Made by a program: the position numbers and the translations under genes
From: Marinobacter alexandrii
GTDB taxonomy: Bacteria; Bacteroidota; Bacteroidia; Cytophagales; Cyclobacteriaceae
Assembly: GCA_039984955.1 (NCBI GenBank)
Contig: JBDWTN010000007.1
Location: forward strand, 1,992,501 to 2,056,500
Length of the DNA stretch: 64,000 nucleotides
Direction: 5' to 3'
The notes under the pieces: generated by a model
The model's input: only the letters and a program-made list of their open reading frames with translations
The model's database searches: none
What the model was told of the DNA's origin: nothing
In this document: piece by piece, positions 1 through 64,000 of the stretch
Numbering within the stretch: position 1 is the stretch's first letter
Layout: each line of letters begins with the position of its first letter

Positions 1-523
1 ATACAGGTGGGACAATTTCTTTCCCATTCCTATCAATGAAGCCATACTGGCCTGCCTTCTCTATTTTAGCCCATGTGCTCCCATTGGTGCTAAAGGAATA
101 AATATTTGAATATGCAGTTGGCACAACCTCCTCACCTGATCTATTGATAAAACCGTACTGCCCATTTTTTAAGACCAGCGCCCAGTTGACATTCTTTTCT
201 CCAAAAGAATAAATACGATCATAGATTGGCTTTATCGCCACCTTTCCATCTCGATCTACAAAGCCATAACGTCCGGATTGCCGAACCTTCGCCCAGTTTG
301 TGCTGGATTCGCCGAAGGAAAAAATTTTCTCATAAACTAGCGGCAGGACTTCCTTCCCCTGTCGGTCTATCATTCCGTATTGCTCTTGCTTCCGCACCAC
401 AGCAAATCCGCTGTGACCATGCTCACCAAAACTGGCGATATAATCATACTTGGATTCCTCCTGAGCGTAGGATGTAAGTACAGAAATGGAAAAGAATAAA
501 AAAATAGCCTGAGTAACTTTCAT
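1..523 (-). CDS. WG-repeat protein, exported (C-terminus outside window)
   Basis: The minus-strand frame is open from an ATG at 523 to the window edge. It begins with a signal peptide (MKVTQAIFLFFSISV..., ending near TSYAQ). At least four tandem repeats of about 40 residues follow, each carrying a variant of YGFIDRNGKEIVPP after a segment like YSFGE...WA. These are WG (KWG) beta-hairpin repeats, common in Bacteroidota and Leptospira exported proteins of unclear function and probably used for binding. The C-terminus is not in the window, so total repeat number is unknown. The gene lies downstream, on the same strand, of a small Cys-ended peptide gene. Confidence 0.85.
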   Translation of the reverse strand, partial: MKVTQAIFLFFSISVLTSYAQEESKYDYIASFGEHGHSGFAVVRKQEQYGMIDRQGKEVLPLVYEKIFSFGESSTNWAKVRQSGRYGFVDRDGKVAIKPIYDRIYSFGEKNVNWALVLKNGQYGFINRSGEEVVPTAYSNIYSFSTNGSTWAKIEKAGQYGFIDRNGKEIVPPV

Positions 524-576
524 ATGTATAAGTCTTTCAAGCTAATGACACATTCTGCCAACGATGGTTTCTTCAA

Positions 577-744
577 TTAGCTACCACAACCCACGCACTC
601 GATCTCAGAGTTCATTGGTCGAGTCCCATTAACCTTCATTTTAAGGTTATGAATCTTGTCTTTGATCTCCATGTCGTTAAACATGTCTCCTGTCAATTTT
701 GATTCTAGCTCTGTAATTTGCGATTGGATTTCTTCTGTAGTCAT
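577..744 (-). CDS. 55-aa peptide with Cys-rich tail
   Basis: This short frame starts at ATG (744) and stops with TAA at 577-579. The first 40 residues are charged and predicted helical (MTTEEIQSQITELESK...), with no signal peptide. The protein then ends in SEIECVGCGS, so both cysteines lie in the last six residues. A charged helical leader with a short Cys/Gly/Ser tail resembles the layout of ribosomal peptide precursors or small redox or metal-binding peptides, but no modifying enzyme is visible nearby. A fragment containing a near-identical NSEIECLG segment lies at 2646-2744, on the other side of the metalloprotease gene. I do not recognise the family; coding is inferred from composition and the paralogous fragment. 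Confidence 0.6.
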   Translation of the reverse strand: MTTEEIQSQITELESKLTGDMFNDMEIKDKIHNLKMKVNGTRPMNSEIECVGCGS

Positions 745-940
745 GGCAAAGTTGTTACGGGTATTATCTAAAGATAATTATGGATCGTAAGAAATGGTTC
801 AAAAAAGAATAAATTCTTTCACTCCTTTCTAATATGAAGGATTGAGAGATCACCTATTCATATACTCCCCATGGCTTAAGCTTTCGCTACCATATATCAA
901 CCAAGAGCTTTAATCATCATATTGAGAGACTAGTTCTATA

Positions 941-1130
941 CTACAAAAACCTTACTGATCCTTCTTCAAGGAACCACCTTTTAATTAGATCGATGGTTCG
1001 CATGCTAATATTCAAAACTTTGATGACTTGTTTGTTGGTTACCTTAGAATATTCACCTTCATCACCATTCAGCAATACGACGGCATACAATAGGTGTAGG
1101 GAGCTATGAGCTCCCTTATTAATAATAAGT
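941..1130 (-). pseudogene. IS630-family transposase N-terminal remnant
   Basis: The minus strand between a TAA near 1131 and a TAG at 941-943 reads as KGAHSSLHLLYAVVLLNGDE followed by a helix-turn-helix ending in TIDLIKRWFLEEG. This matches the start of IS630-type transposases: the conserved leader to the first helix, then the HTH with the final (R)RxxEEG. There is no ATG upstream and no DDE catalytic domain downstream, so only the DNA-binding part survives. A perfect 7-bp inverted repeat (GGGAGCT ATG AGCTCCC) sits at 1099-1115 inside it. The rest of 745-1183 shows no other recognisable gene. Confidence 0.6.
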
Positions 1131-1183
1131 TAGCAGTACATTTTCCTAATCAAAATGTACAGATCTATTTCTTCTACTAACTC

Positions 1184-2599
1184 TCAAAGTTCACCTTCTT
1201 CACCACCATCGCCACCGCCACCACCAATACTACAATCCACATATTCTACCTCTGTACCTATCCATTGAGAGGTGCCGCAGGCATTGGTTGCTCTCGCTTG
1301 AAAAATGTACCAACCTGCCGGTGGGGTGTAAGTCGCAGTACCAGATCTTCCCGTTCTAATTGATGAAGTATATAAGACCGTTCCCGAGAGATTTTTAAGG
1401 CGGTATTGATGAGAAGATATTTCAAAAGCATCGGGAAATGAGTAGGTGTTACCGTAATGAGAAGAACAGAAATAGCCTGTGCTACCATAAGGATCATTGG
1501 AGAACTGGGCATCAGGTCCCACGTCTGGCTTTCCTACCCATATGTCCTTGGTAGAATTAAAGGTGACTCCATTTATCACTACGCTGAAAGTAAGTGTAGC
1601 TTCCGTACTGACCAAGTTAGAGGCTGGAGTTAAAACAGCAGTTGTGCCATTTCCGGTATTTTGATTCAAAATATTAGCTGGGGTTACCTGCCATGTGACT
1701 GTACCTCCCTGAGGAACATGAGTCAGTGTAAAAGTATTATTGCCTGAACATACAAAGGTATTTCCATTTATTACCAACCCAGCATAAGTATCAATAAGAG
1801 CGATTTGATCAGCATTAGTAAAAGGCCTGTTGGTATTATTACTACAAGCCAGCATCCAGGATCCCGCTTCCGGCCCTACAGGTGTATTAGGTATATGGTT
1901 TGCACCCACTCCAGCATCGCCTTCATCATTATTTAGCTCGACAACACCGCAACTGAACGCCCTGTTCATAAAGTCTGTATGCCTAAATCCAACAGCGTGC
2001 CCAATTTCATGGGCAATTGTGGTAGCAGCATCCGGGCGGGCGGCAACATCGCTGTAGTAAAGTGTATTCAGCCCAATATTTCTGGCTGGGTTGCCCCCAG
2101 AAGGAGATCCAGCACTAAAACCAAGCGTAATACTGTTTTCAAAAAACGCCTCAATGGAAATATCACTATTGTTCTGATTAAGCGTCCTCACAAAAGTAAG
2201 ACGGAGGTTCAACGCATTGTATCGGGCCAGTGCATCATCAAAAGCATTTTGCATGAAATTTCCGAAATCTGGATCCATAAATACTCGAATTGTTCTGAAT
2301 CCACTAACCAGGTTATTGGTTCGATACTGCTCTGTAGTCGGATGACCTTCTTCATTTGGAACTAGTACTTCGATCTGATCTCTGGTTAGATAAATATCTG
2401 TTTCAACCAGATAACCATCTCTGAACTCTCTCAATCCTTCCTCGGTGGCAAAGCCAGCCTTTTCAAGACTTGCAATGATCTCTTGAGGAATTTCATTTGT
2501 ATAAACAACCTCTGAATCCGTACATGAAAATGTAAAGAACAGTAATGTTGAAATAATTGTGGTCCTCACAATTAATTTCAGGTGAGTTTTTTTCTTCAT
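1184..2599 (-). CDS. Lipoprotein metalloprotease, HEIGH (M57/matrixin-like)
   Basis: The protein has 471 residues. A basic n-region and hydrophobic stretch end in a lipobox with Cys26 (FFTFSC), so it is probably anchored in the outer membrane. The catalytic domain spans about residues 30-255. It contains HEIGHAVGFRH (His197, Glu198, His201, His207), the HExxHxxGxxH zinc signature of metzincins; the HEIGH form is typical of the dual-action M57 family. An Ig-like domain follows (about 280-355, with GGTVTWQV), then a second Cys-containing beta domain (about 360-450). The tail is Gly/Glu-rich (GGGGGDGGEEGEL). The substrate is unknown. It sits between a 55-aa Cys peptide gene and a fragment of a related peptide, so processing of such peptides is possible but unproven. 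Confidence 0.88.
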   Translation of the reverse strand: MKKKTHLKLIVRTTIISTLLFFTFSCTDSEVVYTNEIPQEIIASLEKAGFATEEGLREFRDGYLVETDIYLTRDQIEVLVPNEEGHPTTEQYRTNNLVSGFRTIRVFMDPDFGNFMQNAFDDALARYNALNLRLTFVRTLNQNNSDISIEAFFENSITLGFSAGSPSGGNPARNIGLNTLYYSDVAARPDAATTIAHEIGHAVGFRHTDFMNRAFSCGVVELNNDEGDAGVGANHIPNTPVGPEAGSWMLACSNNTNRPFTNADQIALIDTYAGLVINGNTFVCSGNNTFTLTHVPQGGTVTWQVTPANILNQNTGNGTTAVLTPASNLVSTEATLTFSVVINGVTFNSTKDIWVGKPDVGPDAQFSNDPYGSTGYFCSSHYGNTYSFPDAFEISSHQYRLKNLSGTVLYTSSIRTGRSGTATYTPPAGWYIFQARATNACGTSQWIGTEVEYVDCSIGGGGGDGGEEGEL

Positions 2600-2645
2600 A
2601 GCTTTAAAATGAGGTTATTATAAATAACTGAATTAAAGTTAACAA

Positions 2646-2744
2646 TTATTTATGAACGCTTTTTTGTAAACTTGGAATAGTTTCTCTAGGCTGGCTTTCA
2701 TAGCCCAGGCATTCAATCTCAGAATTACTACAGTCATTCTGTAG
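2646..2744 (-). pseudogene. Fragment related to the Cys-ended peptide
   Basis: This 32-codon open stretch, without an ATG, follows a TAA at 2745-2747. It contains SNSEIECLGYES, very close to MNSEIECVGCGS in the intact peptide at 577-744. The DNA differences over the shared eight codons are mostly at third positions, which suggests descent from two coding copies and not chance. The start and helical leader are missing and the second tail cysteine is replaced by Tyr, so it is probably a decayed paralogue. The remainder of 2600-2821 shows nothing else recognisable. Confidence 0.4.
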
Positions 2745-2821
2745 TTAATTTGAGTACTAAGAAAGCTGGGGCACACATCCAAACAATCTTTTACTTCATT
2801 TCACCGCATACTTCAATAGCT

Positions 2822-2968
2822 TCACTCTTCCTCATCCTCCTCTACGATTTCATGCTTAACATCATCTAAGGACTTGAATTCCTGATTGTAGGTGTTGTGG
2901 AAAGCGATCATTGTCCCAATGATCGCCACCCAAAACGTTCTTTTAATAAGTTTCCAAAGCTTACTCAA
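2822..2968 (-). CDS. 48-aa membrane peptide coupled to clpB
   Basis: This small frame begins at TTG (2966-2968) inside the last codons of clpB: in TTGAGTAA the start overlaps the clpB stop. It encodes a basic N-terminus ([10 protein letters not shown]), one hydrophobic segment ([13 protein letters not shown]) and an acidic tail ending EEDEEE. The layout suggests a single-pass membrane microprotein whose translation is coupled to clpB. I do not recognise a family. A later in-frame ATG (at GTMIAF) would remove the basic N-terminus and half of the hydrophobic segment, so TTG is preferred. It may be missed by gene finders because of length and start codon. Confidence 0.55.
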
Positions 2969-5576
2969 GCTCCACTGTATCCAAGTTCAGAAATTCCACT
3001 TGTCCATTATCAGAAAGTGTTACACCTATCACTGAATCCTTGGCAATTTTTCCAGCTAAAATTTCCTTAGAAAGCTCATTTAGAATCTCACGTTGTAGTA
3101 CTCTCTTCAGGGGTCTCGCTCCAAACTGAGGATCAAATCCTACTCTTCCTAAATGCTGTAATACTTTTTCATCTGCCTCAATCTTAATTCCATTTTCCTC
3201 AAGCCTTTGCTGAATTAATTTAAACTGGATTCCAACAATTTTCTGAAGATCCGCCTGGCTCAATGGCCTGAACATAATTGTTTCGTCTACTCTATTTAAA
3301 AACTCTGGCCTCACAGATTTCTTCAATAATTCAAATACTTGATTCTTGGTCTCCTCAATCACAGGTTCTGGGTTTTTTTCATCTAGTTTCTCAAAGTTTT
3401 CCTGAATAAGGCTAGAACCAATGTTGGTCGTCATGATGATAATGGTGTTTTTAAAATTCGCAACACGTCCCTTATTATCTGTTAACCTTCCATCATCTAG
3501 AACCTGAAGCAAAATATTGAACACGTCAGGGTGTGCTTTTTCAATCTCATCCAAAAGAATAACACTATACGGCTTTCTACGTACTGCTTCAGTCAATTGT
3601 CCTCCTTCATCGTAACCAACATAACCCGGAGGCGCTCCTATCAATCTACTTACGGCATGGCGCTCTTGATACTCAGACATATCTATCCTCACCATGGAAT
3701 TCTCATCATTGAATAAGTATTCAGCCAATGTTTTTGCGAGCTCCGTCTTTCCTACTCCAGTTGTTCCTAAGAAAATAAAGGATCCTATTGGGCGCTTTGG
3801 ATCATGCAAGCCTGCTCTACTTCTTCGCACTGCATCCGAAATTGCTTGAATGGCTTCACTCTGACCCGCTACTCTTTGACCTAATTCGTCCTCTAAATGA
3901 ATGAGCTTTTCTCTATCACTTTGGAGCATTTTAGAGACAGGAATACCCGTCCATTTTGCTACTACCTCTGCAATATCTTCTGACTCAACCTCCTCTTTCA
4001 AAAGGCTTTTTTCTCCTTGCATCTCTACTAGCTGGTTCCGATACTCCTCAAGTTTTTTTTCAGATTCGACAATTTTTCCATATCGAATCTCTGCTACTTT
4101 TTCATATTCGCCTGCACGTTCAGCTTGCTCTGCTTCCGTTTTATACTGTTCAATATTTTCTTTCTCCTCCCTCAAGCCTTGAATGACCGATTTTTCATTG
4201 TCCCATTTTGCTTTCAGCTCATTGCGATCTGCCTCTAGATCAGCTAACTCTTTGTTTAACTGCTTCTCTTTATCTCTATTTTTTTCACGACGAATTGCCT
4301 CACGCTCAATTTCCAGTTGCATGATTTTTCGGTTCAACTCATCTAACTCTTCAGGCAGTGAGTCAATCTCAATTCTTAGTTTTGAAGCCGCCTCGTCCAT
4401 CAAATCAATAGCCTTATCAGGTAAAAAGCGATCAGCGATGTATCTATTTGAAAGCTCTACCGCGGCAATCACCGCATCATCCTTCACTCGAACACCGTGA
4501 TGAATCTCATATTTATCTTTTATTCCTCGAAGAATAGAAATTGCATCTGTAACACTTGGTTCGTCTACTACAATTGACTGAAATCTTCGCTCTAGTGCCT
4601 TATCCTTTTCAATGTATTTCTGATACTCTTGTAGCGTAGTAGCACCTATTGCATGAAGCTCTCCTCGAGCCAAAGCTGGTTTTAGCAGATTGGCAGCATC
4701 CATGGCCCCTTCTCCACCGCCTCCTGCTCCTATCAATGTATGTATTTCGTCAATGAAGAGAATAATTTCGCCATCACTATCCGTTACTTCTTTGATCACC
4801 GCCTTCAACCTTTCCTCAAATTCTCCCTTATACTTTGCTCCCGCAACGAGTAATCCCATATCAAGAGAAATGATGGTCTTGGATTTTAAGTTTTCTGGAA
4901 CGTCTCCATCAACAATTCGTTGAGCCATTCCTTCTACAATTGCCGTTTTGCCTACACCGGGTTCTCCTAGCAGAATTGGGTTATTTTTTGTTCTTCTGGC
5001 GAGAATTTGTAGGATCCTTCGAATCTCTTCATCCCTACCAATTACAGGGTCTATTTTGCCCTTTTTTGCAAGTTCATTTAGGTTTTTTGAGTAACGTTCT
5101 AAAGAACGATACTTTGATTCTGCATTCTGATCTGTCACCCTTTCACCTCCCCGAAGCTCCTTTACTGCAGAAATCAATTGTTTTTCCTGAAAGCCAGCAT
5201 CTTTTAGTATTTGACTTGTTTTGTCACCACCAGCCAAAATTCCCAGAATGATATGTTCTACTGCCACATATTCATCCTCAAAATCTTTTAAGTATTTTTC
5301 TGCTTTCTGTAGGGCCTTAGCTGCATCATTAGATAGGTATGGCTGACCTCCAGAGACTTGTGGATAATTAGCCACCAACTCATCTAGAGGTGCTTGTATC
5401 ATTTGGTTGGTGGTTCCTATTTTCTTTATTAAAAAAGAAATAAGGTTCTCATCAGACAATAAAATTGCCTTTAATAGGTGCCCACTTTCAATAACTTGAT
5501 GACCTCCTCCCGAAGCAATTTCAGTTCCCTTTTGAAGTGCTTCTTGTGCTTTGATTGTATAATTATTGAAATTCAT
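2961..5576 (-). CDS. clpB: ATP-dependent disaggregase ClpB
   Basis: This is the Hsp100 chaperone that, with DnaK, extracts polypeptides from aggregates in the cytoplasm. Starting at [14 protein letters not shown] gives 871 residues, the usual family length; a longer reading upstream to 5612 adds 12 atypical residues and is rejected. Seen in order: two Clp_N repeats (about 1-145), AAA+ domain 1 with Walker A GEPGVGKT and Walker [10 protein letters not shown], the long coiled-coil middle domain (about 400-530, rich in Glu/Lys/Arg) that separates ClpB from ClpA/ClpC, AAA+ domain 2 with GTTGVGKT and [14 protein letters not shown], and the C-terminal D2-small domain. A 48-aa ORF is coupled to its stop codon. 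Confidence 0.97.
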
Positions 5577-5773
5577 TCGTAATCGTTTAATTGTACAATT
5601 GGATGAAGTCAATAATTATTCCAGTAATATTTTAGGATTATTTCAAGACACAATGTCATATATTTTAAGATTTGAAGTAAAAAACAAGACAAGGCGTCAT
5701 GCAGAAAAAATCAGAAGTAATTCTCGGAATCATAGATTTTTCTTTTGGAAGATTTACGAAATACACTCAATCA

Positions 5774-5806
5774 TTTGTTTATGACGGCTAAAACCTTCTA
5801 GTTTTG
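5774..5806 (+). promoter_or_regulatory. Bacteroidota-type promoter for the acidic lipoprotein
   Basis: TTTG at 5774-5777 and TAGTTTTG at 5799-5806, separated by 21 nt, match the phylum consensus TTTG-N19-21-TAnnTTTG. The predicted transcription start lies about 20 nt before the ATG at 5836. Confidence 0.65.
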
Positions 5807-5835
5807 TAGCTATAAACTTAAACCTGACTATAAAA

Positions 5836-6078
5836 ATGAAAAAGATTTTAGTACTATTAACGATGGTTGCATTCCTAGGTGCTTGCAGTTCATCTTCTTC
5901 TGAATCTAAAGCAGAAGATGCCGTAGAAGAAGCTACTGATGCCGTTGAGGATGCAGCAGAAGATGCTGGAGACGCAGCAGAAGATGCTATGGATGAGATG
6001 GAAGAAAGTATCGAAAACGAAATGGATTCTGTTGAAGTAGCTGCTGAAGAAATGGAAGAGGAAGCTACTGAGGAATAA
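5836..6078 (+). CDS. Small acidic Ala/Glu-rich lipoprotein
   Basis: The protein has 80 residues. A lipoprotein signal (MKKILVLLTMVAFLGAC) with Cys17 is followed by a Ser run and then almost only Ala, Glu, Asp and Met arranged as EDA(V/A)EEA-like heptad-ish repeats. This suggests one long acidic amphipathic helix anchored to a membrane. Such low-complexity lipoproteins are frequent in Bacteroidota; their role is not established (possibly an envelope spacer, or cation binding). It is monocistronic: a good phylum-type promoter lies upstream and a strong hairpin terminator follows. Confidence 0.85.
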   Translation: MKKILVLLTMVAFLGACSSSSSESKAEDAVEEATDAVEDAAEDAGDAAEDAMDEMEESIENEMDSVEVAAEEMEEEATEE

Positions 6079-6100
6079 GTATTATTCTTTCAAATAATAA

Positions 6101-6120
6101 AAAGCCCCGAATGGGGCTTT
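6101..6120. terminator. Bidirectional intrinsic terminator
   Basis: AAAGCCCC-GAAT-GGGGCTTT forms an 8-bp stem followed by a T run on the plus strand and preceded by an A run. It lies between the convergent lipoprotein gene and lgt and can serve both. Confidence 0.85.
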
Positions 6121-6122
6121 TT

Positions 6123-7217
6123 TTATTTAAAGTCGCTCATTTTCCGATCTTGTCTATAGACCCAAATCATAAGAATAAATCCTGCCAGTGTCAAAGGAAT
6201 ACTGAGAATTTGTCCCATATTCAAGACTAGATCTTCTTCAAAAGCTTCTTGATTCATTTTAAAAAACTCATCTACAAACCTCAAAGACCACATCACTATC
6301 ATGAAAAGTGCGAAATTGAAACCTTGTGGAAGAACTTCTCTTTTCTTCTTCCATAGCCAGTATAGAACAATCATTAAGATACAGCTGTATAATGTCTCAT
6401 ACAATTGAGCCGCATGTCTGACCTTCCCTAAAGCAGAAATCTCAAGAATTTCCTTACCCTCCTTTTGATAATTCTTATAGATCAAAGGCCCTGAACCAAA
6501 ATCCACATGCTCCCTAACTTCAGAATATCGACTAAGGGTGCTTTTTAATTGATTTTCCACAAAGAGCTTATCCTTCATCTCAAATTTTACTCCTCTACGA
6601 TACTCAATAATCGCAGTAATTGGAACAATGCCCGCCTGGTCACTTACCATTTCTCCTCCCTTCTGAAAACTTACAGAAGATACATCCTCAGAGTAGGTAA
6701 GTACGTCTAGTGTTGCTCTAGCATACACTATTCCAGTAGTAGAATTTGTTAGCGTTCCCTCCATTTCAGAATTAAACAAATTTCCTGTTCGTATCAAAGC
6801 GGCTGTAAGTGCCGCCACAATAACTAATCTATCTAGAACCCAGAGGTACCTGTACTTATACTTTTTGCAGAAAAGATAAATAGCTATTAAAATACCGAGT
6901 GTCCCTCCATGACTTGCCAATCCTCCTTCCCACACCATCAGAATCTTCAGCGGATTAGATAGGTAATACTCTGGATTATAAAAAAGACAATGCCCCAATC
7001 TTGCTCCAACGATGGTTGCCAATACCATATATCCGGTTATTCTTTCTACATCTTTTTCTGGCCTACCTTCTGTTTTGAATATCCTAAAAAAGACTTGTTG
7101 AGAAAGTAGAAAGCCAAGTGCGAAAAGAACTCCATACCATCTTGGAGAATAATCAATCCCAGGGATTGTAAAAATCGATGGATCTACTGTCCAAATTATA
7201 TAGCTCAATGTGTTCAT
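6123..7217 (-). CDS. lgt: Prolipoprotein diacylglyceryl transferase
   Basis: This inner-membrane enzyme transfers diacylglycerol from phosphatidylglycerol to the lipobox cysteine, the first step of lipoprotein maturation. Visible signs are several hydrophobic helices, GARLGHCLFYNPEYY, the family signature as RTGNLFNSEMEG, and RHAAQLYETLYS near the C-terminus. At 364 residues it is about 90 longer than the common 270-280. The extra residues (about 175-265) form a charged soluble segment between the signature and RHAAQLYE, an expansion I believe is common in Bacteroidota. It is the last gene of a minus-strand run AGCS-trkA-trkH-lgt, 49 bp after trkH. The many lipoproteins in this window are its expected substrates. 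Confidence 0.95.
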   Translation of the reverse strand: MNTLSYIIWTVDPSIFTIPGIDYSPRWYGVLFALGFLLSQQVFFRIFKTEGRPEKDVERITGYMVLATIVGARLGHCLFYNPEYYLSNPLKILMVWEGGLASHGGTLGILIAIYLFCKKYKYRYLWVLDRLVIVAALTAALIRTGNLFNSEMEGTLTNSTTGIVYARATLDVLTYSEDVSSVSFQKGGEMVSDQAGIVPITAIIEYRRGVKFEMKDKLFVENQLKSTLSRYSEVREHVDFGSGPLIYKNYQKEGKEILEISALGKVRHAAQLYETLYSCILMIVLYWLWKKKREVLPQGFNFALFMIVMWSLRFVDEFFKMNQEAFEEDLVLNMGQILSIPLTLAGFILMIWVYRQDRKMSDFK

Positions 7218-7266
7218 TACCAGATTTTAACGTGGCTCCAAAGATGTCTTAAACTCATGAAAGACC

Positions 7267-8724
7267 TTAAACTTTTCTCCAGAAATAAGGAGTAAAAAGA
7301 ATTAACACTGTAAATAGTTCCAACCTACCCATCAGCATCATAAAAGATAAAATCCATTTTACTCCAGTAGGCAAGTGTGCAAAGTTGTCGACAGGACCAA
7401 CTTCTCCAATGCCCGGGCCGATGTTTCCTAAAGTAGTAGCAACAGCGCCAAGCGAAGTATTGAAATCAATCCCAAATGACGAAACTGCAATGGCTCCAAA
7501 ACACATCACCAATATGTAGATCATGATAAATGCCAAGACATTAAATGTGATATCACGATTTACTGACTTCCCATTAAATCTCACTGGAATGATGGCGGAG
7601 GGATGTAGAATTCTTTTCAATTCTTGAAGGCTATTCTTAATCAAAAGAATATGTCTTACAAGTTTCACTCCTCCAGCTGTTGATCCAGCTGATCCTCCTG
7701 CAAACATCAGTAGGAAGAAAATAACGGTCAAGAATGACGTCCAAGCAGTATAATCATGCGTTACATATCCTGTAGTTGTCACTACGGATACTACTTGAAA
7801 AAGAGCATCTCGTATTGATTTTTCAAATGTATCATGACCGAGATTGAAAATAATCAGCCCAACAATCAGGGAAACAAAAACACAAAATATTAGATAAAAC
7901 CTGAATTCTTCATTTCTAAGTACTTTTTTGAAGTTTCCATGTAATCCAAAGTAAGTCATCGTAAAGTTGGTGCCAGCTAAGAACATGAATCCAATGATTA
8001 CATATTGAATAAATGGATCTTGAAAATGTGCTATACTGGCATTTTTAGTAGAAAAACCTCCGGTAGCCATGGTAGTTAGGCTATGATTTATTGAGTCATA
8101 AAAAGTCATGCCCCCAGCCCATAATAAAATCATTTCTGTCAAGGTGAGGCCACAATAGATTATCCATAATCGCTTAGCCGTTTCTTTAATCCGTGGTTGA
8201 AGTTTATCTGGAGAAATACCAGGAGCCTCGGCCACAAACAATTGCATACCACCAATGCCCAAAAGAGGTAAAATTGCTACAGTAAGTACAATAATCCCCA
8301 TTCCACCTATCCACTGAGTAAGGCTCCTCCAAAAAAGAATTCCCTTAGGAACAGATTCAATATCTGCTAAAACTGTAGCTCCTGTTGTGGAAAAACCAGA
8401 AAGTGTCTCAAAAAAGGCGTTTGTAAGATCGGGTATTGAGCCGCTGAAAATGTAGGGAAGTGAACCAAAAAAAGACATAGAGAGCCAACCCATAGTTACA
8501 ATTAAGTAACCATCTTTTTTTCGCATATCATTGCTCTGAAGGTTTCTTGTTAAGAAAAACAACAACGCACCAAAGCCCATTGCGATTGAAGAAGCTCCAA
8601 TCAAAGCAAAATGATCTCCGTCATTGTAATAGAAACTAAAAGGGAGGCAAGTCAACATAAATGCTCCATTAATGAGGAGCAGAATGCCAATTACCTTAAA
8701 AATTACCTTGTAGTTAAACTGCAT
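7267..8724 (-). CDS. trkH: Potassium uptake protein TrkH/KtrB family
   Basis: This is the membrane channel subunit of Trk/Ktr K+ uptake. Its 485 residues form about ten hydrophobic helices. The four pore-loop segments of the superfamily are recognisable: FSTTGATVL, TMATGGFST, VTTTGYVTH and TLGNIGPGIG, each with the filter Gly. The gene lies 3 bp downstream of the trkA start-to-stop unit on the same strand, so channel and regulatory subunit are almost certainly co-transcribed. The substrate could include some Na+ co-transport, which the sequence does not settle. Confidence 0.95.
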   Translation of the reverse strand: MQFNYKVIFKVIGILLLINGAFMLTCLPFSFYYNDGDHFALIGASSIAMGFGALLFFLTRNLQSNDMRKKDGYLIVTMGWLSMSFFGSLPYIFSGSIPDLTNAFFETLSGFSTTGATVLADIESVPKGILFWRSLTQWIGGMGIIVLTVAILPLLGIGGMQLFVAEAPGISPDKLQPRIKETAKRLWIIYCGLTLTEMILLWAGGMTFYDSINHSLTTMATGGFSTKNASIAHFQDPFIQYVIIGFMFLAGTNFTMTYFGLHGNFKKVLRNEEFRFYLIFCVFVSLIVGLIIFNLGHDTFEKSIRDALFQVVSVVTTTGYVTHDYTAWTSFLTVIFFLLMFAGGSAGSTAGGVKLVRHILLIKNSLQELKRILHPSAIIPVRFNGKSVNRDITFNVLAFIMIYILVMCFGAIAVSSFGIDFNTSLGAVATTLGNIGPGIGEVGPVDNFAHLPTGVKWILSFMMLMGRLELFTVLILFTPYFWRKV

Positions 8725-8727
8725 GCT

Positions 8728-10068
8728 TTACTTAAAGAAGCTCTCCACTTTTTTGATGCATTCTGGCTTAGATAAAACTACAACTCTGTCTTTAGGTTCA
8801 AATTCAAAGTTTCCTCGCACCGCAATTCCTTTTCCATCTCGAATTACTCCACCAACAATTGCCGTTCGCGGAAAATCCAGATCCTTAAGTTGTTTGTCCA
8901 TAATCTTGCACTTACCACTTATTTCAAACTCCAGTATCTCCGCATCAACTCCATGAATACCTGCAATGTTTAACACTTCTCCTTTTCTAATGTACCTGAA
9001 AATGAAGCTCGCAGCGATCAGTTTTTTGTTTATCAAGGTATCAATACCAATACTCTGAGAAAGATGTATATAATCAACATTTTCAACCAAGGCGATTGTC
9101 TTTCGAACTCCCTGATTTTTTGCAACCAAAGAAGCCATGATGTTGGTTTCAGAATTTTCTGTAAGAGCCACAAAGGCATCCATCCGATCGATGCTTTCCT
9201 CTTTCAATAAATTAATATCTCTTCCATCTCCATTGATGATCATGGTATCAGGAAGCTCATCAACCAAGTGCAAACACTTCTCTTTGTCTGCTTCTATCAT
9301 TTTGATATTGTACTTCTTGCTTAAAAGCTTTGCCGTATTAATCCCTACTTTACTAGCTCCAAGGATCATTACATTTTTGATTTCAAAACTTTCCTTACCT
9401 GCAAGGGCTGTAACTCGATCTATACCATCTGGCTGTGCGATGAAGTATGCATGATCTCCATCTTGAAACTTGTTTTCTCCGTAAGGTATAATTGTCTTGT
9501 TGTCTCTTAGAATAGCAACCGTGGTGAAATTATGATCAGGGTTTAAGTATGCCGTTTCAGTTAATGTTTTACCATAAAGCTGAGACCCCTCATCTACCGT
9601 AATTCCAACAAGGGAAAGGGTCCCCTTTTCAAATTCAAAGGTATCTGTGAGGGCAGATTGCTTTAGAAGCCTTTTAATCTCTCGAGCTGCCAAAGATGCA
9701 GGCGAGATTACTTCATCTATTCCTACATTACTTAAATTCAATTCATCTCTGGAATGCAACAGCTCTGTATTGGAAATACGGGCTATTGTCCTCTTTGCTC
9801 CAAGGCTTTTACCCAGAAGACATGTTGTGATGTTTGTTTCTTGAATAGACGTAACAGCTATTAAAAGATCTGCTTTGCCGATATTTGCTTCTTTTAAAGT
9901 TCGCGGGGATGTAGAACTACCTCGAACTGTGCTCACATCCAAATGTTGTGACACATATTCCAGCACTGAGGAATTGGAATCAATGATTACAATATCTTGC
10001 TCTTCCGCGGTTAAAAGCTTTGCAAGATGAAAGCCCATCTCACCAGCTCCAGCTATTACGATTCTCAT
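8728..10068 (-). CDS. trkA: Trk system K+ regulatory protein TrkA
   Basis: This cytoplasmic peripheral subunit gates TrkH in response to nucleotides. Its 446 residues are arranged as two RCK units. The first begins MRIVIAGAGEMGFHLAKLL (the Rossmann GxGxxG) and is followed by a TrkA-C domain; the second Rossmann half begins MILGASKVGINTAKLL (about residue 233) and ends with another TrkA-C domain containing RDGKGIAVRGN. This duplicated architecture and length are those of classical TrkA, not the single-unit KtrA. It lies immediately upstream of trkH in the same operon. Confidence 0.96.
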   Translation of the reverse strand: MRIVIAGAGEMGFHLAKLLTAEEQDIVIIDSNSSVLEYVSQHLDVSTVRGSSTSPRTLKEANIGKADLLIAVTSIQETNITTCLLGKSLGAKRTIARISNTELLHSRDELNLSNVGIDEVISPASLAAREIKRLLKQSALTDTFEFEKGTLSLVGITVDEGSQLYGKTLTETAYLNPDHNFTTVAILRDNKTIIPYGENKFQDGDHAYFIAQPDGIDRVTALAGKESFEIKNVMILGASKVGINTAKLLSKKYNIKMIEADKEKCLHLVDELPDTMIINGDGRDINLLKEESIDRMDAFVALTENSETNIMASLVAKNQGVRKTIALVENVDYIHLSQSIGIDTLINKKLIAASFIFRYIRKGEVLNIAGIHGVDAEILEFEISGKCKIMDKQLKDLDFPRTAIVGGVIRDGKGIAVRGNFEFEPKDRVVVLSKPECIKKVESFFK

Positions 10069-10128
10069 TCTATCTTAAACGATAATGGCTGCAAAGATAT
10101 CACATCTTATAAGCAGCATTCCAAACAT

Positions 10129-11484
10129 TTACTCCGATACTTCGTCGAAATAGCGTTTAGCAGCCTTCATTACTTTAGGTGCTAGTGATATTGCGGATAT
10201 CATTGTAGGTATTGCCATCAATCCATAGCCTACAAAAACAAGGTTGATCACAATATCAAGACTCGACACAGACCCAAAAACAACAAGCGCTATATAGTAA
10301 TAATGGAAATACTTGGTATACTTAGCTCCAATCATGAATGAAAAGCATTTTTGGCCATAATAAGCCAGACCAAATATGGTCGTTATGGCAAAGATCATCA
10401 CACAAATTACCAGTATATAAGGTCCCACTCCTGGCAAACTAGCTTCAAAGGCTTTTGATGTCAGAACAATCCCATCTACCTCCCCACTATTCCAGACACC
10501 TGTTATCAAAATACATAATCCTGTCATTGTGCAAACCACAATGGTATCAATTGCTGGACCTAGCATAGCTACTAGGCCTTCTCGTACAGGTTCTTTTGTT
10601 TTTGCCGCTCCATGCATCATAGGAGCTGTACCTATACCAGCTTCGTTCGAAAAGGCTGCCCTCTTTGCTCCTTCAATTACAATTGCTCCTACAGCTCCAC
10701 CAAGTACTGCTTTGGCTGAAAAAGCATCCTCCAGGATGAACATAAAGGATGGAATTATCTCTCCGATATTCATAATCAAAATGACCAATACACTGCCTAC
10801 GAAAAGTATTACCATTGACGGGACCAACTTCGAGGCTACATTTCCTATTCGCTTAATCCCGCCTAGAATGACTAGTCCCACGATCACCGCAAGCACTATA
10901 CCTATGACTAGGTCAACGCCGAATGAATCCTGAACTCCCGCCGGGATAAGCACTACATCTTTAAATACAGCAACCATTTGATTGGCCTGAAATACAGGAG
11001 TAGCTCCTATGAAACATGCCACACAAAAGAAGAATGCAAGAAACATCCATTTCTTACCCATTCCTTCTCGAATCACATACATGGGCCCGCCTTGTAAATC
11101 CCCTTCTGAGTCCTTCCCTCTGTAGAGTACCGCTAGTGTACAAGTAAAAAACTTGGTAGCCATTCCAAAAAATGCACTGATCCACATCCAAAACAAAGCT
11201 CCCGGTCCACCTGCTGCTATTGCCAGCGCCACACCACTCACATTTCCCATACCTATGGTAGCTGCTAATGCTCCTGATAATGCTTGAAAATGATTGATAT
11301 CTCCCGGATCATCCGGATCGTCATATTTTCCCCGAAGGACATTTATTGCATGTCCAAAAAATCTAAATGGAAGAAATCTTGAATAGATAAGAAAAAAAAG
11401 ACCTCCACCTACAAGCAAAATAAGCAATGGCGGCCCCCATAAAAAGTTTACCGCATCAGATAAAAACGAACTAATTGATTCCAT
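10129..11484 (-). CDS. Alanine/glycine:cation symporter (AGCS family)
   Basis: This 451-residue polytopic inner-membrane protein probably imports alanine or glycine with Na+ or H+. The N-terminal LRGKYDDPDDPGDINHFQAL region followed by ATIGMGNVSGVALAIAAGGP is the AGCS signature (conserved polar helix involved in substrate and cation binding). SNEAGIGTAPMMHGAA in the middle is also characteristic. It is the first gene of the minus-strand run leading into trkA, trkH and lgt, 60 bp before trkA. The exact amino acid cannot be fixed from sequence. Confidence 0.93.
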   Translation of the reverse strand: MESISSFLSDAVNFLWGPPLLILLVGGGLFFLIYSRFLPFRFFGHAINVLRGKYDDPDDPGDINHFQALSGALAATIGMGNVSGVALAIAAGGPGALFWMWISAFFGMATKFFTCTLAVLYRGKDSEGDLQGGPMYVIREGMGKKWMFLAFFFCVACFIGATPVFQANQMVAVFKDVVLIPAGVQDSFGVDLVIGIVLAVIVGLVILGGIKRIGNVASKLVPSMVILFVGSVLVILIMNIGEIIPSFMFILEDAFSAKAVLGGAVGAIVIEGAKRAAFSNEAGIGTAPMMHGAAKTKEPVREGLVAMLGPAIDTIVVCTMTGLCILITGVWNSGEVDGIVLTSKAFEASLPGVGPYILVICVMIFAITTIFGLAYYGQKCFSFMIGAKYTKYFHYYYIALVVFGSVSSLDIVINLVFVGYGLMAIPTMISAISLAPKVMKAAKRYFDEVSE

Positions 11485-11505
11485 AAAGCGCGTGAAGGTA
11501 ATATG

Positions 11506-11513
11506 TATCTTTG
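11506..11513 (+). promoter_or_regulatory. Candidate -7 element (TAnnTTTG)
   Basis: TATCTTTG matches the Bacteroidota -7 consensus and lies 22 nt before the GTG start of the hydrolase gene, in the 51-bp divergent gap. No TTG is seen at the right distance upstream (the nearest is 28 nt away), so this is tentative. Confidence 0.35.
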
Positions 11514-11535
11514 AGTGAAATAGTTTTTAGGAGCA

Positions 11536-12300
11536 GTGAAATTACATTTTAGAACATTAGGAGCAGGCGAACCCCTCATTATAATGCATGGGGTATTTGG
11601 GTCGTCAGACAACTGGCAGACACTTGGAAAGGTTTTTTCAAAAGAATACAAGGTGTATCTCGTGGATTTAAGAAATCATGGCAATTCCCCTCATAGCGAG
11701 GACTTTGATTATGATTTTATGGTTGGTGATGTTGTTGAACTCATGAGTGATGAAGGTCTGAGTAAATCTCATATACTAGGCCATTCCATGGGGGGGAAAG
11801 TGGCTATGCATCTTGCCACGAAGCATTCGGAAATGGTTGATAAGCTTATCGTTGTGGACATTGCTCCCAAATACTACCCTCCTCATCACCATCAAATATT
11901 CGAAGGCTTTCACGCTGTAGATTTTAAAAATCTTCAAAATAGAAAAGATGCAGACAAACAAATGTCAGCAGTAATCTCAAACATTGGTGTCCGACAATTC
12001 ATCCTCAAAAATCTCGATCGAAAAAAAGATGGAAGCTTTGAATGGAAACTTAATATAGCTGCGATAGAAAATGCCATTGAAAAAGTAGGTGCAAGAATTG
12101 AAGGTGACGTTAGTTTCGATGGTGCAACCTTGTTTATTGCAGGAGGCACGTCTGATTACATAGATAACGAAGACCATGACCTTATTCGTTCGTATTTTTC
12201 GAAAGCCGATATAGTACCTGTGGAAGGAGCTGGTCATTGGATTCATGCTGAAAAGCCTGAAGAGTTGGGTCAAATAGTCATCAAATTTTTAGCATCATGA
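11536..12300 (+). CDS. Alpha/beta hydrolase (YbfF-like esterase)
   Basis: The protein has 254 residues and a GTG start (11536). It has the alpha/beta-hydrolase layout: oxyanion segment MHGVFGSSDNWQTL, strand and turn DLRNHGNSPH, nucleophile elbow GHSMGGKVA with the catalytic Ser, an Asp candidate in GGTSDYIDNED and the catalytic His in GAGHWIHAEKPEE near the C-terminus. The pattern, especially FGSSDNW and RNHGxSPH, is that of YbfF-type esterases acting on short acyl esters. It has no signal peptide and is cytoplasmic. Its stop overlaps the start of the following methylase gene by 4 bp (ATGA). Confidence 0.88.
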   Translation: MKLHFRTLGAGEPLIIMHGVFGSSDNWQTLGKVFSKEYKVYLVDLRNHGNSPHSEDFDYDFMVGDVVELMSDEGLSKSHILGHSMGGKVAMHLATKHSEMVDKLIVVDIAPKYYPPHHHQIFEGFHAVDFKNLQNRKDADKQMSAVISNIGVRQFILKNLDRKKDGSFEWKLNIAAIENAIEKVGARIEGDVSFDGATLFIAGGTSDYIDNEDHDLIRSYFSKADIVPVEGAGHWIHAEKPEELGQIVIKFLAS

Positions 12301-13007
12301 GTCAAGGCAAACTTTTTCTTATTCCGACTTACTTATCATCAGATAACGATGCTTCTTTCATGTCTCCAATGGTGTCAGAGGTACTGAAAAACACAGGACA
12401 CTACTTTGTTGAGAATGTTCGCACTGCCAGAAGGTTCATTAGTAGTTTGAAAGCGGGGATTACTATTGAAGAGCTTGAATTTCAAATTCTAGATAAAAAA
12501 TCAAATTGGGACCAGATGTATCCTCTATTTGAACCAATCCGAAATGGTAAAGATATGGGTGTAATTTCAGAGGCGGGTGTTCCATGCCTAGCAGACCCAG
12601 GAAACCTTGCGGTTAGTTTTGCTCACCAAACCAGAATACAAGTTGTGCCAATGCCGGGTACTTCCTCCATTCAAATGGCTTTAATAGCATCTGGCTTCAA
12701 TGGACAAAAATTTACTTTTCACGGATATCTCCCTATCGACAAAAGTCCTCGACAGCAAAAAATAAGCGAACTAGAAAAGCTTAGTCAGTCGGGATATACG
12801 CAACTTTTTATGGAAACTCCCTACCGGAATCAACAATTAATAAAGGACATTCTGAAGATCTGCAGACCAGATACTTTATTAAGTATTAGTGCAGATATTT
12901 CAGGTTCAACTGAAAAGATCCTTACTCAGCCAGTTTCTAAATGGCAGAAAACAGACATTCAAATACATAAAATTCCGGCTATTTTTAGTTTTGGTCAATT
13001 TCCCTAA
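12297..13007 (+). CDS. SAM-dependent methyltransferase, tetrapyrrole-methylase/RsmI-like
   Basis: Its 236 residues show the tetrapyrrole methylase fold: KLFLIPTYL at the N-terminus, GKDMGVISEAGVPCLADPG (close to the RsmI SDAGTP-ISDPG motif), VVPMPGTSSIQMALIASG and FHGYLP. These are the SAM-binding and substrate loops of 16S rRNA 2'-O-methyltransferase RsmI. However, the N-terminal GNLGD loop of RsmI is absent and FMETPYRNQ stands in the usual FYESPHR position. It may therefore be the RsmI paralogue common in Bacteroidota and not RsmI itself. It is coupled to the hydrolase through an ATGA overlap. Confidence 0.8.
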   Translation: MSQGKLFLIPTYLSSDNDASFMSPMVSEVLKNTGHYFVENVRTARRFISSLKAGITIEELEFQILDKKSNWDQMYPLFEPIRNGKDMGVISEAGVPCLADPGNLAVSFAHQTRIQVVPMPGTSSIQMALIASGFNGQKFTFHGYLPIDKSPRQQKISELEKLSQSGYTQLFMETPYRNQQLIKDILKICRPDTLLSISADISGSTEKILTQPVSKWQKTDIQIHKIPAIFSFGQFP

Positions 13008-13026
13008 GCTATTTCACTGAATCTTA

Positions 13027-13034
13027 TAAATTTG
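13027..13034 (+). promoter_or_regulatory. Candidate -7 element upstream of metK
   Basis: TAAATTTG matches TAnnTTTG and lies 26 nt before the metK ATG. The nearest TTTG (12990-12993) is 33 nt upstream, longer than the usual spacer, so only the -7 box is supported. Confidence 0.4.
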
Positions 13035-13060
13035 CCGTCCCAATTCAAAATTGAATATAC

Positions 13061-14317
13061 ATGCCATATTTGTTTACCTCTGAGTCCGTAAGTGAAGGAC
13101 ATCCTGATAAAATTGCCGATCAAATTTCAGATGCTTTAGTAGATCATTTTCTAGCATTTGATCCGGATAGCAAAGTGGCTTGTGAGACCATGGTAACAAC
13201 CGGGCTTGTAGCTTTAGCTGGAGAAGTAAAAACAAAGGCATATATCGATGTACAAAACATCGCCCGTGAGGTCATTAATAAAATAGGCTATACTAAAGGT
13301 GAGTACATGTTTGATGGAAATTCTTGTGGCGTAATTTCGGCCATCCACGAGCAGTCTCCTGATATTAATCAGGGTGTTGAAAGAGCATCCGAAGATGAGC
13401 AAGGGGCCGGAGATCAAGGAATGATGTTTGGCTATGCTACCAAAGAGACAGATAATTATATGCCTTTGGCGTTGAATCTATCTCATCGGATTTTAATGGA
13501 GCTTGCAGATATCCGTAAGGAAGGCAAAGAAATGACTTACCTAAGACCAGATGCCAAATCTCAGGTGACCATCGAATATGATGACAACAATCAACCAATA
13601 AGAATTGATGCAATCGTAGTTTCTACTCAGCATGATGATTTTGACAATGAAGACAACATGCTCAAAAAGATTAAAGAAGATGTAATTAGTATTCTTATCC
13701 CACGAGTAAAGTCAAAACTTAACGATCAAAACCAAGGACTCTTTAACGATCAAATAAACTATCATATTAATCCAACTGGGAAATTTGTCATTGGCGGCCC
13801 TCATGGAGATGCAGGTCTGACAGGACGGAAAATAATTGTTGATACTTATGGTGGTAAGGGAGCGCATGGCGGGGGAGCTTTCTCAGGAAAAGACCCTTCA
13901 AAAGTAGACCGATCAGCGGCGTATGCTACTCGACATATTGCAAAGAACCTTATAGCTGCTGGAGTAGCTAATGAAATTCTTGTTCAAGTATCATATGCAA
14001 TTGGAGTTGCTCAGCCAATGGGTATTTATGTCAACACATACGGCACTGCTAATGTGGATATGAATGATGGTGAGATTGCGAAAATTGTAGAAAATATTTT
14101 TGATATGCGTCCTGCATATATCATTAAAAGATTAAAACTTAAAGAACCGATCTATTCCGAGTCTGCTGCATACGGACATATGGGTAGAACACCTGAAGTA
14201 AAACAAGTTAATTTCATAGGAAACGGAGGAGAAGAAGTGAAAAAAGTGGTTGAAACATTTACTTGGGAAAAACTTGACTATTTAGATCAAGTAAAAGAGG
14301 CCTTCAATTTATCATGA
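13061..14317 (+). CDS. metK: S-adenosylmethionine synthase
   Basis: It makes S-adenosylmethionine from methionine and ATP in the cytoplasm. The 418 residues begin [20 protein letters not shown], with the catalytic His of [17 protein letters not shown] (ATP-binding loop), [18 protein letters not shown] and [19 protein letters not shown] (P-loop-like, Lys/Asp ligands) are all intact. There is an insertion of charged residues around 190-230 relative to E. coli, usual in this phylum. The stop overlaps the next gene by 4 bp (ATGA). Confidence 0.98.
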
Positions 14318-15033
14318 GAAAGATTGCTGTCGTCTCAATAGTTCTTTTTTCACTCTGTTCTCAACCCAAAAAAGAGCAGACAGAAAAAGTAACTATTGAA
14401 CCGATAGCAACGGGAAAATCTTTCAATGCAGCATTTCTAATGATTGATGGGGTGTATAACTCGGAGCTCATGGCTCCTTATGATATTTTTCAGCACACCA
14501 TTTTTCATACAGAGGGAGGTATCAATGTATTCACCGTGAATGAGACAATGGATACAGTCACAACCTTCGAAGGGCTTAAACTTATTCCGCATTATTCATT
14601 TGATAGCCCTGATCTTCCAAAGATAGACATATTGGTAGTACCCAGTGCGGAACACAACATGAGTTCTGACCTACAAAATGAAGTCCTTATTAATTGGGTT
14701 TCTGAAATCGGAGGTAAAGCTGATTATGTGATGTCGTTGTGTGATGGAGCATTTGTCTTAGCAAAGGCAGGATTGGTAAAGGGTAAAGAATCCACTACGT
14801 TTCCTACTGATATCAATAAATATCGTGAAGCATTCTCCGATCTAACAGTGCATGAAGATGTTTCCTTTGTTCATCATAGCGACTTACTCACATCAGCTGG
14901 CGGAGCTAAATCTTATGACGTTGCTCTTTACCTCGTTCATCATCTCTATGGTGAACAAGTAGCTAAAGGAGTAGGCCGAGGTTTAGTTATCGATTGGGAC
15001 CTCAATGATTACGACTTCATTATCGTTGAATAA
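14314..15033 (+). CDS. Exported DJ-1/PfpI family protein
   Basis: The protein has 239 residues. A hydrophobic N-terminus ending FSLCSQ suggests a lipoprotein or cleaved signal. The rest is a class I glutamine amidotransferase-like (DJ-1/PfpI) domain: [20 protein letters not shown] at the first strand, IDILVVPS and the nucleophile elbow [19 protein letters not shown] with the conserved Cys. [11 protein letters not shown] resembles the sensor half of GlxA-type transcription regulators, but no DNA-binding domain is present. The ATGA overlap with metK suggests co-expression. The activity (glyoxalase, protease or other) is not determinable. Confidence 0.8.
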
Positions 15034-15213
15034 AAATAATTTCAGTCTTTAGCTACTTCATTTTCATTAGTGGAACACCACATGTAATCCGATAGACAAT
15101 TAGTGCTTTTATATTTGACCCAGAGGTAAACAAACCCTTCTGACATAGAGAATCTAACACATAGGTTTTAGTTAGAGGAACTCTAAAAGTTTACTAACGC
15201 CATATTCTATTCA

Positions 15214-15243
15214 AAAGAATACCACTAACTAGTGGTATTCTTT
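15214..15243. terminator. Perfect 13-bp hairpin terminator
   Basis: AAAGAATACCACT-AACT-AGTGGTATTCTTT is a perfect 13-bp stem with a 4-nt loop. It lies just after the minus-strand Cys-rich lipoprotein gene and after the plus-strand DJ-1-like gene, so it can terminate both. The rest of the 220-bp gap has no recognisable gene. Confidence 0.75.
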
Positions 15244-15254
15244 AAATCAATCAT

Positions 15255-16031
15255 TTACCATTCCATTCTGCATGTATTACACTCACCAGAATCACAATAT
15301 TCTCCAATAATTTTCTTTTTATAATCACAACCAGAAGAGCCTGAAGTACATGAACAAGTAGTCTCTGCAACAGCTTCAACTCTTGAAGAATAGGTTAAAG
15401 GAGTATATACATTTATTACAGTACCATAAACATCGAATGGAACTAATTGAGAATTATCAGGATCAATTTGATCCATCCCTCCCCATAGATCATTTACGAA
15501 TTCCTCTATACCTGCTTTAGCAATTGGATGCTTAATAAGTGTTTCCCAATTAGGTTGACTTAAAGGCACATAGGAATCTTTATCTGCTAACACAATACCA
15601 CGATTTAGATCAATAAACCCTCCGCCATTTATATCAAAAGAACCATCACAACTATCTCCTGTACATTTTGTAATAAAACCTGTTTCACATGCGGAACATC
15701 CAACACCACCCCCTGCACTAACAACATTACAACCTTTTGTACAAGAGCTAGTGCATTCATAGCAACCAAGACTGTACTGAACCAACTCATTATCAATGAT
15801 ACCCACATATACAATTCCCTCCGGAAGTTCAAATTGTACTGATGATCTGTCATTAGAAATTTTTGTTCTAGTCCCTGCAGGAAGTATTACATTTCCAAAC
15901 TCCAAACCACCCGCATCCATAGGTAGTTGAAGGTCTAAATCTGATTCATCCATTGACAGATTTTCCTCTTTAGAGCAAGAGGCCATTAGCAAAACACCAA
16001 AAAGAATAATTAGAATTTTTAAATTTTTCAT
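15255..16031 (-). CDS. Cys-rich lipoprotein of unknown function
   Basis: The protein has 258 residues. MKNLKILIILFGVLLMASC is a lipoprotein signal. The mature part holds 14 further cysteines in two clusters. The first is CYECTSSCTKGC, then CSAC and CTGDSC (about residues 90-130). The second is CSCTSGSSGC, YC and ECNTC at the C-terminus. Between them is a Cys-free acidic domain. The paired spacing suggests disulfide knots or metal binding outside the inner membrane. I do not recognise the family. It ends at a 13-bp hairpin terminator and has no operon partner. Confidence 0.75.
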   Translation of the reverse strand: MKNLKILIILFGVLLMASCSKEENLSMDESDLDLQLPMDAGGLEFGNVILPAGTRTKISNDRSSVQFELPEGIVYVGIIDNELVQYSLGCYECTSSCTKGCNVVSAGGGVGCSACETGFITKCTGDSCDGSFDINGGGFIDLNRGIVLADKDSYVPLSQPNWETLIKHPIAKAGIEEFVNDLWGGMDQIDPDNSQLVPFDVYGTVINVYTPLTYSSRVEAVAETTCSCTSGSSGCDYKKKIIGEYCDSGECNTCRMEW

Positions 16032-16344
16032 ACTGAAAATAGTTTAATGTTTTATTAAAATTAACTGATTTAGTTACAAACAAGTTAATGATTATTAATT
16101 TATCTAACAACGGCATGCTGTTTCATTAAGATTGGCGTCTTATATTAAAACAACCTAAATCTGTACAGAAGTCGAGTCATACTTATTTTCAGTATTTCAA
16201 TATGAACGTTGACTAATCTTTCATAACAAGCCATTCAAGCCAATTGATCAATTAGCTATTTTGGTGTTACAAGCGAAAAATAGAATACTCATCAACTTAG
16301 GAGCTCTGCAAATGGTCGGGGGGATTCCACATTGGGAATAATTA

Positions 16345-16538
16345 ATGACTGTCGGTCTTTCATCAAAAAAAGGAGAACTATTCGAATTACAAAAGAAGAC
16401 TCGTTATATCATTCATAAAGTATTATAAATGATATTGACAAAACCCTTGAGAATAATAATATTGAACAGCGAAGTTTTGTTTTCAAAATCTCTTCTCACC
16501 TATATGGATTAGTGTGTTTATTTGTGGAAAAGTCCTCC
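16345..16538 (+). pseudogene. Decayed gene fragment upstream of the GNAT gene
   Basis: One frame from ATG 16345 encodes LSSKKGELFELQKKTRYIIH and stops at 16428. The neighbouring frame then continues as NDIDKTLENNNIEQRSF and ISSHLYGLVCLFVEKS into the start of the next gene. Joined across the frameshift this reads as one helical protein segment; the GL-type motif at its end faintly resembles the first repeat of LanC-type cyclases, but that match is weak. The stretch 16032-16344 holds nothing I can identify. Confidence 0.35.
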
Positions 16539-17708
16539 ATGCAAATACTTGAAGTCAACGATCAGAAAAAAGCCAGTCAGTTTTCACGATTCCCGGTAGA
16601 GCTGTATAAAGACGAACCTCATTGGATCCGACCGCTAGACAAAGACATCAATGGTGTCTTTGATCCTGAAGTCAATAAGTTTTTCAGAAATGGGGAGTGC
16701 GCTCGCTGGATTCTAGCAGATGAGAAAGGAAAAACCGTCGGTCGCATCGCTGCTTTTGTAAACAAAAAGACAGTCAATAAAGACAATGATCAACCAACAG
16801 GAGGAGTAGGTTTCTTCGAATGTATCGATAATCAGGAAGCAGCAAATATTTTATTTGATACAAGCAAAAAATGGTTAGAGGAAAGAGAGATAGAAGCCAT
16901 GGATGGGCCCATCAATTTTGGAGACCGTGATACCTGGTGGGGGCTATTGATTGATGGATTTGATAGACCTCCTAATTATCAGTGCAATTACAATTTTCCG
17001 TATTACAAACAGCTGTTCGAAAACTATGGATTCGAAGTTTATTTCAAACAATTTACGTTTGGGCGACTTGTCATGGATCCTCTTAGTGACAGACTTTATG
17101 AGAAAGCTGAAAAGGCGAAGAGAGATCCAGACTATTCCTTTAAACACATTGAAAAGAAAAATTTAAAAAAGTATGCGGAAGATTTTAGAACCGTCTATAA
17201 TGACGCATGGGCTCGGCATCCTGGTGTAGCCAAAATGCCTTCTGTTCAGGCGAATGCTATAATGAAAAAAATGAAACCCATTATGGATGAAAAAATTATG
17301 TGGTTTGCCTATCATAAAGATCAACCAGTAGGTTTTTACATTAATATTCCAGAGTTGAATCAAGTCTTTAAGCACGTTGATGGAAAACTAAACCTCATAG
17401 GAAAATTCAAATTCTTGTACCATAAGCTAATGAAGACCAACAAGAAAATGGTTGGGCTAGTCTTTGGAATTTCTCCTGCTCATCAGGGCAAAGGGGTAGA
17501 TGGTGCAATAATCACAGCAATAAGAGATGTAATTCAGGAAACATACACACGATACGAACAATTGGAAATGAACTGGATTGGTGATTTTAATCCCAAAATG
17601 ATCCAAGTGGTGCAGCAGGTAGGCGGTGGTGTGGTGAAGACGCATCACACTTATCGATACTTATTTGACCGCACGAAGGAGTTTAAGAGAATGCCCATTA
17701 AGAAGTAG
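16539..17708 (+). CDS. GNAT-like acyltransferase family protein
   Basis: I start at ATG 16539 (MQILEVNDQKKASQFSRFP), because the longer GTG start at 16512 only reads the upstream decayed segment. This gives 389 residues. The protein belongs to a Bacteroidota family annotated as N-acetyltransferase-like: the N-terminal half has RFPVELYKDEPHWIRPL, FFECIDNQEAANILFD and GPINFGDRDTWWGLLIDG. The C-terminal half has a GNAT core with VFGISPAHQGKGVDGAII, whose HQGKG resembles the acetyl-CoA pyrophosphate loop. The substrate is unknown. Its 3' end overlaps the convergent next gene by 11 bp. Confidence 0.75.
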   Translation: MQILEVNDQKKASQFSRFPVELYKDEPHWIRPLDKDINGVFDPEVNKFFRNGECARWILADEKGKTVGRIAAFVNKKTVNKDNDQPTGGVGFFECIDNQEAANILFDTSKKWLEEREIEAMDGPINFGDRDTWWGLLIDGFDRPPNYQCNYNFPYYKQLFENYGFEVYFKQFTFGRLVMDPLSDRLYEKAEKAKRDPDYSFKHIEKKNLKKYAEDFRTVYNDAWARHPGVAKMPSVQANAIMKKMKPIMDEKIMWFAYHKDQPVGFYINIPELNQVFKHVDGKLNLIGKFKFLYHKLMKTNKKMVGLVFGISPAHQGKGVDGAIITAIRDVIQETYTRYEQLEMNWIGDFNPKMIQVVQQVGGGVVKTHHTYRYLFDRTKEFKRMPIKK

Positions 17709-18222
17709 TCTTCTTATTTCTCTTCTCTTTGTAGTACGCCTTATCAGCTACATAAATGGTCTTTTCAATCTCGCAGAACAGCTTCCCCTCTTTACTTTTA
17801 AGGTGAACATTTTTTACCAGATCAATTTCTTTTTTATCAGCAACATCAAGCTTTATTTGTTCAACTTCTTCTTGTGTAAATTCAAATACAGCATATGCAT
17901 CTGAACTAGCTGGACGTCTGAACTTTACATCAGATGATTTATCCCAGACTACAAAATCCCTTCCTAATAGTTGAATTAGCTGAACCATGTAAATAGGATC
18001 TGTAGCAGCAAAAAGACTACCTCCGAATATCGTTCCAACATAGTTCTTATTCTTGTACGAAATAGAAATCTTGATTTCTACACGACTGAAATCCTTACTT
18101 ACAGAAGTTACTCTTCCTGTGGTTCTCCTATACATAGGAGAAATATTGAAAAACCACTTAAACAAATTATGCGAATGACTTTTAAAGTATCGATGGGAAA
18201 CGCTTGAGAGAAACTGATACAT
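17698..18222 (-). CDS. DUF4442-type hot-dog thioesterase-like protein
   Basis: Its 174 residues have the DUF4442 (hot-dog fold, PaaI/YiiD-like) pattern: FKWFFNISPMYRRTTGRV, then NYVGTIFGGSLFAATDPIYM, where the helix beginning at GG is the hot-dog central helix, and then DKSSDVKFRRPA. Members are thought to be acyl-CoA thioesterases but few have been tested. It has no signal peptide and is cytoplasmic. It overlaps the convergent acetyltransferase gene by 11 bp. Confidence 0.72.
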   Translation of the reverse strand: MYQFLSSVSHRYFKSHSHNLFKWFFNISPMYRRTTGRVTSVSKDFSRVEIKISISYKNKNYVGTIFGGSLFAATDPIYMVQLIQLLGRDFVVWDKSSDVKFRRPASSDAYAVFEFTQEEVEQIKLDVADKKEIDLVKNVHLKSKEGKLFCEIEKTIYVADKAYYKEKRNKKTTS

Positions 18223-18329
18223 TCTTCAAAATTGACACAAAATGTTAGCAAAACATAGTTAATCAATAGCGGACTAGTCCAATCTGAAGAAACGTTTTTT
18301 ATCACTTCGCTTTTCCAGACCATTGCCCT

Positions 18330-18779
18330 TTAAGTAAGGATGCCTTTTACAACCTTCAGGATTGACTCAAATTTGGAATCGTCGGATATCTCTTTCTGTG
18401 TAAGTATCAAAATATTCGACTTCCGTTCAAAAGATTCCAATTTAACCTCATCTAAAGAAACAAGCTCAAATGGTATTTCATATTGCTGAATATGAGTCCC
18501 TGCAGTGATCTTTGTGCTTCTTACAGAGGAATAAGAAGCAAGAAATATAGGCTTGTCAGGAAAGATTTGCATAGCTTTTTTGATCACCTCCCAGTACTTT
18601 TCCTTCACAGTTGACGATAAGGCAGTGGATATGACGATCCCAGCAACATCCTCTGGAGAAAAATTTGCTAATTCTTCAATTCCGGCTAAAGGTTTGGGTT
18701 CACATCCTGTTGAGGAAATTAATTTCCTCATATCATTTACAATCAAAGAGCTAGGTCTAGCTAAAAGAACATATTTCAT
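18330..18779 (-). CDS. Hypothetical protein, possible receiver-like fold
   Basis: Its 149 residues alternate strands and helices (MKYVLLARPSSLIVNDMRKL, then VAGIVISTAL, KPIFLASYSS and NILILTQ). This resembles a CheY-like or flavodoxin-like alpha/beta fold. The acidic pocket expected of a phospho-receiver (DD at the start, D after strand 3) is not seen, so it is not an ordinary response regulator. No family is recognised. It is not clearly in an operon; the next minus-strand gene (thioesterase-like) starts 107 bp downstream. Confidence 0.55.
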   Translation of the reverse strand: MKYVLLARPSSLIVNDMRKLISSTGCEPKPLAGIEELANFSPEDVAGIVISTALSSTVKEKYWEVIKKAMQIFPDKPIFLASYSSVRSTKITAGTHIQQYEIPFELVSLDEVKLESFERKSNILILTQKEISDDSKFESILKVVKGILT

Positions 18780-18896
18780 AATGCTTTCCTTTCTTTTTCT
18801 AGTACTTAATTAAATTCATAATAGCGTACACTAGATTGGTGCTCGTATATTAAGAATTAAATAAGCTAGTCATTCAAATATTGTCAATTGATAATA

Positions 18897-19300
18897 ATGT
18901 TCACTCAAAGATTCGACGAACTACGGAAAAAAGCTCCTAAGGCGCTTGTTTAATGTCACTCTATTTATCGTCTACAGTCACTTTTCATAAAAATGAATTG
19001 AAAACGGCAGTTATTTCTAAAACAGACGATAACCGCTTCAAGGTTGAAGTTTCAATTGACCATCAAAAAGAGGTTCTCTCAAATAAAGTAGAGTCAACTG
19101 CAGATTGTGATTTATTGCAAATCGGATTATATGATAAATCTGACAAATTAATCATCATTGAAAACGCATGCCTCAAAAAAGGTATTAATCAACTTTCCTT
19201 TGCAACCGATCAACAAATATCAAAAGCTGTATTAGATCCTAATATGATAACAATAGAGAAGAATTTGGACGACAATGAATTACTCATTGAGGAGGAGTAA
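18897..19300 (+). pseudogene. C-terminal remnant of an ABC-permease/M1 peptidase-like protein
   Basis: A frame from ATG 18897 reads FTQRFDELRKKAPKALV and stops at TAA 18951-18953. The neighbouring frame then opens at TAATG (18953) and runs 115 codons to 19300. Joined, they resemble the C-terminal end of the large M1 peptidase-containing ABC transporter proteins of Bacteroidota: the LR..(T/A)P.(A/S)L helix, a V-x-x-K-x(D/N)G-type beta domain (TAVISKTDDNRFKVEV), and the terminal motif AVLDPNMITIEKNLDDN, like AGIDPYNKLIDRNPDDN. The upstream transmembrane and peptidase parts are missing, so this is a decayed 3' end. Family assignment is from memory of the motif. Confidence 0.5.
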
Positions 19301-19388
19301 CAGTCCATCCCTCTAAATCAACAGTTCAGTCAGTCTGGTTTCCTTAAAACAATAATCCATGATTAATTGCCTTCAAAAGCAGTTAATC

Positions 19389-20063
19389 ATGGAAAAATTT
19401 CTAATCATATCTCATATAGTTTGCGGCGGAACCGTACTAACCATAGGCCTCATTCAGATGCTCAATCGCAAGGGAGGAAAAAATCACATCATTCTTGGAA
19501 AAATTTATGTGGGAGCTATGTGGTGGATTTGTCTGAGTGCTCTTAGCATCATTACGTTTTACAGATTCAGCGCCTTTTTGATGGTTATTGCTGTACTTAC
19601 TTTTCACACCTCATTTGTTGGTGTGAGAGTGCTGAAAAGAAAGAAAATTGGGACAGAAAAATGGTATGATTGGGCCGTGGCTATTGCAACAATTCTGTTT
19701 GGAATTGGTCTTGTAAGCTATGGTGGATATCTATATTTCCATACTACTCAAACTATCTTAGCTATTCTATGTGCGGTATTTGGAATACTTACATTAAAGA
19801 ATGGATCCGATGATCTACGCTTTTTTATGAAACCTAAAACTGTTGATAAGCATTGGTGGCTTTATCAGCATATTGGCGCTATGGGAGGGTCATATATAGC
19901 TGCAATCACGGCCTTTGCAGTTCAAAACCCAAATATTTTTCTACCTAACAGTTCCAATCAATGGCTCCTATGGATACTCCCAGGAATAGTCGGAACACCT
20001 ATTATTTCAATAGCAACTAAGCGGTGGAGAAAAAAACTTAATCCAGCTAGTGCAACTATGTAG
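19389..20063 (+). CDS. Polytopic membrane protein, function unknown (DUF2306-like)
   Basis: I prefer the start at MEKFLIISHIVCGG (19389), as the first ATG (19359) adds ten polar residues before the first membrane helix. The 224 residues form about seven hydrophobic segments. His in the first helix (ISHIVCGG), KNHIILGKIYVG in the loop after it, and later HTSFVGVR and YQHIGAMGGSYIAA give a pattern of membrane histidines like DUF2306-type proteins. The role is unknown. A 26-codon tail-like segment follows at 20043-20088 in another frame. Confidence 0.65.
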   Translation: MEKFLIISHIVCGGTVLTIGLIQMLNRKGGKNHIILGKIYVGAMWWICLSALSIITFYRFSAFLMVIAVLTFHTSFVGVRVLKRKKIGTEKWYDWAVAIATILFGIGLVSYGGYLYFHTTQTILAILCAVFGILTLKNGSDDLRFFMKPKTVDKHWWLYQHIGAMGGSYIAAITAFAVQNPNIFLPNSSNQWLLWILPGIVGTPIISIATKRWRKKLNPASATM

Positions 20064-20163
20064 TAGGCATTGTCATCATTGATGCAGATTCTGAAGATGT
20101 AAAAAGAAATAATTGGCTCATCAACCCGTTTGTTGGATAACCAATTTAACACTGTCACCAAGT

Positions 20164-23100
20164 ATGAAGAACACCCTAATCATCATAGCGATGCTTTTAA
20201 GCATTGCTGCAATTTCGCAATCGAAGACAATAAAAGGAACCGTTTTTTATGAGGAAACAAAAGAACCCGTCCCTTTTGCCTATGTCAAACTCAAGGATGT
20301 TGCTTATGGTACCGTAACTGAGTATAATGGTACATTTTCGCTGAAAATCCCAGAGAAGTATTTTGATAGTATTCTTGAATTCTCCTATGTGGGGCTCAAA
20401 CCTTACGAGCTTCCGCTCTTCAATTATAAGGAACCTGTCAAAATTTATATGGAGACAGATATCACCGAACTCTACACGGTCATTGTAAGTACCAAGCGTG
20501 ATATCAATCCAAAAAGCATTCTCAAAAAGGCTTTGAAAGCGATTCCTGATAATTACGTGAATGAAGAATTCAACCTGGAAGGGTACTATCGTGAACATGT
20601 AAAAGAAAATGACAATCCAGTTAAATATGCTGATGCCGCCTTTGTATTAGATCTCAAGCCTTATACGGGCAAAAGCGAAAAGAGAAAGAAATTTGAAAAT
20701 CCTGTAGACCTCTCAGGCGTAACAACCATTGGGAGTTGGGTCTCACGTTCTTCATCGCTGCATAGATGGCATTTTCATCAAAGTGTACTAAAAGGCGAAA
20801 AGGCAAAGATTATTGAAGCAAAGTCCAGCGATGATCTAAACACCACAAGACTCTACTCCAATATCCAGGGAGGACCTTTAAGTGCTCTTACAAAGGATAG
20901 ATTAAAGTATCCAAAAAACTTTCTCACAAACTTTGGTAAATATGAATACACGTTGCTGGAGGTAGAGAAAAATAACGAGGGCTATTATTTGATCAATTTT
21001 AAGCCGGAAATGTCCGCGGAAAAAATGGGGGACAAAAGACGATCATTTAATTACGAATACAAGCTAGGCGGGAGCATCCTTATACGAAAAGAGGACCTGG
21101 CCATTACGGAAATAAACTACTCAGTGCCTCCGGAGTACAAACAGTATATATGTGGATATCGAGGATGGTCTGTGCGCCACTTTGATTTCTCGGTAGAAAG
21201 TAAATATGCAAAAAGAGGTGATCGCTATGTTCTTGAGTATTTGAAGCATTCCGATGAGTTTATTGTAGAAGATACAGCCACTGATAGACGAGTTCCATAT
21301 GCTGCTATTTCTGAGTTTTTCACTCATGATGTAAAAGTCCAGGACAAGCTAGCTGTCAAAAAAGACGAAAACTTCAGCAATTCCGACTACAATTATCTAT
21401 TCGACTTACCCGAAGGATACAACACTGAGTTTTGGGCTAAGTATGGTTTAGAGCATCCGGAAGCAAAAGTGCCAGAGCCTATTTATGTTGCCTTAAGTGC
21501 TGAAACCAAATTAGAAAAACAGTTCGCAAACAAACTAACCAGAGATACAACACTGGTTCCTCCAATAGCAAAAAAGAAACCTGAAGTACTACAAATTCAT
21601 GGGCAGAAAATTCAAGATGACTATGCTTGGCTCAAAGACACTAAAAACCCATTGGGCAATGAGGAAGTCATGCAGCATCTCAGCCAGGAAAATGGATATA
21701 CTAACAACTACTTCAAACCCCTGAAACCACTCCAGAGAGAATTATTCAAGGAGGTAAAGTCATATGTTCAAGATAATTATAAGTCCTTACCCAAAGAAGA
21801 GGGTGGCTATAAGTATTACTATAAATATGCCCCTGAAGAGGAATATGCTAGATATTACAGAATTTCAAAAGAGAAGAATAGCAAAGAAGAACTCCTATTT
21901 GATGTAAACAAAATGGCAGAAGACAAAGGATTCTACTCCTTTGGCGGTCTTATCGTAAGTCCGAATGATCAGATTGTTGCATACTCAGAAAACACCACTG
22001 GAAATGATAAGTGGGTATTAAAATTTAAAGACTTCAGTAGGGACAAATTACTGCCTCATCAAATTGAATATGTGGGCGGAATGATTTGGCTTACAGATTC
22101 AACCCTTCTCTATGTAAATCTTGAAGAGAAAACATTTCGTTCTTCAAAGGTCTTCAGGTTTGATTTGAAGACCGGAGAAAAGAAGTTGGTCTATGAAGAA
22201 AAAGACAAGAAATTCTCTGTTGGAATAGGAAAATCTAGAAGTAAGCAATTTGCTTTTATAAGTTCCTCTGCAAGCAATCAGAATGAAGTAAGGTTACTGA
22301 ACTTAAACAATCCCGATGGTGAATTTAGAATAGTTACACCAAGGAGAGAAAAGCATATATATGGTCTCTCTCATTATGAAGACAAATTTTACATTCTAAC
22401 GAATCATAAGGCTATAAATAATAAGCTGATGGTCACCGATACTTCCAGTTTTGAGGAAAAGTATTGGAAAGAAGAGATTGCAGAGAACTCGGAAATTGAA
22501 ATTACGGGTGTGCTTCCATTCAAAAATTGGATGGTATTTCAAGAAAGACATGGACTACTACACAAAGTGAAAGTGGTAAGTAAACTGGATGGCAAAGAAC
22601 ACTACATAAAGCAAGGGAATGATCGTGCAGTCTATTTAGGCAAAAACAATGACTTTGATACTGATACTTTAAGAATAAGCAAAGTAAACTACCACAGACC
22701 TCTTCGCATTCTTAACTATGACATGGAGAAGAAGAAGTTTAAGCAACTTAAATCTGTTGGAGGAATTTCGCCTATGTTTTTTGCTAGTGTAGAAACCGTG
22801 TATGCAGAAGCAAAAGATGGTACTAAAATTCCAATCACATTAATCTACAATAAAAGAATCGTGAAAGACTTGAAAAAAGCCGGGAAAACCCCTTCACTGT
22901 ATATCACGGGGTATGGCTCTTATGGCTCAAGTTATTCTGCTGGGTATAATCCCAACGTTTCACCTCTTTTACAAAAGGGATTTGTATATGCCATAGCTCA
23001 CGTAAGAGGAGGAGGAGACCTTGGAGAAGAATGGTATCAGGAAGGAAAAATGCTGAAGAAGAAAAATACATTTACCGACTTTATCTCGTGTACTGAGTTT

Positions 23101-23592
23101 CTGATTTCTGAAGGGTATGGCGAAGAAGGGAAAGTTATTGCGGAAGGTGGAAGTGCCGGAGGTCTACTCATGGGAGCAATTGCCAATATGCGACCTGATC
23201 TTTACAAACTGCTTATCCTGAATGTACCATTTGTAGATGTAATCAATACGATGATGGATGAGAAACTTCCACTCACAAGCCTTGAGTACGACGAGTGGGG
23301 AAACCCAAATGAAAAGAAATATTTCAAATACATTAGATCGTATTCTCCATACGAAAACGTAGAAGCCAAAGACTATCCAAATATGCTATTCTTGACAGCC
23401 ATCAATGACTCTAGGGTAGGATACTGGGAGCCTGCAAAAATGGTAGCCAAACTACGTGAGATGAAAACCGATGATAATGAAGTGCTTCTAAGAACAGATT
23501 TTTCTTCTGGACATGGAGGAGCTTCAGGACGATACGCTTCGCTAGCAGAAACGGCTTTCAAATACGCTTTGATTTTGGAAATGATAAGATAA
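20164..23592 (+). CDS. Exported fusion: carboxypeptidase-reg-like module + prolyl oligopeptidase (S9A)
   Basis: The start at 20164 gives a clear signal peptide (MKNTLIIIAMLLSIAAISQS) and 1142 residues. Residues 22-100 are a CarbopepD_reg_2 beta sandwich (KGTVFYEETKEPVPFAYVKL). About 110-460 is a domain often attached to it in Bacteroidota (SILKKALKAIPDNY, then EGYYREH). From about 470 the protein is an S9A peptidase: the propeller begins near HGQKIQDDYAWLKD and the hydrolase has GYGSYGSSY, AHVRGGGDLGEEW and GGSAGGLLMGA. The catalytic triad is Ser997, Asp1082 (NDSRVGYWEPAK) and His1117 (SSGHGG), as in oligopeptidase B. It probably cleaves short peptides in the periplasm. The fusion is uncommon; no stop or frameshift marks the junction. 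Confidence 0.88.
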   Translation: MKNTLIIIAMLLSIAAISQSKTIKGTVFYEETKEPVPFAYVKLKDVAYGTVTEYNGTFSLKIPEKYFDSILEFSYVGLKPYELPLFNYKEPVKIYMETDITELYTVIVSTKRDINPKSILKKALKAIPDNYVNEEFNLEGYYREHVKENDNPVKYADAAFVLDLKPYTGKSEKRKKFENPVDLSGVTTIGSWVSRSSSLHRWHFHQSVLKGEKAKIIEAKSSDDLNTTRLYSNIQGGPLSALTKDRLKYPKNFLTNFGKYEYTLLEVEKNNEGYYLINFKPEMSAEKMGDKRRSFNYEYKLGGSILIRKEDLAITEINYSVPPEYKQYICGYRGWSVRHFDFSVESKYAKRGDRYVLEYLKHSDEFIVEDTATDRRVPYAAISEFFTHDVKVQDKLAVKKDENFSNSDYNYLFDLPEGYNTEFWAKYGLEHPEAKVPEPIYVALSAETKLEKQFANKLTRDTTLVPPIAKKKPEVLQIHGQKIQDDYAWLKDTKNPLGNEEVMQHLSQENGYTNNYFKPLKPLQRELFKEVKSYVQDNYKSLPKEEGGYKYYYKYAPEEEYARYYRISKEKNSKEELLFDVNKMAEDKGFYSFGGLIVSPNDQIVAYSENTTGNDKWVLKFKDFSRDKLLPHQIEYVGGMIWLTDSTLLYVNLEEKTFRSSKVFRFDLKTGEKKLVYEEKDKKFSVGIGKSRSKQFAFISSSASNQNEVRLLNLNNPDGEFRIVTPRREKHIYGLSHYEDKFYILTNHKAINNKLMVTDTSSFEEKYWKEEIAENSEIEITGVLPFKNWMVFQERHGLLHKVKVVSKLDGKEHYIKQGNDRAVYLGKNNDFDTDTLRISKVNYHRPLRILNYDMEKKKFKQLKSVGGISPMFFASVETVYAEAKDGTKIPITLIYNKRIVKDLKKAGKTPSLYITGYGSYGSSYSAGYNPNVSPLLQKGFVYAIAHVRGGGDLGEEWYQEGKMLKKKNTFTDFISCTEFLISEGYGEEGKVIAEGGSAGGLLMGAIANMRPDLYKLLILNVPFVDVINTMMDEKLPLTSLEYDEWGNPNEKKYFKYIRSYSPYENVEAKDYPNMLFLTAINDSRVGYWEPAKMVAKLREMKTDDNEVLLRTDFSSGHGGASGRYASLAETAFKYALILEMIR

Positions 23593-23616
23593 TTTTGGTG
23601 TAGAATATCAAAATGT

Positions 23617-24189
23617 ATGGGAAAAAGAAAGTCTCGGAAAATAGATTGGGGGAAAATAGCGGTAGAGATGATCTCTGTGATCTTTGCTGTTTTGCTGGCG
23701 TTGCTCCTAAATGAATGGCGTAACAATATCAAGCAAAACCACCAACTGGATAAAGCAAGAGCCAATCTAAAAGAGGAGTTGCTTTATAATCTCGAAGAAG
23801 CAAAAACAAAACTGAATCAACATAATATTCAGCTCACACAGCTAGAAAAATTGGCTGACAGCATTCCAGAATTGGATCAACCGTTCTATCAATACAACAT
23901 GTCTGTTGGCTTCCTCAATTTAAAAAAGGCTGTTTGGGAATCCATCATCCTCACCGATGTGGTGAACCAACTCGAGTTTTCAGAGCTCAGTGACTACTCC
24001 GAATTATACAGAGATTTTGAATTGATAGATGAGCTTCAAAACGCTTATCTGCGTGAAGTTTTTTCTCTTGAATTCAATAAAATCGAAAATGCTCAACAAG
24101 GTTATCTAGTGACTAAAAACCACCTTCTGCAAATGACTATGTGGGAGGGTGAACTTATCAGTGAGATTGATGGGAGATTAGAGAACTAA
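23617..24189 (+). CDS. Single-pass membrane protein (DUF6090-like)
   Basis: Its 190 residues open with a basic patch (MGKRKSRKIDWGK) followed by one membrane helix containing FAVLLALLLNEWRNN. The long, charged, mostly helical domain after it contains WESIILTDVVNQLEFSEL. This helix plus xLLLNEWR motif is common in Bacteroidota proteins of the DUF6090 type, of unknown function. It lies 25 bp after the S9 peptidase fusion gene and may be co-transcribed. Confidence 0.7.
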   Translation: MGKRKSRKIDWGKIAVEMISVIFAVLLALLLNEWRNNIKQNHQLDKARANLKEELLYNLEEAKTKLNQHNIQLTQLEKLADSIPELDQPFYQYNMSVGFLNLKKAVWESIILTDVVNQLEFSELSDYSELYRDFELIDELQNAYLREVFSLEFNKIENAQQGYLVTKNHLLQMTMWEGELISEIDGRLEN

Positions 24190-24303
24190 AGAACAGAAGT
24201 ATTTTCACCAAAAGTATTGGTCTTAAGGCAGTTAATTTTAAAAAAGATTGGCTCATCATTTTTGGCATTATTTGATTTTTCCTGATTAAATGTTTTAATA
24301 AAC

Positions 24304-24330
24304 CCCATAGGCCAAAAAACGACCTATGGG
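24304..24330. terminator. Hairpin terminator
   Basis: CCCATAGG (24304-24311) pairs with CCTATGGG (24323-24330). It lies between the convergent membrane protein gene and the lipocalin-like lipoprotein gene; on the minus strand it is followed by a T-rich tract. Confidence 0.6.
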
Positions 24331-24340
24331 ATGAAGAGAA

Positions 24341-24757
24341 CTAGTCCTTACTAAACAAAAGAGTATTGTTTCCATCATCTAACTCTAGCTCATCAGCAGT
24401 TAGCATTTCTACATCCAATTCCCAATCGGATATATTCTGATCATAATCTATAGCTATTTCATCCTGATCATTATTCCATTCCCATTCACCTGTGAATCGT
24501 TCTAACTCACCGTTTTCGTTTATCTCCTCTTCATAATCACCATTGGCTTCAAACGTGACTTCAACTTGAAGGGACGAGTTGAGATTCACTCCATTTATCT
24601 CTTCCAAATTCCATTTCCCGATCAAAAGATCTGTTTGCGATGGCCCAGCATCATCTTTACTACATGAAAATAGCATTACAAAGCATATAAACAAGTACGA
24701 TAGCATAATAGAGGATTTCCAACTATTCCTCTCTTTTCTTCTTGATAGTGTTTTCAT
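24341..24757 (-). CDS. Lipocalin-like lipoprotein
   Basis: Started at MKTLSRRKERN (24757), because the upstream ATG adds residues before the basic n-region. This gives 138 residues. The signal ends in FVMLFSC, a lipobox. The mature part reads LLIGKWNLEEINGVNLNSS, then FEANGDYEEE, TGEWEWNNDQDEI and MLTADELELD. This is the pattern of small lipocalin-like (Lipocalin_4/5) lipoproteins in Bacteroidota: a WxL..GxW strand then DEL near the end. The ligand is unknown. Confidence 0.78.
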   Translation of the reverse strand: MKTLSRRKERNSWKSSIMLSYLFICFVMLFSCSKDDAGPSQTDLLIGKWNLEEINGVNLNSSLQVEVTFEANGDYEEEINENGELERFTGEWEWNNDQDEIAIDYDQNISDWELDVEMLTADELELDDGNNTLLFSKD

Positions 24758-24925
24758 AACTGTGATAGTTTTTATTTGATGGCAGCAATCTAGAATTGTA
24801 GTCAGTGGACTCATACCACCCATGTTTCAACCTTTGGTAGTGAGGTAACATTTGTACTTTTTCTTACTTTTATAGACTTTTAACGCGCAAAAGAGGTTTG
24901 TCTTTATTCACCAATCTCACCGATT

Positions 24926-27900
24926 ATGAAGTACAGACTCTGTTTTCTAGTTCTGCTAAACTGGTGGCACGCCACTAGTCAGGACAATAAGAGCTTCAAG
25001 AATTTTAATGTTGAGGATGGGCTTTCCTACAGCTTGGTTTTTGAAATTATCAAGGACCAATACGGTTTCATGTGGTTTGGAACCACTGATGGGCTGAATA
25101 AGTTTGATGGCTATGAATTCACGGTCTATCAAAACATTCCAGGTGATACGACCAGCCTTCCTGACAATAGCATATGGGGACTTTTAGAGGATTCAAAAGG
25201 TAACATTTGGATCGGAACCGATGGGGGTGGCCTATCCTTTTTCAATAGGGAAAAAGAAACCTTTTATACATATAAGCATGATGCGGACAACCCTAATAGT
25301 CTTGTACATAATTCTGTTAATTCGATAATTGAAGACAGAACCGGGGCACTATGGATCGGGACTTTTGGAGGAGGAATCTCACATGAGTCGAGTCCGGGTG
25401 TTTTTGAAAATTTTGTCCACAACGAAGAAGATACGACATCCCTCAGTCACAACTTTGTACATCAGATTTTTGAAGATCAAGATGGCCAAATATGGGCTGG
25501 AACGAAGAGTGGCCTAAATTTATTTGATCCCATCACCCGGAGTTTTAAACGAATTACCAGAGATAAATATGATTTGGAAAATGATAATGTCTTGTCAATC
25601 GCACAAGACAAAAACGGTCTTCTTTGGCTGGGTACCTGGGAAGCAGGGCTTATTTCATTTAATAAAGAAAGCGACATCTTCACCAGTTATACACTGACCG
25701 AAGAGTTGAATAATCGAGTGGCATACGTCACCGTAGATTCTGATAATACCGTTTGGGCTGGCTATGTAGGTGGCGGATTAATCTCCATTGATGAATCAAA
25801 TACACTATCCACTAGCATAAATGATCCTCAAAACTCTTCGAGTATTGCGAATAATAGTGTTTGGATGATTTATGAAGACGATCTAAAAAACATCTGGGTT
25901 GGAACGGAAGGAGGGGTCTCCGTTTTTAACCTTAATCAAAAACCTATTAATGCTCTAACTGCATCTGATCTCAGTCCAGCATTTAGAAGTAATGTCATTA
26001 CAAGTTTTAGTGAGACACAGGAAGGAATTTTATTTTCAACTGAAGCAGAAGTCGGTCTACAAACTAAAGAATCAGTAAAAAAGATTATTGAAGTACCTGA
26101 TATCTGGTCAATGTTACATTCAACAGGAAATGAAATTTGGGTTTCATCTTATGGACATGGGGTTTTTCGATATGATGCTAATTACAAATTAATTCACAAC
26201 TACCTAAATCCGATAAATAAATCTATTGAAAATGCTACTTATCTATTTGAAGACAAAAGTGGGATAGTCTGGATAGGTACCTTTGGAGAAGGTTTGTTTT
26301 CATACGATCCTAAGGCAGACTACTTTATGTTTTATGCTCTTCTCGATTCCGGAAATCATGATTCTCCTCCTGTATTGAATATGATAGACGAGTCAAATGG
26401 CACCTTATGGATTGGCACATATAATAAAGGACTAATCAAGCTAAATGTAGAGAAAGGATTAATCGAAAGAATCGACACTGAAAGTAAAACTCCAATAAGT
26501 CACAACACCGTTCTAAGCTTGCACTTAGATCAAGAAGGCTTTCTCTGGATCGGTACGGATGGAGGTGGACTTAACTGCCTGAACACTAAAACTGGAATGG
26601 TTACTCTGAAAACCACACATGATGGATTACCTAGCAACGTAATTCTTGGAATTCTAGAAGATGATGACAAAAATCTTTGGTTGAGCACAAATTCGGGCAT
26701 ATCAAAATTCAACACGCAGCTTAGCTCCTTTGTAAATTATGATCAATCCCATGGGTTAGCTTCAAAAGGGTTCAATCCTGATGCTTTTTTCAAAGATTCT
26801 TCTGGCCAATTTTTTTTTGGCTCGGGTAATGGTTTCAATTTTTTTCATCCAGATAGTATCCGACCATCAACATACTTTCCTCCTGTTTTTTTTAGTGACT
26901 TCAAAGTTCTTAATAAGTCCGTTCATTTAGCAGAAGGGCTATTAAACAAACATATAAATCTGGTAGAAACGATCTCACTAAATTATAAGCAGAATTTTTT
27001 CACCTTAAACTTTGCGGCATTAGAATATTTCGCACCTGAAAAAATCGACTATGCGTATCAGCTAGATGGTTTTAGCTCAGATTGGATTTATACGCCTGCT
27101 TCCAACCGACAAGCAACTTTCACTAATTTGGATCATGGCGAATACACCTTAAACGTCAAGGCATCTAATAGTGATGGGTTTTGGGGTGATAATATCAAAT
27201 CAACAAGACTAGTAATTCTACCTCCACCTTGGAAAACATGGTGGGCTTATGCGCTTTACGGAGTATCATTCATCGCTGTTTCCTTTGCAATGGTACGGAT
27301 GATAAACGTTAGGCAACAGTTGAAATCCTCGTTGAGGCTTGAACAGCTGGAGAGAAAAAAAATGGAAGAAATAGATCATTTAAAATCCCGATTCTTTGCT
27401 GGAATTTCTCATGAATTTCGTACGCCCCTTACGTTAATCTCTTCTCCAATTGATCAGTTAATCAGAAAATTCAAAAGCAACCACGAAGTACGCTGGCCTC
27501 TAGAATTAGTCAAGAGAAATGCAGACCGCCTTCTAAGACAAATAAATCAGCTTTTAGATCTCTCAAAGATTGAAGCAGGTAAGCTAAGACTACAGGTAAG
27601 CAAAAGTGACATAATTAACTGGGTTAAAATCACTGCATCTTCGTTTGAGTCAAAGGCTGCAAATGAAGACATTGATTTTTCTGTATCCCTACCAGAAGAA
27701 CCTATAGTCATGTTTTATGATAAAAATAAAGTTGAGCAAGTACTAATCAACCTGCTATCTAATGCTTTCAAACACACGAATCCTGGAGGGAACATACGAT
27801 TATCTGTTGCACACAGCAATAGTAATATTGCTCTAGAAGTAGCTAATGATGGCCTTGAAATACCTAAAGAATATCAGGAGAAAATATTTGGTCGATTCTA

Positions 27901-28912
27901 CCAGATCGGGCAAACAAAAAGGCCGGTTGAAGGCAGTGGAATTGGTTTGGCTTTAGTAAAAGAGTTTATAGAATTACATCACGGTTCTGTTGAAGTTCGT
28001 CGCGTCGATCCATGGACAGTATTTGCACTATCCATCCCTTCTTCAGATTCTGCATATGTTGAAGATGATCGTGTAACTATTGAGGACACAGAAGTATTCA
28101 AGGCAATACGACAGCAGGATGAAGAAAATGAACCTCTAGGCAAACAAATTGAAGGCACTGAAGAGCTGCCTACTCTACTCATTGTTGAAGATAATTTGGA
28201 TTTGAGATCTTACATGGCATTGCAGTTAGCAAAAGAGTATGAAGTTATACAGGCAGTAAATGGTCAGGAAGGCCTGGAAGTAGCCAACTCTCAAATACCT
28301 GATTTAATAATAACCGATCTAATGATGCCAGAGATGGATGGCATTGAAATGCTGCAAAAAATAAGAATTGACCACAAAACAAATCACATCCCCATCATCA
28401 TGCTCACAGCAAAAGCAGAAAAAGAATCTAGATTAGAAGGATTGGAAAAAGGTGCAGACCACTACTTGAATAAACCATTTGATGTTGAAGAGTTAATAAT
28501 AAGGTGCAGAAGTCTCCTTCATCAACGAAGAAGAATTAGAGAGCACTATCATAGCGAATTTCTCATCAACCCAAAAGCTGAAGATATCCCATCGATGAAT
28601 GATCTTTTTTTAGAACAGGCAGTTGATGTCATCGAAAGTCACCTTAGCAACCATGAATTTTCTGTAGATCAATTTGCAAAAGAATTAGCCATGAGCCGCG
28701 TCCAACTTCACCGCAAAATGAAAGCGATAATTGGATGCTCCGCTTCTGAATTCTTGAGACACTATCGCCTAAAAAAAGCATTCCGCCTTTTGAAAAAAAA
28801 GACAGGATCAGTTTCTCAAATTGCCTATTCTGTAGGTTTTAATAATCTTTCTTATTTCACCAAAGCATTCAAAGAAGTCTATCATAAGAACCCTTCACAA
28901 ATTGGAGATTAA
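24926..28912 (+). CDS. Hybrid two-component system sensor/regulator (HTCS)
   Basis: Its 1328 residues form a one-protein signalling system. A signal peptide is followed by a periplasmic sensor of two stacked beta-propellers (about 25-690) with repeated G(L/F)xWIGT motifs such as FMWFGTTDGLNKFDG. A Y_Y_Y domain (about 690-765) and one membrane helix (WWAYALYGVSFIAVSFAMV) follow. The cytoplasmic part has HisKA with His829 (ISHEFRTPLT), HATPase (NLLSNAFKHTNPGG, GSGIGLAL), a receiver with Asp1131 (ITDLMMPEMDG) and an AraC-type HTH (FAKELAMSRVQLHRKM, AYSVGFNNLSYFTKAFKE). HTCS proteins usually control polysaccharide-use loci, but no susC/susD or glycosidase gene is adjacent, so its target and ligand are open. 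Confidence 0.96.
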   Translation: MKYRLCFLVLLNWWHATSQDNKSFKNFNVEDGLSYSLVFEIIKDQYGFMWFGTTDGLNKFDGYEFTVYQNIPGDTTSLPDNSIWGLLEDSKGNIWIGTDGGGLSFFNREKETFYTYKHDADNPNSLVHNSVNSIIEDRTGALWIGTFGGGISHESSPGVFENFVHNEEDTTSLSHNFVHQIFEDQDGQIWAGTKSGLNLFDPITRSFKRITRDKYDLENDNVLSIAQDKNGLLWLGTWEAGLISFNKESDIFTSYTLTEELNNRVAYVTVDSDNTVWAGYVGGGLISIDESNTLSTSINDPQNSSSIANNSVWMIYEDDLKNIWVGTEGGVSVFNLNQKPINALTASDLSPAFRSNVITSFSETQEGILFSTEAEVGLQTKESVKKIIEVPDIWSMLHSTGNEIWVSSYGHGVFRYDANYKLIHNYLNPINKSIENATYLFEDKSGIVWIGTFGEGLFSYDPKADYFMFYALLDSGNHDSPPVLNMIDESNGTLWIGTYNKGLIKLNVEKGLIERIDTESKTPISHNTVLSLHLDQEGFLWIGTDGGGLNCLNTKTGMVTLKTTHDGLPSNVILGILEDDDKNLWLSTNSGISKFNTQLSSFVNYDQSHGLASKGFNPDAFFKDSSGQFFFGSGNGFNFFHPDSIRPSTYFPPVFFSDFKVLNKSVHLAEGLLNKHINLVETISLNYKQNFFTLNFAALEYFAPEKIDYAYQLDGFSSDWIYTPASNRQATFTNLDHGEYTLNVKASNSDGFWGDNIKSTRLVILPPPWKTWWAYALYGVSFIAVSFAMVRMINVRQQLKSSLRLEQLERKKMEEIDHLKSRFFAGISHEFRTPLTLISSPIDQLIRKFKSNHEVRWPLELVKRNADRLLRQINQLLDLSKIEAGKLRLQVSKSDIINWVKITASSFESKAANEDIDFSVSLPEEPIVMFYDKNKVEQVLINLLSNAFKHTNPGGNIRLSVAHSNSNIALEVANDGLEIPKEYQEKIFGRFYQIGQTKRPVEGSGIGLALVKEFIELHHGSVEVRRVDPWTVFALSIPSSDSAYVEDDRVTIEDTEVFKAIRQQDEENEPLGKQIEGTEELPTLLIVEDNLDLRSYMALQLAKEYEVIQAVNGQEGLEVANSQIPDLIITDLMMPEMDGIEMLQKIRIDHKTNHIPIIMLTAKAEKESRLEGLEKGADHYLNKPFDVEELIIRCRSLLHQRRRIREHYHSEFLINPKAEDIPSMNDLFLEQAVDVIESHLSNHEFSVDQFAKELAMSRVQLHRKMKAIIGCSASEFLRHYRLKKAFRLLKKKTGSVSQIAYSVGFNNLSYFTKAFKEVYHKNPSQIGD

Positions 28913-29037
28913 CTCATCAAATACTTTACTGCTTCTCTCAAAACAGATGTAACATCTGTACTAAACCTTGAAACACTTGTGGCAAACATTCCTCTCATTG
29001 GACTCTAGCTTGGTATCTGAAATAAAATCAGAATATC

Positions 29038-29831
29038 ATGAAAAAATTACTCCTTCTTTTCTTAGTCATTCTTACCCAGAAAATAACCGCTCAAGATGTT
29101 ATTGTAATGAAAAATGGGGATGAAATGAATGTAATTGTACTTGAGGTTGCTTCTGAAGCAATCAAGTATAAAAAACACGAAAATCAACAAGGACCTACCT
29201 ATACTGTTGAGAAAGTTGACGTCTTTATGATTCGATATGAAAATGGTACCAAAGATGTTTTCAATTCTCAAGAAAAAGCTCCCGTTCATCCTGCAAAAAG
29301 CTCCTCTTCATTTCCGAAAAGTTCATTCAATATCAACCCTCTTGGACTATTACAATTTGGACCAATTTTTCAGTATGAGACCAAAATCGGATCTTCTAGC
29401 TATCTGGTTCCTTATTTCCGCTATGCATATGCTGGCCTTGCCACGCATGCCGTTTGGACCGGTTTTGAAGAAGATAGTGAGCTTTCAGCATCCTCAGCCG
29501 CGGTTGGTATAGGAATTAAAATTTTACATCAAGTAATAACTCCTGGTATTATGGAGGAATACTGGATTACAGCTGGACCACTGCCCGATATGATGTAGGT
29601 GAATCCGACGCAACTGAAGAAAAAGCCACCAATATGGGGGTTGTTTCTAATCTCGGATATCGATGGAGATCTTCCCGTGACACCTACATAAACCTCGGTC
29701 TTCTGGCCGGAGCTGCTTTTACATTAAAAGATGAGGAACGTTTCATTTCAGATGGATCTCTATATGAAGAATATGATGGTGTCACCATCTTCGCTATGAT
29801 TGAATTGTCATTTGGATGGGACTTCCGATGA
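29038..29831 (+). pseudogene. Exported hypothetical protein with frameshift
   Basis: Frame one (29038-29598) has a signal peptide (MKKLLLLFLVILTQKITAQ), an N-terminal module (MKNGDEMNVIVLEV to VFMIRYENGTKDVF) and the start of a beta-rich region (PLGLLQFGPIFQYETKIGSS). At about 29530-29545 the sense passes to the next frame, which reads SNNSWYYGGILDYSWTTARY, then NLGYRW and INLGLLAGAAF, ending at 29831. The joined product looks like a small outer-membrane beta-barrel-type protein. A one-base loss near CATCAAGT would explain it: a decayed gene, a sequencing error, or phase variation. The N-terminal module is paralogous to the next gene, and they overlap by 4 bp (ATGA). Confidence 0.7.
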
Positions 29832-30430
29832 ACATAAGAAAGTTGCTTATCATACTTCTAAGCATATCATTTATGGTCTCCGCTGCTCAAGACATTATTA
29901 CTAAAAGAGATGGTAATGATATTAAATCGATTGTTATTGAAATTTTGCCTAATGCCGTAAAATACAGAAACCACGATAATCAGAAAGGCCCAATATATAC
30001 ACTAAATAAAAGCGAGGTATTTATGATTAAATATGAAAATGGATCCAAAGACATATTCGCTTCGCAAACAGCCAGTGATTTGATAGGGTCTAAGTCAGCA
30101 ACCATCTATTTCTATAGACCTAAGAAATTTGCCAGTGGCAGGACTAAAATCATCGTTGGGACAGTTGAACCTGATGAAGTAGTTGTCACTCTCAAGAATG
30201 GGAGTTGGTACAAAATGACTTATGAGCATTTAGGAGAACGAAATTTCGTCGCAGGTGTTTTTTCGCTAAATACAGAAACTTATAAACTGAACATAATTGG
30301 AGATAAAACTTATTACATCAAATGTTCTGTTTTAACAAAAGGTTTACTAGTAATGGCAGAGCTTGAATTTATTGACAAAACAATTGCGTTAAAAGAAATG
30401 GAAGGGCTAAGGAAACAGAAAGTACCTTGA
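29828..30430 (+). CDS. Exported DUF2846-like protein, paralogous N-terminus
   Basis: The ATG at 29828 overlaps the previous stop (ATGA) and gives 200 residues; the upstream ATG at 29816 is less likely. A signal peptide ends near VSAAQ. Residues about 20-75 (TKRDGNDIKSIVIEI, GPIYTLNKSEVFMIKYENGS) align along their length with the N-terminal module of the previous gene. The C-terminal part (ATIYFYRPKKFASG, then TYEHLGERNF) is a DUF2846-type domain of unknown function, different from the beta-rich C-terminus upstream. So the two genes share one domain and swap the other. Confidence 0.75.
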   Translation: MNIRKLLIILLSISFMVSAAQDIITKRDGNDIKSIVIEILPNAVKYRNHDNQKGPIYTLNKSEVFMIKYENGSKDIFASQTASDLIGSKSATIYFYRPKKFASGRTKIIVGTVEPDEVVVTLKNGSWYKMTYEHLGERNFVAGVFSLNTETYKLNIIGDKTYYIKCSVLTKGLLVMAELEFIDKTIALKEMEGLRKQKVP

Positions 30431-30439
30431 TTTTGAAAA

Positions 30440-30562
30440 CTATTTTCTCCCATTCTCATGACCACCATTATGTGGCCTAATTCTATTGCTCAGATTACTC
30501 GATTGGCCTTTATAATATTTATCTAGAGACGAAGAGTAAAGTATATACACGAAGTAGGCCAT
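30440..30562 (-). pseudogene. Truncated GIY-YIG nuclease copy
   Basis: From ATG 30562 the minus strand reads MAYFVYILYSSSLDKYYKGQ and stops after 40 codons at 30440-30442 (HENGRK*). It aligns with the first half of the GIY-YIG gene at 30691-30939 at both protein and DNA level, and the catalytic C-terminal half is missing. It is a broken duplicate. Confidence 0.8.
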
Positions 30563-30632
30563 AAAATAAAAACCCTAACAGAGATAATTCTGTCAGGGTA
30601 AATTAAAAACTAATTTTGGGTGGAAGATGGGG
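30454..30632. repeat. First copy of a duplicated GIY-YIG/tRNA-end segment
   Basis: This segment is a diverged direct copy of 30831-30990. Both contain the GIY-YIG gene start, a nearly identical stretch around 30507-30550, a small hairpin, and the 15-mer GGGTGGAAGATGGGG (30618-30632 here, 30976-30990 in the other). In the second copy that 15-mer is the 3' end of tRNA-His. The 343 bp between the two 15-mers hold one intact GIY-YIG gene plus hairpins (GCTGAC/GTCAGC at about 30634-30651 and CGAGA..GAGC/GCTC..TCTCG after it). Confidence 0.75.
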
Positions 30633-30690
30633 TGCTGACGCTCTGGTCAGCATCGAGATAAGAGCATAGCTCTTCGTCTCGTCTCGAACT

Positions 30691-30939
30691 TCAGCTATAT
30701 TTTTTGATAAATGATTCTAATTTATCTCTGTTCATATTTTTGAGCTTTCGCTCAAGTATGATGGCCTCTGAGCGTGTCCGTTTTTCAACGTTCCATACCA
30801 GCCTCCAAGGAACTCCTGATTTGGTGTATTTCTCATGACCACTATTATGTCGTCTAATCCTATCGTTCAGATCATTCGTTTGACCTTTATAATATTTATC
30901 TAGAGACGAAGAGTAAAGTATATACACGAAATAGATCAT
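30691..30939 (-). CDS. GIY-YIG endonuclease (small, UPF0213-like)
   Basis: I start at MIYFVYILYSSSLDKYYKGQ (30939), giving 82 residues. A longer reading from 31050 simply translates the tRNA-His gene and is rejected. The YVYIL...YYKG pattern is the GIY-YIG catalytic core, followed by the conserved Arg (DLNDRIRRHNSG), WRLVW and Glu of SEAIILERKLK. Such small nucleases are very common in Bacteroidota, often next to tRNA genes, and their role is not established. This one sits between two 15-bp copies of the tRNA-His 3' end, with a truncated sibling beyond. Confidence 0.85.
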   Translation of the reverse strand: MIYFVYILYSSSLDKYYKGQTNDLNDRIRRHNSGHEKYTKSGVPWRLVWNVEKRTRSEAIILERKLKNMNRDKLESFIKKYS

Positions 30940-30976
30940 AAAATGAAAAGCCCTGACATTATTGCCAAGGCTTTTG

Positions 30977-31051
30977 GGTGGAAGATGGGGCTCGAACCCA
31001 CGACCCTCGGTACCACAAACCGATGCTCTAACCAACTGAGCTACAACCACC
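30977..31051 (-). tRNA. tRNA-His (GTG)
   Basis: The minus strand folds as a tRNA: G-1 with 5' GTGGTTG, TAGCTCAG in the D arm, an anticodon loop TTGTGGT in a TCGGT/ACCGA stem (anticodon GTG), and the T arm GTGGG-TTCGAGC-CCCAT. Extra G-1 opposite C73 is the His identity element. The acceptor 3' strand is CTTCCAC, giving two U-U mismatches (5:68 and 6:67) where AA would be expected. CCA is not encoded. AAAAGCC...GGCTTTT just downstream (about 30942-30975) can form a terminator. Confidence 0.9.
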
Positions 31052-31222
31052 GTATACTTTCAGGAATCCTGAAAAGGACTGCAAAAATAACATGAGTCAT
31101 CCATACTACAAATGCTTTTGTCTTATTGAACGATACTATTTCTGCATTCAACGACTAATGTTGACTCTATCTAGCTCATCGCTATAAATTGTGATCTAAT
31201 ATTCGCCTAAAATCGTCCTAAA

Positions 31223-33349
31223 ATGAAAGGTTTATCTATTCTCATGAAGCTTGGCTTTTTGATTGTTGGTTTAATTAGCTCCTTTACACTTTATTCTCAA
31301 TCCAAAAAAGATAATTCGTATACCGTTGAAAAAGGATACATCGATTTGTCAAACTATAATCCACACGAAAATGACCCAATAGCCTTAAATGGAGATTGGG
31401 AGTTTTACTGGGAAACACTACTAGATCCTGCTGATTCAACTTACCAATCAGACTTGCTGGAGGCTACTTATTACACCGTGCCAGAAGGTTGGTCTGAAAA
31501 GAATGATGTCTATAATATAGGCATCAACAATTATGGGTATGGCTCCTACAGGCTAAACATACATTTTGGGAAACCTCAATTTAACTTGGGTCTCAAGGTT
31601 AGGTCATGGGGCCTAGCAAACAAGATTTTCATTAATGGAGAGGTTCTGGGACAATCGGGGCAAGTAGGAACTTCAACCACTAGCTGTGTGCCGGAATCTA
31701 AAGTAGAGGCTATTTCTTTTGACGCACCAGAAGGCACAGCGGAGATTATTATTCATTCCAGCAATTTTCATAACAGGGCAGGAGGGTTAGCCGCAGAAAT
31801 TGTTTTAGGCGATGGAGATGTTATTCAAGCTTCGAGACGAAACCTGGAATGGTTAGATCTATTTTTAGTAGGCTCCATTTTTATCATGGGTGTTTATCAT
31901 ATTGGTCTTTTCTTCGTAAGGAAGAAAACGTTCTCTCCTTTACTATTCGCTCTTTTTTGTTTCACGATAGCACTCAGAATTATCACCAATGAGAATTTCG
32001 GAACAGACATCATAACGATGAACGGCTTTCTACATCGTAAGATTGACTACTTAACCTATTATCTGGCTTTTGGTCTCTTCTTTTTTTACAGTACTCGGCT
32101 TTTTCACAAAGATGTTATTCCATGGGTAGTAAAAATTGCTCTAGGCTTCATCTTAATCTTTTCAATAGGAGTAGCAATTCTCCCAATGAAAGTTTACACG
32201 ATGGGACTCATTGCGTTTCAGCTCTTCACATTCGTAGCAATGTTGTATCTCACTTTTGTAATGATCCTAGCTACAATACGGAAAAGAGATGGTGCAAGAA
32301 TCTATCTTATTGGTTGGATTTTACTTTTCACCACAGGCATAAATGACTTACTTCATTTTTCTGGACTTATTGAAACCACTTCTCTTTCTCACATTGGAAT
32401 TCTTCTATTTATTCTTTCACAGGCTTTGTTGCTTATGTTCAGATACGAGAGATCCTTCAAACGAAGTTTTTATCTTGGAAGAAAGCTCAATCACGTAAAC
32501 AAGAATCTTGAAAAAATTGTAGCAAAGAGAACTAAGGATTTAGCGGAAAAGAATAAGAGCATAACAGAAAGTATCAGTTACGCAGAAAAAATTCAGACCG
32601 CTTTACTTCCACGAGAATCTGACATCAAAAAAATATTCCCCAATTCATTCATCGTATTAAAACCTAAGGATGTAGTCAGTGGTGATTTCTACTGGTTTGC
32701 ACACCTTGAAGAAACAAAAAGAGGTGCCGTTTCAATTATTGTTGCTGCTGATTGTACTGGTCATGGTCTTTCGGGAGCGCTAATGACCATGTCTGGGTCT
32801 ACTTCGTTGGATCAAATTGTAAACCTACAAGGGATAACTTCTCCAGATTCCATCGCTGCATCATTAAATAATTCCATTAGAAATCTCCTTCATCAAACTG
32901 ACTTACAGAACAGCAATCAAGATGGGATAGATGCTGCTATTTGCACCATATATCATGATGAAAAAATTGTAGAATATGCTGGAGCTAATGGTCCGTTAAT
33001 TTTTGTCAATGATGATGAAATAGAGACTATCTCTCCAACAAAAATCTCTTTGGGAGGTAATTCAATGCAAGTGGATAATAGTGTATTTCAAAAACATAGC
33101 TTTTCATTCGAGCAAAATGATGTTTCCATTTACTTATTTTCAGATGGGTACATCAATCAAGTCGGAAGCCCTAAAAACGAAGCATTTGGCATAACTCGTC
33201 TTAAAAAATTGATATTGAAAAATTCAAAAAGCAACCCAAGGGATAAAGCATTAGAATTTGATACCACCTTGGAAAATTGGATAATACAAGGAAAAGCAAA
33301 TCAATCTGATGATATGCTGATAATGGGGATCAACTTATCAAACACCTAA
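31223..33349 (+). CDS. 7TM receptor (7TMR-DISM type) with SpoIIE phosphatase
   Basis: This 708-residue membrane signalling protein starts with a signal-like segment. A periplasmic jelly-roll sensor follows (about 30-200, with PIALNGDWEFYWE and KVRSWGLANKIFING). About seven membrane helices (about 210-410, starting FLVGSIFIMGVYHIGLFF) and a coiled coil (NKNLEKIVAKRTKDLAEK) come next. The C-terminal PP2C-like SpoIIE phosphatase (about 450-708) has LKPKDVVSGDFYWFA, ADCTGHGLSGALMT and SDGYINQ, with the metal-binding Asp residues present. It probably turns an extracellular signal into dephosphorylation of an anti-sigma antagonist-like partner, but no STAS or HPK partner gene is adjacent. It converges on pyrC, with stops 7 bp apart. 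Confidence 0.9.
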   Translation: MKGLSILMKLGFLIVGLISSFTLYSQSKKDNSYTVEKGYIDLSNYNPHENDPIALNGDWEFYWETLLDPADSTYQSDLLEATYYTVPEGWSEKNDVYNIGINNYGYGSYRLNIHFGKPQFNLGLKVRSWGLANKIFINGEVLGQSGQVGTSTTSCVPESKVEAISFDAPEGTAEIIIHSSNFHNRAGGLAAEIVLGDGDVIQASRRNLEWLDLFLVGSIFIMGVYHIGLFFVRKKTFSPLLFALFCFTIALRIITNENFGTDIITMNGFLHRKIDYLTYYLAFGLFFFYSTRLFHKDVIPWVVKIALGFILIFSIGVAILPMKVYTMGLIAFQLFTFVAMLYLTFVMILATIRKRDGARIYLIGWILLFTTGINDLLHFSGLIETTSLSHIGILLFILSQALLLMFRYERSFKRSFYLGRKLNHVNKNLEKIVAKRTKDLAEKNKSITESISYAEKIQTALLPRESDIKKIFPNSFIVLKPKDVVSGDFYWFAHLEETKRGAVSIIVAADCTGHGLSGALMTMSGSTSLDQIVNLQGITSPDSIAASLNNSIRNLLHQTDLQNSNQDGIDAAICTIYHDEKIVEYAGANGPLIFVNDDEIETISPTKISLGGNSMQVDNSVFQKHSFSFEQNDVSIYLFSDGYINQVGSPKNEAFGITRLKKLILKNSKSNPRDKALEFDTTLENWIIQGKANQSDDMLIMGINLSNT

Positions 33350-33356
33350 TATTAGA

Positions 33357-34688
33357 CTAACGATCAAATGCAAGACGCTGACCCATCTTGCTTTCATTCA
33401 GCTCACCATTGTCATAAGCCAAGTGACCGGAAACAAAAGTCTTTTCTACACTTGACTTAAACCTGTGTCCCTCAAACGGAGACCAATTGCATTTTGCCAA
33501 AATATTTTCTTTAGTTACTTCCCAGGGCTTTTTCAAATTCACTAATGCAAAATCTGCGTAGTACCCTTCTCTGATATATCCTCGCTCTTTCACATCGAAA
33601 CATTCAGCCACCGCATGACTCGTTTTTTCTGCAATTCGCTCCAGCGAAATTTTACCTTGATGATAAAAATCTAGCATCGCCGTTAAAGTATGTTGAATGA
33701 GCGGGCCTCCTGAAGGTGCTTTTAGGTACTTATTATCTTTTTCTTGAATGGTATGGGGTGCATGATCCGTAGCGATTACATCGATCCTATTATCAAGCAA
33801 TGCTTCCCAAATTTCATCTCGATCTTGAGCCGTTTTCACTGCAGGATTCCATTTGATATAGGCGCCTTTCTCATCATAATCCTGATCCGAAAACCAGAGG
33901 TGATGAATACAGGCTTCAGATGTGATTCGCTTTTTACCTAGAGGTTCATCATTTGAAAAAAGATGTGTCTCCTTTCCAGTCGATATATGAAGAATATGTA
34001 GACGAGCATTATTCTTCTTCGCCAATTCAACAGCTTTGGAAGAGGATAAATAGCAAGCCTCCTCGTTTCGGATAAGAGGATGGCACTTAAACGGAATATC
34101 TTCTCCGTACTTTTCTATATATGCCTCCGTATTTGCACGAATAGTTGCTTCGTCCTCACAATGGGTCGCGATTAAAATAGGTGCATTTCTAAAGATATTC
34201 TCAAGTGTTTCAGGGTCATCAACCAGCATATTTCCTGTCGAAGAACCCATAAAAATTTTAATGCCACAAACAGACGCTGGATCTGTTTTTAGGACCTCAT
34301 CCAAATTATCATTCGTGCTGCCCATGTAAAAGGAATAGTTAGCCAAAGAATTCTTAGCCCCTATTTCATACTTCTTAGACAATAGCTCTTGGGTAATAGT
34401 TTGTGGGTTCACGTTCGGCATTTCCATGAATGATGTGACTCCACCAGCAACAGCCGCTCTGGATTCCGTGAAAATATTCCCTTTATGAGTTAATCCTGGC
34501 TCTCTGAAATGTACTTGATCATCAATCACCCCAGGAAATAGGTGAAGCCCTTCACCATCTATTAATTGATGATTTTCTGATAAAGTCAGCTGGCTTCCAA
34601 TTTTCTCTATTCGATCATTCTTAATCAGAACATCTCCATGAGCGATTTTTCCTTCATTTACAATTGCTACATTTTTAATCAAGTACAT
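33357..34688 (-). CDS. pyrC: Dihydroorotase (class I)
   Basis: This cytoplasmic zinc amidohydrolase of pyrimidine synthesis interconverts carbamoyl-aspartate and dihydroorotate. Its 443 residues show FPGVIDDQVHFREPGLTHKG, FMEMPNVNPQT, GIKIFMGSSTGN (candidate carbamylated Lys), ATHCEDEA, LHILHIST and ATDHAPH (catalytic Asp). The first metal-binding motif reads DxQVHFREPG, with Gln at the place of the first His of the usual HxH. I believe this variant is seen in Bacteroidota dihydroorotases, but it raises a question about the metal site. An allantoinase or hydantoinase relative is less likely, given the FREPG and TDHAPH motifs. Confidence 0.92.
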   Translation of the reverse strand: MYLIKNVAIVNEGKIAHGDVLIKNDRIEKIGSQLTLSENHQLIDGEGLHLFPGVIDDQVHFREPGLTHKGNIFTESRAAVAGGVTSFMEMPNVNPQTITQELLSKKYEIGAKNSLANYSFYMGSTNDNLDEVLKTDPASVCGIKIFMGSSTGNMLVDDPETLENIFRNAPILIATHCEDEATIRANTEAYIEKYGEDIPFKCHPLIRNEEACYLSSSKAVELAKKNNARLHILHISTGKETHLFSNDEPLGKKRITSEACIHHLWFSDQDYDEKGAYIKWNPAVKTAQDRDEIWEALLDNRIDVIATDHAPHTIQEKDNKYLKAPSGGPLIQHTLTAMLDFYHQGKISLERIAEKTSHAVAECFDVKERGYIREGYYADFALVNLKKPWEVTKENILAKCNWSPFEGHRFKSSVEKTFVSGHLAYDNGELNESKMGQRLAFDR

Positions 34689-34960
34689 ATCACTATTTTG
34701 TTATTTGATTTGAATATTCTGGAAACTCAGATGAAGAAGCGTTTTTTGCAAAATTTGTTTCAAAAAAAATGAAAGCTCAAAGAAAAAGTGAAAACCTTCG
34801 AAATACGATAAAAAGAGCTAATTATTAGTTTCTGGCTGCTTAAAATTTTTCCCTTGCCTTTTTTTGCTGCAATTATTTAAAGGAAACCGTATTTAATAAT
34901 TATACTTGTGTCAGAAAGATGGATATTTTATCTTTCTTTCCATAGCTGGTTGAAAAGATC

Positions 34961-34982
34961 TTGTGGGGCAAATGCCCCACAA
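34961..34982. terminator. Intrinsic-type hairpin
   Basis: TTGTGGGGCA-AA-TGCCCCACAA is a perfect inverted repeat between pyrC and the M28 peptidase gene, just after the peptidase stop in its direction. The T-run is weak. The rest of the 325-bp gap (34689-34960) is AT-rich and shows no gene. Confidence 0.6.
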
Positions 34983-35013
34983 TGATCGATTCTCACAACT
35001 TCTTCCAGTCTTC

Positions 35014-36444
35014 TCATTTATCTACCTTAACTCTTTCTGATCGATTTGCTACTTCCCAACCTGTGTGGAACACAAGTCTTGCTCTTTTTTCCATTGTTTC
35101 AAACTCAATCTTTTCTATCGTATCAGTCGATTTGTGATAATCAGGGTGTGTTCCATTAAAATAGAAAATGATTGGAATGTTATTCTTAGCAAAGTTGTAA
35201 TGATCTGATCGGTAGTAGAATCTATTCGGATCATTCTCATCATTATATGTGTAGTCCAGATTCAGATTTGTATATGTCTTGTTTACCTTTTCTGAAAGCT
35301 CATGTAACTCTGTAGACAGCTTATCAGAGCCAATCAAATAGATATAATCTGAAGCATCAGAATGCGCATCATCTACTCGACCCACCATATCAATGTTTAA
35401 GTTAGCAACGGTATTCTCCAATGGAAAAATCGGATCAGTATCCGTATAGTATCTAGACCCAAGTAATCCCTTTTCTTCACCTGTTACAGTCATAAATAGA
35501 ATACTCCTTTTCGGTCCTTTTTTCTTCTTTGCTGCTGTAGCAAAAGCTTCAGCGATTTCTAAAACCGTTACCGTTCCTGAACCATCATCATCAGCACCAT
35601 TGTAAACTTCCCCATCGATGATACCAACATGATCATAATGGGAGGTGATGATAAGAACCTCATCAGGCTTTTCTGTTCCTTTCATGAATCCAAGAACATT
35701 TTCCGTTCCAACTGGCTTGTCCAAATAGTCTGCATTGAGAATTACTTGCGTATTGTCTCCTGCTTTGATCTCTTCGAAATCTTTATCAAACATCCATGCT
35801 GCTAGAGACTTATCTGCGATAATCATTTTATCTGCAGTGTTATCTCTTGCATCAATTCCTAAGCTTGCGCGTTTCAAAAATGGACCAAATCTGCTTAATG
35901 TTGAGCTATACTCATCATCGTTTGTTACAACAATGATGAAGCCAATGGCTCCTGCTTCTTTTGCCTTATCAATTGTTTCTTGAAGTCCACCTAACTTTTC
36001 TGTTACATAAACCACATAAGATCCATCAAAGCCTTTCATTTCATCATCATCTTCTGATGCCATGACCACATTGATATACTCTTCTCCCATGGTCTCAGAT
36101 CTGGAGTAATAAACAAAATCTTCAAATCCAACCATCTTATCATCTCCTCTTTTCATATATACAGACCCTATAGAAGACTGTGTCAGGTTGAATTTCTGAA
36201 AGTACGATCCATCTACAGGTGGTTCCAAGCCCAGAGATTTAAAATGATTAGCAATGTACTCAGCAGCCATCTTCTGTCCTTTTGTTCCTGTTTCCCTTCC
36301 TTCGTACTCGTCAGATGCCAAGATTGAGAGGTGCTCTTTCAGGTCTTCGGAGGTAATTGTCTTAGCGTACTTAATGGCTGTTTTATCCTGTGCCAACAGT
36401 CCAAAGGCCACTATCAGGCCCAAAACGTAACTTATCTTTCTCAT
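35014..36444 (-). CDS. M28 family zinc aminopeptidase, exported
   Basis: The protein has 476 residues and a signal peptide (MRKISYVLGLIVAFGLLAQ). A PA-type insert (about 110-225) lies between the N-terminal segment (YIANHFKSLGLEPP) and the peptidase domain. The M28 zinc ligands are visible: SHYDHVG, NGADDDGSG, TGEEKGLLGS (catalytic Glu), LNIDMVGR and the terminal His in GTHPDYHKSTDT. This is the aminopeptidase S/Y-like arrangement with two zinc ions. It probably trims peptides in the periplasm or outside the cell. It stands alone on its strand. Confidence 0.93.
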   Translation of the reverse strand: MRKISYVLGLIVAFGLLAQDKTAIKYAKTITSEDLKEHLSILASDEYEGRETGTKGQKMAAEYIANHFKSLGLEPPVDGSYFQKFNLTQSSIGSVYMKRGDDKMVGFEDFVYYSRSETMGEEYINVVMASEDDDEMKGFDGSYVVYVTEKLGGLQETIDKAKEAGAIGFIIVVTNDDEYSSTLSRFGPFLKRASLGIDARDNTADKMIIADKSLAAWMFDKDFEEIKAGDNTQVILNADYLDKPVGTENVLGFMKGTEKPDEVLIITSHYDHVGIIDGEVYNGADDDGSGTVTVLEIAEAFATAAKKKKGPKRSILFMTVTGEEKGLLGSRYYTDTDPIFPLENTVANLNIDMVGRVDDAHSDASDYIYLIGSDKLSTELHELSEKVNKTYTNLNLDYTYNDENDPNRFYYRSDHYNFAKNNIPIIFYFNGTHPDYHKSTDTIEKIEFETMEKRARLVFHTGWEVANRSERVKVDK

Positions 36445-36589
36445 TGTGATTAATGTGTTAAAATCAGAACCTAAAACTAAGAAAAATAGATTCTGTCAAA
36501 CCAATTAATTACACAAATGGTTAAGGTCTAAATCCTTTCTGTACTCAAAGTCCTGACGTAAATTTGCGGCCTTAAAACAGTAGCCCCTG

Positions 36590-39460
36590 ATGAAATTAAA
36601 TCTTAATGATCGTGTAGCATTCGAAAGAAGACATAATGGTCCTTCTAATGAGGAAGTTTCCAATATGTTGGAAGTGATTGGTTTAAAATCAGTTGATCAA
36701 TTGATTTCTGAAGCAATTCCAGCTCCAATACTCAAGAAGGAATTAATGGACCTTCCTCCTGCATTAAATGAGTTCGAGTATTTAAATCATCTGCAAGAGG
36801 TCGCGGATAAAAATAAGGTTTTCAACTCTTTCATAGGACAGGGGTATTACAATTGTGTAGTCCCTACGGTTATCCAGCGTAATATTTTGGAAAACCCAGG
36901 CTGGTATACTGCTTATACACCTTATCAGGCGGAAATAGCTCAGGGTAGACTTGAAGCACTGATCAATTTCCAAACAATGGTTATCGACCTGACAGGAATG
37001 GAAATAGCTAATGCTTCTCTACTTGATGAAGGTACTGCAGCCGCTGAAGCAATGTCTATGCTATATGGCTTGCGAAAAGGAGACAAAAAATCATCAAACA
37101 AATTTTTAGTCGATAATCAAGTGTTTCCTCAGACGCTGGATGTCTTAAAAACACGCGCCCTTCCTTTCGGAATAGAGCTAGAGATCGTAGATCTTGCCAA
37201 TGTAGATGTTACATCTCCTGAAATTTTTGGGGTATTTTTTCAATATCCAAATAACTCCGGATCTGTCAGAGACTGGTCTGCCATTGTAGCGGCTGCTAAA
37301 GAAAACGGGGTTTTCACAGCATGTTCTTCAGATTTATTGGCACTGACTTTACTAACAGCACCAGGAGAGTGGGGAACCGATGTTGTAGTAGGAACGAGCC
37401 AACGCTTTGGGGTGCCAATGGGCTATGGAGGACCTCATGCTGCTTTCTTTGCTACAAGAGAGGCCTACAAAAGATCAATCCCTGGTAGGATAATTGGCGC
37501 TTCAAAAGATGCCCATGGAAATGATGCCTATCGAATGGCGCTCCAAACAAGAGAGCAGCACATTAAACGAGAAAGAGCCACTTCCAACATTTGTACTGCA
37601 CAAGTCCTTCTAGCTGTAATGGCTGGAATGTATGCGGTGTACCATGGTTCGGAAGGGTTAAAAAATATTGGTGCAAGAACTCACGGACTAGCAAAAGAAA
37701 CTGCAAATAACATTGCTCAATATGGCTTTGAAAATCAAAATACTTTCTTTTTCGATACGCTAAGAATTCCGCTAAGTCCAGAGCATCTAACAACAATCAA
37801 GCAGTTAAGCGAGGAAAGTCAAATTAACTTTCGCTACTTCGAAGATGGTGTTGGTGTTTCCTTTGACGAATCTCACACTGTTGAGGATGCCAATAAGGTC
37901 GCTAAAATATTTGCCCGACTTGGAAATGCTTTTGAGTCTCCAATCGTTGAGGATTTTGAGGTTGAGTATCCTTCTTCACTTACAAGAAATACTCCATACC
38001 TTCAGCATCCCATTTTCAATCAGTATCATTCAGAACATGAGCTTCTTCGGTACATGAAGAGGTTAGAGAACAAAGATCTTTCATTGGTTCATTCAATGAT
38101 TTCGTTGGGCTCGTGTACCATGAAGTTGAATGCAACTTCAGAAATGATTCCCGTAACATGGCCTGAGTTTGGAAATATTCATCCGTTTGCTCCAAAGGAT
38201 CAGGCTGAAGGATACGGCATACTAATCAATGAACTTCATGATTGGCTGGTAGAGATTACAGGGTTTCATTCTGTATCATTTCAACCAAATTCAGGTGCGC
38301 AAGGTGAATATGCCGGTCTGATGGTAATCAAATCATACTTGGAAGGTACAGGCCAGCCAAATAGAAATGTAGCGCTTATTCCATCATCAGCACACGGTAC
38401 TAACCCAGCAAGTGCCGTTATGGCTGGCATGAGAGTTGTCATCGTAAAATGTGATGAGAATGGAAATATTGATGTTGATGATTTAAGAGAAAAGGCTGAA
38501 GCCAATAGCAACGAACTTGCTGCACTAATGGTGACCTATCCTTCTACTCATGGGGTGTTTGAGGAAGAGATCATTGAAATATGTAAAATCATGCATGACA
38601 ATGGTGGGCAGGTCTATATGGATGGAGCTAACATGAATGCTCAGGTAGGGCTTACTTCTCCTGGGATCATTGGTGCAGATGTATGTCACCTTAACCTTCA
38701 TAAGACATTTTGTATTCCTCACGGAGGAGGCGGTCCTGGTATGGGTCCGATTGGCGTTGCAGAGCACCTTACTCCGTATCTTCCAGGTCACTTTACGGAA
38801 CATAGTAACAACCCTTCCGTATCAGCAGCACCTTATGGAAGTGCCAGCATTCTTCCTATTTCTCATGGATACATCGCCATGATGGGAGCTCAAGGTTTAA
38901 CTAATGCGACAAAAATTGCTATTCTAAATGCTAACTACATAGCAGCGAGATTAAAAGATCACTATCCTGTTTTATATGCAAATGACAAAGGAAGAAACGC
39001 TCATGAATTGATTATTGACTGTCGTCAATTCAAAAAATCTGGTGTTGAAGTTGAAGATATTGCAAAAAGGCTCATAGACTATGGATTTCATGCTCCTACC
39101 GTTTCTTTCCCCGTTCCTGGAACGATGATGATTGAGCCTACCGAAAGTGAAGTTCAAGAAGAGCTAGATCGATTCTGCGATGCGATGATTGCAGTTAGAG
39201 CAGAGGTTCAGGAAGTGATTGATGGAGTGGCGGATGCAAAAGACAACCCTCTGAAAAATGCACCGCATTCATACAAAGTTTTGATGTCAGATGAGTGGAA
39301 GTACCCTTACTCAAGAGAAAAAGCTGGATTCCCGGCACCTTATGTGAGGGAGAATAAATTCTGGCCGGCAGTTAGTCGTGTCGACAGTGCATATGGTGAT
39401 AGAAACCTTATGTGCAGCTGTCTCCCGTTGGATGCGTATGAAGAAGAGGTAGAAGCTTGA
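36590..39460 (+). CDS. gcvP: Glycine dehydrogenase (decarboxylating), P protein
   Basis: This is the P protein of the glycine cleavage system, which decarboxylates glycine with PLP and hands the aminomethyl group to GcvH lipoate. Its 956 residues give the fused P1/P2 form. P1 starts [15 protein letters not shown]2 has the PLP lysine at Lys705 in [20 protein letters not shown] and the glycine-rich loop. The other gcv genes are not in the window. A TTG-started gene overlaps its stop codon. TAAATTTG at 36559-36566, 24 nt before the ATG, is a possible -7 box. Confidence 0.97.
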
Positions 39461-40638
39461 TAAAAAAGATTTTAATCTGGCTAATTATAGCTTGTCTTTT
39501 CTTAGCTTTTTCCCTGTTTGGTGTGATGCTTTGGATGTATCAAATCATAGAAAAGGGATCGGTTTCTTTTGAGTCTGACTGGATAGAAATCCCTTATGAG
39601 TACACTTCTTCAGGGCATATAAAGATCTATTTAGAAGTAGATGGAACAAAATATCCTTTTATAGTAGACTCAGGGGCAAGCAATATTCTTTTTGGTGATA
39701 GCCAAGGTTTATCCAATGAGTTCAAAGGATTTAGTTTTTCCGTAGATAGTAATGATAAGCCCTCTTTTGTCAAAATAAGATCCGTCGAATCAATAACCAT
39801 AGGTACGCTTACCGGTAATGATCTTCGATTTAAGATTATAGAATACTCCGCTGACTGTGAAGGTGAAGCGATTGGTATCATAGGGAAAGAAGCTATGAGA
39901 CATCATGTTTGGCAATTTCTTCCAGAAAGAAATATGATTCGAATTGCAAAAAGCCAGGATCATATCACTCACTTTCCTAATGAAGATACAATCAAATTGA
40001 GGCGCAATAAGTACAGCCACCATCTGTATGCCCGCATTTCAATAGATGGTCGCAAAAGCAATTCTTATTTTGTTGATACTGGGTCTAACGGAAAGATTAC
40101 TACCCCACTTGATTCAACCTGGAAGGTACAAGAGGCGAGTAAAGTTTTTGGGCGAACGAGCAAAGGATTAGGCGGTATTGATAAAACGGCAAGCTATATT
40201 TTTAGAATTGATAGTCTGAATTTTAAAAACGGAGGAGGGACTAAAGGACCTATGGATATCTCAGTGAGTGATCGAAAATTCAAAGCTCTGGGATCAGCGT
40301 TTTTAAGAAATTTCAATTTTACTCTTGATTGGAAAAACAAGCAAATGATACTTGCCCCTCTTGAGAAACAACGATTCATTTATCGTGACTTTGGTGCTCG
40401 GCTAAATGTGGATGAAGACGGAGTTTTTGTAACTACAATCATAGAAAACTCTTCTGCTTATCAAGCTCAATTAGAGGTGGGTCAACGAATAGATAAGGTC
40501 AATGGAGTATTAGCTTCAGAATTGGATGGTTGTACACTGGTAGAAAAGGTGAATGAAAGCGATACACTGAAACTCACCTTTAAGAAAGAAGATGAAATCA
40601 ATTCTGTAAATCTGCTGAGGGAGAATTTATTCAACTAA
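39457..40638 (+). CDS. Aspartyl protease-like protein with C-terminal PDZ
   Basis: The TTG start at 39457 overlaps the gcvP stop (TTGA). The 393 residues open with a membrane anchor or uncleaved signal ([20 protein letters not shown]). Two retropepsin-like halves follow: [13 protein letters not shown] in the first and [15 protein letters not shown] in the second, each with the D(S/T)G motif, so the two Asp residues of a pepsin-like active site are present in one chain. A PDZ domain closes the protein ([20 protein letters not shown], then GQRIDKVNG). It is a Bacteroidota protease family of unknown substrate, likely acting in the periplasm. Confidence 0.85.
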
Positions 40639-41159
40639 TTGCAAAGTCTTATCTCAAAAGATCCTTCAACTGTATTGTCATCATCAAGAACTGCTTGCAA
40701 GTATCCTATCACTACTTGTCCGTCGATTGCAAATATTTCCATAAATCCACTTGAAGCTATAAGATTTTTTGAAGGTGATATTTCGAATGAAACTTGCACC
40801 TGATTGTTATCGAGAACTTGCGGAGAAACAAAAAAACTTCCTTCCGAAGGTCTAAAGATTGCCTTTATATGCTCAATAGAAGGACTAGGTAAAGTACAGG
40901 GATCATTTACAGATTCCTCACTGGAAAGAAACCGGATACGGTATTGGAAGTCGGATGATACCAGATATCCATTAGCAGATGAATAGCTCCAAGCCTCACC
41001 GTTAATCTTTCCTTCAAGTATCTGATCCGGAAGTTGAATTTCATCCTTTCCACAGCTTGTGAATAACAGCATTAAGGCACTGAGAATGAAAGATTCTCTA
41101 GATTTAAGGATTGTCCATTTAAGCGCTATGAAGAAATTTTTACTCACACTCCTGATCAT
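40635..41159 (-). CDS. Hypothetical lipoprotein
   Basis: Its 174 residues hold a hydrophobic stretch ending FTSC (a lipobox) at about residue 36, then GKDEIQLPDQILEGKINGEA. The rest is beta-rich without recognisable motifs and has three cysteines (C-terminal LCN, CTLPSP and the lipobox). The N-terminus is uncertain: the only ATG giving a full signal is at 41159, and this overlaps the start region of the divergent gene (41131) by 29 bp. It overlaps the previous convergent gene by 4 bp. Confidence 0.68.
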   Translation of the reverse strand: MIRSVSKNFFIALKWTILKSRESFILSALMLLFTSCGKDEIQLPDQILEGKINGEAWSYSSANGYLVSSDFQYRIRFLSSEESVNDPCTLPSPSIEHIKAIFRPSEGSFFVSPQVLDNNQVQVSFEISPSKNLIASSGFMEIFAIDGQVVIGYLQAVLDDDNTVEGSFEIRLCN

Positions 41160-42153
41160 TGTAATCCTTTTATTGGCTTTTGTCCTTTACACATTCACGT
41201 CAACAGGATATTTCCGTGAAATTAATAACACTGAAAACTATGAGGTTATTGCAGAAATCCCCTTGAAAGGTGCAGAAGATTTTACAATAAACTATGAAGA
41301 TAGATTTATGATCATCTCTCAGGATGATCGTGCAGGGCGAAGAGATGGGACTAAATCAAAAGGACATCTCTATTATCTTGATCTGGACTCAGGTGAATTC
41401 CGACCTAAAAAACTAACGGCTAACTACAAGCTGCCTTTCTATCCTCATGGCATTAGCTTGTTAAAATTGGATTCTGCTCACTATCAAATACTTGCTGTGA
41501 ATCATGCGAGAGGTCATACGATTGAAAAATTTGAATTGTTTGGAGATAGCCTGGTTTACATGGCCACTTTCAGAGATAAGAGTATGATTAGCCCCAATGA
41601 CGTAGTTATCCTTGATGAAGAGTCTTTCTATTTTACAAATGATCATGGATATTCAGGAAAATGGGGAAGACTTGCTGAGGATTATTTGGGAGTGGCTGCT
41701 TCGAATGTGATGTACTATGACGGAAATTACAAAGAAGTCGCTTCCGGAATAAAATATGCGAATGGCATCAATATCTCGAAAGATAGAAGTCAGCTGCTTC
41801 TGGCCTCTCCACGCGGGTTTAAGCTAAAATACTTCGATATTCAGCAAGATGGCTCTCTGGAGCTAGATAAAGATTTGGATGTGGGAACGGGCATAGACAA
41901 CATTGAGCTGGATGAAAATGGAGACCTATGGATCGGATCACACCCAAACTTGCTCGCTTTCGCAGCGTACGCTGCAGGTAAAAAAGAAAAAGCACCCTCA
42001 GAGGTAATTAAAATTTCAAATGGTAAGGCAGAGAGCTTGTATGAAGATGATGGTTCCTTCATATCCGCGAGTAGTGTTGCGGCTCCTTATAACGGTTTAC
42101 TTTTTGTTGGTACAGTGATGGATGATAAGCTAGTTGTGCTGAAGAAAAAATAG
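41131..42153 (+). CDS. Paraoxonase/SMP-30-like beta-propeller, membrane-anchored
   Basis: I start at MKKFLLTLLIIVILLLAFVL (41131), a clean membrane anchor; upstream in-frame ATGs add an atypical polar leader. The 340 residues are a six-bladed propeller of the SMP-30/paraoxonase type: EDFTINYEDRFMIISQDDR, NDVVILDEESFYFTNDHGYS, ANGINISKD, DNIELDENGDLWIGSHPN. The N, D and H residues of the calcium-binding core are recognisable. It is probably a lactonase or arylesterase-like hydrolase. Terminated by a hairpin at 42176-42204. Confidence 0.8.
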   Translation, partial: KKFLLTLLIIVILLLAFVLYTFTSTGYFREINNTENYEVIAEIPLKGAEDFTINYEDRFMIISQDDRAGRRDGTKSKGHLYYLDLDSGEFRPKKLTANYKLPFYPHGISLLKLDSAHYQILAVNHARGHTIEKFELFGDSLVYMATFRDKSMISPNDVVILDEESFYFTNDHGYSGKWGRLAEDYLGVAASNVMYYDGNYKEVASGIKYANGINISKDRSQLLLASPRGFKLKYFDIQQDGSLELDKDLDVGTGIDNIELDENGDLWIGSHPNLLAFAAYAAGKKEKAPSEVIKISNGKAESLYEDDGSFISASSVAAPYNGLLFVGTVMDDKLVVLKKK

Positions 42154-42175
42154 ACGTCTGGAGAATATGAATAAA

Positions 42176-42204
42176 CGAAGCAATCTTATAGTGAGATTGC
42201 TTCG
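42176..42204. terminator. REP-like hairpin terminator
   Basis: CGAAGCAATCT (42176-42186) pairs perfectly with AGATTGCTTCG (42194-42204). It lies between the convergent paraoxonase-like and DUF4097 genes. The core GAAGCAATCT is the same family as the inverted repeats at 46857-47088. Confidence 0.7.
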
Positions 42205-42224
42205 CTCATGTTGCAGTGGCTTTC

Positions 42225-42878
42225 TTATCCTTTTCTGAGATAAATGTTTCCACTAATAGTCTCAAAGTTGGATTCGATTCCTCCACTACTAACCCTGCCT
42301 CGAATATCTTGGCCCACAATCTGATTCAACCCTTTTTTACCATAAGGATATTTGATTTCGATATCAGAGTAGATCTCTCCAGATATTGTCTTTGCTTTGA
42401 AATCCATCCCTTGCTTTTCGGAGATCGTCACATCAATTACTCCAGAAATTGTTTTTAATTTCATCTCTGCGCCAAAGTACTCGAACTCATAGTCTCCTGA
42501 TATGGTATTGGATTTCACATTCAGCTTCTTTGGAAGATATACGGTATAGTGGATAGTCGATGTATTACAATTCTTCCGCTTCCCATTTTCATCCTTTATT
42601 CTTTTCCACATGTCTTCATCCATCTCTACATAAATAGTAGAGCTTGATTTATTGGTTTTTAATGAGAATACATCATTGTCTTTACCATTGTTGATCTCTA
42701 CCATCACCTCTACATACACTTCATTCTTATCCCATGTCTTAAAGATGATGTCATCAGCATATGCAAACTCTAGATCTAACAGCTCCTGACCAGATACAGG
42801 AACAGATGCTGTTACTTTTTTTGGCTGTGCAGACAACCCTAGATTTGCCATGCACAATATGATTATAAGGACTCTCAT
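42225..42878 (-). CDS. DUF4097-type exported protein
   Basis: The protein has 217 residues, a short signal (MRVLIIILCMANLGLSAQ), then right-handed beta-repeat strands (MKLKTISGVIDVTISE, FKAKTISGEIYSDIEI, NFETISGNIYLRKG), each built on TISG(x)I-D/Y repeats. This is the DUF4097 (adhesin-like) family, common in Bacteroidota behind ECF sigma operons; function is unknown. It follows the larger paralogue with a 1-bp gap and forms an operon with the sigma factor and anti-sigma genes upstream. Confidence 0.8.
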   Translation of the reverse strand: MRVLIIILCMANLGLSAQPKKVTASVPVSGQELLDLEFAYADDIIFKTWDKNEVYVEVMVEINNGKDNDVFSLKTNKSSSTIYVEMDEDMWKRIKDENGKRKNCNTSTIHYTVYLPKKLNVKSNTISGDYEFEYFGAEMKLKTISGVIDVTISEKQGMDFKAKTISGEIYSDIEIKYPYGKKGLNQIVGQDIRGRVSSGGIESNFETISGNIYLRKG

Positions 42879-42879
42879 C

Positions 42880-43695
42880 TTATTCTGGTTTTCTTACGTA
42901 GATATCTCCGCTAACCGTCTTCAATGAAACTTCCACTCCTCCTCCATTTAGTTTCCCAGTTGCATTTTGACCTCCAATTCTTCTGATTTTTGCATCCTCA
43001 CCAAAGTCAAAATCAAATGCAGTGTAAACTCCTCCCGAAACGGTGGCCATTTTGAATGTCCCTTTGGTGGATTCTGGTAACGTCACATCTATATCTCCAC
43101 TTGTAGAGCTCAAAGAAGATGGTGATGTACTAGAAAGAGAAGTGAATGTGACCTCAAGATCTGAACTTAGTGTATGTGCTACAATAGGTCCTGTTACATC
43201 TATAAACTCTAAATCACCTACTTGACTTTTTGCCTCTACTTCGCCGGCCATTCCTTTGATTACTACATCACCAGCCTGCCATGAGTTATAGTTGACTTTA
43301 AGTTTTAGGTTTTTCGGTAAGTACATGATATAATCTGCATTATCTGCTTCTCTGTGAGCTCCGGAAAGCGTAATAGTGTTGCCTTCCTGCTTCATACTCA
43401 ACCCTATTCCTGTATTTTCCGGTCCTGAAGCTGAAAGTGGCTTAAGTCCTTGGGCTTTATCTGGAAGGCCTCTATAATTTTTGCTTTCAATTTTTATGTC
43501 TGACCCTGAGGTTCCTTCTATTTTCAAGTCGGAGCTAAGGTTATCTATTACCAGCCATGTCTCAGCTGCATTTCCTTTTACCGAAATGGTAAAACTGCTC
43601 TTTTTATCGTTTTGCGCCATTCCACTGACACATGTCAATAGTATTAGGCCTGCTATAATCGTTTTCATTTTATTGTTATTTGAATTTTTAGTCAT
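42880..43695 (-). CDS. DUF4097-type exported protein (paralogue)
   Basis: Its 271 residues have a signal peptide (MKTIIAGLILLTCVSGMAQ, preceded by a polar 10-residue stretch; the start could be at that second ATG). Repeats of the DUF4097 type follow: VTGPIVAHTLSSDLEVTF, SSTSGDIDVTLPES and VSLKTVSGDIYVRKPE. The C-terminal TVSGDIYVRKPE closely matches the TISGNIYLRKG end of the next gene, so they are duplicates. It is co-directional with the anti-sigma gene 23 bp upstream. Confidence 0.8.
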   Translation of the reverse strand: MTKNSNNNKMKTIIAGLILLTCVSGMAQNDKKSSFTISVKGNAAETWLVIDNLSSDLKIEGTSGSDIKIESKNYRGLPDKAQGLKPLSASGPENTGIGLSMKQEGNTITLSGAHREADNADYIMYLPKNLKLKVNYNSWQAGDVVIKGMAGEVEAKSQVGDLEFIDVTGPIVAHTLSSDLEVTFTSLSSTSPSSLSSTSGDIDVTLPESTKGTFKMATVSGGVYTAFDFDFGEDAKIRRIGGQNATGKLNGGGVEVSLKTVSGDIYVRKPE

Positions 43696-43718
43696 TTGAA
43701 TAAGTACCGGTATGTTTT

Positions 43719-44462
43719 TTACGTCAAAACCTGAATAGCAACTTCTGCTTGCTGCTTCACCTCAGGTGATGTATTTTCTTTTTCTATCATATCTCTCAAT
43801 GGTGCAATAGCACTTCGTTCTTCCGCTTCTACCAAAATGGTAATCAGCGAAATCTGAATGAGAGGATCTATTTGTGACTCAAGCGACTTAACTAACTCCG
43901 CTCGAACATCTGCTTCGCCAATAAACTTTTCAAGAGCTTGTAGCGCAGCGTATCTCACATTCGGGCTTTCATCCGAATTAAGTGTGGTGATCAGCGTTGA
44001 GATCAGCTCAGTATTAAGTGTCGATTTCTCTTCAATTTGATTAACCGCCATGATGCGCTCACTTGCCGAATGGCGCTGTAGCGCGCTCGTTAGCGTTACT
44101 TCTCTAAGCGACTGTATTTCACCTTTTAATAGTGCCAATTCCTGTGACGAGTCATTAGTAGAGAATTTACCCATTCCGAAACCGACAATCAGCAATGCCA
44201 CAGCCGCTGCTACTTGCATCCACGACCAATGATTCCCCTTTCTGTTGATCTTTTCATTGATTAATGCTTGCTGAAAGCCTGTCTGAATATGTACAGGCAC
44301 CTCAACTTCGCTGGAGGTCTCAATTGCTAGCATTATCTCTTTCAAGTCATTGTAGCGCTTCTTCAAGTCAGTTTCCGTATTAATTTTGGATTCCAACTCT
44401 GCATTCGCCTCTCCCTCAAGGAGTGCAATTAATTGTTCATCTGTGATTGTTTCTTTCATCAC
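43719..44462 (-). CDS. Anti-sigma factor with C-terminal HEAT repeats
   Basis: Its 247 residues have a cytoplasmic N-terminus (TDEQLIALLEGEANAELESK, the zinc-free anti-sigma helical bundle), one membrane helix (MQVAAAVALLIVGFGMGKF, about residues 86-104), and a periplasmic part of HEAT-like alpha repeats (SPNVRYAALQALEKF, then SLITILVEAEERSAIAPL). It is the likely membrane partner of the sigma factor 9 bp upstream. The HEAT repeats suggest control by protein contact at the periplasmic side. Confidence 0.78.
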   Translation of the reverse strand: MMKETITDEQLIALLEGEANAELESKINTETDLKKRYNDLKEIMLAIETSSEVEVPVHIQTGFQQALINEKINRKGNHWSWMQVAAAVALLIVGFGMGKFSTNDSSQELALLKGEIQSLREVTLTSALQRHSASERIMAVNQIEEKSTLNTELISTLITTLNSDESPNVRYAALQALEKFIGEADVRAELVKSLESQIDPLIQISLITILVEAEERSAIAPLRDMIEKENTSPEVKQQAEVAIQVLT

Positions 44463-44471
44463 GCTTATTTT

Positions 44472-45011
44472 TTAATCTTCTGCTAATTCAAAATAGATAT
44501 CTCTCAGCTCTTTAATCGTCCGGTGTACTTGCACCTTTACATTACTGACTGACGTATCCCGCATAGTCGCTATTTGTTCATATTTCATTCCCTGAAATTT
44601 GCTAAGAACCAATAGCTCCCTTTTTTCATCTGAAAGTGATTTCATTGCCTCATGAAGTTTCCTTTCTCTTTCAAACTCTTCTTCCCCATTTTCGTCAGTT
44701 ACTTCTGGAATTACTTCCAAAGGGTTGAATTGATCTTTGTGCACCTTCATCTTTCGAAAGTGGTCTTTCACCATATTTCTGGCTATTTGAAAAATCCAGA
44801 ATTGAACAGAGTGACCATCCTTATAAGAATTGCGATACTTCATCACTCGGATAAAAAGATCTTGTGTTAGATCATCGCTATCGGATCGCTCGAGTGTGGA
44901 CTTTAGAAAGTAGTTATAAATACGCTTACTATAGCGATTAAAAACTTCATTCAAATAATCCAGTTGTCCCGCCTTCACCAGCGACATTAACTGTTCGTCT
45001 GTTACTTCCAA
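44472..45011 (-). CDS. ECF-type RNA polymerase sigma factor
   Basis: Its 179 residues contain region 2 (YSKRIYNYFLKSTLERSDSD, DLTQDLFIRVMKY, VQFWIFQIARNMVKDHFRK) and region 4 (LLVLSKFQGMKYEQIATM, VSNVKVQVHRTIKELRD). It starts at TTG (45011), or at ATG nine codons on, where MSLVKAGQLDYLNEVF is also a normal sigma opening. It heads the operon sigma / anti-sigma / two DUF4097 proteins, which likely is an envelope-stress response unit. Confidence 0.9.
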   Translation of the reverse strand: MEVTDEQLMSLVKAGQLDYLNEVFNRYSKRIYNYFLKSTLERSDSDDLTQDLFIRVMKYRNSYKDGHSVQFWIFQIARNMVKDHFRKMKVHKDQFNPLEVIPEVTDENGEEEFERERKLHEAMKSLSDEKRELLVLSKFQGMKYEQIATMRDTSVSNVKVQVHRTIKELRDIYFELAED

Positions 45012-45104
45012 ATTCTAACCAGGTTAGTCCCGAATCATCGGGTGGTGTTGTTAATCAGATAAGTTACAAGAAAAGGGAAGGAAGGTTACAGATGAAAATA
45101 ATTT

Positions 45105-45185
45105 TTATTGAACGCCGATCTTTTGCATGAGTTTTTTGAATCTATCCTGATTCCTTAGCGGTTTCCAAATAGGGCTAACATGCAT
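45105..45185 (-). pseudogene. Tail-like remnant of a TPR/cyclase-type protein
   Basis: From ATG 45183-45185 the minus strand reads MHVSPIWKPLRNQDRFKKLM followed by QKIGVQ and a stop at 45105-45107. The pattern HVSP.W.PLR...RF..L...IG resembles the C-terminal end of TPR-containing adenylate cyclase-like and protein kinase proteins (L(H/N)VSPxxxPLRxDPRF). The gene body is missing. The upstream frame is closed about ten codons before. Confidence 0.4.
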
Positions 45186-45236
45186 TAGGAGAACTGCTCC
45201 GATTCGATTGATCAACTACTTTGCTAGATCCTATTT

Positions 45237-46778
45237 CTATACTTTCTTCTTTTCAACCATAAAAAAAGCAATGCCAGCTGATAGAAATGAAAGAGCAGCG
45301 CCTATCTGGCATACCATCTGGTATACCGCAATGAAGCTATTATCAAAAATAGAGTTGATTGAGGCTTGCAGACCTGAATCATATGCTGTTGGTGCAATGG
45401 CCTCACCCAGCTTGGATGCTTCCTGCATCACCTGTTCTTTGATTGTTTCTGAAATGGATAATGTTTCCATCGATTCCAGTACATAATTTCCAAAGACAAG
45501 TATCACAACCGCACCCAATATTGCGTTCATAAATGTTCCGGAAATACGTGTAACACTATTGTTGATGCCTGATGCTATCCCACTTTTGCTGTCTTCAACA
45601 CACGCCATTACTGCTGTTGTAAGTGGCACTACGGTGATCGCTATTCCTACTGCAAACAATAAAAATGGTGGAAAAAAAGTAGTCCAATAGGCTGAGGGAC
45701 CATCTGTCATACCAATGAAGGAAAACCATACCATACCCAACCCTGTAAGTGTTGGACCAAGAATTAAAAATCGTCTAGCTCCATGTTTACTAGTAAGCTC
45801 TCCCATCTTACGTGCAGCCAGCACCATAATGAAAGAAAAGGGGAGAAATGTCAAACCAGCTTGAAACTGAGAGTACCCTTGAACCTGAATAATGTTTAAT
45901 GAGAGGAAGAGCATCATAGCACCCATGCCTGCATACAAGAAGAAACTCAGAAGATTGACACCAGAGAATGTCTTATTGGTAAACATATCGAGAGGTACCA
46001 TTGGATCGTTCACTTTTTTTTCAATAATGACAAAAAGGATCAGAAAAAACGTACCAAGCGCAAGGCTCAAAATAACCACAGGATGCTGATAGCCCAACTC
46101 TGGCATTTCCAGGAAACCAAACGTAAGTGCTGCTAGACTCAAAACAAGTGTTGTTGCTCCTTTCCAATCAATTTTGGAAACTTTTGGTTGCTTGCTCTCA
46201 GGCACTTTGAAATGCAACGCCCAAATTGATAATAGTCCAAATGGTATATTAATGAAAAATATGAGCCTCCAAAGTCCGGCATCTGCAAGGGCTCCACCCA
46301 ATACTGGTCCACATATAGTAACGATTGTGGTAGTAGCGGACCATGTACCTATGGCTTTTCCTTTCTCTTCTTTACTAAATACGGCAGAAATAATCGATAA
46401 GCTTCCAGGGATCATGAATGCCCCACCTATTCCCTGAATTGTTCTAAACGCGATCAACTGAGTAATGTCTTGAGAGAAACCACAAAGAGCTGAACCAAGA
46501 GTAAAAACAAGGATTCCGATTTTAAATACTTTTACCCTCCCTAATTTATCTCCGAGACTGCCACCGACAATTATCAGTGCGGCTAACATGAGTAGGTAGC
46601 TATTGAGCACCCAAAATAAGTCAACACCTCCTGCAGATAAGTCTTGCTGGAGTGAAGGCAAGATTACGTTCAGAGCCGAACCATCTATAAACGCCATGCT
46701 GGTAGCCAAAATAGTCGAAAACATGGTCCATCGACCTGTTGGACAGTTGAGAGGGTTGTGATGTTGTGATGTTGTCAT
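45237..46778 (-). CDS. MFS drug exporter (DHA2-type, 14 TM)
   Basis: Its 513 residues are an MFS transporter of the 14-helix DHA2 group (EmrB/QacA-like). The start has FSTILATSMAFIDGSALNVI and LPSLQQDLSAGG; motif A is GGSLGDKLGRVKVF and motif C is GPVLGGALADAGLWRLIFFI, the antiporter motif. It expels a toxic or amphipathic compound with proton uptake; the substrate is unknown. No efflux-partner (membrane-fusion) gene is adjacent. Its start codon lies next to a repeat cluster. Confidence 0.88.
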   Translation of the reverse strand: MTTSQHHNPLNCPTGRWTMFSTILATSMAFIDGSALNVILPSLQQDLSAGGVDLFWVLNSYLLMLAALIIVGGSLGDKLGRVKVFKIGILVFTLGSALCGFSQDITQLIAFRTIQGIGGAFMIPGSLSIISAVFSKEEKGKAIGTWSATTTIVTICGPVLGGALADAGLWRLIFFINIPFGLLSIWALHFKVPESKQPKVSKIDWKGATTLVLSLAALTFGFLEMPELGYQHPVVILSLALGTFFLILFVIIEKKVNDPMVPLDMFTNKTFSGVNLLSFFLYAGMGAMMLFLSLNIIQVQGYSQFQAGLTFLPFSFIMVLAARKMGELTSKHGARRFLILGPTLTGLGMVWFSFIGMTDGPSAYWTTFFPPFLLFAVGIAITVVPLTTAVMACVEDSKSGIASGINNSVTRISGTFMNAILGAVVILVFGNYVLESMETLSISETIKEQVMQEASKLGEAIAPTAYDSGLQASINSIFDNSFIAVYQMVCQIGAALSFLSAGIAFFMVEKKKV

Positions 46779-47153
46779 ACGAAATACAAGATAAGTAATT
46801 CATCGCGGTAGAAGTACAACTGAAGCAGTCTCGAAATCGCGCACTACATAATGACCGTCATTAGGAATGAAGGCATGACCGACGCAATCTCATTATAATA
46901 AATCCAGAGTATTGATAACCTTATCAATCTTGAGATCGCTTCATTGCATTCGCGATGACATTCGCAATTTTAACCGTCATTACGAAGGAAGTATGACTGA
47001 AGTAATCTCATATTTTCAGAATAGCGCATTTAATCAATATTGAACAAACCTTATTTTAATGAGATTGCTTCACTGCGTTCGCAATGACGCATTGCATATC
47101 GCGATGACGTTACGGGATCTGATGCTGCCATTCGAAATACAAGACAAGTAATC
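46767..47153. repeat. 34-bp direct repeat flanking a repeat cluster
   Basis: Positions 46767-46800 and 47120-47153 match with about five differences over 34 nt. The first copy covers the start codon of the MFS gene and its upstream side. The REP-like inverted repeats lie entirely between them, suggesting duplication or insertion of about 350 bp. Confidence 0.6.
46857..47088. repeat. REP-like inverted repeat cluster (two pairs)
   Basis: Two pairs: 46857-46892 with 46931-46959, and 46976-47010 with 47060-47088. In each pair the first unit opens GTCATTA(C/G)GAA and ends CAATCTCA or TAATCTCA, and the second reads as the inverse, TGAGAT(T/C)GCTTC ... CGATGAC or CAATGAC. The two halves can pair across 38-50 nt of AT-rich sequence. 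No transposase or coding gene is seen in 46779-47314 otherwise. The layout resembles REP/RAYT mosaic elements; no RAYT gene is in the window. Confidence 0.75.
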
Positions 47154-47314
47154 ACTTAAATTAACCAATCAAAAATTGGCAATCTTACTTGTTCATAGAT
47201 GAATATTTGTTATTGTGGAATTAATACAATTCATTATAAAAAAAATGATATGATCAAAATTTGTTGTAATTTCGCCGCTACATTTTATTACTACCATTTT
47301 AAAACATTTAAAAA

Positions 47315-48553
47315 ATGAAAAAATCGATTATTGCAAGTTTATTTGTGATAGTATTACTATCCGCTTGTAAGGAAACAGAAACAACAACTGTAGATATTAC
47401 AGGTACTGCGACAATTACAGGTACTGTAAGCGCAGATGTAGACCAAACAGATGGTCAATCACAGTCAGAGATTTTACGAGGAGTACCTGTAAGAATTTTC
47501 TGGAGCACAGAGGATATAGACATATACGATGATGGAGAAGACGACAGAACACAATCAATTACGGTAACAACTGATTCCACTGGTGTCTATACAGCAGAGG
47601 TTCCTACTACTGAGGATGGAATTGATTTTACTCTTGAATTTGATGAAGTCGAATTAGATGTCACATTCGATAATGGAACTGGTACTTCGACTGAATCTGT
47701 AGTTTTCGAATCTGATGATGCCACTGCTACCGTAAGAATTGGTGAAACAGTTACCGTAGATTTCGATTACGAAAGCAATTTCAAAGGCGGTCTTGTATTA
47801 GAGAAATTTGGTACCATCTCAGGAACAGTAGTGGCTGATACCGAGCAAATTACAACTGAAGGTATTCCAGAAGTTGCTGTAGGAGCAACTGTAACTGTAA
47901 AATGGGAAGATGGAAGCGGAAATGATAGGTCTCTTTCTACAACTACCGATGCTTCTGGAGCATACAGTTTTCAGGTTCCTACAGAAGATGTAGATGACGA
48001 CTTTACTGTCGTATTCGAAGAATTTACGACAGGCGTTGACTACAACGATGGATTCAATAACGTAACAGGTTTCAGTGCAACCTTCGAAGAAGGTGAAGAA
48101 GACGATGTAGAGTTAAATGCTGGAGATACAGAAGAAGTAAACTTTAGCTACGAAGATAATCTAGTAGATAATCTTCCAATTTTTGCTACAATAGAAGGTG
48201 AAGTAGAGGTAAGAGTGAACGCTATCGCTGGTAGCGAAGATGAAAACCCTGTAATCGGACTTGTTATCCGTTTTACTTGGAATGACAAAGACAATATCCA
48301 GCGAGGTGCAACAGCTACCACTGACAACAATGGTAGATATTCCATTCAAGTTCCTCTTACAGATGACAGCACAATTGACGTAGTAGTTCCGGAAATAGTT
48401 ATTACGAATTACCAATTCACGAATGGCGGTGGTGATGATGTTACAGGTACGGCTACTTACGATGAAGTAAACGCAACCAGAAATTTGAGTAAAGGGCAAG
48501 AAGATACATTTGATATTTCTGATACAACGCCTAATTCAGTAGTTGAAAACTAA
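47315..48553 (+). CDS. Lipoprotein with three Ig-like/CarbopepD-reg repeats
   Basis: The protein has 412 residues. The signal MKKSIIASLFVIVLLSAC is followed by three repeats of about 115-125 residues. Each holds ITGTVSADV or ISGTVVADT at the start, then VPVRIFWST, VTVKWEDGS or VIRFTWNDK, and a DSTGVYTAEVPT, DASGAYSFQVPT or DNNGRYSIQVPL motif, the classic carboxypeptidase-regulatory-like strand. The protein is rich in Asp and Glu. It probably sits in the outer membrane with the beta-barrel-like protein encoded 20 bp downstream. Confidence 0.82.
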   Translation: MKKSIIASLFVIVLLSACKETETTTVDITGTATITGTVSADVDQTDGQSQSEILRGVPVRIFWSTEDIDIYDDGEDDRTQSITVTTDSTGVYTAEVPTTEDGIDFTLEFDEVELDVTFDNGTGTSTESVVFESDDATATVRIGETVTVDFDYESNFKGGLVLEKFGTISGTVVADTEQITTEGIPEVAVGATVTVKWEDGSGNDRSLSTTTDASGAYSFQVPTEDVDDDFTVVFEEFTTGVDYNDGFNNVTGFSATFEEGEEDDVELNAGDTEEVNFSYEDNLVDNLPIFATIEGEVEVRVNAIAGSEDENPVIGLVIRFTWNDKDNIQRGATATTDNNGRYSIQVPLTDDSTIDVVVPEIVITNYQFTNGGGDDVTGTATYDEVNATRNLSKGQEDTFDISDTTPNSVVEN

Positions 48554-48572
48554 TATTTGAGCGAAATAATTT

Positions 48573-49496
48573 ATGAAAAATATATTATCAATAGTTTTAG
48601 TACTCTTTGCCATTGCAGGATTTGCACAAGATGCGAGTCAGACAGGGACAAGAGTAACTAAACTAAAAATATTCAAATCCTCAGGAGAGGAGAATGAATT
48701 GCTATCTAAGAATGGTCATCAGATCCTTCCGAAGAAAGGTGACTGGTCATTAGGTATAAATGCCTCTTCTGTATTGCAATACTTTGGTAATGCTGCAAAC
48801 GGAGAAAACCTTAATGTTTCACCAGCTTTTAACCAAGTAAGTAAAGGTCTTCCAAATGCTACAATTTGGGGTAAATATTTTATTGCTGATGATCTTGCAT
48901 GGAGAGGTGGAGCTCATATTTTTGCTAATGCAAATAGAACGAAGTTTAGAGTAGATGATGATGCCAGTACTAATCCTGATGAAGTTGTCTTTGATATTCG
49001 AGATATTGAGCAGTTTGGACTTACATTGAGTCTTGGACTTGAAAAACGTAAAGGTAAATCAAGAGTACAAGGAGTATATGGTGCAGATGTATATGTTCAT
49101 TATACTACCGAAAACACTTCGAAATTTCAGTACGGAAATGAAATTACTGCGACTAACCAGACACCAACTGGTACTGGTTTCGGGAATCCAACAGGTGTTA
49201 CCGACCCTGCTTTAGGTTTTAGAATCACTGAAGGTAACTTAGGTAACAACTTGCAATTCGGTCTAAGAGGGTTTGTTGGCGTAGAATATTTCTTTGCTCC
49301 TAAAATGTCCCTTGGAGGTGAATTTTACTGGGGAGTAAGCTATTCTACTTTCGGAGATACCTCTGTGACTTTCGAAGGATATGAAGGATCTCAAGATGCC
49401 GTAATCGAGACAAGTACATTTACTGAAGGTGATAGAACTTTTGAAATGGGTTTTGATAATACTTCAGCTGCAATCAACTTATTCTTCTATTTCTAA
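48573..49496 (+). CDS. Outer membrane beta-barrel-like protein
   Basis: Its 307 residues have a signal peptide (MKNILSIVLVLFAIAGFAQ) and alternating beta strands: GDWSLGINASSVLQYFGN, LAWRGGAHIFANANRTKFRV, FGLTLSLGLEKRKGKSRV, FGLRGFVGVEYFFAPKMSLG, and terminal INLFFYF with the C-terminal Phe typical of outer membrane barrels. Ligand or partner is unknown; it probably works with the repeat lipoprotein just upstream. A hairpin terminator follows. Confidence 0.82.
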   Translation: MKNILSIVLVLFAIAGFAQDASQTGTRVTKLKIFKSSGEENELLSKNGHQILPKKGDWSLGINASSVLQYFGNAANGENLNVSPAFNQVSKGLPNATIWGKYFIADDLAWRGGAHIFANANRTKFRVDDDASTNPDEVVFDIRDIEQFGLTLSLGLEKRKGKSRVQGVYGADVYVHYTTENTSKFQYGNEITATNQTPTGTGFGNPTGVTDPALGFRITEGNLGNNLQFGLRGFVGVEYFFAPKMSLGGEFYWGVSYSTFGDTSVTFEGYEGSQDAVIETSTFTEGDRTFEMGFDNTSAAINLFFYF

Positions 49497-49514
49497 TAGT
49501 TAGAAAATATTTTC

Positions 49515-49546
49515 AAAAAAGGCTCTCAGTAATGGGAGCCTTTTTT
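49515..49546. terminator. Bidirectional terminator
   Basis: AAAAAAGGCTC (49515-49525) pairs with GAGCCTTTTTT (49536-49546), with a T run after it. It lies between the outer membrane protein gene and the convergent DUF3667 gene. Confidence 0.88.
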
Positions 49547-49549
49547 TTG

Positions 49550-50278
49550 TTACATATAAAAGATCAGTGCTGCTGCACCGCTGAAGATGATCATGGCAGA
49601 AACCACATACATGATGTTTACCATCAGTAGCTTGAAAAATGTAGTAAGCCACTTTTGATCATAGACTCTTTTCAGGGCAATTAACAAATAGAGCTGAAGA
49701 AGAAACATCGTGATAATCAAAGACCATTGACTTAGAAAGACACTACTCGGAAAGATATAATCAATCAAGACCACCATAAGTGTCAAGAGAACAAAGATGA
49801 ATGCATGCAAATGAATTGAGAAAATAAAGTGTGTGAGATAGAATCTTCCTGGCTTCCGAAAAAGCATGTAAAGAAACAGGGCAAACAGTGGTAAAAGCAG
49901 AAAAAAGAGCCTTGGAAACCACACATTGAAAAAATTATCCAGAAATTCTGCCTCCTCATTTCTTTCCAGTGCTACCGTTTTTTCTACAGGCCCCAAAATC
50001 AAAAAGAAGATAATGCTGATAAAGATAAAGAGCCTCAGCGGAGGAATGTATCGAACTCTGCGGCCTACAATAAATTCGTTTGTGAGAAAGCCCGGTTTTA
50101 TTAAAAGGGGCTTTACACTACGTATGATTAATGAGTCGAAAGTAAAATAGTCTCCTAGAAAGTCAAGGATGAATTGCTTAAAATGAACTACTTTGTCTTT
50201 GTGTTCCTGTCCGCAAGAAGGACAGTATTTAAACTCGTTATCGAGTTTTTTCTCACAGTTTTTACAAATTCTTTCCAA
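49550..50278 (-). CDS. DUF3667 zinc-ribbon membrane protein
   Basis: Its 242 residues begin MERICKNCEKKLDNEFKYCP with SCGQEH, a four-Cys zinc ribbon (CxxC...CxxC). FKQFILDFLGDYFTFDS, LIKPGFLTNEFIVGRRVRYI and four or five membrane helices in the rest are the DUF3667 pattern of Bacteroidota. Its function is unknown. It stands alone on the strand, convergent with the outer membrane protein gene. Confidence 0.85.
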   Translation of the reverse strand: MERICKNCEKKLDNEFKYCPSCGQEHKDKVVHFKQFILDFLGDYFTFDSLIIRSVKPLLIKPGFLTNEFIVGRRVRYIPPLRLFIFISIIFFLILGPVEKTVALERNEEAEFLDNFFNVWFPRLFFLLLPLFALFLYMLFRKPGRFYLTHFIFSIHLHAFIFVLLTLMVVLIDYIFPSSVFLSQWSLIITMFLLQLYLLIALKRVYDQKWLTTFFKLLMVNIMYVVSAMIIFSGAAALIFYM

Positions 50279-50328
50279 TATTCTCTCTTTATACTAATAT
50301 TGATGATAATCGAAAATACTTCGTTGCA

Positions 50329-50655
50329 TTGAGTTATAAACTATTCATCACCGGACTTTTATTCTTCGCCGTAGTTTTTTCTGCTGCTTCCCAGAAGATT
50401 GTGGTGGATACTAGCTCTACAAGTAGGTACTTGATTAAGCCTGAAAACGTAGCTAAACCAGAAGTTAAAGCTCCTTCTAAGGAACCAGCTGAAGAATTGA
50501 CTTTTAGTGATCGAGCGCTATCAATTGGTAAAGGGATCTTAAATCGCCTAAAAGCGCGATTAAATCTTGAGGAAGCTTCTGAAAGCTTGAAAGAAAAGAA
50601 AAATAAGATTTTAGGCAAGCCAGAAGAGGAAGAAAAAAAGGAAGAGGATGGATAG
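50329..50655 (+). CDS. Small exported protein, basic/acidic tail
   Basis: Started at TTG (50329), it gives 108 residues with a signal peptide (LSYKLFITGLLFFAVVFSAA). The rest is polar and charged, with one helix-rich stretch (LSIGKGILNRLKARLNLEE) and a Glu/Lys tail. No domain is recognised. It is divergent from the DUF3667 gene and its end is close to the convergent response regulator gene. It could be a lipid- or membrane-associated accessory protein; this is not supported further. Confidence 0.5.
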   Translation: MSYKLFITGLLFFAVVFSAASQKIVVDTSSTSRYLIKPENVAKPEVKAPSKEPAEELTFSDRALSIGKGILNRLKARLNLEEASESLKEKKNKILGKPEEEEKKEEDG

Positions 50656-50657
50656 GT

Positions 50658-51032
50658 TTAAGAGCCGTTGGTACTTTTCAGAGAGTCTTCTATCTCCTTC
50701 CGATCAAATGGTTTTGTAAAAAACTTCTTTATGGTCTTTTGCCTAAGTGCCTGATCTATTTCATCGTTGAAAGCGTATCCACTTAAAATGAAATACGGAA
50801 TGTCATTATTTTTTTCCTGTGCTTTTTGGATGAATTGAACCCCATTCATTTGTGGCATATGCATATCGCTAATGACTGCCTTTATTCTCGCACGATTCTC
50901 ATCAAGTTTTCTCAATCCTTCTTCCGGGGTACTGGCTACAAGCACATCTCTTTCTCCTTCAAATGATACTCGAAAGAGAAGTAAGTTGGCTTCTTCATCG
51001 TCTATATAAAGGATCGCTGGTCTATCGTTCAT
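50658..51032 (-). CDS. Single-domain response regulator
   Basis: Its 124 residues are one CheY-like receiver: YIDDEEANLLLF near the N-terminus (acidic pocket), phospho-acceptor Asp56 in VISDMHMPQMNG, YFILSGYAF with the Ser, and KKFFTKPFDRKE with the Lys. No output domain is present. It is coupled to the histidine kinase gene just upstream, 2 bp away on the same strand, so the two form a pair. Output must be by protein contact or by passing phosphate on. Confidence 0.93.
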   Translation of the reverse strand: MNDRPAILYIDDEEANLLLFRVSFEGERDVLVASTPEEGLRKLDENRARIKAVISDMHMPQMNGVQFIQKAQEKNNDIPYFILSGYAFNDEIDQALRQKTIKKFFTKPFDRKEIEDSLKSTNGS

Positions 51033-51034
51033 TT

Positions 51035-53017
51035 TTATAAAGGTAAGGTTATAATAAACTTAGTTCCCTCATCAATGTTTGATTTTACGTCGATATGACC
51101 ATTGTGTTCTTCAATAATGGAAAATGTAATAAATAGACCAAGTCCCGTGCCCTCTCCAGGGGCCTTCGTTGTAAAAAAAGGATCGCTAATTTTTATTAAA
51201 TTTTCTTCCGGAATCCCTTCGCCATCATCCTCAATGCATATTTCTACATGTTTATTTAAGCGCTTTGTTGTGATTTGAATTGAGCCTTCTTCATCAATTG
51301 CCTGTTCTGCATTAGCGATGATGTTGATCATTGCTTGATGCAGCCTCCCTTCATTGCCTCTCAAATCAACGCCTTCCTTTGTGAAGTCTGTGATGATTCT
51401 TACTCTGTTTCTGATCTTGCTGTGAAGGATAAGTAGGCAGTTTTCAATAATCTCGTGAATATTGCAGTGCTCTACCACATCCGGAGCTGCCTTTCTGCTG
51501 AAGTGACTCAGGCTTTTTACAATATTGGTGGCTCTATCCACACCTTCATTGATGATCTTGAAATACGTTTTTAATTCTTCATCATCAATAGATTTATCCT
51601 TTTGAATTTTCTGGGCTAGTGCTTCAATTCCGTTTTTAATAAAATTGAGCGGGTTGTTAATCTCATGGCCTACACCTGCTGCTAAAACTCCCAAAGAAGC
51701 CATTTTTTCTGACGTAACTAAGAGTTTCTGTGTCTTTCTAAGCTCCTCATTGTTTTGCTGAAGCTTCTCATTTTTTTTATGATTTTTTCTCAACAAAATA
51801 ATCATCACCACCAAAAGTGGGATAGTCACAATGATGATAAAAGTAAAAAGCCGATTCGCAATCTCCTGATTTTTGATTTCTACCTGTTGAGAAGCCATCG
51901 TAAACCGATCTTCTTCCTCTTTCAACTTCAGAGGAATAAAGTGTAGATTCCGAGAAACAACCTCTTGAAAAAGAGAATCTTTCAGTTTTATGTACTTGCG
52001 TAGGTATTCGTGTTCTTTTTCTTCATCTTTTTTCGCGGCATAAATGTCTGAATATAGATTGAGGTTGTCAAGTAGTTGCTGTCTCAATCGTATTTTTCGA
52101 GTCCATTCATCAGAATTATCCAAATAGTAAATTGCATTATCAATAGTGCCCTTTCTTAAGGCGTTTTTTGACATTAGAAAATACGCTTCTGCCATCCCCT
52201 TTTTGTCATCGATGGACTGACTAGTATTAAGTGACTTTTGAAAAAAGTATTGAACTGAGTCACCCACCCCTTTAAGCATGAGCGTTTCTCCAACACCTCT
52301 CATCGAAACTGAACCCCAATTAAAGTTTTTAATCTCATCAGCTAACTTCAGTCCTTCTCGGAAATATATTAAAGCAGAATCCAATTTATTTTCTTTCAAA
52401 TAAGTCGTTCCAATATTATTGATAGCATAAAGCTTACTATCCAAATCTTGGATTTCTATCGCTAACTCAAATGCCTCTTCAAAATAACTTCTCGCCTCTT
52501 CATAATCCTTTACTCGATCAAACACCAACCCAATATTATTTATGACCGTGGCTAATCCATATGTTTCTCCAATTTTTTCCTTCAAGGCTTTCCCTTTTAG
52601 GAGGTATTCAAAGGCGGTTTGGTAGTCTCCAAGGTTATAGTAGAGTAAGCCAATGTTGTTATAACCATTATTGATAAGCGAAGTATCTGCTAGTGAAATA
52701 GCAATGCTTAAAGCCTTCTGATTATAATCTAAAGATTCATCATAATCCCCTTTATAGTAATAAACCCCAGCAATAAATCTTAGTGATTTAGAAATCAACA
52801 ATGAATCACCCATTTCTTCTGATAGTGAAAGTGCTTCGCCACCATACTCCATTGCTCGAGCCGGGTAATTGAGCCATAGGCTTATGACAATATTATGTAA
52901 AGTCCCAACACGCTCTTCTCCTGATTGATTACCCAATGAAGTAATCAAGCTATCTGCCTGACCAAATGATTGGAAAATAAAAAACAGAAACGTAAGTGTC
53001 AGGATAGCCTTTTTCAC
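51035..53017 (-). CDS. Sensor histidine kinase with TPR sensor domain
   Basis: Its 660 residues include a signal peptide ([19 protein letters not shown]), a run of TPR repeats (about 30-330, with [20 protein letters not shown] and [20 protein letters not shown]), one membrane helix (about 395-415, [18 protein letters not shown]), a coiled coil ([18 protein letters not shown]), and a kinase core: dimerisation His in [12 protein letters not shown], HATPase [25 protein letters not shown] and [14 protein letters not shown]. The TPR region faces the periplasm, so it probably senses a protein or envelope signal. It is paired with the single-domain response regulator. Confidence 0.93.
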
Positions 53018-53071
53018 ACCATTAAACTCAGTGAAATAATAAGTTAGTAAGAAATGAGAAGAATAGAGGGG

Positions 53072-54445
53072 TCAGTTTTTTTCAATTCGTTCAAATGCTC
53101 CGATATCTGGACTACTGTCTCTGTCACGTCCTAAGATGTCAATATCCACTCCAATAGAAACACCATTATCCTTAGCAACGGACAGTGTGTCCAGCGAATA
53201 ATCATTGGCAAACGAACTTACAAAGCCTGGAAAGTTAAGTTCCTGAGAGGTTAAGTTGTTTTCAATCTCAAGCGAGGATCGTATAATGTTGTTGGTTAAA
53301 GTCGCAGTAACTATTGCTCCTCCTCCATTGTTGATCAAAAGTTCCTCGTCAGCAGGACCCCAAATGATACAATTGGTTAATTCAAGATTTAAATCTGATG
53401 TAAGTAGCTCATTTTCTGCAATAACGATGTTATCTGAAAATTGTACAGTAGACTCATCCTGAATAAATAGTGCCGGTTCATTGGAAAAAGTACAGTGTCT
53501 ATATTGATAGTTGCCTCCTGCAAATCCACCAACAATGTAGGTTCCACAATTATAAATGAGTGTGTTACTAGCTTCAACATCTGAAGTGAAGGCTAGAATA
53601 CCCGCCAAACTCATATTATAGATCTCAGTATTCTTAACAATCAGGTCGGGCAAATCATCCTCGTCTGGTGTACCTATTCTTAGCCCAACTTGTCCATTGA
53701 AAATCTCAGCAAATTCTATTTCGTTTTCGGAGCTTCCTTCTAAAAAATAAATGCCATTCCACTGTCCTGGGACATCATCATAAATACCGTCGAACCTAGC
53801 ATTTCTGAAAACTATATGATTGGCAGAGTCGCCTATCGCTTTTAAGGTGCCTTGAACAAACATCACAGCATCGTTTTCGAAATAAATGGTCGTTCCTTTT
53901 TCAATATCTAATAGACATCCTGTGGGAATTAAAACAGTATCAGATACGATATAAGGTCGATTGCTACTCCAAGTTTCATTGCAAATACTGACATTATTTA
54001 GCGGTGTTACATCCTGACCAAAGGAAACAAGCTTAACATGTTCATCATTTGTATTCCAGCGAAAAATCAAGGAGTCTTTTACGATGTAAGGTAGATTTTC
54101 ATCTCGAGGATCAATGTTTACCTCTACTAAAATGATGATGCTATCTCCACCGAAAATCTGCTCATTCAGCACCGAATTGGTTTGCTTACCATTTATAATG
54201 ACTTGATAATCAGAGTTTGTTCCTTTCCCAAGAACTATTTCATCAAATTGAATTGCTTCTTTGTTTGGATTATAAATAGTCAGTCTCCTCGTACTACTTC
54301 TCCTCTCTGACAAAAGGGTATCGAAAGCTACAGTATCGTTACTGAAAATTAAAGTCAGGTCAGGGTCAAATGAAATAGACTCCTCTGGAGCTGAACACCC
54401 AACCCAAATCAAAAAAATTGAGAAAACAAGAAATAGATTTCGCAT
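53072..54445 (-). CDS. Lipoprotein with parallel beta-helix fold
   Basis: Its 457 residues have a signal (MRNLFLVFSIFLIWVGC) with a lipobox Cys. An Ig-like N-terminal part (LTIYNPNKEAIQFDEIVLGK) is followed by a right-handed beta-helix of repeated strands such as NHIVFRNARFDGIYDDVPGQ, SENEIEFAEIFNGQVGLRIG and ASNTLIYNCGTYIVGGFAGG. The C-terminal LGRDRDSSPDIGAFE matches the end of many pectate-lyase-like choice-of-anchor proteins. No catalytic site is clear, so it is a structural or binding protein. It stands 16 bp after prfA on the same strand. Confidence 0.82.
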   Translation of the reverse strand: MRNLFLVFSIFLIWVGCSAPEESISFDPDLTLIFSNDTVAFDTLLSERRSSTRRLTIYNPNKEAIQFDEIVLGKGTNSDYQVIINGKQTNSVLNEQIFGGDSIIILVEVNIDPRDENLPYIVKDSLIFRWNTNDEHVKLVSFGQDVTPLNNVSICNETWSSNRPYIVSDTVLIPTGCLLDIEKGTTIYFENDAVMFVQGTLKAIGDSANHIVFRNARFDGIYDDVPGQWNGIYFLEGSSENEIEFAEIFNGQVGLRIGTPDEDDLPDLIVKNTEIYNMSLAGILAFTSDVEASNTLIYNCGTYIVGGFAGGNYQYRHCTFSNEPALFIQDESTVQFSDNIVIAENELLTSDLNLELTNCIIWGPADEELLINNGGGAIVTATLTNNIIRSSLEIENNLTSQELNFPGFVSSFANDYSLDTLSVAKDNGVSIGVDIDILGRDRDSSPDIGAFERIEKN

Positions 54446-54461
54446 CTGAATTAAGAACGGA

Positions 54462-55532
54462 TTATTCTACAGCTTCTTTCATGATCTCAGCATTTTCTGC
54501 GATCCTTAGCTGCTCTACAAACTCTTCAATATCTCCATTCATAACATTAGGGAGATTAAAAACCGAAAGACCTATCCTATGATCTGTGACACGTCCTTGA
54601 GGATAATTATATGTTCTTATTTTATCTGATCTGTCCCCAGAACCGACCATGCTTTTACGTTGACTGCTTATTTCCGCATTATGTTTTTTCAGTTCAATCT
54701 CGTAAAGTCTTGATCGGAGTACTTTTAGCGCTTTATCATAGTTGGCGTGCTGCGAGCGTCCATCTTGACACTCAACAACTAAGCCTGAGGGAGCATGGGT
54801 TAGCCTCACGGCAGATTCCGTTTTATTGATATGCTGACCACCAGCTCCAGATGCTCTAAAAGTATCTTTTCTGATGTCTCCCATATTTAATTCTACATCA
54901 ACTTCCTCAGCCTCCGGTAGTACCGCTACAGTCGCCGCTGATGTGTGTACTCGTCCTTGAGATTCTGTAGCAGGTACTCGCTGCACACGATGAACTCCCG
55001 ATTCGAATTTAAGTTTTGCATAGACATCTTCTCCTTCAACTGAAGCTACGATCTCTTTATAGCCCCCCGAGCTTCCATTGTTAAAATCAAGCACAGAAAA
55101 ATTCCATTTTTGACCTTCTGCATAAGACTTATAAAGTCTGAAAAGATCTCCTGCAAATATGGAAGCTTCATCACCGCCAGTTCCTGCACGAATTTCCAAA
55201 ATCACATTTTTGCTGTCATTAGGATCTTTCGGGATCAGCATGAATTTAAGTTCCTCCTCTAGGGACTCTATCTGTGGCTGAAGTTCATCGATCTCCGCTT
55301 TAGCCATTTCACGAAATTCAGGATCTTTCTCTGTGCCTAAAACCTCTTTTGCATTGTCCAAGTTGCTTGTAGCTTCTGTAAACTCTTTATACTTAACTAC
55401 AATTTTTTCCAGATCCTTATATTCTTTATTCAGCTTTCCGTACTTCTCCATATCTGTAACGATATCTGGTTGCACGATCAACTGACCTACTTCTTCAAAC
55501 CGATGTTTTATTTCCTCCAGTTTATCAATCAT
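54462..55532 (-). CDS. prfA: Peptide chain release factor 1
   Basis: This factor reads UAA and UAG and releases the peptide at the ribosome. The 356 residues carry the GGQ motif (RASGAGGQHINKTESAV), the codon-recognition loop with PAT in VQRVPATESQGRVHT, and the helical N-terminal domain 1 (IKHRFEEVGQLIVQPDIV). It is intact, and the length is as expected. Its GGQ Gln is the methylation target of PrmC, whose gene is not in the window. Confidence 0.97.
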   Translation of the reverse strand: MIDKLEEIKHRFEEVGQLIVQPDIVTDMEKYGKLNKEYKDLEKIVVKYKEFTEATSNLDNAKEVLGTEKDPEFREMAKAEIDELQPQIESLEEELKFMLIPKDPNDSKNVILEIRAGTGGDEASIFAGDLFRLYKSYAEGQKWNFSVLDFNNGSSGGYKEIVASVEGEDVYAKLKFESGVHRVQRVPATESQGRVHTSAATVAVLPEAEEVDVELNMGDIRKDTFRASGAGGQHINKTESAVRLTHAPSGLVVECQDGRSQHANYDKALKVLRSRLYEIELKKHNAEISSQRKSMVGSGDRSDKIRTYNYPQGRVTDHRIGLSVFNLPNVMNGDIEEFVEQLRIAENAEIMKEAVE

Positions 55533-55586
55533 CCTCTAAACTATTATGAAGGTAAAGTTACGTTGAATATCGATTTTACAGTTAGA

Positions 55587-58349
55587 CTATTTTTTGACAA
55601 TCTTGATTGTCTCTTTTTTGCCTTGCTTAGTAACGGTCTTCAAGAAGTATACACCCTGATTTAAAGAAGAAAGGCTAAGCCTATTGTCCACTACTTCTAT
55701 AGAATAAAGCTTCTGCCCATTTATGGAGAAAATTTCTACTTGAGATACTTGGCTGCTAAAAGTGACTTCATCCGAGGTTGGATTAGGATAGACAGTAATT
55801 CGTTCATCCAATTTATTATCTATTCCTAATACGTCTTCTCCCTGATCAAATTTTCCTAAGAAAACACCTCTTCCATGGGTTGCTAACGCAATTGTTTTAT
55901 CCGAAGCTCTTAACTGAAACATGTCTACCCTTACATTTGGAAGTCCGTCGTTGTATGCTTGCCATTGCTCTTCTTCATCCTCAATACTTTCCAAACCCCA
56001 AATTCCAATTTCAGTTGCAATTATCACCTTGTCACGATTCAATGGATTGAACTTAGCATCTCTAACGGGTATATCTGGTAGATTTCGTTCAATATTTTTC
56101 CAGGTTTCGCCACCATCGCTTGTGTACCACACAGAGGTTACTCCGTAATTGGAAAAGCTGACCACAAGCTCTTCATTAGTTTCCCCAATATCAATGGAAG
56201 AAATGTATCCAACAGGAAGTTGATCATTATCAATTTTTGTAGAAGACGGAGAATAGGGAAGTCCCTTTACGAAAAACACATCACCAAGTTGATTACCCAA
56301 GACCACTGTTGCGTCTAGTTCCGTATCATGTGGTGAAACCTTCACTGCGGAAAAAGAGGTTGTCGAGTTAGTTCCTAGCTTCACATATGTTAATGTATCT
56401 AGCCCTAAATCATCCTTGTTCAAAAAGGGATTCACATTAAGAATCGCTAAAGAATCCAAATACCTTCCTTTCAATCCGGTGGAAAGAGCTTCAAACCCAC
56501 CATCAACAGCTAGGTTTGAATAAATTAGATTCGACCGATCATCGTAATCAGCGGGGTTAATAAATGTACCACCACCTACACCATAGAAATAGGCATCATC
56601 TCCTACGAAGAAATTATAGTTGCCTACTTGGGATGAGGTAATTCTTAAGTCAGAATCGTCAGAGTCAAAAAAGCAGTATGCTCCATCTCCTCCTCCAATC
56701 ATGCTACCATAGGTAATTGCTCCTGTCTCGGATGTATGAGTACTATTATCCTGAGACCCTGCCAACACCTCACTATTACCCAAATTAGGATGTAGAGCTA
56801 TCGTATAATATTGTGTGGTAGCCAGTGAGTTATTGATATGTCCAAATGTGGGATATGAATCGAGCCTTTCTCCCTCAAGCGTTACAAAGCCTTTGCTTAG
56901 ATCACTTGTATATTGAACGCCTCCATCAGTAGAAGCAATCAATTCATTGGAAGATCCCGCAAAAACAAGTGAATGAACGTCCGCATGTACAAAGTGATTT
57001 TTAACACTGTCAATATCCTGCAAACCGAAAAAAGGTATCAAGTAATCTGAGAAATAATACATAGAGGACCAGTCACTTAGTCCAACCCAACTTAAAGACC
57101 CTGCTTCTCGTGCGTTCGAAAGTGCGTGTACATTCAACCCTCCAACTACAAGACGATTGTCATCATTTGGATCTACTCCCATTGCCAGAGCGTGCCAAGG
57201 GATGGAGGCCCAGCTTGAAGATGGCCCTGCTAAATCTTGCCATTCTCCTGATCCATCTTTAAGCATAATTCTTGTAAAGAATCCAAAGTCTCTTATTTGA
57301 TCAAAATCATTCAGAAGTCCAGCCGTCCCTACAGCATATACCATTGATCCTGATGAGGCAAAGCGAACTCTTCCTGGAATGACATCAAGTTCTAAGTCTA
57401 CGCCTTCTTGTTCAATGCTTGTGGCATACCTATCTTCAACTTCCCAGTCTGTTCCATTCGAAGAGAATAACATCATTCCTCCTCCTTTAACTTCCAGGTT
57501 TCGCATGGTTCCGACATATAGATCGCCAGTAGGGGTTAACTCGATATCACTCACAGTATAAGGCACGGAAGATCCATTAATGTTGGGAAGAACCTGTGTC
57601 CAAGAATTTCCACCATCTTCCGATCTGTAGAGCCCATCAGAAGGTGAGGATCCGAATACATTTCCTTGATACAGGCCTGAGGCAACTCCTGCATAAATAA
57701 CGCTTGTTCCATCCTCATCTCTAACAACAATATCATTTACGTATTGAAATGCTGACGTAGAAGGAAGCAATGACCATGTTGCTCCTCCATCTGTTGTTTT
57801 GTAGATACCAACCCCAGATGATGTGGATTCTCTATAGATATTTACTGAGGTGAAAGATTCTCCTGTTCCAACATAGAAGATATTCGAATTGTTAGGGTCA
57901 TATGTAATGCTTGAAATCGAAAGAGTTTCCCAATCATCAGAAACAGGAACCCACTTTGCATTATTTCTAAAATCAGGGTTGTACCATAATCCCCCTGTAA
58001 CAGCCCCAAGCCAAAGTTTTTTTAAATCATTCGGATCTATCATGATCGCCCGCGACCTTCCTGCTATTTCGGTATTTATTTGTTCCCATTGAAAATCTCT
58101 TTCTTCAGCTATTCTTCCTCTGCGATTTCTAATCGTTTGCCTTACATTTTCAACCGGGATTTCTCCAGTTTTGGGATTCATGGTCATCAAAACATCTCTA
58201 AAAGTGGATTTTTCGGGACCATCCAGTTTTGTGATGCCTAATTCTGCAATGTTTTTTAGGTAGATCTCTTCTTGACTTTTTCCCTTGTCCAGAACAATCA
58301 AGAAAGCAATGATCGATAATGCTGTTGCTGAAATGAGAAGCTTCTTCAT
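55587..58349 (-). CDS. T9SS-secreted BNR-repeat protein
   Basis: Started at MKKLLISATALSIIAFL (58349), giving 920 residues; a start four codons up is possible. The signal peptide is followed by many Asp-box (BNR) strands: YKTTDGGATWSLL, YRSEDGGNSWTQV and WYTSDGGETWKNI, typical of sialidase-like propellers (two may be stacked). It ends in a type A C-terminal sorting domain of the type IX system (VYPNPTSDEVTF, ...GVYFLKTVTKQGKKETIKIV). It is therefore exported by T9SS and probably cell-surface attached. No sialidase catalytic Arg triad was confirmed; it may be a glycan-binding or hydrolytic protein. Confidence 0.92.
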   Translation of the reverse strand: MKKLLISATALSIIAFLIVLDKGKSQEEIYLKNIAELGITKLDGPEKSTFRDVLMTMNPKTGEIPVENVRQTIRNRRGRIAEERDFQWEQINTEIAGRSRAIMIDPNDLKKLWLGAVTGGLWYNPDFRNNAKWVPVSDDWETLSISSITYDPNNSNIFYVGTGESFTSVNIYRESTSSGVGIYKTTDGGATWSLLPSTSAFQYVNDIVVRDEDGTSVIYAGVASGLYQGNVFGSSPSDGLYRSEDGGNSWTQVLPNINGSSVPYTVSDIELTPTGDLYVGTMRNLEVKGGGMMLFSSNGTDWEVEDRYATSIEQEGVDLELDVIPGRVRFASSGSMVYAVGTAGLLNDFDQIRDFGFFTRIMLKDGSGEWQDLAGPSSSWASIPWHALAMGVDPNDDNRLVVGGLNVHALSNAREAGSLSWVGLSDWSSMYYFSDYLIPFFGLQDIDSVKNHFVHADVHSLVFAGSSNELIASTDGGVQYTSDLSKGFVTLEGERLDSYPTFGHINNSLATTQYYTIALHPNLGNSEVLAGSQDNSTHTSETGAITYGSMIGGGDGAYCFFDSDDSDLRITSSQVGNYNFFVGDDAYFYGVGGGTFINPADYDDRSNLIYSNLAVDGGFEALSTGLKGRYLDSLAILNVNPFLNKDDLGLDTLTYVKLGTNSTTSFSAVKVSPHDTELDATVVLGNQLGDVFFVKGLPYSPSSTKIDNDQLPVGYISSIDIGETNEELVVSFSNYGVTSVWYTSDGGETWKNIERNLPDIPVRDAKFNPLNRDKVIIATEIGIWGLESIEDEEEQWQAYNDGLPNVRVDMFQLRASDKTIALATHGRGVFLGKFDQGEDVLGIDNKLDERITVYPNPTSDEVTFSSQVSQVEIFSINGQKLYSIEVVDNRLSLSSLNQGVYFLKTVTKQGKKETIKIVKK

Positions 58350-58381
58350 ACTTAAATTCAATGGTGAGACACAGATTAAAG

Positions 58382-58951
58382 TTACTGGTTTATTTCCTGA
58401 TGTCGAAAACAGTCAATGGTGTGGTCGTTTACTAAACCTATTGCTTGCATATGTGCATACATCGTCGTGGACCCAACAAATTTGAACCCTCGCTTTTTCA
58501 GATCTTTTGATAGTGCATCAGACTGATCTGTGGTTACAGGTACCTCATCCATTGATTTCCATTGATTGACTATTGGTTTTCCGTTTACAAACTTCCATAC
58601 ATACAAATTAAAAGACCCAAACTCCTTCTGTACCTCAATGAATCTTTTCGCATTGTTAATTGCCGCTTCAATTTTCAGCCTATTTCGGATAATGGATGAG
58701 TCCTGAAGGAGTTCTTCTACCATTCCATCACCATACTGAGCTACCGTATTTACGTCAAAGTCAGCAAAAGCATTTCTGTAACCGTCTCTTTTTTTTAAAA
58801 TAGTTGCCCAACTGAGTCCTGCTTGAGCGCTTTCTAAGATTAAAAACTCAAAATGTTTTTTATCATCGTGTACAGGAACTCCCCATTCTTCATCATGATA
58901 TTTCACATATTCTTCAAAAGAGTTGGCACACCAGGTACATCGTGTTTTCAT
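58382..58951 (-). CDS. tag: DNA-3-methyladenine glycosylase I
   Basis: It removes 3-methyladenine from alkylated DNA in base excision repair. Start chosen at MKTRCTWCANSFEEYVKYHD (58951), giving 189 residues as in the family. The zinc-binding Cys/His of family members is visible at both ends: CTWC near residue 5 and H...(DHTIDCFRH) at the C-terminus. EEWGVPVHDDKKHFEFLILE, AQAGLSWATILKKRDGYRNA and STTMYAHMQAIG are family motifs. The upstream part of the open frame lacks family residues and is not used. Confidence 0.95.
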   Translation of the reverse strand: MKTRCTWCANSFEEYVKYHDEEWGVPVHDDKKHFEFLILESAQAGLSWATILKKRDGYRNAFADFDVNTVAQYGDGMVEELLQDSSIIRNRLKIEAAINNAKRFIEVQKEFGSFNLYVWKFVNGKPIVNQWKSMDEVPVTTDQSDALSKDLKKRGFKFVGSTTMYAHMQAIGLVNDHTIDCFRHQEINQ

Positions 58952-59128
58952 ATGTATATAGTTAGTTTTCAATTGTAAACATCGGTCCACCGAAGTGGGA
59001 ATTCGCATCAAATATTCATCAGGCGATTGGTATAAATTTGCCCTTGGATATTTATGCTCATTTCATAGTTATACTAAATTGTGCCGAATATGAGTTGATC
59101 TATAAAATTACGTATTTAGTACTCAGAT

Positions 59129-60208
59129 ATGCGAATAGCTTTTTACTCTTCTTTGATCCTAGCTACTATCATTTTAAATGGACAAATTCCTGTTTATGAA
59201 TATGTGTCCTTTAATAAATCTTTATCTGTTCCAGAAAGTATAAATAGTGAAAGAAGTGCAGTCATTTTTGATATCCCTGATAAAAATGGAGAGTTCAAAC
59301 AATTAGGTGACTATAAAAAAATGCTTTCACAAGTACATAAAGGGTTTGTCACGATGGGAATAGATGCTGTGTTCTATCTAAATCATCAAGATTTGGTTGC
59401 AAGCAATAGTTCATTTAACTCTTACGTAGAACTTTTCAATCGTCGAAAAGTGAAATTTCTAATCTTCATTACCAAGAACAACACGGGTTACGCATTGGCT
59501 ATGTCAGCTTTTAACGGCAACAGAAAAATGATAGAAAGTAACGCTGATGTTTTTTATTTAGAAGGAACGGATCTTTTCAGTATTCTACTAAACATGGGTA
59601 AGGAGATAAGGAGGGCTGATTATCCTTTGAACAACTTTTTAATTCCTGAAAAACCTAACTATTTGCAAGGTCTTTCAACTGTAGAAAACACATTACTTAA
59701 AAATTATCCTGGTCAGCTCAGGAGAAGCATATTGGCTGTAGAAAGATTTGCTCTATTGGATTCAACAAAAACTTTAGATTCAAAAGTTTTAGCTAAAATC
59801 AAAGCGTACAATAAGAACATCTTTAAAAAGAACATGGAACTGGAAAAAATTATGACAGCTTATCCGTATGAGTATGTCTTGATTGACCCCATGTCTGATG
59901 ACGAGCTCAAGCGCAACAGGTATCAATTTTTACTTCGATCAGTTCATTCATCCGCCAGATCAGTGAGACAAATGCTTGATTATGATGTACTCCCGTCTGA
60001 GACAGGATTTGTGTCAATTATACCTATCATGCCTGACCAAACTAAAGTGAAGACTATTCCAAGTGATGCTTTGGTATACAAATTTTACGTACGTCAAAAT
60101 ATTTCTAAAAATGTTCATGTAGGTGAGTGGGATGCAGATGTAACTTGGCAAAGTGCGCTTAAAAATATGATTGGAAATCTGACACAAAAATTGAACATCA
60201 AAAATTGA
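59129..60208 (+). CDS. Conserved exported protein, unknown function
   Basis: Its 359 residues have a signal-like N-terminus (MRIAFYSSLILATIILNG). An alpha/beta region follows with SERSAVIFDIPDKNGEFKQ, KFLIFITKNNTGYALAMSAF and EYVLIDPMSDDELKRNRYQF. The family resembles NTPase-like hypothetical proteins of Bacteroidota but lacks a P-loop, so that name would be unsupported. The stop overlaps the TTG start of the arylamine acetyltransferase gene (TTGA), so the two are likely translated together. Confidence 0.6.
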   Translation: MRIAFYSSLILATIILNGQIPVYEYVSFNKSLSVPESINSERSAVIFDIPDKNGEFKQLGDYKKMLSQVHKGFVTMGIDAVFYLNHQDLVASNSSFNSYVELFNRRKVKFLIFITKNNTGYALAMSAFNGNRKMIESNADVFYLEGTDLFSILLNMGKEIRRADYPLNNFLIPEKPNYLQGLSTVENTLLKNYPGQLRRSILAVERFALLDSTKTLDSKVLAKIKAYNKNIFKKNMELEKIMTAYPYEYVLIDPMSDDELKRNRYQFLLRSVHSSARSVRQMLDYDVLPSETGFVSIIPIMPDQTKVKTIPSDALVYKFYVRQNISKNVHVGEWDADVTWQSALKNMIGNLTQKLNIKN

Positions 60209-61029
60209 AGAAGCTTAATTTTTTTCAAAATAAACCAAAAGCTTTAAAGATTGATGTTCATTCATATTTAAATAGAATTGGTCTAAAACGAGAAGAGCCT
60301 GCGCTTAAGTATCTAAAAAAACTTCAAAAGGCACATCTTTTAACTATTCCGTTCGAAAACTTAGATATTCATTACGGAAGTAAAATCGTACTAGATTATC
60401 AGAAAATATTCGAAAAAATCGTACTTCAAAAAAGAGGTGGGTTTTGCCATGAATTAAATGGGCTCTTTTATCATTTGCTATATCACCTTGGCTTTGATTG
60501 CTATATCATTTCTGCAAAATTTTGGAAAGAGGATAAAAACCAGTTCGGAAAACCCTTCGAACATATGGTAATCATTGTTGATATTAATGATGAAAAATGG
60601 TTAGTAGACGTTGGCTTTGGTGATGGTCCTATATCTCCTATAAAAGTAAAAAAGGGGGATATTCAGATGGATTATACACGGTATTGGAAAATTGACACTG
60701 ATCCGGATGAAAACTTTATTTTAAAGGTATCCGACAATGCAACTCAATTTTTCTCACGAATACTTTTTACAACTGAAGAAAAGCAGTTAATTCAGTTTAT
60801 GGAAATCTGCGAGTTTCAGCAAACATCTATCGAATCTCCCTTCACTAAAAAAAAGATTATCACTATTCTTACACCAACAGGAAGAGTGACATTGACTGAT
60901 AGAAAATTGAAGATTTCAAATCTCGCAGAGATTGATGAAATAGAAATAATGCATGAAGATGAATTTTTATCAAAGCTCCAACATCATTTTGGCATTACTT
61001 ACCGGCAGCTAATCCCAAAAAGAGTATAA
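60205..61029 (+). CDS. Arylamine N-acetyltransferase
   Basis: The TTG start (60205) overlaps the previous stop. Its 274 residues have the complete NAT triad: Cys81 in RGGFCHELN, His120 in PFEHMVIIV and Asp135 in VDVGFGD. FENLDIHYG and the N-terminal SYLNRIGLKREEP are family motifs. The enzyme uses acetyl-CoA to acetylate aromatic amines or hydrazines. A bacterial role in xenobiotic resistance or aromatic metabolism is possible; the substrate here is unknown. The predicted start gives an N-terminus about 16 residues longer than usual. Confidence 0.9.
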   Translation: MKKLNFFQNKPKALKIDVHSYLNRIGLKREEPALKYLKKLQKAHLLTIPFENLDIHYGSKIVLDYQKIFEKIVLQKRGGFCHELNGLFYHLLYHLGFDCYIISAKFWKEDKNQFGKPFEHMVIIVDINDEKWLVDVGFGDGPISPIKVKKGDIQMDYTRYWKIDTDPDENFILKVSDNATQFFSRILFTTEEKQLIQFMEICEFQQTSIESPFTKKKIITILTPTGRVTLTDRKLKISNLAEIDEIEIMHEDEFLSKLQHHFGITYRQLIPKRV

Positions 61030-61030
61030 A

Positions 61031-61052
61031 AAAATCCGCTTCCGCGGATTTT
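61031..61052. terminator. Bidirectional terminator
   Basis: AAAATCCGC-TTCC-GCGGATTTT forms a 9-bp stem with a TTTT run after it, between the acetyltransferase gene and the convergent TerB-like gene. Confidence 0.82.
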
Positions 61053-61067
61053 TCTATTTTCTTAATT

Positions 61068-61463
61068 TTAGTTCATGTACTTTTTCACGGCTCTCTTCAA
61101 TGAAGAAGCATCTGATGTTATACTTGGATCGCTATAAATTCGTGAAGAAAGTTCAGAAATTACACTTCGCTTGAAGCCTAGCTTTTCCGCTAATTCTTCG
61201 CAGAATTTTATTTCAGAAAGGTAAACCTGACTGTCTATTTTCATAAGTTGCACTAAGTGAAATAGGTATTCAAACCTATCATCTTCAGACATAGTACTTA
61301 GCGGCGGAATAGGTTCTGGGTTTTCAACCATGGCGTTAATTTCATCCTCACCAATTCCATTGGCTTTGCCAATCATATATATCAGGTCTTTTTCCTCACC
61401 AGCAAATTCACCATCGATATTTGCTAGCTGAACCAGCACACTTAGTTTCGACTTGATGCTCAT
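61068..61463 (-). CDS. TerB-like protein
   Basis: The 131 residues follow the TerB/DjlA N-terminal helical pattern: LSVLVQLANIDGEFAGEEKD, then LVQLMKIDSQVYLSEIKFCE, with paired acidic residues (DGEF, DSQVYLSE) in the helix turns that bind metal in relatives. A conserved tail RIYSDPSITSD follows. It is a paralogue of the gene 21 bp upstream. A role in tellurite resistance is suggested by family name only; the ter operon is not present. Confidence 0.78.
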   Translation of the reverse strand: MSIKSKLSVLVQLANIDGEFAGEEKDLIYMIGKANGIGEDEINAMVENPEPIPPLSTMSEDDRFEYLFHLVQLMKIDSQVYLSEIKFCEELAEKLGFKRSVISELSSRIYSDPSITSDASSLKRAVKKYMN

Positions 61464-61484
61464 ATATTTCTCTTTACTATTAAA

Positions 61485-61904
61485 TTATTTTTTTAAATGC
61501 TTATTCGCTTCCTTCATAATAGCCTCTCTGTTACCCGTGATTGAAGGATCACCATAGATGCGGGAAGACATGCTCTTCACTACTTTTTTATCGTAACCAA
61601 GCTTTTCTGCAACCTCTTCACAATACTTGATCTCTGTAAGGAAAACTTCTCCATCAATTTTCATCAACTGAATAACATCATAGAGATAGTCAAATCGTTC
61701 TTCTGACAAAAGTCCGTCAAAGTTTACATCTGTATTTTCTTTACTGTTTAAAACTTCATCAACCAATCCATCAATTTCTTTTTCTGTTACTCTATTCGCT
61801 TTCCCGATAGTATAAACATAAGATTTTTCAGGCTGACCAAAATCACGATCTATGATCGATAATTGAATTAGGGCTCTTAAGTGATTTTTTATGTTACTTT
61901 CCAT
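61485..61904 (-). CDS. TerB-like protein (paralogue)
   Basis: Its 139 residues align with the previous gene along the full length: LRALIQLSIIDRDFGQPEKS, VIQLMKIDGEVFLTEIKYCE and SSRIYGDPSITGN. The pair is a recent tandem duplication within one operon. Acidic turn residues are present. The family is cytoplasmic; function is not established here. Confidence 0.78.
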   Translation of the reverse strand: MESNIKNHLRALIQLSIIDRDFGQPEKSYVYTIGKANRVTEKEIDGLVDEVLNSKENTDVNFDGLLSEERFDYLYDVIQLMKIDGEVFLTEIKYCEEVAEKLGYDKKVVKSMSSRIYGDPSITGNREAIMKEANKHLKK

Positions 61905-61948
61905 TATGCTGCATTGTTTTTCGGTCTTCTAATTTAGGAATTAATTCA

Positions 61949-62710
61949 TTAATGTAAATAGCTTCCGGCATTGACATCAAAAGTCGCTCCCGTAGCATGG
62001 TCCGCCATTCCACTTGCGATAAAAGTAACAAGCGGTGCAATATCTTTTGGCTCTGTTAGACGCTCCAGAGCTAAATCTCCTTTCGTGTGATCTTCCCCAT
62101 ATTGCTGCATGAATTCCTGAGACATGTCCGTCCTTACAAAGCCGGGAGCAATAACAAAGGCTTTTACACCCTCCTTTCCATAGGATCTGGCAATTGAGCG
62201 TGTGAGCGAAACCAATCCTGCCTTTGATGCTGCGTATGAGATATATTCGGCCTCTTCACCCCTAAAAGCAGCCCTTGAAGCAATATTAATAATCCTACCT
62301 GCCGCTTTTCTGCTAACAAAGTGTTGAACCGCTTTCTTACAAATGATCGCTGCTGAATTTAAGTTCACCATCATTGTCTCATTCCATGCTACCATCCAGT
62401 CGTCATCCTTAGCATCAATACTTGCTGGTTTAGCAATTCCAGCGTTATTTATCACTATTTCGACGCTACCCATTTCTAGACTTACCCGTTCAAATAGTTT
62501 TGCTGCTTCATCCGGTTTTGAAAAGTCCGCTTGAAAAGCCTTGGATTCGTTTCCTAGGATATGTGCCAAGTTTTCTGCTTCACGTACATTTTTATTATAA
62601 TGAACAGCAATAGTGGCCCCCGCTTCTGCCAGCTTAGTTGCAAGTGCTTTTCCAATTCCTCGACTCGCTCCCGTAACCAGAATGTTAAGACCTGAAAGGT
62701 TGATATACAT
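61949..62710 (-). CDS. SDR-family 3-oxoacyl-ACP reductase-like
   Basis: Started at MYINLSGLNILVTGASRG (62710), giving 253 residues. TGASRGIGKALA is the NADP-binding GxxxGxG loop, NNAG follows strand 4, and NIASRAAFRG...YAASKAGLV carries the catalytic Ser/Tyr-x-x-x-Lys; YAASK is intact. FVIAPGFVRTDM and GATFDVNAGSYLH are FabG-like. It is FabG-like but the substrate may be another beta-keto compound. It lies upstream of the TerB-like pair on the same strand. Confidence 0.86.
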   Translation of the reverse strand: MYINLSGLNILVTGASRGIGKALATKLAEAGATIAVHYNKNVREAENLAHILGNESKAFQADFSKPDEAAKLFERVSLEMGSVEIVINNAGIAKPASIDAKDDDWMVAWNETMMVNLNSAAIICKKAVQHFVSRKAAGRIINIASRAAFRGEEAEYISYAASKAGLVSLTRSIARSYGKEGVKAFVIAPGFVRTDMSQEFMQQYGEDHTKGDLALERLTEPKDIAPLVTFIASGMADHATGATFDVNAGSYLH

Positions 62711-62883
62711 GATTAAAATCCTTATTTCAAGCGAAAAATTAGACAAATCCTTTTTGAAGTTGACTTATCTTAATGATAAAAGATGAAGGAACTTGTTTTA
62801 CAGAGTGAAAACTTTGTTAATTTAGGCCATTCCAGCTTAGAGGTCACCACTTTAAACACACACTTGAACGTAATAATTTATTC

Positions 62884-64000
62884 ATGGGCATTATAATCCC
62901 CCTACTGCTAATCACGTTTTGTTGCATTATTATTTGGAGAGCTGGAGATGGTTTCATGACTGCCTCAGAATATATAGGTAGAAATCTTTCTGATGGAGTA
63001 AGAGGAGCAACAATCAACGCCATTGCCAGCTCAATGCCGGAAGTATTCACTTCACTCTTTTTCCTTTTTGTTCTTTCTGATGCTGAAGGATTTTCTGGAG
63101 GTATTGGAACCACTGCTGGTAGTGCAATATTTAATGGAATGGTAATTCCTGCCGTAGCTGTACTTGCAGTTATTGGAATGAAAATGACCAAAAAGGTTCA
63201 TGTATCCAGAAAAGTATTACTTCGAGATGGAATTGCGCTGATCATTGCAGAGCTTATTTTCCTCATACTAATTAGCGGATCTTCTTTGCATTGGTATCAT
63301 GGAATGTTATTGATGTTAGTTTATGTGGTATACATCATCTACATGTTTGCTTCAATGAAAAAGTCTCAACGTGCGGCTTTACTTGAAACCGAAGAAGAGG
63401 CTGAGGAAAATGTTTTTGAAAGTAGTGAAGAACCGCAAGGTCCATTCTTCAAAGGGCTAGTAACCTTTGATCTGGAGCGTATTTTTATAGGTAATAATAA
63501 AATCAGTGGAATGAGAGCATGGTCCTTATTGCTGTTTTCAACTCTCTCTATTGCTATGGTGTGTTATTTTCTAGTGTTAGCTTGTGAATGGATTGGTGCA
63601 GATACATATTCTGTGGCCGGGTTAGGAGAATTTAATGGATTGAATATTCCTGTAATGTTCGTTGCACTGATTCTCGCTTCTGCAGCCTCTAGTTTTCCTG
63701 ATACTATTATTTCAGTAAAAGATGCCAAAAGAGGACAATATGATGATGCTATATCAAATGCATTAGGTAGCAATATTTTTGATATCTGCTTCGCTCTAGG
63801 GCTTCCTCTTTTCATATTTACCATTATTAACGGGCCTATATATATGCCCCCTGAGCTTGTAGATCTCAGTAGTGAGCTACGTTTCTTATTATGGATACTC
63901 ACCATTGTGGCCGTTGTAATTTTTACAACTGGAAGTTATTTTGGAAAGAGTAAATCTTATCTTCTATTGACAATGTACGTTCTTTTCGTTCTTTATATAG
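62884..64000 (+). CDS. Na+/Ca2+ exchanger family protein (C-terminus outside window)
   Basis: The frame opens at ATG 62884 and is open to the window end (more than 370 residues). The two alpha repeats of cation/Ca2+ exchangers are visible: GATINAIASSMPEVFTSLFF in the first half and LASAASSFPDTIISVKDAK followed by ALGSNIFDICFALG in the second. Membrane helices fill the rest, with a charged cytosolic loop (ETEEEAEENVFESSEEPQ) between the halves. In the first repeat SMPE takes the usual TS(L/I)PE place. Ion specificity is unknown. A frame overlapping on the minus strand is a shadow. Confidence 0.86.
   Translation, partial: MGIIIPLLLITFCCIIIWRAGDGFMTASEYIGRNLSDGVRGATINAIASSMPEVFTSLFFLFVLSDAEGFSGGIGTTAGSAIFNGMVIPAVAVLAVIGMKMTKKVHVSRKVLLRDGIALIIAELIFLILISGSSLHWYHGMLLMLVYVVYIIYMFASMKKSQRAALLETEEEAEENVFESSEEPQGPFFKGLVTFDLERIFIGNNKISGMRAWSLLLFSTLSIAMVCYFLVLACEWIGADTYSVAGLGEFNGLNIPVMFVALILASAASSFPDTIISVKDAKRGQYDDAISNALGSNIFDICFALGLPLFIFTIINGPIYMPPELVDLSSELRFLLWILTIVAVVIFTTGSYFGKSKSYLLLTMYVLFVLYI

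Follow-up and report, generated by a model that had tools for sequence, protein, structure and literature searches.

Small GIY-YIG nuclease cassettes between an intact tRNA gene and a partial copy of it in Bacteroidota

Small GIY-YIG nuclease cassettes beside tRNA genes of Bacteroidota are likely to be a family of integrase-free mobile elements that restore their target and spread by recombination started by their nuclease. The element unit has about 315–380 bp and comprises a one-domain GIY-YIG gene, a hairpin and a piece of the host tRNA gene. Such units are exact inserts when compared with empty sites, form tandem arrays and recur at many tRNAs. The initial annotation of the locus studied here had proposed a small element without integrase, repeatedly inserted at the end of a tRNA gene that each insertion restores. 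Our results support this proposal, in which movement and cleavage are inferred, and extend it: some cassettes lie on the 5' side of the tRNA, many different tRNAs are targeted, and an arm of the displaced tRNA copy (the relic) is often swapped for a hairpin.

The window, i.e., the whole stretch of 64,000 nucleotides that we analysed, carries one cassette at its tRNA-His gene. Along the minus strand, tRNA-His is followed by a terminator-like hairpin, the GIY-YIG gene, a relic tRNA piece and a pair of hairpins, then by 15 nt that repeat the tRNA 3' end and by the decayed remains of a second unit:

30976-31050, minus strand: tRNA-His (GTG), intact, the target gene (ARAGORN; identical in the cassette-free genome G005)
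30946-30975, minus strand: putative terminator-like hairpin separating tRNA-His from the nuclease gene (read from the sequence)
30691-30939, minus strand: intact GIY-YIG nuclease gene, 82 aa, on the same strand as tRNA-His (ORF and PF01541)
30683-30689, minus strand: relic tRNA-His piece GTTCGAG, tRNA nt 54-60 (sequence)
30654-30681, minus strand: hairpin 1, in the T loop of the relic (DNA fold)
30633-30652, minus strand: hairpin 2, TGCTGACCAGAGCGTCAGCA (DNA fold; close likes in L015, L059 and L099)
30618-30632, minus strand: relic tRNA-His 3' end, nt 61-75, the distal copy, CCCCATCTTCCACCC (sequence repeat)
30573-30598, minus strand: putative terminator-like hairpin of the second unit (also read from the sequence)
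30440-30562, minus strand: second GIY-YIG gene, truncated after about 40 codons (ORF; PF01541, E 1.6e-6)

We confirmed the 15-nt copies GGGTGGAAGATGGGG previously noted at 30618-30632 and 30976-30990, the proximal one being the 3' end of tRNA-His, and the 343 bp between them do hold one intact GIY-YIG gene and two hairpins (30633-30681). The exact repeat extends to 19 nt (30614-30632 and 30972-30990). A search of the window for the 15-nt copy with up to three mismatches gave three matches, two of them exact, against 0.81 expected from shuffling. The stretch 30618-30690 (73 nt) folds with a z-score of -4.4, and none of 200 shuffles was equally stable. Its hairpins lie within the T loop of the broken tRNA-His copy, which lost no tRNA base, and hairpin 2 has one match in the own genome. 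For the 82-aa ORF we chose the ATG at 30939 as start; the PF01541 match of this gene covers 30691-30951 (E 4.1e-14). The only other ORF of at least 40 aa lying fully inside the cassette has 44 codons. A query with tRNA-His identified a single tRNA-His in the own genome, the weaker matches being tRNA-Asn, -Val and -Met. The second unit had been described as a truncated GIY-YIG gene with similar flanks. The truncated gene is there, and the flank is similar on the side facing the tRNA, but the distal flank is gone. The two nuclease genes are only 88% identical over 123 nt and are therefore not a recent pair.

Alleles without the cassette, as expected from the initial annotation, were found at tRNA-His and, in another genus, at tRNA-Pro (see below). 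In G005, which belongs to the same genus as the window, the tRNA query matches over 85 of 91 nt at 100%, including the entire tRNA-His. Gene order on both sides is that of the window (26735-30404 and 33361-35406 align at 71-73%), and the cassette is absent: tRNA-His and the upstream gene block are separated by about 95 nt, compared with about 571 nt in the window. The interval between tRNA-His and the dihydroorotase-like gene also holds a 7TMR-DISM/SpoIIE gene in the window (31223-33349), which is missing from that place in G005.

A scan of genome contigs yielded one relative with a like cassette at tRNA-His, a Marinoscillum metagenome-assembled genome (L015), whose nuclease is 71% identical to that of the window. 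Its distal copy, TCCGGTCTTCCA, matches its own tRNA, TCCGGTCTTCCACCC, and not the tRNA-His of the window. The own genome has a second case (L003), where a GIY-YIG gene lies between the intact tRNA-Leu and a duplicate of its 5' part. In this cassette (1478-1710, 5' layout) the nuclease is frame-shifted near its start and the hairpin lies in the D loop of the relic. Among 29 tRNA-His loci without a match to the window nuclease, four have a partial tRNA copy within 700 bp; we took those of L021, L028 and L038 as relics, while that of L018 is a 13-nt match. As aligned, the acceptor stem of tRNA-His contains two adjacent T-T mismatches (GTGGTTG vs CTTCCAC). Among the 31 tRNA-His genes of the L015-L045 set, 14 have these two strands, and others have fully paired stems. 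We rejected the mismatches as an insertion scar, since they are present at many cassette-free loci.

Within the order, 36 of 390 genomes were matched by the window protein (E ≤ 1e-14), and within the phylum 144 of 395 by a 22-sequence profile (E ≤ 1e-18), the own genome being counted in both. The 130 loci that we classified derive from the order search (41) and the phylum search (87), with L003 and L015 added. The phylum sample was drawn among the matches listed only, as 30 automatic loci and 60 fetched regions, with several of the final listed matches outside it. The set leaves out seven repeats of places already included and one further copy of the window locus. A locus was counted as a duplication when the nuclease gene separated an intact same-strand tRNA from a partial copy of that tRNA. 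This was the case for 94 of the 130 loci, so that the flanking repeats of the window recur widely. The intact tRNA is upstream in 70 of them (3' layout), downstream in 21 (5' layout) and on both sides in three. When the tRNAs were shuffled, partial copies turned up in 1, 0 and 1 loci out of the 110 that have a nearby tRNA on the same strand, and we therefore rejected chance, or a general trait of tRNA surroundings, as the source of the repeat.

The other 36 loci comprise 18 with a nearby tRNA in which no copy was found and 18 without tRNA. Contig ends cut nine of the 36; another eight carry a direct repeat of some sort around the gene (tRNA ends in several cases, a simple repeat in one), and the remaining 19 lack such repeats. 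In control windows placed 900-1300 bp away, flanking direct repeats were seen in 0 of 22 cases. The 94 loci are thus probably an undercount. There are 15 target labels, of which Cys (L144) probably stems from a relic mistaken for a tRNA.

The nuclease, a single GIY-YIG domain, is the sole protein family found in the cassettes, and an Rfam scan of 14 loci returned tRNAs only. Its fold was assigned from profile matches: among solved structures, UPF0213 proteins are nearest and SLX1 next. Residues S11, Y18, G20, R28, H32, E64 and K68 are invariant across 22 nuclease sequences. The nuclease is under purifying selection, with a dN/dS of 0.05-0.21 (median 0.09; 10 pairs below 97% identity, several of them related and of one genus). 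The best pair between families has 75% DNA identity, i.e., we caught no recent long jump. A search of phage DNA with a cassette query gave 47 records, and the 20 among the matches listed align to the tRNA part only. We found no match in plasmids with one nuclease protein query (1e-8), in viral contigs with two such queries or in PHROGs with four.

Under nuclease-started recombination, the nuclease would break or nick the anticodon, T or D arm of the tRNA gene, and a filled copy would serve as repair template and bring the cassette in. The matching tRNA piece at the cassette end would make the host tRNA complete again. The displaced part of the tRNA would remain as a relic, with one arm replaced or interrupted by the element hairpin, which may disarm the relic as a target. 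The cassette would part the intact tRNA copy from one of its old flanks, and the repeats would allow tandem multiplication or clean loss of units. Cleavage, the route of repair, the role of the hairpin and transfer between cells are what we infer here.

The relics inform on how the hairpin came to lie in the tRNA. We analysed junction hairpins in 77 of the 94 loci, those with a relic reaching a tRNA end. A junction stem of at least 6 bp is present in 63 of these 77 relics, and at 51 of the 77 junctions an equal stem was obtained in at most five of 100 shuffles. In 48 of the 77 loci the core TCCCG..CGGGA is found close to the nuclease gene; it occurs at different tRNAs and different arms. The next inward pair (pair 6) is complementary in 45 of 48 cases (A-T 31, C-G 14) and pair 7 in 32 of 34 (C-G 14, T-A 12, A-T 6). 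Hence, the stem of the core is conserved while its letters vary. Core density differs 26-fold with distance: 103 cores fall within 350 bp of the genes (86,259 bp in all) and 12 beyond 600 bp (263,539 bp).

Both hairpin flanks are in register with the tRNA in 50 of the 63 hairpin relics, i.e., each 9-nt flank matches it in at least 7 of 9 positions (the rate for random 9-mers is 0.086). Exactly 17 nt, the anticodon stem-loop, are missing in 28 of these 50 (Pro, Ala, Lys, Gln and Val). Another 11 lack 8 nt (ten at the T arm of Asp, one Pro), and the last 11 show variable loss. The window relic counts among the 63 but falls outside the 50, since its two hairpins are adjacent. For the 64 relics having another same-anticodon locus, we compared the relic pieces with tRNAs. 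Identity is 99.4% to the own tRNA and 85.5% to same-anticodon tRNAs of other loci, the own tRNA being best in 40 cases, tied in 24 and surpassed in none. The comparison favours the own tRNA, since pieces were picked by their match to it. Some hairpin-bearing tRNA relics have no nuclease gene (L021, L038 and extra copies in L061 and L069) and resemble non-autonomous derivatives.

The exact 17-nt exchange is a good reason to take seriously a rival reading, that of a structure-guided enzyme. It would recognise the arms of the tRNA gene folded as single-stranded DNA or cruciform and cut at the base of the stem, and the element hairpin would replace the cut arm, as in REP/RAYT transposition with a GIY-YIG enzyme for the Y1 transposase. 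We regard this as a tentative possibility; being a special case of nuclease-started recombination, its probability overlaps with the one that we give to the general reading. It fits the 28 of 63 hairpin relics that lack exactly the anticodon stem-loop with both flanks in register, the presence of a core with a compensatory stem at varied tRNAs and arms, and a profile near UPF0213 and then SLX1, a structure-specific nuclease. It also fits four other small GIY-YIG genes of the own genome (L001, L002, L005 and L007), which lie away from tRNAs and have direct repeats of 24-39 nt on both sides. These repeats are palindromic for L002 and L005, and three of them have 3, 5 and 6 copies in the genome (up to three mismatches). 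The uvrC-like gene L006 has no flanking direct repeat, and L009 has a 12-nt match only. We take the repeat-flanked genes as a lead for a link between hairpins and nucleases. However, the exact boundaries may have been inherited from one founder, 13 of the 63 relics have at least one flank out of register, and arm loss is not universal, e.g., the window relic retains all its bases. A joint and more specific claim seems somewhat doubtful to us: an SLX1-like one-domain GIY-YIG enzyme would remove an arm of the single-stranded folded tRNA gene at its base and insert its own hairpin, the cassette would supply the full tRNA, and the repeat-flanked GIY-YIG genes away from tRNAs would be of the same class, a GIY-YIG counterpart of REP/RAYT.

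We identified tandem arrays of 3-5 units in five genomes (four units in G113 and G120, three in G347 and G545, five in G700), with near-identical repeat units in G113 and G347. The shared tRNA pieces have 13-44 nt. Contig ends fall inside or near the cassettes of L124, L129, L136, L151, L158, L162, L164-L166 and L180. Such breaks are expected if tandem arrays break assemblies, in which case the cassette copy numbers of draft genomes may be too low. Arrays could also result from the integration of circles: an excised circle with one tRNA piece would recombine homologously into a tRNA gene, and the nuclease would aid release or resolution rather than cut the target. One crossover within the shared piece would yield both layouts, in line with the pieces and tandem units observed. 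Yet pieces of 13-44 nt are short for host homologous recombination, and sharing alone leaves the hairpins unexplained, which makes circle integration rather unlikely.

Filled and empty alleles at one site are also seen at the tRNA-Pro(GGG) locus of genus g93, which was matched in 47 of 48 genomes. We compared the best 30 of these 47; two genomes of the genus with a related nuclease (G284 and G320) fall outside them. Five of the best 30 of 47 are filled and 25 are empty. Four filled genomes carry the cassette once (G309, G194, G108 and G820) and G347 carries it three times. The insert has 316 bp (321 in G820, 949 in G347) and comes with a 27-nt duplication corresponding to tRNA nt 1-27. The ORFs of at least 40 aa in the L183 insert encode 83 aa and, overlapping on the opposite strand, 79 aa. 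Filled G309 and empty G162 show a single base difference over the upstream 60 nt, and are sisters on the upstream-flank tree, yet of opposite state. On this tree the filled state takes at least four changes, compared with a shuffled mean of 4.8, and a single clade of filled loci was rejected (AU p 6e-55).

The intact tRNA-Pro is identical in 28 of the best 30 of 47 loci, filled or empty alike, and the two others share a C-to-T change, one being filled and one empty. The tRNA-His is likewise identical in G000 and in cassette-free G005. Filled alleles differ from empty ones in the altered arm of the relic and in one changed flank of the intact tRNA, while the intact tRNA is the same. Hence, the tRNA itself shows no sign of classical self-protection by destruction of the site. 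Downstream of tRNA-Pro, close species carry one or the other of two unrelated terminator-like sequences, whatever the cassette state (L183, L188, L189 and L191), which suggests exchange of tRNA flanks.

In the ten pairs of filled genomes, cassette identity (75-98%) and flank identity (77-97%) rise together, which fits an old insertion with repeated loss. The G309 cassette shares 87-88% identity with the cassettes of G194 and G108 but 84% with that of G347, whereas for its flank G347 is the nearer one (85%, against 82-83% for G194 and G108); this is a weak hint of exchange. Gain and repeated loss account about equally well for the pattern in g93. Such observations lead to a reading in which each tRNA target received one ancient cassette, now immobile, inherited and often deleted between its repeats, with the nuclease kept for a benefit to the host. 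The low dN/dS agrees with it, and clean deletion would also give empty sites. The nuclease tree argues against it. Although poorly resolved (129 rows, 79 columns, 56 of 125 inner branches unresolved), this tree does not simply follow the hosts, in agreement with the initial annotation. Target tRNA requires 29 changes over 94 rows (shuffled mean 66, minimum 59), and host family 43 over the identical rows (shuffled 69, minimum 62). The nuclease thus appears to track the target tRNA more than the host family, with a weaker host signal also present. Hairpin core (11 changes, 59 rows; shuffled 25), lost arm (14, 72 rows; shuffled 30) and cassette side (12, 91 rows; shuffled 19) were mapped on the same tree. 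The 29 target changes suggest repeated moves to new tRNAs, although part of them may be tree error. The Pro target, moreover, was found across 13 families. Old immobile cassettes are therefore unlikely.

It is very improbable that the system works at the RNA level, with the nuclease acting on the tRNA and the altered-arm relic serving as a decoy or antitoxin RNA: relics do retain tRNA-like arms with the anticodon arm replaced, and nuclease gene and tRNA are co-stranded in 110 of the 112 loci with a nearby tRNA, but relics lack part of the acceptor stem or T arm, GIY-YIG enzymes are known as DNA nucleases, and arrays and empty sites are left unexplained.

Nuclease-started recombination has precedents, and nuclease-driven elements that restore their target are already known elsewhere. 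Like the cassettes of Bacteroidota, the genes of SegB and of other free-standing GIY-YIG homing endonucleases of T-even phages lie beside tRNA genes (PMC13096335, PMC2988022). The SegB report describes cleavage inside tRNA genes at the motif RAWTSGAAC, which we read as T-loop sequence, and a need for SegB in the tandem amplification of a tRNA-nuclease unit by recombination (PMC13096335). The Bacteroidota cassettes differ from SegB in being chromosomal and one-domain and in carrying a tRNA piece and a hairpin. We rejected T6 segB as the same element: the 222-aa protein scores 3.8 bits against the cassette nuclease profile, and the 1.7 kb around its gene hold no partial tRNA copy beyond inter-tRNA matches of 9-14 nt.

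In the mobile ORFs of fungal mitochondria (Allomyces, Glomus), as portrayed in part of the source, an endonuclease ORF is inserted with a copy of the end of an essential gene, the invaded gene is restored and the displaced end stays; in the atp6 case the endonuclease is of the LAGLIDADG family and the inserted and native ends are 63.5% identical (PMC3630166). The 94 loci with a duplication similarly have a nuclease ORF between a restored gene and its displaced end. The fungal elements invade protein genes and ours tRNA genes, and the arm-replacing hairpin has no described equivalent in the sections concerned (PMC3630166). Nor did we meet a foreign inserted end, the relic and intact pieces being near-identical and the own tRNA best or tied in 64 of 64 relics. 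We did not assign the cassettes to the class of SegB or of the fungal mobile ORFs, as the T6 segB locus lacks partial tRNA copies and the foreign fungal end is absent here.

Integrative elements attach at tRNA 3' ends and restore the tRNA by a block of identity. The cassettes resemble them in both the insertion at a tRNA gene and its restoration, but also occur on the 5' side. An integrase-driven element was rejected, as no integrase or recombinase fits in inserts of 316-321 bp. REP/RAYT systems consist of short hairpin repeats beside a small Y1 (HUH) transposase gene. Cassettes share the proximity of hairpins and nuclease gene, as seen in the junction stems and in core density, but have a GIY-YIG enzyme instead of a Y1 (HUH) transposase, and their hairpins lie inside tRNA relics. 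Group I introns occur in bacterial tRNA genes, the insertion place of the cassettes, and were rejected since the complete tRNA gene beside the cassette is uninterrupted and needs no splicing. With free-standing homing endonuclease genes the cassettes share the GIY-YIG nuclease and the existence of cassette-free alleles at the site.

We favour nuclease-started recombination because of the tRNA duplications, the empty sites, the arrays, the low dN/dS, the target-linked tree and, weakly, the sign of exchange in G309, together with the own-tRNA identity of relics, the opposite states of the sisters G309 and G162, and the SegB and fungal precedents. Against it count the intact tRNA shared by filled and empty alleles, the scattered filled state, the alike identities of cassette and flank, the best between-family nuclease pair of only 75% DNA identity, the 36 of 130 loci without duplication, and the few phage, plasmid and viral queries, which gave no cassette. 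The near-identity of relic and intact pieces also counts against it, since a cassette from a distant donor should carry a foreign piece. Some of the data fit loss as well as gain.

The open-licence full-text literature, in which most subscription journals and the preprints are not included, yielded no description of GIY-YIG/tRNA cassettes, and we know of no parallel to the arm swap. If our reading is true, these cassettes would be among the smallest self-contained mobile elements, consisting of a single domain of 80 residues, one hairpin and a tRNA piece borrowed from the host. They would occupy indispensable genes and yet leave them functional, and would explain many of the GIY-YIG genes and tRNA fragments near tRNA genes in Bacteroidota. 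How a nuclease coexists with its own intact target would then become testable.
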